IMG/VR virus record: IMGVR_UViG_3300018411_000059
Location: 1-31,023 of that record
From: a virus
Strand: one strand, 5' to 3'
Length of the DNA stretch: 31,023 nucleotides
Position 1 is the first letter of the stretch, and each line of letters opens with the position of its first letter. Below are positions 1 through 31,023 of this stretch, one piece after another. The position numbers and the translations under genes are program-made. The notes under the pieces are model-generated. The model ran no database searches. It saw nothing but the letters and a program-made list of their open reading frames with translations, and was not told where the DNA came from.

Positions 1-52
1 CATCTTTATTTAATTCTTTTAATGTGTAAACATTCATATTTATTGTCTTCAT
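1..52 (-). CDS. 5' end of a small hypothetical protein (partial)
   Basis: A gene enters the window from its start codon and runs off the left edge, so only 17 codons are visible (MKTINMNVYTLKELNKD). The ATG at 52-50 is preceded by a strong SD (ACGGAGGAAATTG), which is the main evidence that it is real. It lies downstream of the 103-306 gene on the same strand and is probably part of the same operon. Too little is visible to assign a family or function. Confidence 0.6.
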   Translation of the reverse strand, partial: MKTINMNVYTLKELNKD

Positions 53-102
53 TGCAATTTCCTCCGTTATTATAGTAATTAAACTTAATTTGTATGTAAT
101 TA

Positions 103-306
103 TTAATTAGATTTTCTTTCAAAGTTTTTACAACCAAAATCAGGCTTTGTCATCAGAACAGTTTCAACTCCATAATCATCTTGTGCAAAAAGAGTAAGTT
201 CCATGCCTGAGTGTACATTATTTGTGCTTTCACAAATACCAATATTGTTTATTTCATTTTTAATCCACCATTTGCAATCTTTGCAGTTTATGTCTTCAAT
301 ATTCAT
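103..306 (-). CDS. small four-cysteine phage protein
   Basis: 67 residues if translation starts at the ATG at 306, which has AAGGAG six bases upstream; a longer reading frame begins at 393 but its start has no SD. The protein has C8-x2-C11 followed by KWW, then C25 (GIC), and ends in a PDFGCKNFE motif with C59. This CxxC...C...DFGC layout is familiar from small phage proteins and suggests one metal-binding site; zinc binding is an inference. It is followed by the partial gene at 1-52 and preceded by the 317-508 gene. No function can be assigned. Confidence 0.75.
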   Translation of the reverse strand: MNIEDINCKDCKWWIKNEINNIGICESTNNVHSGMELTLFAQDDYGVETVLMTKPDFGCKNFERKSN

Positions 307-316
307 GATATTCTCC

Positions 317-508
317 TTATCCGTTTTCCTGCATATTTTTGATTTCTTCACGCAAATCTTCCATTTGATCAACAGTGTATATATACCATTCATTTATGAT
401 GTTCATAACACCCTCAAAGCCAACATTCATAGCTTCGTTGTATAAAAACTCATAATTCATTACAATTAAACTTAATTCTCTATCTGAGTATTCTGTTATA
501 TTTTCCAT
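317..508 (-). CDS. small acidic hypothetical protein
   Basis: 63 residues from the ATG at 508, chosen because GGAGG lies nine bases upstream; an in-frame start at 523 would lie inside the preceding gene and has no SD. The SD itself lies in the last codons of the 511-1317 gene, so the two are probably translationally coupled. The sequence is acidic, predicted mostly helical, and ends in a Met/Glu-rich helix (QMEDLREEIKNMQENG). It has no cysteines, signal peptide or membrane segment. I do not recognise the family. Confidence 0.7.
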   Translation of the reverse strand: MENITEYSDRELSLIVMNYEFLYNEAMNVGFEGVMNIINEWYIYTVDQMEDLREEIKNMQENG

Positions 509-510
509 TT

Positions 511-1317
511 TTAATTCCTCCAAAATCTGTGATTAGGTTGCCCTTCAAGTATTTCCATATCTCTTCCTATTTCTCCTATAACTCCATCAAGGAAGATAGC
601 TTGTCCAGAGCATGTTCTGCCCCACCATTCTTCCCCCTCAAATGAAAGGAATGCTTCCCCTTTTTCTCTAAGTTTTTCAGCAAAGTAAGGAGTGACAAGC
701 CACCATTCTAAAACTTCAGCAGGCTCTTCTTGTTCTGCTTCTAACTCTTCAATATCCGACTCTATGTACCGAAGTTCATCCTCATACCCCTCCAGTAAAC
801 TTTCATACTTTTCTTTTAATTTTTCCTGAATAGCTTTATCATTCTCACCACGTTCCCCACGACTTTTTGCTTCCTCTATATCTTCTTCAATTCCTTCTAT
901 CCGTTCTTCAAGTTCACTTATGTTGTTTACCATTTCGTCACGAATTTCTTCTAACTCTTCTATAGCCTCAGAATGGCCCGCAAACTCATTTATAATTTCA
1001 AACTCAAAGTCATCATGAAATTCTCTTATTATACGAGTAACCAAACAATTCTGATTACACAATACTTCTCTTTCCACAAGCTTCCTAAGAACTCCCTGAT
1101 TTGCACTTGAATGATAATTATGTTCCATTTTACTTCCCTCCTTCTGTATGATTATTTCTTCCAAATAACAACTTTCACAAAGTGTATCATACTTTTTAAG
1201 AACTGAATAAGGTACTTCTTCATTTCCTTTAGGTTCAAAATCTTCTGAAGAGATCCAAACTAAATCTTCAGAATCAAATGATTGTTTACATTTATCACAT
1301 GTGTTTGTTTTATCCAT
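511..1317 (-). CDS. zinc-ribbon plus coiled-coil phage protein with a nested start
   Basis: 268 residues from the ATG at 1317, which has AAGGAGG six bases upstream; a GTG one codon earlier is less likely. The N-terminus has two cysteine pairs (C7/C10 and C47/C50), a zinc-ribbon-like layout. The middle (about 115-200) is a highly charged Glu/Lys-rich helix, probably a coiled coil. The C-terminus has EWWLVTPYFAEKL and WWGRTCSGQAIFLDGVI; from memory, similar 'WWGRT..GQAI.LDGVI' segments are common in uncharacterised phage proteins, but this was not searched. A second strong SD precedes the in-frame ATG at 1128, so a 204-residue form lacking the ribbon may also be made. The TGA of the upstream gene overlaps this ATG, implying coupling. 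Function unknown. Confidence 0.8.
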   Translation of the reverse strand: MDKTNTCDKCKQSFDSEDLVWISSEDFEPKGNEEVPYSVLKKYDTLCESCYLEEIIIQKEGSKMEHNYHSSANQGVLRKLVEREVLCNQNCLVTRIIREFHDDFEFEIINEFAGHSEAIEELEEIRDEMVNNISELEERIEGIEEDIEEAKSRGERGENDKAIQEKLKEKYESLLEGYEDELRYIESDIEELEAEQEEPAEVLEWWLVTPYFAEKLREKGEAFLSFEGEEWWGRTCSGQAIFLDGVIGEIGRDMEILEGQPNHRFWRN

Positions 1318-1526
1318 CACTTCCCTCCTTGTTTTAATCTAGTAACCATAACACCTATTTTCATCTCATCTCCCACAATTACTTTAGCTTTATAGTATTT
1401 TATAGGAAACTTAATTTGCTTCCGTGAAGTGTAAGAACTAATAGTCATCATTAAGGATTTATAATTATCCGTAAATAAGACTATTGATTCTCCTTCATTT
1501 AAAGAATTTATAGCTTTAGTTTTCAT
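1317..1526 (-). CDS. small basic hypothetical protein
   Basis: 69 residues from the ATG at 1526, preceded by AAAGGAT; the longer frame from 1553 lacks an SD. Its TGA overlaps the next ATG (TGATG at 1315-1319), and its own start overlaps the last codons of the 1516-1911 gene, so it sits in a tightly coupled run. The sequence is Lys-rich with alternating beta-like stretches (ESIVLFTDNYKSLMMTISSY, KYYKAKVIVG). No cysteines, membrane segments or known motif. Function unknown. Confidence 0.7.
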   Translation of the reverse strand: MKTKAINSLNEGESIVLFTDNYKSLMMTISSYTSRKQIKFPIKYYKAKVIVGDEMKIGVMVTRLKQGGK

Positions 1527-1911
1527 CTCTAATCCTTTGATTAGTAAATTCAAGACCTTTATTCCAGTTCCATTTAGAACCCCAACAATGTTGCTTGTGA
1601 ATCATTTTTACATGAGGCTCACACCATACATTTTTAAATAACCATTCCTGTATTCTATCTACAGATTCATCAGAAATACTGTCAGGAGTATAATCTACAG
1701 CTAAACTAACACCGCTGTAGTCTCCATGAAGGTATAAACTGCAAAACTCATGAAAATCAGGTTCATAATAGCCCAGTTCTTCCATGATAATTTCAAGTAT
1801 AAGTTCAGGAGAATACTCAACCCACACATCATCTTCCATTGCATAACCTCTAATAACTCCTAAACCCAAAAAGCTGCTATCTGCTGCTGTAATTAATCTA
1901 TATTGTCTCAT
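1516..1911 (-). CDS. acidic hypothetical protein
   Basis: 131 residues from the ATG at 1911, preceded by GGAGGAG; the in-frame start at 1962 would overlap the upstream gene by 50 bases and lacks an SD. The protein is acidic and rich in Tyr, Trp and Glu (MEDDVWVEYSPELILEIIMEEL), with a C-terminal Trp/His/Lys cluster (HKQHCWGSKWNWNKG). No recognised domain. It starts one base after the end of the 1913-2134 gene and overlaps the next gene by 11 bases. Function unknown. Confidence 0.75.
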   Translation of the reverse strand: MRQYRLITAADSSFLGLGVIRGYAMEDDVWVEYSPELILEIIMEELGYYEPDFHEFCSLYLHGDYSGVSLAVDYTPDSISDESVDRIQEWLFKNVWCEPHVKMIHKQHCWGSKWNWNKGLEFTNQRIRDEN

Positions 1912-1912
1912 T

Positions 1913-2134
1913 TTATTCTCCTCCAAAATAATGATGTACACAATCTTCAGGAAATTCTCCAAGATGATGAATAGCTAAGATACATTCTCTGCATAAATAC
2001 ATTTCATGTTCTTCACCAGTTTCATGCAAGTGTACAAGACAATTAAAAACATCTTTTGCAAATTCCCTGCCACAATTTTCACAATGACCGAAATTATTTT
2101 CATTATATTCTTTAATGAATAGATTATTTTCCAT
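1913..2134 (-). CDS. small zinc-ribbon-like protein
   Basis: 73 residues. Two CxxC pairs, C18/C21 (HCENCGREF) and C48/C51 (LCREC), with additional C32, C65 and several histidines, give a plausible zinc-ribbon fold; zinc binding is inferred from this spacing. GAGGTG lies upstream of the ATG at 2134. It sits in the same-strand run between 2144 and 1911. Small zinc ribbons in phage early regions often bind nucleic acid or host proteins, but nothing here fixes a specific role. Confidence 0.75.
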   Translation of the reverse strand: MENNLFIKEYNENNFGHCENCGREFAKDVFNCLVHLHETGEEHEMYLCRECILAIHHLGEFPEDCVHHYFGGE

Positions 2135-2143
2135 ATCAGCACC

Positions 2144-2521
2144 TCAATTTGTTAAGTGAATAGTAAAGATCACCACAGGAAAACACCCTGTATCCATATC
2201 TTCATCATAATCTTCAAAAGAGTGATCTAAAATGTTTTCATAAGGTTTTATTTCCATTAGACCTAAACATTCTTTCTCCAAATTTGCCACTTCTTCCTCA
2301 AGAAGTTTTTCAATAGTGTCACCATCAAGTCCGTATTCTTTAAATGTATATTGAATATGATCTGAAAGCATGATTATTTCTTGTTTAATCCCTTCAAGAA
2401 CATCACCCACAGTAGAGTTTTTATCTACAGCAATACTTAACTGCACATCTTCAGTTCCACTAAAGAACTCAGGCATCATTAAACCATGCTCAATTATTTT
2501 CATTCGATATTGATTTTCCAT
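2144..2521 (-). CDS. acidic hypothetical protein (alternative start at 2554)
   Basis: 125 residues from the ATG at 2521 (MENQYRMKIIEHG...), which has AAAGGAG six bases upstream. An in-frame ATG at 2554 would add 11 residues; it also has an SD, but that SD lies in one arm of a hairpin (2545-2565) whose loop holds the ATG. I therefore prefer the inner start. The body is acidic (VGDVLEGIKQEIIMLSDHI, EEEVANLEKECLGLMEI) and ends in a hydrophobic beta-like strand (CFPVVIFTIHLTN). No domain recognised. Confidence 0.72.
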   Translation of the reverse strand: MENQYRMKIIEHGLMMPEFFSGTEDVQLSIAVDKNSTVGDVLEGIKQEIIMLSDHIQYTFKEYGLDGDTIEKLLEEEVANLEKECLGLMEIKPYENILDHSFEDYDEDMDTGCFPVVIFTIHLTN

Positions 2522-2544
2522 GACATACTCCTTTATTGTTATCA

Positions 2545-2565
2545 AGGAGACCATAATAGTCTCCT
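2545..2565 (-). promoter_or_regulatory. hairpin masking an SD and start codon
   Basis: The perfect 7-bp inverted repeat AGGAGAC/GTCTCCT (2545-2551 and 2559-2565) has a 7-base loop. Read on the minus strand, the 5' arm contains the SD for the ATG at 2554-2552, and that ATG lies in the loop. The fold would block the upper start and leave the start at 2521 free. The structure is seen directly; the regulatory effect is inferred. Confidence 0.5.
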
Positions 2566-2575
2566 CTTATAGTTT

Positions 2576-2830
2576 TTAATTAAGATCAGTTAGTATATAC
2601 ACACCGTCTTTAATGTTCTTTCTTGTGTCAGCAACACCCTCACCAAGAAACTGATTTCTGTAACGACCAGTAGTTACAGAATAATCCCAGTAATGTTCAT
2701 CTAGCAATATTTTACCGTCATTAGTTTTCTTAGCGATTTTAGTTCCATACGATACAAAAGTTGTACCATCTTCTTCATAAACAATTTCTTGATTTTTAGG
2801 CTCATTTCCACCAGTTGTTTGAAATCTCAT
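2576..2830 (-). CDS. small phage protein with WDYSVTTGRYRNQFLGE motif
   Basis: 84 residues, ATG at 2830 preceded by GGAGG. The C-terminal half carries LLDEHYWDYSVTTGRYR followed by NQFLGE and ends in GVYILTDLN. From memory, a near-identical 'YWDYS.TT..YRNQFLGE...T...I..G.Y.L..LN' pattern occurs in small proteins of many unrelated phages, so this looks like a conserved phage family of unknown function; I could not search for it. The N-terminal half has a two-stranded beta pattern (GTTFVSYGTKIAKK). It follows the small membrane-protein gene at 2858-3031. Confidence 0.8.
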   Translation of the reverse strand: MRFQTTGGNEPKNQEIVYEEDGTTFVSYGTKIAKKTNDGKILLDEHYWDYSVTTGRYRNQFLGEGVADTRKNIKDGVYILTDLN

Positions 2831-2857
2831 AATAAATTCCTCCGTTGTTATAGGTTT

Positions 2858-3031
2858 TTAAACTAAAATAAAAACCATTATGTTATGTATAATAGCAATT
2901 AAACCAATACTACCTCTAGTTATTAATGCTATCTCAGTTAAACCATGTTCCTCTTCACACACATACAAAAATAAAAAGACATAAAATACAGTGAAGAGTA
3001 TGTTAATTAATAACCACACACTACCCTCCAT
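2858..3031 (-). CDS. 57-residue putative membrane protein
   Basis: A short ORF, ATG at 3031 and TAA at 2858-2860. The SD AAGGAAGGAG sits six bases before the ATG, inside the last codons of the 3021-3455 gene, with which it overlaps by 11 bases. The protein has a strongly hydrophobic N-terminal segment (about residues 5-24, VWLLINILFTVFYVFLFLYV), a charged turn (CEEEHG), and a second hydrophobic stretch (about 42-57), so it probably crosses the membrane twice. Function unknown; it could be a small inner-membrane phage protein, but nothing marks it as a holin. Confidence 0.7.
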   Translation of the reverse strand: MEGSVWLLINILFTVFYVFLFLYVCEEEHGLTEIALITRGSIGLIAIIHNIMVFILV

Positions 3032-3455
3032 ACTCAACTCCTTCCTTTATTTGATGAATAGTTACACCAAACTCATCATTGAAGAACTTTTCAACTTCAC
3101 TTATTTCCAATACATCGAGTGTGTCAGCGTCTAACCACTTATCGAAACTTTCATAAATGTACACTTCCTCTTGTTTGAAAACATAAACATAATTTGTTTT
3201 TCCTTTAAGAGATTGCCAAATTAACCCCTGCTCATTAAATACAGATAAATGATGAAAGATAACAACATCGTTACCATAAGCTCTTAATCTAACAATGTAT
3301 CTAGTATCATTTAGCTCCAATTTAGCTCTCTCTTTGACAGGAACATCCAAATACAGGCTTGTGCTTTCATAGTCCTTAATTAAGCCCAATGCGTTGTTAA
3401 AATGTTTGTTTTTTAATTCGATTTTTTCTACAATGTTGTTTACAGTTTCTACCAC
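3021..3455 (-). CDS. hypothetical protein, first gene of a transcription unit
   Basis: 144 residues from a GTG at 3455, chosen because AAAGGAG lies seven bases upstream. The frame extends to a GTG at 3479, but that codon lies in the stem of a leader hairpin and has no SD. The body alternates beta-like strands (TRYIVRLRAYGNDVVIFHH, TNYVYVFKQEEVYIYESF) and ends with a helix EVEKFFNDEFGVTIHQIKEG. That end loosely resembles the C-termini of the 4837-5379 and 5956-6183 proteins (FYEKFGVEF, FYEIFGADF), so it may be a distant member of the same family. It sits directly behind the regulatory module at 3476-3586. Function unknown. Confidence 0.75.
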   Translation of the reverse strand: MVETVNNIVEKIELKNKHFNNALGLIKDYESTSLYLDVPVKERAKLELNDTRYIVRLRAYGNDVVIFHHLSVFNEQGLIWQSLKGKTNYVYVFKQEEVYIYESFDKWLDADTLDVLEISEVEKFFNDEFGVTIHQIKEGVEYGG

Positions 3456-3475
3456 AGTGTTTCTCCTTTGTTTTT

Positions 3476-3586
3476 GCACCGAAGTGCTTATTCTTTTTTA
3501 CCGTACCTCCTCTTTTAAGGTACAGTTTTTCTTACTCTTAAAAACAGTATAACACCTCAGTACGGCATTAAAAGGTTTTTATACGG
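3476..3586 (-). promoter_or_regulatory. promoter and double-hairpin leader module C
   Basis: Read on the minus strand, the module has a 26-bp box (3586-3561), a -10 like TATACT (3551-3546), a hairpin with GTACCT/AGGTAC arms (3503-3508, 3518-3523), an AATAAG linker, and a 4-bp hairpin with a C(UUCG)G tetraloop (3476-3487), then the SD of the 3455 gene. The box matches the one at 6876-6901 at 25 of 26 positions. The box overlaps the 3' end of the 3557-3775 gene. Transcription probably starts near 3539. Promoter function is inferred from position, conservation and the -10 match. Confidence 0.65.
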
Positions 3587-3775
3587 ATTTATACGGATTT
3601 CTTTGGTGAATAAATCAACTTCAAAAACTTTACCATTTGTTTCAACATTAAAAACCCTAGCTTCCGTATCAGGGTCTATAATGTATTTCAAAGCTAATTC
3701 AGCATCAAAATTAGTAGAATCCCACCAAGGATATTCTCTACCTTTATAATCTATTAAAACTATATTTACCGACAT
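3557..3775 (-). CDS. small hypothetical protein
   Basis: 72 residues; the ATG at 3775 follows GGGAGG. The sequence has beta-like stretches (VNIVLIDYKGREYPWW, ARVFNVETNGKVFEVDLFTKEIRINPY) and no known motif. Its last 10 or so codons coincide with the upstream box of regulatory module C, including a tandem ATACGGATTT repeat (3581-3600), so the end of this protein is shaped by a DNA signal or the signal invaded the gene. It is the last gene of the run that begins at 5379. Function unknown. Confidence 0.7.
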   Translation of the reverse strand: MSVNIVLIDYKGREYPWWDSTNFDAELALKYIIDPDTEARVFNVETNGKVFEVDLFTKEIRINPYKNLLMPY

Positions 3776-3790
3776 ACCCCTCCCATTTGT

Positions 3791-4069
3791 TTATACTGTT
3801 TCATAGTACATTTCTTCTTCAAACCATTCTTTCAGATCAATCCTAAAATGTTCCCAGCATAATGCAATAGCTATATCGAAAGGAATGAAGTTATTAACAC
3901 CGTTCTCAACTACAGCAGTCTTTTTTAATACCTCCCAGAAAGATAAAACATTCTCAGCCTTGCAAGGTATGCACATATCCGTATATTTATCCGCCTTTAA
4001 GTCATACAAAATAACTTTACATCCTTCATTTTCTTTTTCAATTTCCATTATCTTACAATCTCTGATCAT
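3791..4069 (-). CDS. hypothetical protein
   Basis: 92 residues from the ATG at 4069, which has GGAGG seven bases upstream; the frame extends to 4093 but that start lies in the previous gene. The N-terminus looks like a small beta domain (MIRDCKIMEIEKENEGCKVILYDL in two strands) with a CIPC pair, followed by helices (LSFWEVLKKTAVV, IAIALCWEHFRIDLKEWFEEE). The SD lies within the final codons of the 4072-4581 gene, implying coupling. No family recognised. Confidence 0.72.
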   Translation of the reverse strand: MIRDCKIMEIEKENEGCKVILYDLKADKYTDMCIPCKAENVLSFWEVLKKTAVVENGVNNFIPFDIAIALCWEHFRIDLKEWFEEEMYYETV

Positions 4070-4071
4070 GA

Positions 4072-4581
4072 TCAAACCTCCGTATCTATACAAAATAATG
4101 AACCCTCAATATTTTGTAACATGTGAAAAAGATTCTCCCATTTTTCATCATACTTATGTAGAAACTCAATTTCCCATTCATCATTATTGTATTCAATACC
4201 GTTACCTTTAGTTATCATGTATTCTTCTTCACCAAGAACAAAAGCCCTGTGATCAATGAAAAAATCCACACAATCAGTTTCTGATAAAAACACACATCTA
4301 ATATTTCCAAATTCATCTACCTTACCAAAAAACTTAAATTCTGACTTAAACACTTTCCAAACACCCCGATGAATTAGAATAAAGAAATCACGTCCGAACT
4401 CATAAGAGTGTAAGTGACTAAATTCACCCATAGTGATTATAATGTCTTTATTCCACACTTTAACCGTAAACCTTGAAGGTATTTCCATGTCTTTTTCTTC
4501 AAAATATCCCATTATTTGCTCATCCAGATTAATCCTGTCCTCATTCCAATTAATTTCATCTTTTGTGATAATAAATTCCAT
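4072..4581 (-). CDS. hypothetical protein, paralogue of the 4837-5379 gene
   Basis: 169 residues, ATG at 4581 after GGAGGGAG. It shares a clear pattern with the 4837-5379 protein: an INW..DRI..D opening (residues about 10-20), P..F.V.V strands, a (D)IIITMGE-like strand, and an ILIH.G...VF...F.FF core, followed by a more divergent acidic C-terminus. The two are separated by one small gene, which suggests tandem duplication and divergence. No cysteine pairs, signal peptide or known domain. The aromatic, strand-rich composition suggests a compact beta protein. Function unknown. Confidence 0.75.
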   Translation of the reverse strand: MEFIITKDEINWNEDRINLDEQIMGYFEEKDMEIPSRFTVKVWNKDIIITMGEFSHLHSYEFGRDFFILIHRGVWKVFKSEFKFFGKVDEFGNIRCVFLSETDCVDFFIDHRAFVLGEEEYMITKGNGIEYNNDEWEIEFLHKYDEKWENLFHMLQNIEGSLFCIDTEV

Positions 4582-4598
4582 TTTACTCCCTCCAATCT

Positions 4599-4814
4599 TT
4601 AAAATTTTTCAAACTCAAAATTATATAAATCTTCATGCAATTCCATACTATACCCTGAGTACCCTTCCACATCTGTATGATAAACAAGACCTCCTGTCCT
4701 GTTACACATCCCAATAGGTAGATCAACGCTTAAAATAAGATCACCGTCACTATCTTTAGCCGCATGCACAATATATTCATGCTGCTCTGTTTGTTGTAAG
4801 GAGTGCAAATACAC
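4599..4814 (-). CDS. small hypothetical protein, start uncertain
   Basis: Up to 71 residues. The frame opens at a GTG at 4814, only three bases after GGGAG; a TTG at 4808 has better spacing (nine bases), giving 69 residues. The sequence has a beta-like region (EYIVHAAKDSDGDLILSVDL) and an aromatic, acidic C-terminus (GYSGYSMELHEDLYNFEFEKF). It lies between the paralogous genes 4837-5379 and 4072-4581 in the same unit. No family recognised. Coding is supported mainly by its tight fit between neighbours. Confidence 0.55.
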   Translation of the reverse strand: MYLHSLQQTEQHEYIVHAAKDSDGDLILSVDLPIGMCNRTGGLVYHTDVEGYSGYSMELHEDLYNFEFEKF

Positions 4815-4836
4815 ACACTCCCATTATATTCTTTAT

Positions 4837-5379
4837 TTAAATGTTTGAATCAACCCGACTCACTTCACCACTATCAATTAGTGCGAGTATATCAAGAAAT
4901 TCAACCCCAAACTTCTCATAAAACTGAACAATAAATTCCTCACGTTGATACGCAATCCCGTCAAGTGCGTACGCAATAAAGTAACCGCCCTCATGAAATA
5001 TCCGATTATAACCACAATTAAACTTCCATGTTTCACACAAACCCCCTTCCCAGTTGCAAAATGTGAGCCATAACTCATCATTCTTACGAGCGTCATAAAA
5101 GAACCAGAAACCCTTCCTGAATACATTCAAATTCCCGTTATGAAATAATATGTAACTTTTATCACCATAGAATCCCCATGTCTTGTACTCAGGAGGGTAA
5201 AATAAACTGTCTCCGTAACGTATAATAACATCTCCACCCTCAACCTCTACATAGAACCATAAAGGCATATCTTTTATCCCAGCTTTAACACGATGAACAT
5301 AAATACGCCCATCAACATCTATCCTATCACGCTCCCAGTTAATACTATCACCGTTAATTACAATCTTTTGATCTTTCAT
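4837..5379 (-). CDS. hypothetical protein, first gene behind module B
   Basis: 180 residues, ATG at 5379 after AAAAGGAGA. It opens with INGDSINWERDRIDVDGRI and has Trp- and Phe-rich strands (MPLWFYVEVEGGDVIIRYG, SYILFHNGNLNVFRKGFWFF), matching the 4072-4581 protein along its first two thirds. The C-terminal helix (EFIVQFYEKFGVEFLDILAL) resembles the end of the 5956-6183 protein (CEEFYEIFGADFEDVCLV). It is therefore the best-preserved member of a small local family. It leads a likely operon 5379-3557, driven from module B. Function unknown. Confidence 0.78.
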   Translation of the reverse strand: MKDQKIVINGDSINWERDRIDVDGRIYVHRVKAGIKDMPLWFYVEVEGGDVIIRYGDSLFYPPEYKTWGFYGDKSYILFHNGNLNVFRKGFWFFYDARKNDELWLTFCNWEGGLCETWKFNCGYNRIFHEGGYFIAYALDGIAYQREEFIVQFYEKFGVEFLDILALIDSGEVSRVDSNI

Positions 5380-5402
5380 AAGAACCGTCTCCTTTTGTTA
5401 TT

Positions 5403-5511
5403 GTACCACATAGGTACTTATTCTAAACCGTGCTACTCCCTGTAGCACGCACCTCTACCTCTTAAATATAGTATATAAAAAACTATACGGTATTGATACC
5501 TTTTTATTCGG
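5403..5511 (-). promoter_or_regulatory. promoter and double-hairpin leader module B
   Basis: On the minus strand: the upstream box (5511-5486, 21 of 26 matches to the box of module A), -10 TATACT (5475-5470), a hairpin CGTGCTAC/GTAGCACG (5429-5436, 5442-5449), the conserved AATAAG linker, a hairpin GTACC/GGTAC with a 5-base loop (5403-5407, 5413-5417), then the SD of the 5379 gene. Element order and spacing match modules A and C while the stem sequences differ, which points to conserved structure rather than chance. Transcription probably starts near 5463. Confidence 0.65.
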
Positions 5512-5754
5512 ATTACTTTGGTTTTCTTTGGCTGCCATTATAAAAACCATCCGAAGTTGCCAGTCCATTCTGTATTTATCTCCATCTACAAAAATAAAAA
5601 CTAACCATAACCATTATAATTTTCTCCTAAAAAATAATTCTACCTAATCTATACTATTATAACACCTAAACTTATATAGACTAACCCGTAATAGAATGTA
5701 AATACAATAGAAAGAGTATAGACCGTATAAGTAGTATAGAAACATATTAAGATC
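5512..5754. other. non-coding stretch with decayed peptide remnants
   Basis: No credible gene. On the minus strand near 5534-5625 there are short Trp/Gly/Asn-rich reading fragments (NYNGYG then stop; TEWTGNFGWFL then stop) that echo the decayed peptide in 6945-7400. A divergent copy of the 36-bp repeat begins ACTTATATAG at 5670 and ends near 5705. The rest is AT-rich without clear signals. Confidence 0.4.
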
Positions 5755-5875
5755 ATTTATATAGCCGAAGATGTTCTATTACAAAAATATACTTATATAG
5801 CCAAAGATGTTCTATTATAAAAATACACTTATACCGTAGGCGATGTACTGTATAAAAATATACTTATATAGCCAA
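5755..5875. repeat. 36-bp tandem repeats with hairpins
   Basis: Three adjacent units, 5755-5790, 5791-5826 and 5827-5861 (36, 36 and 35 bp), plus the first 14 bases of a fourth. Each contains a stem such as TTATATAG paired with CTATTATAA (one bulge) around a loop with GATGT. In unit 3 the stem becomes TTATACCGT/ACTGTATAA, with changes on both sides that keep most pairs. There are no spacers, so this is not a CRISPR array. Iteron-like origin, protein binding array or tandem RNA hairpins are possible. Confidence 0.6.
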
Positions 5876-5925
5876 CGGGGTAGAGCCCACTCCGTTCCAC
5901 ACCCAAGTGACCCACCGGTCACACA

Positions 5926-5952
5926 CCGTACAGATACCTACAGACTCCATAT
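5926..5952. repeat. dispersed 'ACAGATACCTACA...CTCCATAT' repeat, copy 1
   Basis: First of four related copies, with others at 6212-6252, 6317-6357 and 7307-7323. It shares CCGTACAGA with the 7307 copy and ACAGATACCTACA with the 6212 copy. It lies at the 3' side of the 5956-6183 gene and touches its stop codon region. Function unknown; it looks like a fragment of a duplicated module. Confidence 0.5.
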
Positions 5953-5955
5953 ACA

Positions 5956-6183
5956 CTATTCTACCACCTCAATCCATATACTGTCCCTAACCAAACACAC
6001 ATCTTCAAAGTCCGCTCCGAAGATCTCATAGAACTCCTCACACCATGTAAGCCACTCATAGTGTACTCCATCATTCTTTGTAAAAGAGTTGTCTTCGTTC
6101 CATTTTGCAGACACAACCGTACCACCATCTGCAATACTGATGAATTTTTCACCATTTTTAGTTATTTTTACGTTAATTTCCAT
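5956..6183 (-). CDS. small hypothetical protein of the local paralogous family
   Basis: 75 residues from the ATG at 6183, with TGGAGA five bases upstream; the in-frame ATG at 6195 has no SD. The N-terminus forms a beta-like hairpin (INVKITKNGEKFISIADGG). The C-terminus (EWLTWCEEFYEIFGADFEDVCLVRDSIWIEV) resembles the ends of the 4837-5379 and 3021-3455 proteins. It is a solitary gene in a repeat-rich region, with no promoter module of the A/B/C type in front of it. Function unknown. Confidence 0.65.
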   Translation of the reverse strand: MEINVKITKNGEKFISIADGGTVVSAKWNEDNSFTKNDGVHYEWLTWCEEFYEIFGADFEDVCLVRDSIWIEVVE

Positions 6184-6211
6184 GATTTTCTCCATTTCTG
6201 TTGTTTTTGTT

Positions 6212-6357
6212 AACCATCAATACAGATACCTACAAAGCCATATTTGATGTTGTTCAACCCATATGACCCCTAGGCGGACCGACTTTTTTGTTTGTTTTTG
6301 ACCCATTTTGAGGGGCAAACCATCAATACAGACGCCTACAAGCTCCATATTGATGTT
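6212..6357. repeat. two dispersed repeat copies with terminal inverted arms
   Basis: Copies at 6212-6252 and 6317-6357 share AACCATCAATACAGA..CCTACAA..CCATAT.TGATGTT. In the second copy CATCAAT and ATTGATG form 7-bp inverted arms around a 24-base core; in the first, CATCAA/TTGATG remain. Downstream of copy one, CCATATGACCCCTAGG..GACCGACTT resembles 7338-7363, so a larger module was duplicated. This covers the gap between the genes ending at 6183 and 6388; no gene is seen here. Confidence 0.55.
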
Positions 6358-6387
6358 TTCAGCTTTTAAAACCCCCTCCCGAACCTC

Positions 6388-6741
6388 TTAATACCTGAAA
6401 AATCTTCCAGGTATTACAAGTTCCTCTTCCATATCCTCCTCATCGTTTGTATAGTTGAATACAAACCCGAGGATGTTCATAGTACTTCTGCCTCTGCTAC
6501 CGAGATCAGAAGCAATCCGATAGACCCATTCATCCACACTTACTCCATTAGTCACTTTATCCTTTGTGCTATCCGCAAACCTCTCCACTTGCTGATGAAG
6601 TAGAGTGATTTCTTCCTTGTCGGTAACTATTGTTACCGACAAGGACTCCATTACTCTTCTTTCGAATGTTTCCACAAAAGGGAATAGTTTATTCAAGCTG
6701 TAAGGTGTTATGACCGTTGTTCCACATGTGTAAGTTTGCAT
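6388..6741 (-). CDS. hypothetical protein behind module A, with coding hairpins
   Basis: 117 residues, ATG at 6741 after AAAGGAGA. Predicted mixed alpha/beta with an acidic C-terminus (NDEEDMEEELVIPGRFFRY); no family recognised. The DNA holds three strong inverted repeats. AATACCTG/CAGGTATT lies at 6390-6415. GTTTGTAT/ATACAAAC at 6445-6466 is nested inside ATCCTC/GAGGAT. A perfect 14-bp stem with a 4-base loop at 6614-6645 is nested inside an 8-bp stem at 6602-6657. The last one encodes SLSVTIVTDKE. Such structures inside coding sequence are unusual and resemble the 7447-8512 operon. A single-gene unit driven by module A is likely. Confidence 0.7.
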   Translation of the reverse strand: MQTYTCGTTVITPYSLNKLFPFVETFERRVMESLSVTIVTDKEEITLLHQQVERFADSTKDKVTNGVSVDEWVYRIASDLGSRGRSTMNILGFVFNYTNDEEDMEEELVIPGRFFRY

Positions 6742-6767
6742 TTTGAATCTCCTTTGTATTTATCATT

Positions 6768-6901
6768 GTACCGTTCAGGTACTTATTTTGTTCCGTACAG
6801 CTACCGATTAGCCGTACAGATGTCCTTTGAATAGACATAGCTCTGCCTATTCATATATACAGTGTATCAAACGTATACGGCATTAAAAGGTTTTTATTCG
6901 G
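6768..6901 (-). promoter_or_regulatory. promoter and hairpin leader module A
   Basis: On the minus strand: the 26-bp box (6901-6876), -10 TACACT (6866-6861), a 7-bp hairpin at the probable 5' end of the RNA (6828-6834/6847-6853), a 12-bp stem with two wobble pairs and loop ATCGG (6792-6803/6809-6820), the AATAAG linker, a GTACC/GGTAC hairpin (6768-6772/6778-6782), then the SD of the 6741 gene. The box is identical to that of module C at 25 of 26 positions, over 3 kb away. Confidence 0.68.
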
Positions 6902-6944
6902 TATTTTTGCAAAAATTTACGGGGTAATGGTGTGTATGTGGTTG

Positions 6945-7400
6945 TTATTCCGTTGGTGTACGGACAGTGGTTAAACGGTTTGTGGTGTTTATGCGGTAGT
7001 TGGTGCAGTGGAGAACGGTGTGCATATGGTGTTTGTGTGGTGTAGTTGGTTTCCAATAATCGGTGCCATAACCGTTCCAGTTTTCGGCAGCCATATGTCC
7101 CACATACTCCACATACTCTCCATTCAGGTTCCAAATATCTTCCAAATTCCCACGGAAACCGATTGCCTTGTAACCATTCCCCATAACTTGGTTAAAAAAC
7201 CATCATTCCCATGGCGCACCGATTATTTGCCAACCATCCCCAGTATGACCGGAATAGTCTCCAGTTTTCGGCAGCCATGGTGAATAACATCCAACCCCAA
7301 ATAGAACCGTACAGACTCCATATCACCATCTTTCAAGCCATATACCCCATAGGGAAACCGACTTCTCCATAACCGTTCCAGTTTTCGGTGATTGGACGGA
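6945..7400 (-). pseudogene. decayed repeats of a Trp/Gly/Asn-rich peptide
   Basis: No intact gene with an SD is seen, but minus-strand frames hold related fragments separated by stops: ENWNGYGEVGFPMGYMA, GDYSGHTGDGWQIIGAPWE, GNGYKAIGFRGNLEDIW and YVGHMAAENWNGYGTDYW. At DNA level, CCATAACCGTTCCAGTTTTCGG occurs at 7066-7087 and 7367-7388, and CCAGTTTTCGGCAGCCAT at 7077-7094 and 7261-7278. The simplest reading is an ancestral repeated small protein broken by indels and stops. A 79-residue frame at 6945-7184 includes one fragment but has no SD. An alternative is a DNA repeat with chance coding potential. Confidence 0.4.
7307..7323. repeat. dispersed repeat, copy 4
   Basis: CCGTACAGACTCCATAT is a shortened version of the element at 5926-5952. 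The following sequence (7338-7363, CCATATACCCCATAGGG..ACCGACTT) matches the flank of the 6212 copy, supporting segmental duplication. Confidence 0.45.
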
Positions 7401-7412
7401 TCCGAATAGCAA

Positions 7413-7443
7413 TAAAAAAAGCAGGCATATTTCAGCCTGCCTT
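7413..7443 (-). terminator. intrinsic terminator of the 8512-7447 operon
   Basis: Immediately after the stop of the 7447-7848 gene, the minus strand has GCAGGC (7440-7435), an 8-base loop, GCCTGC (7426-7421), then a run of seven T (7420-7414). This is a standard Rho-independent terminator and defines the end of the three-gene operon. Confidence 0.85.
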
Positions 7444-7446
7444 CCC

Positions 7447-7848
7447 TTAATGATGTTGCAAACGTGCAAAGTTGTATAAAACGTCTGCAAAATCTTTGTT
7501 TAAAATATATAACAGGTCATTATCACGACTATCTAAGGTAATAAGACCTGTTTTCTCAATAGCCTTGAAAAACGTTCTCAGCTTATCAAGGCTGATGTCA
7601 TTATTAAGTGTCTGATCTGCATATACAGACTTCTCAGTCACTTTACACTCATACATGAATAATTCACTCTTTTTGTAATAAGAATAAAACTCATCACTCA
7701 TACCTATTGCATGAGCTTGTATTTCCTTCAAGCTCATGCAATCCTGATCAGACAATGAGCATATTGTCATTGCCTGAAAGACTAATCTATAATTGAAGTT
7801 ATGAGCTAGCTTTTCAAAAGCTAGCTCATATTGATCAGATAATAGCAT
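7447..7848 (-). CDS. hypothetical protein encoded in hairpin-tiled DNA
   Basis: 133 residues, ATG at 7848 preceded by AAAGGT; one base separates it from the stop of the 7850-8035 gene. The protein is predicted helical (YELAFEKLAHNFNYRLVFQAM, LDKLRTFFKAIEKTGLITLD), and the C-terminal half has the feel of a small winged-helix or helical bundle, though I recognise no family. The DNA is exceptional: at least eight inverted repeats cover it, including a 14-bp perfect stem (7706-7719/7729-7742) and a 15-bp perfect stem with a one-base centre (7800-7830) that encodes YELAFEKLAH. Its SD and ATG lie in another 12-bp stem (7833-7859). Last gene of the operon. Confidence 0.72.
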   Translation of the reverse strand: MLLSDQYELAFEKLAHNFNYRLVFQAMTICSLSDQDCMSLKEIQAHAIGMSDEFYSYYKKSELFMYECKVTEKSVYADQTLNNDISLDKLRTFFKAIEKTGLITLDSRDNDLLYILNKDFADVLYNFARLQHH

Positions 7849-7859
7849 ATTATCTGACC
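7833..7859 (-). promoter_or_regulatory. hairpin enclosing SD and ATG of the 7848 gene
   Basis: GATCAGATAATA (7833-7844) pairs with TATTATCTGACC (7848-7859) over 12 bp, one of them a G-T wobble, with a 3-base loop. On the minus strand the ATG (7848-7846) straddles the loop, and part of the SD plus the upstream stop codon are in the stem. Initiation would need the stem to be opened, for example by ribosomes finishing the upstream gene; this coupling is inferred. Confidence 0.55.
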
Positions 7860-8035
7860 TTTATTTTTAGAATAATATAGCAGAACACTGCAATACCTAT
7901 CATAGCAGTGTTACAAAACACTGTTTCAGCGTCCTTCACTGTCAAAGTGAAGGCTGAAACAGTTGAGGTTTTTTGTAGCAGGCTAAAAATGTTGCCTGCT
8001 ACAATTACGAAAAGTACAAGTTTAATGTCTCTCAT
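7850..8035 (-). CDS. small putative two-span membrane protein
   Basis: 61 residues, ATG at 8035 after AAAGGAT. Two hydrophobic segments (about 4-20, IKLVLFVIVAGNIFSLL; about 42-57, NTAMIGIAVFCYIILK) flank a short polar region, and the C-terminus is basic (KIKVR). Size and topology would fit a small holin-like or accessory membrane protein, but position in the early arm gives no support for lysis. The coding DNA consists of three consecutive hairpins: 7884-7912, 7920-7963 (18 bp with a 3-base bulge) and 7973-8004 (11 bp). Middle gene of the operon 8512-7447. Confidence 0.65.
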   Translation of the reverse strand: MRDIKLVLFVIVAGNIFSLLQKTSTVSAFTLTVKDAETVFCNTAMIGIAVFCYIILKIKVR

Positions 8036-8092
8036 GATATCAATCCTTTATGTTATAGGCTAGCCCTTTTAGGCTAGCCTTAATTGTTTGTT

Positions 8093-8512
8093 TTAAGCCT
8101 TTTTCTTAGTTTTAGGCTTTTTTGTTTCAAGTTCAAGTGCAGTCAATATTGACTGCTTGAAAACTAATTTATCAATCTTCACGTCGAAAAACGACGTGAA
8201 AACGTCCTTTGCTTGCACGTGTTCTGCAATCCTTAAGCGATTTTTGAGGCGATAATTTGTTGCCTCAAACAGTTTAGTTAAGGCAAAGAATGACACCTCA
8301 TTCTTCCCTGCACTATGCAGGGATTTAACTGCATCGACGATTATATCGTCGATTAAACTCGTTTCAGTACGTTTTCCTTTTTTAAAGCGAGTACTCTTAA
8401 ATAGAGTGCTTTTCTCACTTGAAGAGCTTATAATGTTTCTCTCTTCTTCAGGAACACTTTCAGCTTCTGTTAAAATGTCAAGAACGTTGATTGATTTCTT
8501 TTCTGTAGTCAT
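8093..8512 (-). CDS. basic hypothetical protein, first gene of the hairpin-tiled operon
   Basis: 139 residues, ATG at 8512 after AAAAAGGAAT. The N-terminal third is polar and acidic (TEAESVPEEER, SSSSEKS), the middle basic (FKKGKRTETSLIDDIIVDAV), and the C-terminus ends in a Lys tail (ETKKPKTKKKA). A helical core (about 60-125) follows. A basic tail fits nucleic-acid binding, but that is inference. The coding DNA has at least seven consecutive inverted repeats (8132-8412), several perfect with 8-9 bp arms. It is transcribed from the promoter at 8655-8683 through a leader with entangled stems. Confidence 0.72.
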   Translation of the reverse strand: MTTEKKSINVLDILTEAESVPEEERNIISSSSEKSTLFKSTRFKKGKRTETSLIDDIIVDAVKSLHSAGKNEVSFFALTKLFEATNYRLKNRLRIAEHVQAKDVFTSFFDVKIDKLVFKQSILTALELETKKPKTKKKA

Positions 8513-8520
8513 GATATTAT

Positions 8521-8648
8521 TCCTTTTTCTTTTAATACGCTCATGTTAAGAGTGCAGCGAATGAGCGTACTTATTTTGTTTAGATATAGCAATCCCTTTG
8601 ACTGCCTGTGCTGCACTCTGTTTGTAAAAGAACTGTTTCGCTCTGTTG
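8521..8648 (-). promoter_or_regulatory. leader RNA with pseudoknot-type entangled stems
   Basis: On the minus strand the leader carries AGAGTGCAGC (8619-8610), then TACGCTCAT (8569-8561), then GCTGCACTCT (8558-8549), then ATGAGCGTA (8544-8536), then the SD. Stem 1 (10 bp) and stem 2 (9 bp) are both perfect and interleaved (a-b-a'-b'). The 4-base link across stem 1 is short for 10 bp, so the stems may be mutually exclusive rather than coexisting. The AATAAG linker before stem 2 is shared with modules A-C. Confidence 0.65.
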
Positions 8649-8654
8649 TCTATA

Positions 8655-8683
8655 GTTATATTGTAAGTTTATTTATATGTAAA
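8655..8683 (-). promoter_or_regulatory. sigma70-like promoter for the 8512-7447 operon
   Basis: On the minus strand, TTTACA (8683-8678), a 17-base spacer, and TATAAC (8660-8655); each hexamer matches the consensus at five of six positions. Transcription would start near 8648, giving a leader of about 136 bases before the ATG at 8512. Confidence 0.7.
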
Positions 8684-8699
8684 ATACTTTTTAATAAAT

Positions 8700-8772
8700 T
8701 TGTAAAAAAAAATGCAAGAGTATTGTAATTACAGTGTTCTTCAGTTGCAATATTATTGCAAACAGCTTGCAA
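8700..8772. promoter_or_regulatory. TTGYAA array at 11-bp spacing, probable operator
   Basis: TTGCAA occurs at 8745, 8756 and 8767, exactly 11 bp apart. On the same grid lie TTGTAA at 8723 and ATGCAA at 8712, while the 8734 position is degenerate. TTGTAA is also at 8700 and, inside the promoter spacer, at 8661. One-turn phasing places all copies on one face of the helix, as expected for cooperative binding of a regulator between the divergent promoters. Confidence 0.6.
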
Positions 8773-9021
8773 AAACTACCCTATGCTAAAAAAATTTAAG
8801 GGGGTACGTTGCCTGTATAGGGGGAGACCCCACCATAATTTTGGATGGAATTTTTCAACACAACTTTTTTAAAACAGCACGGATTTTGGATGGAATTTTC
8901 ACACCCAACTTTTTCTTTTACCAAGCCACACCCTACCCCCTACTTTTTATTTCCAATTCCAAAACACCTCTTTTATTTCTTCGTTCTAATTTTTGTGGAA
9001 AAAGACAAAAGCACCCAACTC
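8773..9021. repeat. intergenic stretch with two imperfect 45-bp repeats
   Basis: ATTTTGGATGGAA begins at 8838 and again at 8883; the following bases (TTTTTCAACACAACTTTTT versus TTTTCACACCCAACTTTTT) are also alike, so the period is 45 bp. Upstream is a G-rich segment with GGGG/CCCC arms (8821-8831). No convincing gene is seen. Being just before the terminase genes, the repeats could be a packaging (cos/pac) or regulator site; this is speculative. Confidence 0.5.
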
Positions 9022-9050
9022 TTGCACAATTCTTTTATATTCTTTATACT
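9022..9050 (+). promoter_or_regulatory. probable promoter of the virion gene cluster
   Basis: TTGCAC (9022-9027), a 17-base spacer and TATACT (9045-9050) lie 35 bases before the ATG at 9085, which has its own SD (TGGAGA). The -10 matches consensus at five of six positions; the -35 is weaker. It points away from the minus-strand operon. Confidence 0.6.
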
Positions 9051-9084
9051 TTCTGCATAATTCATTTAATGTTATGGAGACGTT

Positions 9085-9594
9085 ATGGCTAAAGTAAAAA
9101 AGAAAAACGATATAAACACAAAGGTAGGTAGCTTAGGTATTATTAAGGGCAACGGTGTTGAGGCGTTTGACTTTGCACGTACTTGTGATGAAGACTGTCC
9201 TTTATATGATCATTGTAATAACGATAAGGAAGGTAAGTGTGCAGTGCATGTGATGTACATGGATTATGTGCAGCAGAGGTTAGGCGTTCACTTCTTAAAG
9301 AACCTTGACGACGTGAGCAAGTTAAAGGTCAGTGTTGAGTTATTTCCTTTGTTTAAGCAACTACTCACCTTTAAGCTTTATGAAGCCACACTTCCCCTAA
9401 GCCAAATAACTAATGATAAAGGGGGCGTTAACGGTGTGTACAGGGAAATGCGTCAGGTTATTGTAGCTATTAATAACTTGCTTGATGATTTAGGTGCTAA
9501 CAACAAGCGTGTTAAGGCTGCAAAGGGTAAGGAGAATGTTACAGACGCTGACTTTCATAGTAAGTTATTGAAGGGTGAGGTGAAGAATGCCTAA
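9085..9594 (+). CDS. candidate terminase small subunit, cysteine-rich
   Basis: 169 residues. It lies immediately upstream of the large terminase and overlaps it by 8 bases, the usual place and size for a small terminase subunit, which recognises phage DNA and recruits the large subunit. I do not recognise a DNA-binding helix-turn-helix with confidence. The N-terminus is basic (MAKVKKKND) and is followed by C34-x3-C38-x5-C44-x7-C52, a possible zinc or iron-sulfur site unusual for small terminases. The middle is helical (LFPLFKQLLTFKLYEATLPL, REMRQVIVAINNLLDDL). The functional call rests on position; a packaging-linked protein of unknown type is the alternative. Confidence 0.6.
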   Translation: MAKVKKKNDINTKVGSLGIIKGNGVEAFDFARTCDEDCPLYDHCNNDKEGKCAVHVMYMDYVQQRLGVHFLKNLDDVSKLKVSVELFPLFKQLLTFKLYEATLPLSQITNDKGGVNGVYREMRQVIVAINNLLDDLGANNKRVKAAKGKENVTDADFHSKLLKGEVKNA

Positions 9595-12496
9595 GTTGCG
9601 TAGCAGGAAGCGTAATTTGCGTGAGGAGAGGGGCAGTGATAAGGTCTTGAAGAAGGGCAGACCTATTAAGGCTGAGAAGACACGTGAGGAGATACGGTAT
9701 CAGGACGGTGGTGATGGTTTTGTAAAGTTCATTGAGGACTTTGTATGCTTTAAGATCTTTCCCATTAATGATCCCATGCCTCGATGGACACCTGTTAAGG
9801 AGTTGCCTGACACTCCTCACCCTGACACTTCACGCTCATACTGGGAGATGTGGCTTAAAGAGAAGGAAGTGTTAAAGAAGGCGTTAGAGATGGATGACAA
9901 CGGCAACTTCTTGCATCGTGTGATTGTTTTGTGCTGGATGCGTGGTGAGGGGAAGTGTCAGGCTAAAGGCTCAAAAGTTATTATGTGGGACGGGAGTTTG
10001 AGGAAGGTTGAAGACGTTCAGGTAGGTGATCTTCTTATGGGTGACGATTCAACACCTCGAAAAGTTTTAAGTCTTGCTTCTGGAGAAGAGGAGTTGTTTG
10101 AAGTTATTCCTTATAGAGGTACTCCTAAGACGTTCACAAAAGATCATGTACTATCTTTAAAGAACAGTTCAGGCAATGTTGTTGATATATCTATCAAGGA
10201 CTATTTATTAAAGAATAAGTCTTTTAAAAGGAGTCATTATCTTTATCATGTGCCTATTGAGTTTGAAGATAAGGAAGTTTCTATCAGTCCTTACTTTTTA
10301 GGGTTATGGCTTGGGGACGGTTCAAAGCATGCTACGCATATAACAACACCAGACAAAGAAATAGTTTCCTATCTTGAAGAGCATGCAGACTTATTAGGTT
10401 TGCGTGTTACAGAGCGTGTTAAGAATAAGGGAGAAAATAAAGCTAAGACTTATTGCACTGTAGGTTCAACACGAGGGGAGTACCATAATAATTCGTTATT
10501 ATGGAGAATGAAGGATTATGATCTTATTAATAATAAGCATATTCCTCATGATTATAAATGCAACTCAAGAGAGAAGCGTCTTGAACTTCTTGCAGGGATT
10601 ATTGACAGTGACGGATACTTAAATAGAAACTCGTTTCAAGTAACTCAAAAGAGTAAAACTTTGACTGACGATATTGCATTTCTTGCAAGGTCATTAGGTT
10701 TTTTTGTGAATGTTTCTAAGTGTACTAAAGGAATTAAGGAGACTGGTTTTTCTGGTGAGTACTACACTATTGGGATTTCTGGCGATTGTTCTATAATTCC
10801 TTGCAAGGTTGAAAGAAAGAAAGCTAGTGTTAGGAATCATAAGAAAGATGTACTTTGTACTGGGATTAAGGAGATTAAGAGTGCAGGCGTGCAGGAATAT
10901 TATGGGTTTGAGCTTGACGGTAATCATCGCTATGTTTTAGAGGACTTTACTGTAACTCATAATTCGTTTTTAGCATGCTTGATTCAGTTATGGAAGTTCT
11001 TTTGCTTTCCAGACCAGCAAATAGTACTAGGAGCTAACTCAAAAGATCAAAGTAAGTTTGTCCACTTTGACATTATCTGTGAGATCATTCAAAATTCTCC
11101 AAAACTTCTTGCAATAGTTAAGCGTGAGAACATACAACAGAAAGAAATACGCATCCTTGATGAGAATAAAAAGATTGTGAGTGCTATTAAGAGTATTAGT
11201 AGTTTTAGCGGTATTGTTTCTAACATTACTGGGTATACTTTTTCTGAAATCTTTGACATGAAAAACCCTAAGTTCTTTACGCAGCTTGACGGCTCTACAA
11301 GGAACGTGCCTAACGCTCTTGGAGTTATTGACAGTACAGTTTCAGAAAAGACTCACATACTTTATAGGTTGTACAAGGCTTATACTAAGGCTGAAGACCC
11401 TTCATTATTTTTCTCATATCGTTGTTCCCCTACTGCTGATGCGAACGATTTTTGGCATCCTTACATGACTCAGACACAATTAAACTCTTTTAAGACGAAG
11501 TTTTTGCCTGCAGATTATGATAGGTACTTTAAGAATACTTGGGAGAGTGGAGAAAATACTGTCTTTACTGAGGACATGATTAAGTGTTGTAGGTATATTG
11601 GTTTTGATGGGCAGTTAGGTATGCAGCAAAAACTAATAAGGCTATTTAAAGATGCTAAAAAGCTTGCAGAAAACCCTTCAATGAGGGAAATACCTGATTT
11701 TGCTCATGTAGATTCAGATTTACAAAAGGTTATTCCTATTAATAAGGTGTATTCCTTTAATGATGAGAGGGGAATCCCTAAAATGATGTCCCTTGAAGAA
11801 CTGCACAGGCTTTCTGACTATTATGATACTGATTTTTCTCTTGGTGTTGGGATTGACAGGGCTGACCCTCTTAAAGACGACCTTACAAGGGGTGCAAGGA
11901 CTATTGTGACTGCAATTCTTAAAGGTTTACATGGCAGCAGGAGTCATGTAGGTTTATATGAAGAGGCAGAGCAGGACTATATTTACTTTTGTGCTGGTAT
12001 GTGGCACTTAAAAGGGAACGATTTGAACTCAATCAAGGCTGTTCTTGACGAAATTGTGACTGAACTCTTCTCTATTGAGAGTGTTTGCGGTGAGAGATGG
12101 GGCTTATGGGATTTAGTTGACTGGTGTGATGATAATGACGTCACATTTTCGGCAATTAGTCCTACATACGACCTTCAAAAGACTGCATTCTCAGAATTAC
12201 ATACTCTTATAAGGGAAGGAAGATACAAAACTCCCTCAATCCCTATTCAGGGAAACACTTTTGACGACATTTTTCAGGAAGAAGCACTTAAATTTGTGCA
12301 TGATAGTAAGAATCGGTTTTATGGAAGTCCTGAAAAGCATGAAAACTACGGTGTGCAAGACGATTCTATGTTTGCTAAAGCTTGGGGACTTTATGGATTG
12401 AGGTTGTTAAACCCTGACGATTTTGTTAAAAGAAGTTTTAATAAGTTTATGGGTATGTTTATGGAAGATAAAAATAATAGGAGACTTATACAATGA
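9587..12496 (+). CDS. terL: terminase large subunit interrupted by an intein
   Basis: 969 residues as translated; 633 after removal of the intein (residues 124-459). The large subunit is the ATPase that drives DNA into the prohead and the nuclease that cuts concatemers. The joined extein restores a terminase-type Walker A, MRGEGK-S, with the intein between K123 and S460. A probable Walker B region is YTFSEIFD (E554). RNase H-like nuclease residues are probably D757 (GVGIDRADP) and D925/D926 (QDDSMFAKAW). GAGGTG precedes the ATG, and the gene overlaps its neighbours on both sides by 8 and 4 bases. Assignment as TerL is firm; the exact acidic residues are inferred from motif shape. Confidence 0.93.
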   Translation: MPKLRSRKRNLREERGSDKVLKKGRPIKAEKTREEIRYQDGGDGFVKFIEDFVCFKIFPINDPMPRWTPVKELPDTPHPDTSRSYWEMWLKEKEVLKKALEMDDNGNFLHRVIVLCWMRGEGKCQAKGSKVIMWDGSLRKVEDVQVGDLLMGDDSTPRKVLSLASGEEELFEVIPYRGTPKTFTKDHVLSLKNSSGNVVDISIKDYLLKNKSFKRSHYLYHVPIEFEDKEVSISPYFLGLWLGDGSKHATHITTPDKEIVSYLEEHADLLGLRVTERVKNKGENKAKTYCTVGSTRGEYHNNSLLWRMKDYDLINNKHIPHDYKCNSREKRLELLAGIIDSDGYLNRNSFQVTQKSKTLTDDIAFLARSLGFFVNVSKCTKGIKETGFSGEYYTIGISGDCSIIPCKVERKKASVRNHKKDVLCTGIKEIKSAGVQEYYGFELDGNHRYVLEDFTVTHNSFLACLIQLWKFFCFPDQQIVLGANSKDQSKFVHFDIICEIIQNSPKLLAIVKRENIQQKEIRILDENKKIVSAIKSISSFSGIVSNITGYTFSEIFDMKNPKFFTQLDGSTRNVPNALGVIDSTVSEKTHILYRLYKAYTKAEDPSLFFSYRCSPTADANDFWHPYMTQTQLNSFKTKFLPADYDRYFKNTWESGENTVFTEDMIKCCRYIGFDGQLGMQQKLIRLFKDAKKLAENPSMREIPDFAHVDSDLQKVIPINKVYSFNDERGIPKMMSLEELHRLSDYYDTDFSLGVGIDRADPLKDDLTRGARTIVTAILKGLHGSRSHVGLYEEAEQDYIYFCAGMWHLKGNDLNSIKAVLDEIVTELFSIESVCGERWGLWDLVDWCDDNDVTFSAISPTYDLQKTAFSELHTLIREGRYKTPSIPIQGNTFDDIFQEEALKFVHDSKNRFYGSPEKHENYGVQDDSMFAKAWGLYGLRLLNPDDFVKRSFNKFMGMFMEDKNNRRLIQ
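9956..10963 (+). other. LAGLIDADG intein inside TerL Walker A
   Basis: 336 residues. It starts with C124 (CQAKGSKVIMWDGSLRKV, a typical intein block A), includes a block B-like TFTKDHVLSL, and ends with block G VTHN (N459) before S460, the +1 nucleophile. Splicing would join K123 to S460. Two LAGLIDADG motifs are present, LGLWLGDG (238-245) and LAGIIDSDG (335-343), each with acidic residues in place, so the homing endonuclease may be active. Block F is near YYGFELDGNHRYVLEDF. All splice-junction residues look intact. Insertion in the ATP-binding loop is typical of inteins, which favour conserved active sites. Confidence 0.93.
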
Positions 12497-14169
12497 ATGA
12501 TATTTTTGAAGGAACTGCAGAAGAAGTCAAAAGTATTGTTGACAATTTGAATGAAAATCAGCTTCATTCAATCGCTCAACAGTATTTACCTCAGCAGTTT
12601 AGTTCAGGAACAGCTAGAATTGATGAGGATGGGTTTGCTGTAGATGCTTACTCTGAGTTGGATGACGGGAATGAGAACTTAACTGAGTTACAGAGGCTGT
12701 GTTGGAAGAAATTTTCAACAAACCCTCAAATAAGGTCTTATGTTGCTGACTATAAAGGGGGATTAACTGGTAAGGGCTTTAATGTTGTGTCTGATATAAA
12801 AGACATACACGAATTTGTGAAGGAAGTTTCAGAAGATATTCGGAATGAGCTTTTTAATAACATGACAAAGTATGTTGCAAGGAGTGAGATTGAAGGTGAG
12901 CTTTTTTTAATGCTCACAGCTCATGATTCAGGCTTTTGTGAGGTTGATTTTATCTCACCATCAGCTCTTACTGGTGGTGATAAAGGTAGTGGAGTGTTTT
13001 TTCACCCTAAAAAACAGACAATGCCTCTATGTTACGAAGTGTCCTTTTCTGATGAAGCTGAAACAGTTTATATCCCTTCAATTTACTGTGCGTACCTTGA
13101 TAACCCTTTCAAAGCCCTAGAAAAGAATGCTTCATTTGATAAAAAGAAGCTTAAATTTGCTCAGGATGCTAATTTTAAAGAGTTGGGCGGTTATAGACGG
13201 TTTATAACAAGGTGGGACAAGGGCGTTTTAAGAAAAAGAAACGCTTCACACATTGTTTGCACGATTAACTGGATTGATCAGTATGAACAATTAAAGAAAT
13301 GGGAAATTTTACATAAAAAATCTTCAGGAAGTTATTTATGGGTTGTGGAGATGGAAGATACAAAAGCTTTTAAAACTTGGCTTTCTATGACACCTGAACA
13401 AAAACAAGAGACAGGCATTTTTGCTGAAAAGACTCCTGGTGGAACTTTAATGCTGCCTCCTGGACTTACTATGAAATGTCACAACCCTAACTTGCCTAAA
13501 ATTTCTGATACTGATACTGATATTATGCAGATGGTGACTTCTGGACTTAATACTTCAGATCATGCCCTAACAGGGAAGTCTTCTGGCAGCACCTTTGCAG
13601 GAGTTAAAGAAACTGGTAAGTCTGCAACTGATAGAATGCAGAATGAAATAGAGTATTTTGAACGGTTTTTAAGGTATGATTTTTGGAGACATATTTTTTA
13701 TATAAAGAATGCTTTAGACCCTAAATTTAAGATTGAGTTTAATGTGAAGGAAGTTTGGGATTTTGAAGAGGAGTCTGGTGAACCTAAGTTTTCCACAGTC
13801 ACAAAAAAGGCTCATGATCTTATTTATTTTGATTTCCCAACCTCAGAAGTCCAGAATGTTGTAGAAAAAGCAAACGCATACTTAGGAAGTAAACATGCTG
13901 CAGTTACTGATTCTTTAGGTATTCCTTATTCTACAGTCGCAAAACGTTTAGGATTTAGTTCTTACCCTTATTTAAGGCTCAAGAAAGCTTCTGAAGATGC
14001 AAAATATCCAGAACTCTTGACTGAAGCAGAGGCAGAAGCTAATGTAGAAGATGCAAGTGAGCCTGCTCAGGAAGACGAAAAAGAAGAGAAAGATAAGAAA
14101 GATGATGGCAATAATGAGGGTAAAAAAGATAAGAAAGATGGCAAAAACAAAAAAGATGGAGGAAAATAA
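12493..14169 (+). CDS. portal protein
   Basis: 558 residues directly after the large terminase with an ATGA overlap; AGGAGA precedes the ATG. Portal proteins form the dodecameric ring at one head vertex through which DNA enters and to which the terminase and tail bind. Position and size, helical stretches such as LTELQRLCWKKFSTNPQIRSYVADY, and the mid region EQLKKWEILHKKSSGSYLWVV fit siphophage portals. The last 50 or so residues are a low-complexity Lys/Asp/Glu tail (EDEKEEKDKKDDGNNEGKK), an odd extension that may be disordered. The role is called from context and general appearance, not from an aligned family. Confidence 0.85.
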   Translation: MNDIFEGTAEEVKSIVDNLNENQLHSIAQQYLPQQFSSGTARIDEDGFAVDAYSELDDGNENLTELQRLCWKKFSTNPQIRSYVADYKGGLTGKGFNVVSDIKDIHEFVKEVSEDIRNELFNNMTKYVARSEIEGELFLMLTAHDSGFCEVDFISPSALTGGDKGSGVFFHPKKQTMPLCYEVSFSDEAETVYIPSIYCAYLDNPFKALEKNASFDKKKLKFAQDANFKELGGYRRFITRWDKGVLRKRNASHIVCTINWIDQYEQLKKWEILHKKSSGSYLWVVEMEDTKAFKTWLSMTPEQKQETGIFAEKTPGGTLMLPPGLTMKCHNPNLPKISDTDTDIMQMVTSGLNTSDHALTGKSSGSTFAGVKETGKSATDRMQNEIEYFERFLRYDFWRHIFYIKNALDPKFKIEFNVKEVWDFEEESGEPKFSTVTKKAHDLIYFDFPTSEVQNVVEKANAYLGSKHAAVTDSLGIPYSTVAKRLGFSSYPYLRLKKASEDAKYPELLTEAEAEANVEDASEPAQEDEKEEKDKKDDGNNEGKKDKKDGKNKKDGGK

Positions 14170-14171
14170 AG

Positions 14172-14200
14172 TTGACAATGTTATTTTGTTTCATTAATAT
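14172..14200 (+). promoter_or_regulatory. consensus sigma70-type promoter before the protease gene
   Basis: TTGACA (14172-14177), a 17-base spacer and TAATAT (14195-14200) lie in the 58-base gap after the portal gene. The -35 is a perfect match. It could boost capsid gene expression separately from the terminase genes. Confidence 0.7.
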
Positions 14201-14227
14201 GGTGTTAAACTGTGGGAGAGAGTATAT

Positions 14228-15628
14228 ATGAACAAATTTTTAGAAATTTTTCAACACACGCATTGGTTTATTGAGCCAGACTCCATGCACATGTTGTTCA
14301 ATTCACTCAAATCAGATAGCAGTGAAACAGCTTTTGAAGAAAAAATGAAATCTTTCTTCAGGGGCGAAGAAGATGATTCAAAAAGTGCTTATAAAGTCAA
14401 TAATGGTGTTGCTACAGTTCCTTTGTACGGTCCAATTTTTCCTCAAACGAATTTTATGACCTATTTAGGATATGCAACAGCCTTATCTGACCTTGAAGCT
14501 ATTTTTGAAAAAATCAAAAGCGATGATTCAGTAAAAAAGGTGATTCTGAATTGCCATTCTCCAGGAGGTGTTGTTTTTGGAGTAAACTCTTTTGCTGAGT
14601 ACCTTTCTAATTTTGAAAAAGAAGTACACACTTATGTTCCAGGAATGTGTTGTTCAGCAGCATACTGGATAGCATCAGCTACAGATAAAATTGTAGTTGA
14701 TGATACTGCTTTAGTTGGAAGTATTGGGGTAGTTTGCGATGTATTAAATCCTGAGCATGATCCATTCATCGAAGTAACAAACAGAAAATCCCCTAACAAA
14801 AGACCCAATCCAACTACAGAAGAAGGCAAGGGAGCCATTCAAGATGAACTTGATGCTCTTGCAAATGTGTTTTTTAGCACTGTAGCTGAAAACCGCAATG
14901 TATCTATCACAACTGTTGAAAACGATTTTGGAAAAGGAGGTGTTCTTGTAGGGAAGGATGCAATGAAGGCTGGAATGGTTGACAAAGTAGATAGCTTGAA
15001 GAAGTTTACAGAAGAATTGTTAAGTTCGATAACTTCAGGCGTTTCTGGTGATTATAATAGTAAAGATAATAATGAGGAGAATTTTATGAATCTTGAGGAA
15101 CTTCAGGCAGCACATCCGAAGCTCTGGAAAGAAATTGAAGCTAAGTTTGCTTCTGATAATGAAGCTAGTGGTGAAAAAGCTGGTGAAAAAGCTGCAACTG
15201 ATAATACTGCTGCTTTAGATCAGGTAAATGCTTCTATACAGAGTCTTACATCTGCTGTAAAAGCAATGAACGACAAGGTAAAAGCACTTGAGAAGAAAGA
15301 TGCTGTAAGAGATGAACAGGACATGCAGAATACTGCAAACACAATCGCTGATTCAGTCCTTGCAAGCACAAGACTTTCTTCCTTGATGAAAACAAAGGTT
15401 AAGAATGCAGTTAATTATGCTGACTATGTTTCAGAAGAAGGCTCTTTTGATAGTGCTAAGTTCAAAGAAGCTGTTGAAGCAGAAGCAGATGACTACAAAA
15501 AAGCACTTGCAGGACGTGTTGATGTTGAGGGTGCAGGCACTAACGATGATGTTGGTATGTCTGACGCAATGGAAGATGACAGTATTGATGCTCTTCTTGG
15601 CTCAATCGGCGTTGAAGCTGCAAAATAA
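14228..15628 (+). CDS. prohead protease (S49/SppA-like) fused to scaffold
   Basis: 466 residues. Residues about 55-265 look like an S49 peptidase: VATVPLYGPIFPQ, VILNCHSPGG, then GMCCSAAYWIASATDKI with probable nucleophile S143, followed by SIGVVCDV and NRKSPNK, where K187 is the likely general base. Such enzymes cleave the scaffold and other head proteins during maturation. Residues 287-466 are helical and charged, ending in an acidic tail, as in scaffold domains. An SD (GAGGAG) precedes the in-frame ATG at 15086, so a separate scaffold is probably made, as with lambda C/Nu3. Catalytic residues are inferred from motifs. Confidence 0.88.
   Translation: MNKFLEIFQHTHWFIEPDSMHMLFNSLKSDSSETAFEEKMKSFFRGEEDDSKSAYKVNNGVATVPLYGPIFPQTNFMTYLGYATALSDLEAIFEKIKSDDSVKKVILNCHSPGGVVFGVNSFAEYLSNFEKEVHTYVPGMCCSAAYWIASATDKIVVDDTALVGSIGVVCDVLNPEHDPFIEVTNRKSPNKRPNPTTEEGKGAIQDELDALANVFFSTVAENRNVSITTVENDFGKGGVLVGKDAMKAGMVDKVDSLKKFTEELLSSITSGVSGDYNSKDNNEENFMNLEELQAAHPKLWKEIEAKFASDNEASGEKAGEKAATDNTAALDQVNASIQSLTSAVKAMNDKVKALEKKDAVRDEQDMQNTANTIADSVLASTRLSSLMKTKVKNAVNYADYVSEEGSFDSAKFKEAVEAEADDYKKALAGRVDVEGAGTNDDVGMSDAMEDDSIDALLGSIGVEAAK
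15086..15628 (+). CDS. nested capsid scaffold protein
   Basis: 180 residues starting at M287 of the protease reading frame (MNLEELQAAHPKLWKEIEAK). GAGGAG lies six bases before this ATG. The product is helical, Ala/Lys/Glu-rich with a coiled-coil-like middle (LDQVNASIQSLTSAVKAMND) and acidic end (DDVGMSDAMEDDSIDALLG). In-frame nesting of the scaffold in the protease gene is established for lambda C/Nu3; here it is inferred from the SD and composition. The scaffold would guide assembly of the major capsid protein and then be degraded by the full-length protease. Confidence 0.75.
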   Translation: MNLEELQAAHPKLWKEIEAKFASDNEASGEKAGEKAATDNTAALDQVNASIQSLTSAVKAMNDKVKALEKKDAVRDEQDMQNTANTIADSVLASTRLSSLMKTKVKNAVNYADYVSEEGSFDSAKFKEAVEAEADDYKKALAGRVDVEGAGTNDDVGMSDAMEDDSIDALLGSIGVEAAK

Positions 15629-15641
15629 TTAAGGAGGATAA

Positions 15642-16346
15642 ATGACTTATTTAACAAGAGATTTTGAAGCAAATAAAGTGTTAAAAGGGCAAGGAAGTAC
15701 TGCTCACATAACACAGCTTCCAGACATACCGGGTGAAGCTCCTCTGCTTCATTCTCGTAGAGAGCAGGCACTGATTGTTGATACCACTATTAAAAAGGGC
15801 TTTGGTTTTCTTCCTAAAGGAACAGTACTTGCAAAAAGCGTAGCTTCTGACTACCTTGTGCCTTATGCAGCTTTAGGTTCTGATTACTGGAAGTCTCCTG
15901 CAGTATCTGATGTAGCAAATGAAGCATCTACAATCAGAGTTATGAAAGATGAAGCTTATATTTTTGAAGTAGGCGAAAGTCTTATTCTTGAGCAGGACGG
16001 TGAAACTTATCATGATGGTGGAGCTATTACTGCAGTAGATATGGATTCTTCTGAAGTATTTGCTGACATAACTTTTACTAACGCTACTGGCGCTGCTGCA
16101 GGTTTTACTGTTGCAAATAACACTAAGTGTTATTTAAAAGCAGGAACTACAGGTAAGTTCTCTGAAGCTGTATGTGTTCTTGACAAGTCTATGGACACTG
16201 GTTTTGGTGAGTATGCTGTTGGTGGAAACGCATCAATAATTCTTTCAAATGCTGTGTTTTATGAGCATGGTCTTTGGAATCTTGATGATTCTGGTAAAAC
16301 TGCCCTTAACGGGTACAATATCGGAAGATTTTTTGTAATAAGATAA
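15642..16346 (+). CDS. putative head decoration protein
   Basis: 234 residues, very strong SD (AAGGAGG). Located between protease/scaffold and major capsid genes, where lambda-type phages have the decoration (gpD-like) protein that binds the capsid surface and stabilises it after expansion. The segment KKGFGFLPKGTVLAKSVASDYLVPY resembles the 'G.VLGKI..G.Y.PY' beta motif of this group, followed by a larger beta-rich region (SSEVFADITFTNATGAAAGF). At 234 residues it is longer than the approximately 110 of lambda gpD. Call based on position and motif, moderate certainty. Confidence 0.7.
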   Translation: MTYLTRDFEANKVLKGQGSTAHITQLPDIPGEAPLLHSRREQALIVDTTIKKGFGFLPKGTVLAKSVASDYLVPYAALGSDYWKSPAVSDVANEASTIRVMKDEAYIFEVGESLILEQDGETYHDGGAITAVDMDSSEVFADITFTNATGAAAGFTVANNTKCYLKAGTTGKFSEAVCVLDKSMDTGFGEYAVGGNASIILSNAVFYEHGLWNLDDSGKTALNGYNIGRFFVIR

Positions 16347-16365
16347 ACAAGGGAGATTTTTATAT

Positions 16366-17586
16366 ATGGGTAAAGGCATTGATGGTATTCCAATTCTGCA
16401 TCTTGAAACGCTTAATAAGCTTGTTTCCAAGATGCCTAAGTCGCCGGACACTTTTTTTGTTAATAAGTTCGGAACAGACAAATGGGATTCAGACACTGTA
16501 AAATGGGATAAGGAATACGGTTCTGCAGGGATGACCCCTTTTGTAGCTCCTGGCGCTCCTGCTCCTTCTATAGGTCTTGATGGTTATGGTGAAGGTTCAG
16601 CTAAAGTTGCTTACTTCAAAGAGAAAATGTTCTTTGATGAAGAGCTTCTTAACAACCTTAGACAGGTTGGCACAAACAAGAAGATGAGAGGCGAAAAGCA
16701 GATTGCACGTGGTGTGAATAAGCTTTCACTCAGGATTGACAGAAGAAGAGAGTGGATGTGTTGTCAGATGGCTGTACATGGTGAGCTTACTTACACTCAG
16801 AAGGGTGGAACTAAGATTCATGTTGATTATGGCATTCCTGAAGACAACAAGATCACACTTGCTGACAATAGGAAGTGGGGCACTGGTGCTGATCGCAACC
16901 CTATCGAAGATATTTACGATGCAAAGCAGGCTTACTCAGAGAATCTAGGTAAAAGCCCTGATTACACACTTTGTAACAGCACTGTTCTTAAACTGCTTAT
17001 GTTTGACACAAAGCTTCAGGACATGTTGAAGAAGTCTGCATTTGGTGACGGTGATCTTTTTGCAAATCCTGAAAGAGTTATCGGTAATCTTATTGGTGTT
17101 GGGCCTCTTGCTATCTATGATGAATTTTACGAAGTTCCTGGATGGCTTGTGCAGAGTGTAAGCACTTCTGACACTGAAATCTTTGTTGAAGACGCTACTG
17201 ATTTTGCTGTTGGTGGTACTCTTTACTTCTGGAAGATGGCTGAGCCACTTTCAAAAGAAACAAGAACAATCACTGATGTAGATGTTGTTGCAGGGAAGTT
17301 GACTATTGATTCTGCACCTTCAAAGACTTACAAAGCAAGATTTGATAAAGTATGGATGCGTAGAAAGTATGTTGATGATAATGTTTTCCATCTTGGTTCT
17401 TGGACAAAAGATGGTGCCCCAGTAGCAGAAGTTGCTGAAGCACCTTATGGTCTTAAAGGGTCTTATGGTAAATTCATTGACAGAAAAGAAGAATGGGATC
17501 CAGATGGAATTTTCGTCAGAGCCCAAGATAAAGCTTTTCCACTTCTTTATCACCCTGACACAATGATGAAACTTACAGTACAGTAA
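16366..17586 (+). CDS. major capsid protein, lambda E-like
   Basis: 406 residues; GGGAGA lies ten bases before the ATG. The order protease-decoration-capsid and motifs such as KVAYFKEKMFFDEELL and LSLRIDRRREWMCCQMAVHGELTY are those of lambda gpE-type HK97-fold capsid proteins. Residues about 261-322 (VSTSDTEIFVEDATDFAVGG...ITDVDVVAGKLTIDSAPS) look like an inserted beta domain. The C-terminus (GIFVRAQDKAFPLLYHPDTMM) fits the capsid A-domain end. The gene is followed by a terminator, often seen after this highly expressed gene. Confidence 0.88.
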   Translation: MGKGIDGIPILHLETLNKLVSKMPKSPDTFFVNKFGTDKWDSDTVKWDKEYGSAGMTPFVAPGAPAPSIGLDGYGEGSAKVAYFKEKMFFDEELLNNLRQVGTNKKMRGEKQIARGVNKLSLRIDRRREWMCCQMAVHGELTYTQKGGTKIHVDYGIPEDNKITLADNRKWGTGADRNPIEDIYDAKQAYSENLGKSPDYTLCNSTVLKLLMFDTKLQDMLKKSAFGDGDLFANPERVIGNLIGVGPLAIYDEFYEVPGWLVQSVSTSDTEIFVEDATDFAVGGTLYFWKMAEPLSKETRTITDVDVVAGKLTIDSAPSKTYKARFDKVWMRRKYVDDNVFHLGSWTKDGAPVAEVAEAPYGLKGSYGKFIDRKEEWDPDGIFVRAQDKAFPLLYHPDTMMKLTVQ

Positions 17587-17596
17587 TTCAATATAT

Positions 17597-17616
17597 GGGG
17601 AGCTTGGCTCCCCTTT
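17597..17616 (+). terminator. hairpin terminator or attenuator after the capsid gene
   Basis: GGGGAGC (17597-17603), loop TTG, GCTCCCC (17607-17613), followed by only three T residues. The stem is strong but the T run is short, so partial termination or RNA processing is likely rather than a full stop. Confidence 0.65.
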
Positions 17617-17634
17617 AAATATAAAGGAGCAGAG

Positions 17635-17934
17635 ATGATTAAAGCAATCGTTACAAAAACAATGAAGTTTTCTGGAATGGGTGTTATTCCTTCTGGCAGT
17701 GTTTTTAAAGCGAAAACTAAAAAAGAACTTCCTGTAGAAATATTTAAAGAGATTGAAGCAGGCACAGGGCTTATTAAAGTGATTGAAGAAAAAGAAGCAA
17801 CTCCTGTAAAGAAAAAACCTCCTGCACAAAAGAAAGCAGAGCCTAAGCAGGAAGAAGTTGAAGAAAACACAGTTGAAGAAAAGAAAGAAGAAAAACCTTC
17901 AACAACCAGAACAAGAAGAAAAAGGACTAAATAA
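17635..17934 (+). CDS. small charged head-region protein
   Basis: 99 residues, AAAGGAG upstream. The N-terminal half is a short beta domain (MIKAIVTKTMKFSGMGVIPSGSVFKA) and the C-terminal half is low complexity, rich in Lys, Glu and Pro, ending in a basic tail (TTRTRRKRTK). It sits between the capsid gene and the connector gene, overlapping the latter by one base. The disordered basic end could contact DNA or the capsid interior, but the function is unknown. Confidence 0.7.
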   Translation: MIKAIVTKTMKFSGMGVIPSGSVFKAKTKKELPVEIFKEIEAGTGLIKVIEEKEATPVKKKPPAQKKAEPKQEEVEENTVEEKKEEKPSTTRTRRKRTK

Positions 17935-18329
17935 TGTTTGCAGATTTAGAAGCTGTAATTACAACAGTAAATTCGCAATTAACCAGTATTTCTGGTAGGG
18001 TAGAAACGCCTGTAGTAGAAAATGCTTGTGATATGGCTTCTAAAGAAACAGGCGTTGTTTTCCCTTTATTTAATAATAAAGAAGAATATTGGCTTGTGCA
18101 ACGTGCAGTCAGACACGTTATTGCAGACTTACGTTTGCAAAATAGTCCTAAATTTAAGATAAATTCAATGCACTTGAATCAACGCTTTGATCATTACACA
18201 AAACTCGTTGAAGAGTATGATTTGAAGTTTAAAGAAGCATTAGAAGAAGACCCCTCTTTATTTCCTTCTATGTCCTCATCTTCATCTTCAGGAAATTCTG
18301 ATTTCATCACTTACATTCCTACAATTTAA
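17934..18329 (+). CDS. putative head-tail connector (adaptor) protein
   Basis: 131 residues starting in a one-base overlap with the previous stop. Helical throughout (DLEAVITTVNSQLTSISG, YWLVQRAVRHVIADLRLQ, FDHYTKLVEEYDLKFKEAL), with a Ser-rich linker (SSSSSSGNSD) near the end. Size, helix content and position just after the capsid gene fit adaptor proteins that bind under the portal (HK97 gp6/SPP1 gp15 class). Assigned by context; no diagnostic motif. Confidence 0.6.
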   Translation: MFADLEAVITTVNSQLTSISGRVETPVVENACDMASKETGVVFPLFNNKEEYWLVQRAVRHVIADLRLQNSPKFKINSMHLNQRFDHYTKLVEEYDLKFKEALEEDPSLFPSMSSSSSSGNSDFITYIPTI

Positions 18330-18340
18330 AGGAGTTTAAT

Positions 18341-18964
18341 ATGGCTATTGGTGATGATGTAAAAGAAACTTATGAAGAAGTAGGCATACCTTATCAGGTT
18401 GAAAAATTAGACACTGGAGGTTTGTTTGATGAAAAGTGTTTGATTGAAAAGTATACAGAACAGTCTACAGAGTTTATCAGACAAAGGGTTGTTGTTGTTA
18501 ATATTCCTTATGATACTGAGGCAGTTCCTGGTGATCTTATACATCTTGAAGGTGAAGAATTTTTAATCACTTCTAAAGACAGTACACGAGTTGAAAATGC
18601 AGTAGCTTTTTATCGTTGCATGTTATACAGGTGTAATGATTTTTGTTCTATATACACTTATAATCCTAATAGAGGCTATGATTCTAATTACAATAAATAC
18701 CCTGAGTTTTCTCTTGAAGAAGAAAATGTTCCTCTTCTTTTTTTAGATGTTTCAAGAGCTACAGAAGCAGAAGAAATTGAGTCTGTTTATTTAGGAAGTA
18801 TTTCAGGTTATTCAGCTTATATGCAAAAAAGGAACATTAAAGAAGGTGATCGTATAAAGCTTGATGATACTTTTTATTTAGTAGAAAATATTCATTCTCA
18901 TAGATTAAAGGGCAATTTTATCCTTTATTTACAGAAGGTGCAGGATGACACAGCGACATACTGA
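18341..18964 (+). CDS. putative head closure (stopper) protein
   Basis: 207 residues, AAAGGAG upstream. Two similar beta segments, VPGDLIHLEGEEFLITSK and KEGDRIKLDDTFYLVENI, have the 'GD.I.L.....Y.V' shape common in head-closure proteins, which usually carry it once in about 110 residues. The protein may therefore contain two copies of the fold. It lies between the adaptor and tail-completion genes and overlaps the next gene by 20 bases. Context-based call. Confidence 0.55.
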   Translation: MAIGDDVKETYEEVGIPYQVEKLDTGGLFDEKCLIEKYTEQSTEFIRQRVVVVNIPYDTEAVPGDLIHLEGEEFLITSKDSTRVENAVAFYRCMLYRCNDFCSIYTYNPNRGYDSNYNKYPEFSLEEENVPLLFLDVSRATEAEEIESVYLGSISGYSAYMQKRNIKEGDRIKLDDTFYLVENIHSHRLKGNFILYLQKVQDDTATY

Positions 18965-19661
18965 TAGTGTTCTTTTCAGTCTTGACGGTGAAGATGTTGG
19001 AAGAACACGGGCACAATTTAAAGCTGGTGTAAAGTTTGCTGAAGCAGGGCATAAAGCTATGGCTTACTTTAATGATGATGGTGAGGGGCGTTTAACTGAG
19101 GGAGCTGCGAAGCACCTTGCAGGGTTCATTAAGGCTTGTATCATAGATAATTCCTTACTTGAGGGCAGAGAACAGGCATGGGCAACATTGTCTGACGAGT
19201 ATTATAAGAGAAAAAAAGGTAGATATAGAGGAAAGCCTGACACTTTTTGGTATTTAAAAGGTGAAATTCATGACAATATAGGCATTATTTGGCGAGGTAA
19301 ATGGACACGTACTGTAGGTATTAAAAGAAGTGCCACTACTGAAAGACCTTCAGGAAGAGGTTCTTATAATATTGCACAAGTTGCAAGAATACTTGAGTTT
19401 GGTGGTGGGGATGTTCCTGCAAGACCTTTATTCGGTCCTGCTACACAGGTATGGATAAATAAACACTTCCCTGACTGGGGGAGGTTTTTTGGCAATGTTA
19501 TGTCTAAAACTTACCCTGACTTTTTTAAAGAAGTTCAAAACAATCTAGGAGCAGACATTGTCCCTTCACTCAAGAAGCAAGCACAGTCTGAGTTAAGTAG
19601 GGCGATAGATATGGCTTTTTTAGAAGCAAAAGATAAAAATAATATAAAAGGAACATTTTAA
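18945..19661 (+). CDS. HK97 gp10-like tail completion protein
   Basis: 238 residues. The segment IAQVARILEFGGGDVPARPLFGPA matches the 'EFG....PARPF..PA' signature of HK97 gp10-type proteins found between head and tail genes, which help attach the tail. The N-terminal part is longer than usual, with a glycine-aspartate segment and basic stretch (YYKRKKGRYRGK). The start lies within the previous gene, with AGAAGG upstream. Confidence 0.75.
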   Translation: MTQRHTDSVLFSLDGEDVGRTRAQFKAGVKFAEAGHKAMAYFNDDGEGRLTEGAAKHLAGFIKACIIDNSLLEGREQAWATLSDEYYKRKKGRYRGKPDTFWYLKGEIHDNIGIIWRGKWTRTVGIKRSATTERPSGRGSYNIAQVARILEFGGGDVPARPLFGPATQVWINKHFPDWGRFFGNVMSKTYPDFFKEVQNNLGADIVPSLKKQAQSELSRAIDMAFLEAKDKNNIKGTF

Positions 19662-19662
19662 A

Positions 19663-19911
19663 ATGGAAAATAAGAATATAATGTCGGATAGAGTTCGTTG
19701 TTTGATGGCTCAGCCTAAAGATTTAATGCTTATGCTTGAAGTTCCTTATTCTGTTCTTGAAAAACTTGTGTTTATTTTAGAGCATTCAGAGTTCAGATAC
19801 AATTCCGAAAAGAAAGAAGAAATTGAAGTAGCAGAATGGCTAACTGAAGTACTTTTTCCAAACTTAACCTCTATTTTAGATGAATTTAGTGGAGAATCTG
19901 ATGTTAGATAA
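19663..19911 (+). CDS. small hypothetical neck-region protein
   Basis: 82 residues, ATG two bases after the previous stop region, with AAAGGA upstream. Predicted helical and acidic (LMLMLEVPYSVLEKLVFILEH, EVAEWLTEVLFPNLTSILDEF). It overlaps the start of the next gene by 11 bases. No family recognised; position suggests a connector or tail-neck role. Confidence 0.65.
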   Translation: MENKNIMSDRVRCLMAQPKDLMLMLEVPYSVLEKLVFILEHSEFRYNSEKKEEIEVAEWLTEVLFPNLTSILDEFSGESDVR

Positions 19912-20341
19912 TACTCAAAAAGAGTCAAACTTATTTAAAAGCATTAAAAAACATGTTGTAGACAATTTACATCGTGGTTCTGAAAGAATTTATACAAGTT
20001 TCGGTTTTGAAGAAGAAAGACCTGTAGGTGAAGATCGTTTTGTGATTGTTCTTTTAAGTGATTTTGATTCTGGAACAGTTAGTTCTGCAAGAGCTTCTTT
20101 TTATATGTTTTCTAAGACTGATGATAATGGTGAGTTAGCTGATTTAAATGATAAAGTTTTAGATCTTTTTTTAGACAGTAATGACCCTCATGGGTTACGG
20201 AGAATTTCTTTTGTTGATGAAACTTTTACGGAATTTTCTAAAATAATACCATACCCTCAACCTTCTTCTTCAAGACAACGCACAAATGATAATCTTTATA
20301 TGAAGTATATAGATGTTGTTTTTAGGTGGGGGGGTAAGTAA
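19901..20341 (+). CDS. putative tail terminator protein
   Basis: 146 residues from the ATG at 19901, which has GGAGA five bases upstream; an in-frame ATG at 19880 has no SD. Beta strands (EDRFVIVLLSDFDSG, ASFYMFSK) and a helix (LNDKVLDLFLDS), followed by a C-terminal strand (NLYMKYIDVVFRWGG), fit tail terminators that cap the tube. Position two genes before the major tail protein agrees. No diagnostic motif seen. Confidence 0.55.
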   Translation: MLDNTQKESNLFKSIKKHVVDNLHRGSERIYTSFGFEEERPVGEDRFVIVLLSDFDSGTVSSARASFYMFSKTDDNGELADLNDKVLDLFLDSNDPHGLRRISFVDETFTEFSKIIPYPQPSSSRQRTNDNLYMKYIDVVFRWGGK

Positions 20342-20553
20342 TGTTTTATTATTGTGAAAAATGCGGTAAAAAGCTTATTGAAAGAAAAAGTAATGGTTTA
20401 TGGAAGTTTGTTTTTGGAAAAAGGAAAGGAGATGCTGCAGTTGTTGATATTGAAATTCATGGTTCTATTAGAATTAAATGCCTTAGAAGATCTTGTCAGC
20501 ATGTAAATGTGCTTACTTTTTTCCCAAATCAAAATGTTGATATGGCTGAATAA
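20341..20553 (+). CDS. Com-like zinc finger protein
   Basis: 70 residues, start overlapping the previous TAA (TAATG). C5-x2-C8 (YCEKCGKKL) and C47-x4-C52 (IKCLRRSCQHVNVL) form a four-cysteine metal site. The 'I.IKC.R..C...N' shape resembles phage Mu Com, an RNA-binding translational regulator; relatives occur next to tail genes in many phages. Here the second pair is C-x4-C instead of C-x2-C. A role in translation of neighbouring tail genes is possible; hairpins immediately downstream could be its target, but that is speculation. Confidence 0.65.
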   Translation: MFYYCEKCGKKLIERKSNGLWKFVFGKRKGDAAVVDIEIHGSIRIKCLRRSCQHVNVLTFFPNQNVDMAE

Positions 20554-20610
20554 GTGTGTTAACTTAAACACACTTAATCCTATATAGGAAATGCTCAGGT
20601 TAACGTTAAC
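20551..20610 (+). promoter_or_regulatory. three palindromes in the leader of the major tail gene
   Basis: TAAGTGTGTT/AACACACTTA (20551-20576, loop 6), then TCCTATATAGGA (20578-20589), then GTTAACGTTAAC (20599-20610), all within 60 bases before the SD (20618-20623 region) of the 20632 gene. No T run follows the first stem, so a simple terminator is unlikely; RNA processing, stability or regulator binding are candidates. Confidence 0.55.
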
Positions 20611-20631
20611 AAAAATTAAGGAGTTTTTAAT

Positions 20632-21531
20632 ATGGCATTAGAAAGAACCGGACCACTAACAAGAGATACCAGTACCGTCGCACTAGGTCTTGCACAGATC
20701 AGACTAGGCGATGCAAGTGCTTTTATTTCCTCAAGAAGTCCTGTATTTGGTCAGCAGGATAGTATGGGTGCTTTGGGCAGCACTAAGTTTAACAGTACTG
20801 TTGAGCAGTGGAAACTTGAATCAGGTTTCCCTAAACTTGAAGACATGTCTATACCTGTAAGTGAAGTTGCAAGTATGGAATGTTCTTTTAAAGAAATTAC
20901 ACCTAAGAACCTTGCACTTGCAAGAGGTCTTAACCCTTTTGAAGATGTTTCTGCAACTGTTAAGGAAGGTTCTGCTGTAACTACTTCAGGAACAACTTCA
21001 GGCGATATTGCTGTTGATGATGCTGGTGGAGCTGTAGACGATGTTTGGAGTGTTGTTTTTTCAAGTGGCACAGCTTACGATGTTTATGGTGTAAATACAG
21101 GACATGTAGGCGGTGGGGACATTTCTACAGAGTTTGCTCCTGATAATTCAGGCAATCCTTATTTCACAATTCCTGCAAACTTTTTTACAGGGACATGGGC
21201 AGCGGATGAAACATTCAATTTCTCAACTACTGCTTATATTGCAGGGACAACTGCTTTTTCAGACAATCATACAGGTGAAATTAAACTAGGGTCTATGAAA
21301 GCTCCTGACTTTATTAGGATGGAAGCTGTATATACTTACCCTAATGGTGTTAACCATATGTACATCATATTTCCACGTGCAAACGTTTCTATGAGTACAG
21401 AGCTTGATCTTCAGGATTCTGATGCAGCAACTTCTCCAGTAACTTTTGAAGCAAAAAGAGCTGATAGCGGTACTGCAGGCGGTCATGCTACTTGGGACGA
21501 TGCCCCTCTTGGTGTCATTAGTTTTGATTAA
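20632..21531 (+). CDS. major tail protein
   Basis: 299 residues, SD AAGGAG. Located before the tail chaperones and tape measure, as tail tube proteins are in siphophages. The N-terminal domain (about 1-110) and C-terminal domain (about 210-299, IKLGSMKAPDFIRMEAVYTY, NVSMSTELDLQDSDAATSPVTFEAKR) look like the two halves of a tube fold. A beta-rich Gly/Ser/Thr segment between them (about 110-205) may be a surface insertion. Hexamers of this protein stack into the tail tube. A terminator follows. Confidence 0.82.
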   Translation: MALERTGPLTRDTSTVALGLAQIRLGDASAFISSRSPVFGQQDSMGALGSTKFNSTVEQWKLESGFPKLEDMSIPVSEVASMECSFKEITPKNLALARGLNPFEDVSATVKEGSAVTTSGTTSGDIAVDDAGGAVDDVWSVVFSSGTAYDVYGVNTGHVGGGDISTEFAPDNSGNPYFTIPANFFTGTWAADETFNFSTTAYIAGTTAFSDNHTGEIKLGSMKAPDFIRMEAVYTYPNGVNHMYIIFPRANVSMSTELDLQDSDAATSPVTFEAKRADSGTAGGHATWDDAPLGVISFD

Positions 21532-21540
21532 TTTATAAAT

Positions 21541-21568
21541 AAAAGCCTCCTAAAATAGGGGGCTTTTT
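21541..21568 (+). terminator. intrinsic terminator after the major tail gene
   Basis: AAAAGCCTCC (21541-21550), a 7-base loop, GGGGGCTTTT (21558-21567) with one T-G pair, and a T run. A standard Rho-independent terminator just after the highly expressed tail tube gene, 21 bases before the next start. Confidence 0.85.
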
Positions 21569-21588
21569 ATCAGAAGGAGTGTTTTAAA

Positions 21589-21984
21589 ATGGAAGAGAAG
21601 TACAATCTAGCTCCAGACATAAGAAAAACAATCATTGGAGTTCGTGAAGCAAAAGATCTCACATTATACCCTGTTTCAATAGCTTCTGAGAATGAACTTT
21701 TGAACGATTTTATTAATATATTTTCTTCTTTTACAGAATTTCAAGGCATGTCAGATTCAGAAGTAGGTGTTCAGATTAAGAATTACATTTTTGATAATCT
21801 TGAAAATGTGTTGTCTCATGTCACTGACGAACCCCCTGAATTGTCTGACATAACAAACATGCAGTTACTTGCTATATGTGAAATTATTTTTGAGGTGAAT
21901 TTTGAGGTTTTGTTAAAAAACTTACCGGGCTTCGTCGAGAAAATGTCTCAACTGTTCAATTCGATGAAGCAGTCACCAGAATAA
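21589..21984 (+). CDS. tail assembly chaperone (gpG-like)
   Basis: 131 residues, SD AGAAGGAG. Located between major tail protein and tape measure. In siphophages this gene encodes a chaperone for the tape measure, and a minority of ribosomes shift -1 near its end to add a second domain (gpG/gpGT). The protein is acidic and helical (ENELLNDFINIFSSFTEFQ, LLAICEIIFEVNFEVLLKNL). Codons TTA-AAA-AAC (21913-21921) near its end contain the slippery heptamer A AAA AAC in the right phase. Confidence 0.8.
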   Translation: MEEKYNLAPDIRKTIIGVREAKDLTLYPVSIASENELLNDFINIFSSFTEFQGMSDSEVGVQIKNYIFDNLENVLSHVTDEPPELSDITNMQLLAICEIIFEVNFEVLLKNLPGFVEKMSQLFNSMKQSPE

Positions 21985-22328
21985 TCAAGGAGACTACTTA
22001 CACCATAAATGATGTGTATTTAAAGACCTTCTTACAAGGAGGTCTTACAAGGAAACAAGTCCTTGCTCTGAATCATCATTTAAACAAAATTGAGTATGAT
22101 AATTTTGTTTTACAGGCTAAGATGCACGGAGCTGAATTTGATGAAGAAGGAGAGAAACAACAAACAGAATCATCTGAGAAGAACACAGTAGAAAACAGTT
22201 CTTTTATTTTTGGAGACCCTACGCAGTATGAAGAAATGTCTCCTGAAGAAAGAGAAAACCTTACCTCGAAGATGATGACTAAACATAAAGACTGGTCTTC
22301 TTCTGCCATGAACAAAAAAGGTAGGTAA
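21589..22328 (+). CDS. tail assembly chaperone frameshift fusion (gpGT-like)
   Basis: Predicted 246 residues: 111 from the first frame up to the AAC at 21919-21921, then, after a -1 slip, 135 residues read from 21921 to the TAA at 22326-22328 (…LLKN-LTGLRRENVSTVQFDEAV…). The -1 frame is open right up to the slip site and carries a continuous helical sequence (TINDVYLKTFLQGGLTRKQVLALNHHLNK). The separate frame's own GTG at 22014 has no SD at usable distance (AAGGAG is about 21 bases away), so it is best explained as the T domain, which recruits tail tube subunits to the tape measure. Confidence 0.78.
21915..21921 (+). promoter_or_regulatory. -1 ribosomal frameshift site A AAA AAC
   Basis: The heptamer lies in frame as X XXY YYZ (TTA AAA AAC) of the 21589 gene, 63 bases before its stop. 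A -1 slip enters an open frame leading to 22328. A GC-rich patch (ACCGGGCTTCGTCGAG, from 21924) follows and may act as a stimulator. Confidence 0.8.
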
Positions 22329-22329
22329 T

Positions 22330-25300
22330 ATGAATGATATGAAAATCACCCTGTCAATGCTTTTAGGTAATAGCACTAAAAAGACATTTGACACTCTAAA
22401 AAAAGGTTTTCTTGACCTTTCTAAGCAGTTTGCAAACGCTTCAGCACAATTTGCAAAAATGAATCAGAATGACGTTAGTAAGACTCTTTCTAAGATTGCT
22501 AAGTCTTCTGAAGTTATGGGTAAAAGTATGAGTCACAATACTGAGCAGATTGGTACTGTGACTCAAAAACTTTTTGCACTTGAAGATCGTTTTAAAAAAT
22601 TGCTGGGTTCTCAGACTAAGTTTGGCAAGGAAGGTCGAGCTGTTTTTGATGAGTATGAAGAAGGTTCTGTTACTATAGGGCAAGTAGAGCAAAAGCTTGA
22701 AAAGCTCAATAATGAATTTAAAGGGTTTGAAAAGTATGGTCAGTCTGTTAAGGCTGTTCAAAAGGCATGGGAGCATTATTCAAAAAGTGTTGAGAATGGC
22801 AGGATGTCTGTCAACGCTGCCATGCTTGAAACTGAAAAGTTTGAGAAGGCTGTAGGAGCTTTAGAACTTGATTTAAAGAAGGCTAATGTTTATACGGCTG
22901 ACTGGGCTAAGAATTTAAGTTTTGCAAAAGTCAGGCAGGCTGAAATTGCTGGTCAGTTAAAAGTAACTGCAGGGGGCTTTACTAAGCTTACTGAATCCGG
23001 CAGGGAAGCTCTGCAGATGGATAAAAAGCAAGCACAAGCTTTGAAGACTTTGCAGGGTGGTTTGACTGCTTATCAAAAGCAACTTACAAAAGCTCATGAC
23101 ATTAAGAAGAAGGATATTGCTACTGGTGAAGCTTACGAAAAGGTAGTTAAAAGTATTGGTCAGAGTGTTGGCTATAATGCTGCAAAATTTGACACGTATG
23201 TGAAGCATATAGAAGGCACACACAGAGCTTTCATGCAGTTGAATACAACACTGCCTACACATGAAAAAGAGCTTAGGAGCGTTATAAATGGCGTGAATAA
23301 AGTCTCTTTAGCAGAAGAGTCCTTGAAAGGAAATTTAAAGGTTGTTAATAATCGCTTTCAAGTTTTAAATAAAGATGGTTTAAAGCCTTTTGGCAACATC
23401 ACTTTACAGACAGCAAAAAATTTAGGCATTTTAGACAGGTCTTTTGATAAAATAACTGCAAAAGAAAAAGAGTATGCTCAGATCACTGGGCAAAGTATTC
23501 AAAAGACTCAAAAGATTTCTGAAGCTATGTTTCGTAGTGGTCAGTCTGTTGACAGTATGGCTGGCAAGTTTACTCGTTTAATTAACGCTACAAAAAGAAC
23601 TCAAAAACTTAATCAAGATTTAAAAGTCCTTTCTTTACGTTATGAAGACTTAATGAACAGTTCTACAAAGTACGCAACAAGAGCAGAAGCTTTGTTTAAA
23701 GAAATGCGTTCTCAGGGAACTGTTACACAAGAATTAAAAACAAAACTTTCACAATTAGATAAAGAATATAAGTCTGCCGCTGCTTCACAGAAAAAACAAG
23801 AAGATCAAATGAAGCGTTTGAAGGCAGAGTATAGCGGTCTGGAAGAAACTACTACAAGTTACAGACAGGAGTATTACAAGCAAATACTTGCTTTTAAGAA
23901 TGGTGAAAAAGAGTATGAAGATGTTAATAGAGCTTTAAAAAAGCTTTCTACTTCTTACAATCAGACAAGAAACGCTCAAAGAAAAGCTGAAGAAGAAGCA
24001 AAAGTTCTTCAAGCAAGATACAAAAGGTTGCTTGAAAGTACTTCTAAGTATGGCGTAGAAGCTGATCAATTAATACGTAAGCTTAAAAAACAACCTTCTG
24101 CATTAAGACAAATACGTGAAGAGCTTAAACGTACTGAAAAAGACTGGAATAAGAATCGAAACTCCTTAAACAGAACTACAGAAGAAGTTGGTAAGTTTGG
24201 AAATGCTTTAGGCAAGTTAGGCAAGCGTTTACAGATTTACTCACAATACTTCTTTGTTTCGAGGGTTATTAACGGATTTACTCAGAGCTTACGTCTTGCA
24301 GGAAGAGCTATTGTTGAACATAACCAAGGTTTGCATGACTTAAAAGCTATCTTGAACGCAACAACCGCAGAAGTTGCAATGATGGATGAGACTCTTGTAG
24401 AAACTTCTCAAAGAACTAAGTTTAGTTTGGGTGAGGCTGCAGAAGGTATGAGGATTTTAGGTCAGGCTGGTTATGATGCTATAGAAGTTATTGAAGGTTT
24501 TCCTGCAATAGCTGATTTAGCTACTGGTACTCTTTCAACAATGGACACAACTGTTAAACTTGTAACAACTGCTTTGAAAGACTTCCAAATTGAAGCTTCT
24601 GAGACTGCAAGAGTTGCGGATATTTTTGGTAATGCTGTAAACAGGTCAAAGCTAACACTTGACGGTTTGAACACAAGTTTTAACTATATCGGCCCTACTG
24701 CTAAAGCTGTTGGCTTAGATTTGGAAGACACTGCAGCTTCTATGATGATTCTTGCTAACTCTGGTGTAAGAGCAAGTACACAAGGTACAGGTCTTAGACG
24801 AGTTTTAGGGGAATTAATATCTCCTTCTGCAAAATTGAAGGAAAGAATACACGAAGTAGGATTGACTGTTGATGATGTGAATCCTCAGATAGTTGGAATG
24901 GAAGTTACACTTAAAAATCTTCAAAAAGTTGTTTCAGATGCAAGTTTTGCTTTTGATCTTTTTGGTCAAAGGGGTGCAAACATCATGACTGCTTTTATGG
25001 AGCATGGTGAAGATTTTGCTCAATTTAAAGAAGATGTTCAAGAATCTGGTGCTGTTGCGAGGATGGCTGAAGAACAGATGAAAGGTCTTGAAGTTGCCAT
25101 TAAGAACTTAAAAGACAGATTTGGCGTAATGTCAAGTGTACTTGCTGAGGAGTCTGGGTTTATTAGTGGACTTAAAATGGGCTTGAACCTATTAAGAGGC
25201 TTTATGGGGATTGTTACAGAAGTTGCAGGAACACCCATAGGCAGTTTAATCACAGCTTTAACAGGACTCACTATTGTTTTAGGAAGTACTACGGCAGCAA

Positions 25301-28300
25301 TACTTGTTCTTAAAGGCACTAAATTAGCTTCTTTTTTCATGGCACCTATACACGCTTTAACAACTTTAAGTGCTGGTTTATCTACTCTTGGATTTAAAGC
25401 GATTGTCCTCCGTTCTTCTTTGTCAGCTCTTTCACCTAGTTTATACACATTGGTTTCAGCTATAAATCCTGTAACAGGAGCAATAGCTGCAGCTATTGCC
25501 ACTTTAGGTGTGTTGAGAGTTGTGCAAGGAAAGAACGCACAAGCTATTAGAGAAAGCATAAATGCAAATGCTGAGTACTTAAAAAGTTTAAGAGATGTAC
25601 GTACTTCTTTAAACATGACAAACAAGGTTCTTGAAGAAGGAAACATTACTCAGGAAAATTTAAGTAAAAGATACCAAGAAGTGTCTGAAAAATTAGCAGA
25701 ATTATCTGAAGGCAATGATGTTTTTAGGAAAAAATCTGTGGAGCTTTTTGGCGAAATTCAAGCAGGAGCAATGTCTATAAGCAAACTGACTACGCATATT
25801 GAAGAAATGCAGGAAGCTATGGACAAAATTGAAATGCTCAAATTAGGGGAACAGGCTAGAGATGCTTATGACTTAGCAGCAAGTTATGAAGCTATGAGCA
25901 AGGCTGCTAAGTCTATGGCTTTAGCAGAAAACGCATCCCTTGTGGAAAGATCACGTGTAGGATATGTCGCTTTAAAGGAAGCTGTTGAAAAAGTAGGTAG
26001 TGAACAGGAAAAGCAAGCATTTAAAACTTTAGAACAAGTTGAAAGGATTAAAGCAGCAAAACTTGCTGCTAATGTTGACATTGAAAAATCTAATTCTGAA
26101 ACTGTTGATGCTTTGTTAAAAAAGAACGGGTATGCTGTAGATAAAAACAAAGTTCAGTATGAAATGATGAAACAGTTTTTAACAGAATATATTTTAGCAC
26201 AAAAAGAAGCTGCAGAAGAAGCTAAAAAAACAGATTTAAGCCCTTCTTATGACGCTATAAAGACAGGGTATGAAAGAGCTCTTTCATACCAAGGAAAGTT
26301 TGCACAAAGCAGGCTTGATGAGATTGAAAAAAGCAAGCAAAAAGAAGTTGAAGTTGAAGAAGCTTATGCTGTTAAAATACAGGAAGTCAATACTGAACTT
26401 GCAAGATTGAAAGTTGAAGCTGCAAAAGATGCTTCAGAAAAAGCTCAAAATAGTGAAAGGGTTGAAAAAGAAAAAAGAATAAAACTTGCAGAAGAAGTTG
26501 TTGAAGCTCAGAGGGAGTTAAATGAAGAAGAAAATGCGTTAAGGGAAGCAAGAATTAAAGCTATTGAAGCTTCTTATGAGAAGGAAATAGCGACCTTAGA
26601 TGCTGCAGAGCAGGAAAAGTTAAATGAGCTTAAAAAAGCACGCCTTGAGAACTATGAGGATGTTGTTTCTTATAATAAAGACATAAACGATCTTGAATTA
26701 AGGATGTCAGAAGATCGTTTTGAAAAAGCTAAGAAATACTATGATAAGATTAAAAATTCTGAAAACAGCACAGTACAGGATGTAGAAGACGCTCATAAAG
26801 AACTTATTTCAGCAGAGTCTGAGTTTATAGACACAAAATTAAAGATGAAAGAAAATCAGTATGTGTCTGAAGAAGATATGGTGGAAAACACTTATAAAAG
26901 ACGCATAAATCAGATTGAAACAAACCTTGCACTTGAAATTATTGCAGAAGAAGATGCAAGAAGGCAAAAAATGCAGGCTGAAGTTGATTATGCTCAAAAA
27001 ATATTCAATTTACGTCAGAATCAATTTGATAGTGTTAAAAATGAGCACAGTGAAGACACAAAACAGTATCAGGATGCCCTAAACAAAAAAGTAGAAGCAT
27101 ATAGAATTTATATGCAGAAAATGGCAAAATTAAAAGGACTTGACACTCAAAGTACTGATGAGAACACTGACGCTAATAATGAAAACTCTGATGCTACTGA
27201 TGAAAACTCTAAAAAGAAAAAGAAAAATTCTGAAGAGAATGAGGAGAATGCAAGAACTACTCGTAAAGTGACTACTTCTTTAGATGAGCTTTCTATGTCT
27301 TATGAGAAGTTTCAAAAGTATGCTAACACTAAAAAGTTAGAACAATTTTGGTACGCTATGAAAGGCATGTCTGATGGTTATAAAGCTATCATGTATGGCA
27401 TTGAGGATGCTTACAATGCTGTAGGAAAAGCTGCGAATAGTTTAGGATTTAATGTTGATTATTCAAACAAGACGCTTGATGAAGCTAAAAGCATGCTTGA
27501 AAGTGCAGCTCCTGTTTGGCAGGATTTTGAAGAGGAACTTGCAAGTATCTCTGAAGAGCTTAAAAACACTTCTTCAGCTTCTTCTGATTTTTCTGCGAGT
27601 GCTGGTGAAGCTGAAATTTCTTTACAGGAATTAAGAAAAGAAGCTTCAGAAGTTTCAACAAAAGCAAGTGAACTTTACAATACTTCTTGGGTTAATGCTG
27701 ATAGTATGAAAACAGCTACACAAGAAGTTATTGATCAATATAAAAAGATTCTTGAAGAAGGTAAAGAAAAGATTGCAAGTCTTAAAGAAGAATGGCAATC
27801 TTTAGCTGACAAGATTGAAAGTGTGAATGATCAGATTCTTCAAATTGAAGCAGATACTCAGAGTAAAATACGTGATTTAAAACGTAAGACAATGACTGAG
27901 GAAGAAGTTTGGTTAGATAAAAAAGCTGAGTATAATGAGAAAATAAAACAAGCTGAGCAAGCTCAGAGTCAAGGACAGTACAATCAGGCTGTCGCTTTGT
28001 TTAAAGAAGCACAAGATGTTGCTAAAGAACTTTCTACAGAGGTCAAAAATGACAGTGATCAAGTTGTGAAGTCTTTAGAAGAAACTACTCAAACTTCTAT
28101 GGGTTTGATTGAATCTGCAGCTGATAAAATGAAAGGGGCTTTAAAGAATCAAAAAGACACTTTAGTTAATCAACAGCAAAGTGTTCGTGGTGAGATTGAT
28201 CAAACTTCAAATTCATTAAGCAACCTTGCCAGTCAGATAAAAAGTATTAATAATTTTTCATTTAATACAAGTATAGGTGAGGATTACTATAAAAATTTCA

Positions 28301-28743
28301 CTACAACCAACCCTTATCAAGACAGTATGACGAACAAATTTGCTGATGGTGGGCTTGCAAACGGACCATCGCATTCTCAAGGCGGTATTCCTATAGAAGT
28401 AGAAGGTGGTGAACATATACAACCTGTAAGTTCTGTACAGCATTATGGTAAAAAAGGTTTAGACTTCTTAGAAGGTTTTAGGCATAAAGTGTTTCCTAAG
28501 AACTTTTTTGAAAACCTACCTAAGCCAAGAATGTCCTTTTCACTTGGAGGAGCTGTTCCAAAAGTACCAGCACCTAAAATGTCTTTGCCTTCTTATGCTT
28601 CTGGTGGTAGTGTTAAAGAGAACGTGCAAACATACCAGTTTAAATTAGACTTGAACGGAAGTAATTACGGACCGTTCAGAGGTCAGAAAGATATGGTTGA
28701 AGGGATGTTAAATGAACTTAAAAAAGCACAGAGGTTAGCTTAA
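22330..28743 (+). CDS. tail tape measure protein
   Basis: 2137 residues. It sets tail length and helps DNA pass into the cell. The first 660 residues are mostly coiled-coil helix. Residues about 667-830 (LHDLKAILNATTAEVAMM…MRILGQAGYDA…TMDTTVKLVTTALKDF…NSGVRASTQGTGLRRVL) match the conserved TP901-type tape measure domain. About 943-1067 is hydrophobic with probable membrane segments. Long Glu/Lys/Ala coiled coils follow, and near 2003 a Gly-rich GGIPIEVEGGEHIQPV segment resembles the usual end motif. At about 0.15 nm per residue the tail would be near 320 nm. Two perfect palindromes lie inside the gene (25480-25499, 26267-26290). The ATG is one base after the chaperone stop. Confidence 0.93.
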   Translation: MNDMKITLSMLLGNSTKKTFDTLKKGFLDLSKQFANASAQFAKMNQNDVSKTLSKIAKSSEVMGKSMSHNTEQIGTVTQKLFALEDRFKKLLGSQTKFGKEGRAVFDEYEEGSVTIGQVEQKLEKLNNEFKGFEKYGQSVKAVQKAWEHYSKSVENGRMSVNAAMLETEKFEKAVGALELDLKKANVYTADWAKNLSFAKVRQAEIAGQLKVTAGGFTKLTESGREALQMDKKQAQALKTLQGGLTAYQKQLTKAHDIKKKDIATGEAYEKVVKSIGQSVGYNAAKFDTYVKHIEGTHRAFMQLNTTLPTHEKELRSVINGVNKVSLAEESLKGNLKVVNNRFQVLNKDGLKPFGNITLQTAKNLGILDRSFDKITAKEKEYAQITGQSIQKTQKISEAMFRSGQSVDSMAGKFTRLINATKRTQKLNQDLKVLSLRYEDLMNSSTKYATRAEALFKEMRSQGTVTQELKTKLSQLDKEYKSAAASQKKQEDQMKRLKAEYSGLEETTTSYRQEYYKQILAFKNGEKEYEDVNRALKKLSTSYNQTRNAQRKAEEEAKVLQARYKRLLESTSKYGVEADQLIRKLKKQPSALRQIREELKRTEKDWNKNRNSLNRTTEEVGKFGNALGKLGKRLQIYSQYFFVSRVINGFTQSLRLAGRAIVEHNQGLHDLKAILNATTAEVAMMDETLVETSQRTKFSLGEAAEGMRILGQAGYDAIEVIEGFPAIADLATGTLSTMDTTVKLVTTALKDFQIEASETARVADIFGNAVNRSKLTLDGLNTSFNYIGPTAKAVGLDLEDTAASMMILANSGVRASTQGTGLRRVLGELISPSAKLKERIHEVGLTVDDVNPQIVGMEVTLKNLQKVVSDASFAFDLFGQRGANIMTAFMEHGEDFAQFKEDVQESGAVARMAEEQMKGLEVAIKNLKDRFGVMSSVLAEESGFISGLKMGLNLLRGFMGIVTEVAGTPIGSLITALTGLTIVLGSTTAAILVLKGTKLASFFMAPIHALTTLSAGLSTLGFKAIVLRSSLSALSPSLYTLVSAINPVTGAIAAAIATLGVLRVVQGKNAQAIRESINANAEYLKSLRDVRTSLNMTNKVLEEGNITQENLSKRYQEVSEKLAELSEGNDVFRKKSVELFGEIQAGAMSISKLTTHIEEMQEAMDKIEMLKLGEQARDAYDLAASYEAMSKAAKSMALAENASLVERSRVGYVALKEAVEKVGSEQEKQAFKTLEQVERIKAAKLAANVDIEKSNSETVDALLKKNGYAVDKNKVQYEMMKQFLTEYILAQKEAAEEAKKTDLSPSYDAIKTGYERALSYQGKFAQSRLDEIEKSKQKEVEVEEAYAVKIQEVNTELARLKVEAAKDASEKAQNSERVEKEKRIKLAEEVVEAQRELNEEENALREARIKAIEASYEKEIATLDAAEQEKLNELKKARLENYEDVVSYNKDINDLELRMSEDRFEKAKKYYDKIKNSENSTVQDVEDAHKELISAESEFIDTKLKMKENQYVSEEDMVENTYKRRINQIETNLALEIIAEEDARRQKMQAEVDYAQKIFNLRQNQFDSVKNEHSEDTKQYQDALNKKVEAYRIYMQKMAKLKGLDTQSTDENTDANNENSDATDENSKKKKKNSEENEENARTTRKVTTSLDELSMSYEKFQKYANTKKLEQFWYAMKGMSDGYKAIMYGIEDAYNAVGKAANSLGFNVDYSNKTLDEAKSMLESAAPVWQDFEEELASISEELKNTSSASSDFSASAGEAEISLQELRKEASEVSTKASELYNTSWVNADSMKTATQEVIDQYKKILEEGKEKIASLKEEWQSLADKIESVNDQILQIEADTQSKIRDLKRKTMTEEEVWLDKKAEYNEKIKQAEQAQSQGQYNQAVALFKEAQDVAKELSTEVKNDSDQVVKSLEETTQTSMGLIESAADKMKGALKNQKDTLVNQQQSVRGEIDQTSNSLSNLASQIKSINNFSFNTSIGEDYYKNFTTTNPYQDSMTNKFADGGLANGPSHSQGGIPIEVEGGEHIQPVSSVQHYGKKGLDFLEGFRHKVFPKNFFENLPKPRMSFSLGGAVPKVPAPKMSLPSYASGGSVKENVQTYQFKLDLNGSNYGPFRGQKDMVEGMLNELKKAQRLA

Positions 28744-29136
28744 ATGATACTTGACGGAATTTCTTTACCTAATGATTTTTATTGGGAAGATGAACTTACT
28801 TGGAATAAAGTAGTTTCAGAGACCTCTTATGGAAGCACAGGCAGTTTGTTTATTCAGCAGTCTGAAAAAAAGGACGGAAGATACATAACACTTACAGGGG
28901 ACAATGACTCTTCATGCTATATAACAAGAGACAAACTGCTTCTTTTACAGGAAAAGAAAGACACTCTAGGTCTTGAGATGTTATTAGAATTGCCTGATGG
29001 AAGAACTTTTAATGTTGTTTTTAGGCATGCAGAAGACCCTCTTGAAGTTGTTGCTGTAAATAAAACTTTAAAAACAAATAATGATGATGTATACATATTA
29101 AAAAGTATAAAATTGATGGAGAAGACTAATGGCTGA
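28744..29136 (+). CDS. putative minor tail protein
   Basis: 130 residues beginning immediately after the tape measure stop (TAAATG), with AGAGG upstream. Beta-rich (DGISLPNDFYWEDELTWNKV, GRYITLTGDNDSSCYITRD, GRTFNVVFRHAEDPLEVVAV). Small proteins just after the tape measure are usually tail-tip components such as lambda gpM; this one fits in place and size. It overlaps the next gene by 8 bases. No family-specific motif identified. Confidence 0.6.
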   Translation: MILDGISLPNDFYWEDELTWNKVVSETSYGSTGSLFIQQSEKKDGRYITLTGDNDSSCYITRDKLLLLQEKKDTLGLEMLLELPDGRTFNVVFRHAEDPLEVVAVNKTLKTNNDDVYILKSIKLMEKTNG

Positions 29137-31023
29137 TATTTCAAAACAAGATATAAAACTGATGGCCTCTCAGGTACTTGCTGACACTGAGGACGGTGGC
29201 GGCCAGATGACAAGCAATGAAATTGTTTCCGGAAATGTGAACAATCTTTTCCCTGACATTTCAAGACTTGACAGAACTTATGGCAGAGTAAGTATGAGGA
29301 AAGCATACATAGCTGTAAGAACTGATAACAGGGCTACTTATTTCGGATCTCATGTTGCCCTTACTGAGCAGGCAGAAGATCCTCTTGTTAATACAACACT
29401 TTTTACTACTGAGGATTGGTTTGATCGCAGAGAATCCTGTCAGAAAAGAATAGAAGGCTACCTTGTTAAAGGTCCAATATATGCTTGCGCTTTGTGGGGA
29501 GATCATTATGAGGGCAGCAGATCTGTAACTGTTTTTACTGAAGAAGGCTGGCCTCTTCCTGAGAATGGGGAAGTGTTTGTTATTATAAAAACACGGGATT
29601 TAAATGGCGCCACAATTACAGCAGAAGAACAGTTCTTAAGAATTACAAAAATCGAAAGTGAAATAAGAGAATTTACAGATTCTAATGATGGCAAGTATAA
29701 AAAACAGATTATTACTTTAACATTTGGGAATAAAATAAAATTTGATTTAAAAGGTAGTTCTCCAACAAGAGCTTTTTCTTATGGGGATGATAGCACACGT
29801 GGGACAGTGTTTCATACAAGTGTGGCTGCAGATACTTCTAAGTACTACGGTGTTTCAAAGTTAGTAGAGCCTGCAGGAAATAGTGAGCTAAGTATCAGAG
29901 TTGATGAAATAAGAAAACCCCTGGTACCTTCAACTACAAGTCAGGCTGCTGTTACTGATTTTGGTGTGGGGACATTACGTGAAGCTGTTATTTCTTCTTC
30001 TGGTGACACTGAATCAAAAATTACAGTATCAAGGAGCCTGTCTGTAAGTTCAGGAAATAATACGCTTTTAACTGGTATGGGTATTAAGCACGGCTCTCTT
30101 GAATTGGATGTTTCATATGTGGGTTCTTTTACTGATAATGGTAAGGGAGACTTGTTAGATGAATCAAGTGCAGTTGCGGGGGTTGTTAATTACGCTTCAG
30201 GTGAGATAACTTTTCAGGCAAATTCTTCTACATCTTCATCTACGGCAGATATTACGTTTTATCCTGCAGCACCAACGCCTGCATTTACAGAATCAGGCAG
30301 TATCGCTATACAGGAGCAAAACAGAGGGTATACTTATGTTTTTAATTGCACCCCTTCCCCTGTAAGAGGAACAATAAAAATAGATTTTTTAAGTTCAGGT
30401 AAATGGTACTCTTTATATGATCAGGGTACAGGAGAATTAAAAGGGCTTGAGGATGGTGTTGGATCTGGTTCTGTTAATTTTGATACTGGTTCTGTAAGTA
30501 TGACTTTAGGGGGTATGCCTGATATAGGTTCTATGATCCTGATATACTGGGGTACTCCTGTTTTTACAATGCCTTTGCGCACCCACCTTGAAAATTCTGA
30601 AGAGTTAACTAAGTATGATACTCTTAATCCTCCTGTGACTATTTCAGGGGAACTGCCTTCTTTACCTAAATACGGTACAGAAATAAATTTTACTTTTCCT
30701 GTTTCAGAAGGAAGTTATAGGGTATATGGTACGTATGATCAATATGTTCAACTTTCTTATGAATACATAACTTCTGACAGTACAGTTTATTCTGGTCCAT
30801 GCGGCTACATTAAAGCTTCATGGTCGGGAGAATCTCCTAAAAATTATATTTTCACCCCCAAACTTCTTCCTGAATCAGTTTCTACATATAATATCTCTTT
30901 TACAGACAAAGAAGTTATTGAAGAAGCAATAAGCGTTTCGTATGCATCTTCTTTAACTATAGCATTAAATAATACAGGAAATTTAGCTCCTAACCATTTA
31001 CGAGGCAATCTTACAGTTTTGCC
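29129..31023 (+). CDS. large minor tail / tail-tip protein, 3' end missing
   Basis: At least 631 residues, open to the window edge. ATG at 29129 with TGGAGAAG upstream. The N-terminal third contains FPDISRLDRTYGRVSMRKAYIAV and TLFTTEDWFDRRESCQKRIEGYLVKG; from memory, similar 'ISRLDRTYGRV..RKA' sequences occur in uncharacterised tail proteins of siphophages, unverified here. The rest is beta-rich and repetitive in style (SGEITFQANSSTSSSTADITFYPAAPTP; VNFDTGSVSMTLGGMP), as in tail-tip or baseplate-associated proteins. No cysteine motifs or enzymatic domain seen in the visible part. Confidence 0.7.
   Translation, partial: MADISKQDIKLMASQVLADTEDGGGQMTSNEIVSGNVNNLFPDISRLDRTYGRVSMRKAYIAVRTDNRATYFGSHVALTEQAEDPLVNTTLFTTEDWFDRRESCQKRIEGYLVKGPIYACALWGDHYEGSRSVTVFTEEGWPLPENGEVFVIIKTRDLNGATITAEEQFLRITKIESEIREFTDSNDGKYKKQIITLTFGNKIKFDLKGSSPTRAFSYGDDSTRGTVFHTSVAADTSKYYGVSKLVEPAGNSELSIRVDEIRKPLVPSTTSQAAVTDFGVGTLREAVISSSGDTESKITVSRSLSVSSGNNTLLTGMGIKHGSLELDVSYVGSFTDNGKGDLLDESSAVAGVVNYASGEITFQANSSTSSSTADITFYPAAPTPAFTESGSIAIQEQNRGYTYVFNCTPSPVRGTIKIDFLSSGKWYSLYDQGTGELKGLEDGVGSGSVNFDTGSVSMTLGGMPDIGSMILIYWGTPVFTMPLRTHLENSEELTKYDTLNPPVTISGELPSLPKYGTEINFTFPVSEGSYRVYGTYDQYVQLSYEYITSDSTVYSGPCGYIKASWSGESPKNYIFTPKLLPESVSTYNISFTDKEVIEEAISVSYASSLTIALNNTGNLAPNHLRGNLTVL

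Follow-up and report, generated by a model that had tools for sequence, protein, structure and literature searches.

Hairpins tile the coding sequences of a three-gene phage operon, with perfect stems far in excess of shuffled controls

We describe an operon of three small genes (A, B and C) of a tailed phage in which hairpins with uninterrupted stems follow each other nearly end to end inside protein-coding sequence. The stretch that runs from the leader to the terminator (7407-8620) holds 16 perfect stems of at least 8 bp, compared with 0.74 expected from dinucleotide shuffles and a maximum of 5 in 200 of them. We suggest, at about even confidence, that the A-B-C mRNA is selected to be folded throughout and that its translation is gated at the starts of A, B and C.

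Results

Operon layout

The window, by which we mean the whole stretch of DNA analysed, covers 31,023 nucleotides (positions 1 to 31,023) of the 31 kb viral record IMGVR_UViG_3300018411_000059, a tailed phage by gene content. Structural genes lie on its + strand and small genes without assigned function on its - strand. The A-B-C operon forms the head of the leftward-transcribed (- strand) genes. Its features, in the order of transcription, are:

8722-8750, - strand: weak promoter-like sequence TTGCAA-17-TACAAT, upstream of the leader
8536-8619, - strand: H-type pseudoknot of the 5´ leader, two interleaved stems
8093-8512, - strand: gene A, 139 aa, basic, hairpin-tiled
8333-8353, - strand: 9-bp hairpin in A
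8305-8323, - strand: 8-bp hairpin in A
8286-8305, - strand: 8-bp hairpin in A
8243-8269, - strand: 8-bp hairpin in A
8178-8200, - strand: 9-bp hairpin in A
8139-8156, - strand: 9-bp gapless palindrome in A
8057-8080, - strand: A/B intergenic hairpin, 9 bp with a loop of 6, its end 21 nt upstream of the ATG of B
7850-8035, - strand: gene B, 61 aa, hairpin-tiled
7973-8004, - strand: 11-bp hairpin in B, both arms identical in the homologous operon (L009)
7920-7963, - strand: 11-bp stem in B around an 8-bp stem (7933-7953)
7884-7912, - strand: 8-bp hairpin in B, equivalent stem at L009 1198-1226
7835-7857, - strand: 10-bp hairpin over the B/C junction, covering the stop codon of B and the start codon of C
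7447-7848, - strand: gene C, 133 aa, hairpin-tiled
7800-7830, - strand: 15-bp hairpin at the start of C, encoding YELAFEKLAH
7706-7742, - strand: 14-bp hairpin in C; at L009 1010-1044 a 10-bp hairpin of other sequence
7561-7593, - strand: 8-bp hairpin in C
7447-7414, - strand: intrinsic terminator 3´ of C

The promoter-like sequence matches at 9 of 12 positions, and such sites are no commoner in the window sequence than in shuffles. None of the three proteins has a convincing family match in PHROGs, Pfam, PADLOC, NCBIfam or PDB. Read by eye, B has a signal-peptide-like start and a hydrophobic segment. C is possibly a winged helix, at low confidence; it also gives a sub-threshold match to CoV_RPol_N (E 0.012), the sole polymerase-like match among A, B and C. 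Predicted structures of A and C (pLDDT 44 and 48) were too poor for a fold search.

A BLAST search found a sole relative of the operon, in IMGVR_UViG_3300035105_000248 (L009, L012, L017), where the proteins are 56-72% identical (A 65%, B 72%, C 56%). No further copies were present in the viral contigs, genome contigs, phage records and plasmids searched. The next most similar long contig (G007, near-identical to G008 across the structural genes) ends just before the operon. The promoter-like counterpart in L009 is TTGACA-17-TG-AATTAT at 1988-1960. The 3´ hairpin of the L009 operon carries no U tract on the sense strand, so the 3´ end has no clear terminator there. An HNH gene directly follows the operon in L009 (489-719).

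Hairpin excess

The original prediction, made from the sequence of the window, was that the operon is tiled with hairpins, thirteen of them with stems of at least 8 bp and loops of up to 15 bases. A direct scan gives the same number: between 7561 and 8353 there are 14 perfect stems of at least 8 bp with loops of up to 20 nt, 13 of which have loops of up to 15 nt. The rest of the window has 0-4 such stems per kb. The predicted extent, 7456-8412, indeed holds hairpins, and the structured stretch further includes the leader up to 8619 and ends at the terminator. As had been noticed, the stems are coding and mutually unrelated in sequence, with no direct-repeat family joining them; the 15-bp stem, on the - strand, is the longest perfect arm (13 bp in the L009 operon). 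Counts of stems in the three codon registers (11, 8 and 7) reveal no clear preference.

Comparison with codon-preserving shuffles, suggested as a check, gives folding z values (sense/antisense) of -5.6/-7.0 for A, -5.3/-5.0 for B and -8.5/-6.7 for C. Perfect stems number 6, 3 and 3, against 0.38, 0.32 and 0.43 expected. Gene 4837-5379, named beforehand as a neighbour lacking the pattern, is at -0.1/+1.3, and other settings agree. Among the 32 window genes tested, the level of A, B and C is reached by just one more, which belongs to a separate unit:

6388-6741, - strand: fourth hairpin-rich gene, 117 aa, z -5.0/-5.1, 3 stems compared with 0.32 expected

This gene contains a 14-bp perfect coding stem (6614-6645) and has hairpins also in its leader, with 4 perfect stems in 6301-6860 where 0.16 are expected. 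No homologue of it was found among the related contigs searched. In lambda, 50 kb of T4 and phiERICV (138 ORFs), no gene reaches -4.5 on both strands, and stems number at most 3-4 per kb. Pooled over seven genes, 29 perfect stems of at least 8 bp stand against 3.2 expected (z 13.5). The summed energy z is -18.3/-16.9, compared with -14.4/-11.2 for MS2 and -11.9/-12.3 for Qbeta (all codon-preserving).

Chance, composition or an assembly artefact as the source of the excess is practically impossible, given the shuffles, the 138 ORFs of three unrelated phages and the presence of the pattern in an independent contig.

Structures at gene starts

The leader pseudoknot consists of a 10-bp stem S1 (8619-8610/8558-8549) and a 9-bp stem S2 (8569-8561/8544-8536), whose end lies 23 nt upstream of the ATG of A. 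The leader in L009 shares this topology with unrelated sequence; its stems are 12 bp and 9 bp, and 22 nt separate its end from the ATG. A scan of about 122 kb gave just one other site with two interleaved stems of at least 9 bp. The A/B hairpin of L009 (1391-1366) has 11 bp and a GAAA loop, differs in sequence and ends 20 nt before the ATG of B. At the B/C junction of L009, an AAAGG/CCTTT stem encloses both the stop codon of B and the start codon of C in its loop. Elements at gene starts thus hold their position between the two phages while their sequences are unrelated, with the spacings read by eye from the sequences.

Turnover of hairpins inside the genes

The L009 operon is as hairpin-rich as that of the window (19 perfect stems, 0.89 expected), with z of -5.8/-5.5 for A, -5.4/-6.3 for B and -9.4/-7.3 for C. 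Loss of pairing in homologues had been put forward as an argument against the pattern. Pairing is not lost in L009; the expected compensatory changes in register are few, because the hairpins move. For example, at the place homologous to the 15-bp hairpin of C, L009 has a 12-bp hairpin of different sequence and register: the window carries TATGAGCTAGCTTTT-G-AAAAGCTAGCTCATA and L009 carries TTGAAAGAGCGT...ACGCTCTTTCAA, which is shifted and encodes other residues.

When the two operons are compared by protein-guided alignment, A shares 0 base pairs, B shares 20 (null mean 4.3) and C shares 42 (null mean 16.3, maximum 40). Pairs common to both folds are nearly all unchanged and few are compensatory. 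Synonymous conservation within shared stems shows no significant rise (0.61 vs 0.44, P 0.11). Across these two operons, on which the comparison rests, hairpins inside the ORFs mostly turn over, with B as the exception. The hairpin at 7973-8004 is present, besides the window, in just one viral contig, and B of L009 has the same two-part stem arrangement as that at 7920-7963.

Marks of RNA and of DNA

Several facts point to the transcript. In the window, the enrichment includes the leader and the ORFs and stops at the intrinsic terminator; the spacer next to the operon has 1 stem (0.57 expected) and the sequence downstream 0 (0.13 expected). The spacer next to the L009 operon has 2 stems, with 0.97 expected. 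Together with the spacing kept by the start-site structures, loop features point in the same direction: loops are most often 3-5 nt long, and, read on the sense strand, 3 of the 7 four-base loops fit GNRA or UNCG, compared with none on the antisense strand; these numbers are small and include one canonical tetraloop of the 3´ hairpin.

Other facts point to a process at the DNA level. The enrichment of helices with G.U pairs does not exceed that of helices with A.C pairs (z 2.7 vs 2.6 at 8 bp); A.C on one strand corresponds to G.U on the other. Because of this, and because antisense folding is as extreme as sense folding in A, B and C, the pairing in itself carries no mark of the RNA strand. 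The excess lies in perfect Watson-Crick stems, and the best 37 helices contain 365 pairs with 7 interior mismatches. Further, it had been proposed that synonymous positions are chosen for pairing. They are, but this is not the sole basis, as amino-acid order is biased to hairpin-compatible peptides too. Potential stems of at least 12 bp due to amino-acid order have z of 3.6, 3.7 and 1.7 for A, B and C in the window and 1.8, 2.7 and 2.5 in L009, compared with an average of about 0.4 (range -1.5 to 2.3) in 11 control genes.

Discussion

A proposed model of a folded operon

In the model that we favour, the A-B-C mRNA would stay folded over its whole length, leader included, with local hairpins one after another. 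The pseudoknot before A, the hairpin before B and the hairpin that holds the start codon of C would gate initiation of translation, and translation of C would probably be coupled to termination of B. Hairpins inside the ORFs would hold the rest of the transcript folded. There, selection would act on pervasive pairing and on no particular fold, so that single hairpins might be replaced. The near-perfect arms would probably be made and repaired by short-range template switching during DNA replication and then kept because the transcript must stay folded. The facts on the RNA side and those on the DNA side fit together if both parts of this model apply.

Of the four meanings offered for the hairpins at the outset, a structured mRNA that controls translation has the best support, namely the limits of the transcription unit and the kept spacing of start-site structures. 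The hairpin excess, its limits, the turnover and the start-site structures kept in position are observed; we infer that the RNA folds in the cell as predicted and that translation is controlled in this way. Protection from a host nuclease, or a decoy for one, was also among the four and is a further candidate. Candidate benefits might be slower or gated translation, resistance to nucleases or shielding from RNA-binding proteins. In dsDNA viruses generally, structure is reduced near start codons (PMC3072339), so the structured starts of A, B and C run against the trend. Perfection of quasi-palindromes by template switching, another of the four meanings, probably contributes; near mismatch-free stems, G.U not above A.C and the turnover of hairpins speak for it. 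In RNA genes, template switching has been shown both to give rise to hairpins and to maintain them (PMC8794818), and we suppose that it makes the arms here.

The main rival is a purely mutational origin, since G.U pairs are not favoured over A.C. A hot spot of template switching would perfect quasi-palindromes and homogenize their arms, while the hairpins would be functionless and merely tolerated by the proteins. It can draw on the scarcity of interior mismatches, on the concentration of the excess in perfect stems, on the different hairpin places in the two phages and on the shaping of amino-acid order, and the pattern resembles that in mitochondrial genes of Nematomorpha (PMC6649704) and that of template-switch events in yeast (PMC8604942). 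However, a process confined to the DNA locus should fill the unconstrained spacer too, and the non-coding spacers beside the operon lack enrichment in both phages, which favours a folded transcript. Nearly all other genes of both genomes are normal, and the start-site structures hold their spacing though their sequence is unrelated. Mainly because of the spacers, we rank the mutational account second and regard it as rather unlikely, if still a serious contender.

Strand symmetry of perfect inverted repeats would also suit a function of the DNA itself, with the region single-stranded or extruded as a cruciform, e.g. as replication origin, packaging site or bait for an SbcCD-like hairpin nuclease. 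The cumulative GC skew has its minimum at about 8-9 kb, a possible origin location, and an SbcC-like protein is among the genes of related contigs scanned. Yet the change of skew coincides with divergent transcription as well, the intergenic spacer, as the natural place of an origin, is free of hairpins, and such a function does not account for why the coding part bears them. We consider it improbable. Still less credit, and indeed very little, is due to a large structured non-coding RNA of the GOLLD, ROOL or OLE sort with incidental ORFs, which was among the original suggestions. It would fit structure that continues over about 1.2 kb and includes a pseudoknot and a terminator, but the window, L009 and L012 have no Rfam match at gathering thresholds, and the proteins A, B and C are conserved while the fold inside the ORFs is not conserved in register.

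Comparison with known systems

Structure in the genomes of MS2 and Qbeta is selected at the RNA level. Like A-B-C, the coding sequences of these Leviviricetes are structured far above codon shuffles, with comparable energy z. An excess of long perfect stems is absent in MS2 and little in Qbeta, whereas A-B-C is built of uninterrupted Watson-Crick stems. Moreover, A-B-C is part of a tailed DNA phage, and A, B and C have no replicase match. The operator of T4 gene 32 contains a pseudoknot, and gene 32 is not known for tiled hairpins in its coding sequence. According to PMC535899, the gene 32 leader of the related phages T4 and RB69 carries a structured translational operator that is alike in shape but has diverged in sequence between them. 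The leader of A resembles it in that interleaved stems lie upstream of the start in both the window and L009. By this analogy it might serve as an operator; unlike gene 32, A is not recognizably a single-stranded DNA-binding protein.

The closest precedent is found in coding palindromes of Nematomorpha mitochondria. There, as in A-B-C, perfect inverted repeats occur in conserved coding sequence with few imperfect ones, and they are gained and lost between relatives with involvement of non-synonymous positions (PMC6649704). Template switching was proposed for them; given how perfect and dynamic the repeats are, the authors favour repeat conversion rather than a function (PMC6649704). By the features of that type, A-B-C has the coding excess, the few imperfect repeats and the turnover, and does not have the long arms of tens to hundreds of bp. 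The Nematomorpha repeats measure up to 284 bp and are scattered over many organelle genes (PMC6649704), whereas the phage stems of 8-15 bp lie nearly end to end in one operon, with start structures kept in position. In the hairpins of PMC8794818, perfect stems can arise or be mended in one event that gives a multi-base compensatory change, which is possible for A-B-C as well; those hairpins belong to RNA genes, while A-B-C is protein-coding mRNA. Rickettsia palindromic elements are also palindromic DNA within ORFs, but they are copies of a repeat family (PMC6649704), unlike the mutually unrelated stems described here.

A-B-C is a natural joint solution of protein-coding and pairing constraints over about 1 kb. 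It exceeds ssRNA phages in perfect pairing, and its homologue has most hairpins replaced. It lets one ask what maintains long perfect coding stems, selection acting on the transcript or mutation through template switching, and a phage group for such a study is now identified, in which a GATase-like gene is structured too.

Wider occurrence and other repeats

In distant relatives (portal protein about 45% identical), two genomes have a strongly structured GATase-like gene, with z of -9.0/-8.0 and -8.1/-6.4 and helices that are mostly interrupted:

L006 1147-1932 (- strand) and L024 18556-19338 (+ strand): GATase-like gene with a class II-like start (MCIIISNWG), z -6 to -9

The 160 ORFs scanned in relatives average z -1.2. 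It may be general in this phage group that structured coding sequence is tolerated or favoured. A bolder proposal is that this group evolves coding transcripts into chains of hairpins, with foldedness as such selected and single hairpins freely replaceable; we put it forward tentatively, as possible though on balance doubtful. The gain might be, for example, escape from host RNA-targeting defence, from RNases or from a competing RNA-binding protein. If true, a coding RNA would be defined by its degree of folding, not by its fold.

Gene K of the distant relatives has an uncertain start codon and was left out. A comparison of stems among the close relatives L024, L026 and L029 was likewise set aside for the operon, as a repeat family (GTTGGATAAATA) makes up much of the DNA there; the stem changes are a mixture of G.U, A.C and mismatches, few of them compensatory. 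AT-rich non-coding regions upstream of the small terminase gene (L006 5880-7400, L004 2870-5200) are full of inverted copies of GTTGGATAAATA, which differ among closely related phages. These non-coding inverted-arm repeats are a different matter from the operon hairpins.

In the window, degenerate direct repeats (families D1-D4 and D7) occupy spacers before several small - strand genes in 5394-7388, as if they were shared leader or promoter modules. At 7008-7388, CCATAACCGTTCCAGTTTTCGG and TCCAGTTTTCGGCAGCCAT are repeated in or near ORF 6945-7184, and a similar repeat seems to be present near L009 1-260. Among the genes of L019 (IMGVR_UViG_3300035545_000502) and of L017/L018, taken as one set in the scan, are an SbcC-like palindrome-endonuclease subunit, a RusA-like resolvase and a DNA ligase. 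The terminase large subunit of the window (9587-12496, + strand) is interrupted by an intein with a LAGLIDADG homing-endonuclease domain, inserted at the apparent Walker A motif (GEGK/C...N/S). This intein is absent from L002, L003, L004, L006 and L011 and present also in 82%-identical relatives.

What the first reader, a model, noticed from the sequence alone, without database searches (positions are those of the whole stretch)
8536..8619. Interleaved perfect stems (pseudoknot or switch) in the leader of the hairpin operon
The 10-base AGAGTGCAGC (8619-8610) pairs with the loop of a 9-bp hairpin (8536-8544/8561-8569), giving a-b-a'-b' topology. Both stems are perfect, which is very unlikely by chance. 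The short 4-base crossing suggests the two cannot both form fully, i.e. a two-state RNA switch just upstream of the SD. The linker before stem 2 is shared with three other leaders, so stem 2 occupies the standard pre-SD hairpin position.
Basis: partly seen in the sequence, partly recalled or inferred. Interest (0 to 1): 0.72.

Follow-up and report, generated by a model that had tools for sequence, protein, structure and literature searches.

The report
Conserved pseudoknot in phage mRNA leader
The start of a phage messenger RNA carries two interlocking base-paired stems just before the ribosome-binding site; a related phage keeps the same two-stem layout with largely different letters, so it is very probably a real RNA control or protection element rather than chance, although its exact action is untested.

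Summary
On the minus strand, S1 (8619-8610/8558-8549, 10 bp) and S2 (8569-8561/8544-8536, 9 bp) are perfect and interleaved (L1 40, L2 2, L3 4 nt). None of 5000 dinucleotide shuffles of the leader gives such a pair. The only other phage found with this operon (L004) has the same arrangement: S1 12 bp, S2 9 bp, L1 20, L2 5, L3 8, with S2 ending 22 nt before ATG (23 in the window). In a structure-based alignment, 8 of 19 pairs differ on both sides and none is broken. The strict two-state switch is not supported: L3 is marginal for the full S1 but fits once one pair opens, is ample in L004, and start-codon masking in the S1-only state is seen in the window but not in L004. Best reading: an H-type pseudoknot built on the pre-SD hairpin of an early operon, acting in cis on translation or mRNA stability. 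The operon's three ORFs are extraordinarily hairpin-rich in both phages (z -5 to -8 against synonymous shuffles), which is unexplained and perhaps the larger finding.

The parts
8655..8683 (-). Predicted promoter TTTACA-17-TATAAC; TSS about 8648
   Evidence: Read directly; L004 has TTGACA-17-AATTAT at the matching place. Prediction only.
8610..8619 (-). S1 5' strand AGAGTGCAGC
8588..8606 (-). Hairpin A inside L1 (GGCAGUC/GAUUGCU with G.U pairs)
   Evidence: Folds; not conserved in L004
8570..8575 (-). AATAAG linker shared with other leaders
8561..8569 (-). S2 5' strand TACGCTCAT (pre-SD hairpin, 5' arm)
8549..8558 (-). S1 3' strand GCTGCACTCT, in the loop of S2
8545..8548 (-). L3, 4-nt crossing TAAC
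8536..8544 (-). S2 3' strand ATGAGCGTA
8521..8526 (-). Shine-Dalgarno AAAGGA
   Evidence: Read directly
8093..8512 (-). orf1, 139 aa, unknown function, 65% identical in L004; coding sequence rich in hairpins
8057..8080 (-). Pre-SD hairpin between orf1 and orf2 (AGGCTAGCC/GGCTAGCCT), 21 nt before the orf2 start
7850..8035 (-). orf2, 61 aa, two hydrophobic segments
7447..7848 (-). orf3, 133 aa, unknown function, 56% identical in L004; strongest excess of hairpins
7414..7447 (-). Terminator-like hairpin and T-run at the end of the operon

Best explanation
The leader of the orf1-2-3 operon folds into an H-type RNA pseudoknot. The phage places a hairpin about 20-26 nt before the start codon of many early genes. 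In this leader that hairpin (S2) has an enlarged loop holding the 3' strand of a second stem (S1), whose 5' strand lies near the 5' end of the transcript. S1 forms first during transcription, S2 then closes over it, and the knot ends just upstream of the expected 30S footprint, leaving the SD free. It most likely acts in cis as a 5' stabiliser and as a platform that tunes ribosome loading on the operon, possibly as the target of a phage or host protein. Shown here: the stems, their order, their excess over chance and the matching layout in L004. Inferred: that both stems coexist, that the knot forms in the cell, and the effect on translation or stability.
For: Two perfect interleaved stems, 0/5000 shuffles. 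Same topology, position and S2-to-ATG spacing in L004. Structure-based alignment: S1 6 pairs the same, 4 changed on both sides, 0 broken; S2 4 the same, 1 changed on one side, 4 on both, 0 broken. Placing the same 17 changes at random on the 38 paired sites never keeps all 19 pairs in 200000 trials, best 17. Pre-SD hairpins recur 19-26 nt before starts in both phages, several with UUCG or GAAA tetraloops, which points to RNA. Generic pseudoknot estimate against best ordinary fold: -40.6 v -31.6 kcal/mol in the window, -32.5 v -25.6 in L004; S1 forms as soon as its 3' strand is made. Geometry allows both stems in L004, and in the window with one pair open.
Against: Only two sequences. Register homology of single pairs rests on a structure-based alignment; MAFFT does not recover it. 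Coding hairpins of this operon turn over out of register, so part of the leader covariation could be turnover too. L3 = 4 nt is tight. The pseudoknot penalty is one generic constant recalled from memory. L004 has a competing 7-bp extension of S1. No Rfam match. No expression data.
Confidence: 0.55

Rival explanations
1. Two-state switch: S1 and S2 exclude each other. With S1 alone the freed 3' arm of S2 pairs with the start codon (OFF); with S2 the start is open (ON). A ligand, protein, temperature or the pace of transcription chooses.
For: In the window the S1-only fold pairs the start codon (unpaired probability 0.02-0.04), while S2 frees it to about 0.45-0.76. L3 is only 4 nt. In L004 a 7-bp extension of S1 covers L3 and would clash with S2.
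Against: In L004 the S1-only state leaves ATG open (about 0.88-0.96) while the S2-only state pairs part of it, the reverse of the window. Geometry and rough energies allow both stems together.
Confidence: 0.27
2. General consequence of pressure, or of a mutational process such as template switching, that fills this operon with perfect hairpins; the leader stems are two more of them with no function of their own as a knot.
For: orf1-3 are packed with perfect hairpins in both phages, and many sit out of register between the phages.
Against: No other interleaved pair with stems of at least 8 bp was found in the operon of either phage, yet both leaders have one in the same place at the same spacing from the start codon.
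Confidence: 0.13
3. DNA-level operators: two inverted repeats bound by dimeric repressors in the divergent control region.
For: They lie between divergently transcribed operons, and inverted repeats 9-10 bp long suit dimeric regulators.
Against: The two repeats are unrelated to each other, their arms differ between the phages while self-complementarity is kept, they lie downstream of the predicted start, and S2 is one of a series of pre-SD hairpins, several with RNA tetraloops.
Confidence: 0.05

Closest known systems
Phage T4/T2/RB69 gene 32 leader pseudoknot (translational operator)
   Same: Phage mRNA, pseudoknot in the 5' leader upstream of the SD, related phages keep the topology with diverged sequence (PMC535899, PMC3014915).
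   Different: The T4 knot spans about 28 nt and lies some 67 nt before the start, followed by UUAAA repeats bound by gp32. Here the element spans 84 nt, abuts the RBS, and the operon shows no ssDNA-binding protein match.
E. coli rpsO (S15) translational operator pseudoknot
   Same: Leader pseudoknot near the RBS, noted in PMC3014915; alternative hairpin and knot states (own knowledge).
   Different: No ribosomal protein match here; stems are longer and the SD lies outside the knot.
IncI-alpha/IncB repZ pseudoknot
   Same: A loop strand pairs with a distant strand next to an RBS (own knowledge).
   Different: No leader peptide or antisense RNA was found or sought here.
Pre-SD/intercistronic CUUCGG hairpins of phage T4
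   Same: Stable hairpins, several with UUCG loops, placed just before starts; T4 comparison from own knowledge.
   Different: In this leader the hairpin loop is enlarged and knotted to an upstream strand.

Membership tests
H-type RNA pseudoknot | Two stems, each with one strand in the loop of the other | tested here: met
   same in L004
H-type RNA pseudoknot | Loop lengths allow both stems at once | tested here: inconclusive
   Met in L004 (L3 8 nt for 12 bp); in the window only with at least one S1 pair open
H-type RNA pseudoknot | Both stems shown in the folded RNA | not testable with these tools
   Needs chemical probing or NMR
T4 gene 32-type translational operator | Downstream gene codes for the binding protein (Ssb) | tested here: not met
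   orf1-3 match no Ssb or other known family in PHROGs, Pfam or PADLOC
T4 gene 32-type translational operator | Knot separated from the start by UUAAA repeats | tested here: not met
   S2 ends 23 nt before ATG; the spacer is TTAAAAGAAAAAGGAATAATATC, with one UUAAA and no repeats
Known riboswitch or cis-regulatory RNA family in Rfam 15 | Covariance-model match at the gathering score | tested here: not met
   None in the window; only sub-threshold chance matches
Two-state RBS-sequestering switch | One state masks SD or start codon, conserved in homologues | tested here: not met
   Masking in the window S1 state, not in the L004 S1 state

The most novel reading that the evidence does not exclude
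The leader knot is the 5' end of one mRNA kept double-stranded throughout: in both phages the leader and three ORFs form a chain of perfect hairpins kept as a property while individual hairpins turn over, even at the expense of protein sequence. This would be an mRNA in a dsDNA phage selected for bulk structure, to resist RNA-targeting nucleases or defence, or R-loops, with the pseudoknot as its 5' cap and ribosome entry gate.
Probability: 0.2. Interest if true: 0.75.

Novelty: new variant of a known kind. Interest (0 to 1): 0.52.

Why it matters
[quoted passage not shown] This is another, unrelated phage leader knot with comparative support, built on a pre-SD hairpin series, so it gives a compact test of how a structure just outside the 30S footprint affects initiation. 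It also heads an operon whose coding RNA is structured far beyond what codon usage explains, a phenomenon for which I found no described counterpart in dsDNA phages in the few literature searches made here.

Tried and rejected
More homologues: eight viral-contig scans (protein or alignment queries with orf1, orf3, the 169-aa gene and the terminase, and one DNA pattern from orf2) and two genome-contig scans for orf1 and orf3; only L004 carries the operon. tblastn of orf1 and orf3 in annotated phages, and of orf3 in plasmids: none. Close relatives L002 and L003 end in repeats just before the leader; the whole G002 record lacks orf1 and orf3. AlphaFold models of orf1 and orf3 were too poor to search (mean pLDDT 42.5 and 47.7). 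Distant relative L006: interleaved stems there come from short repeats in a non-coding stretch, not a homologous leader. ViennaRNA here has no pseudoknot folding routine, so only an estimate was made. MAFFT alignment of the leaders is not usable for pair counts. RBS masking as the conserved output: rejected.

Full report
Setting. The window is a 31,023-bp fragment of a dsDNA phage (IMG/VR record, no other contig). To the right are an intein-bearing terminase, major head protein and tail genes on the plus strand. To the left are many small genes on the minus strand. The finding lies in the leader of the first minus-strand operon: orf1 (8512-8093), orf2 (8035-7850) and orf3 (7848-7447), which ends in a terminator-like hairpin at 7447-7414. 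None of the three proteins has a usable family match.

Observation. The two stems are exactly as described. S1 is AGAGTGCAGC 8619-8610 with GCTGCACTCT 8558-8549. S2 is TACGCTCAT 8569-8561 with ATGAGCGTA 8544-8536, extendable by an outer A-U and G.U. They interleave with L1 40, L2 2 and L3 4 nt. In 5000 dinucleotide shuffles of the leader none gives two interleaved perfect stems of at least 9 bp. The thermodynamic fold, which cannot show both stems, picks S1 plus hairpin A, with z -2.35.

Homologue. The terminase query found relatives at about 80% identity. One, L004, reaches across the operon. Its leader carries S1 ACAAGACAGCTT/AAGCTGTCTTGT (12 bp) and S2 AGCGTACTC/GAGTACGCT (9 bp) in the same interleaved order, with L1 20, L2 5 and L3 8 nt, and S2 ends 22 nt before ATG against 23 in the window. 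Aligning the stems by structure, S1 has 6 identical pairs and 4 changed on both sides; S2 has 4 identical, 1 changed on one side and 4 on both; none is broken. Scattering the same number of changes at random never kept all 19 pairs in 200,000 trials. Caveat: this is one comparison, the register of single pairs depends on the structural alignment, and the sequence alignment does not recover it. The recurrence of the architecture itself does not depend on that.

Place in the phage's design. Several early genes of both phages have a hairpin ending 19-26 nt before the start codon, after AATAAG in the promoter-proximal leaders. Several are closed by UUCG or GAAA tetraloops, as in GCACUUCGGUGC. S2 is that hairpin. 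In the other leaders its loop is too short to be knotted, so S1 is special to this operon. Three of the other window leaders follow a shared promoter-like motif CCGNATAAAAA..CCGT.

Knot or switch. In A-form geometry L3 must span 28.6 A for a 10-bp S1 and 25.0 A for 9 bp. Four nucleotides reach roughly 24-28 A, so the full S1 is marginal, and opening the terminal A-U pair relieves it. In L004, 8 nt for 33.6 A is easy. With a single generic pseudoknot penalty (9.6 kcal/mol, recalled, not fitted) the knot beats the best ordinary fold in both phages. The natural switch hypothesis, S1 formed and start codon masked by the 3' arm of S2, is visible in the window (ATG unpaired 0.02-0.04) but not in L004 (about 0.88-0.96); there the S2-only state pairs part of the RBS instead. 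So the conserved thing is the pair of stems, not a particular masking pattern. A switch remains possible, since L004's S1 can be extended by GUUCGAC/GUCGAAU through L3.

The operon behind it. orf1, orf2 and orf3 are far more structured than synonymous-codon shuffles of themselves: z -5.5/-5.6, -5.2/-5.2 and -8.3/-8.2 in window/L004. The terminase gives -0.35/+1.4 and other genes mostly between 0 and -3.6, with one head-region gene at -4.7/-3.2. Window-wide folding shows the same peak in the same place in both phages. With the same criterion there are 17 hairpins per 1.07 kb in each operon, against 3.6-5.1 per kb elsewhere. Eight of 19 hairpins sit at overlapping places in the two phages (3.0 expected by rotation, 12/1000), but only four keep their register, all in orf3. 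So hairpin density is kept while individual hairpins turn over. On the mRNA strand, mismatches inside stems are G.T 9 to A.C 1 (binomial p 0.02, though not different from the phage background, Fisher p 0.14), and for the orf3 stretch the fold is stronger on the mRNA strand than on its complement. This leans towards RNA rather than DNA, without proof. It also warns that covariation in the leader could partly be turnover, although no other interleaved pair was found in either operon.

Known systems. The nearest working parallel is the T4-type gene 32 leader pseudoknot: also a phage leader, also kept in shape while the sequence drifts (PMC535899, PMC3014915). It fails membership here because the operon shows no Ssb match and the UUAAA-repeat spacer is absent. 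Rfam has no match.

Verdict. The feature is real and very probably functional as RNA (about 0.9, my judgement). The preferred mechanism is a cis-acting pseudoknot just upstream of the ribosome-binding site (0.55), with a strict switch second (0.27).

Noticed in passing
7447-8512 (and L004 7454-8517): All three ORFs are packed with perfect hairpins, z -5 to -8 against synonymous-codon shuffles in both phages, with hairpins turning over between them; no explanation.
   Followed up: partly
6614-6645 and 6389-6416; L004 5645-5696: Further long perfect hairpins outside the operon: 14 bp with a 4-nt loop inside the 117-aa gene, and a 20-bp perfect stem in L004.
   Followed up: no
3562-3586, 5487-5511, 6877-6901: Three copies of a promoter-like motif CCG(A/T)ATAAAAA..CCGT upstream of minus-strand cassettes, each followed by a hairpin, AATAAG, a second hairpin and an SD.
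   Followed up: partly
6880-7400 and about 5400-5960: Apparently non-coding stretches rich in repeats such as CCGAAAACTGG and ATGG; in L004 part of the same interval holds an HNH-like gene and a 112-aa gene.
   Followed up: no
9587-12496: The terminase large subunit carries an intein with a LAGLIDADG homing endonuclease domain; the shorter terminase of distant relative L006 appears to lack it.
   Followed up: partly
L006 1250-4200: Non-coding stretch upstream of the terminase of a distant relative, full of short inverted and direct repeats (GTTTAGTGCTCT, ATTCAATGA).
   Followed up: no
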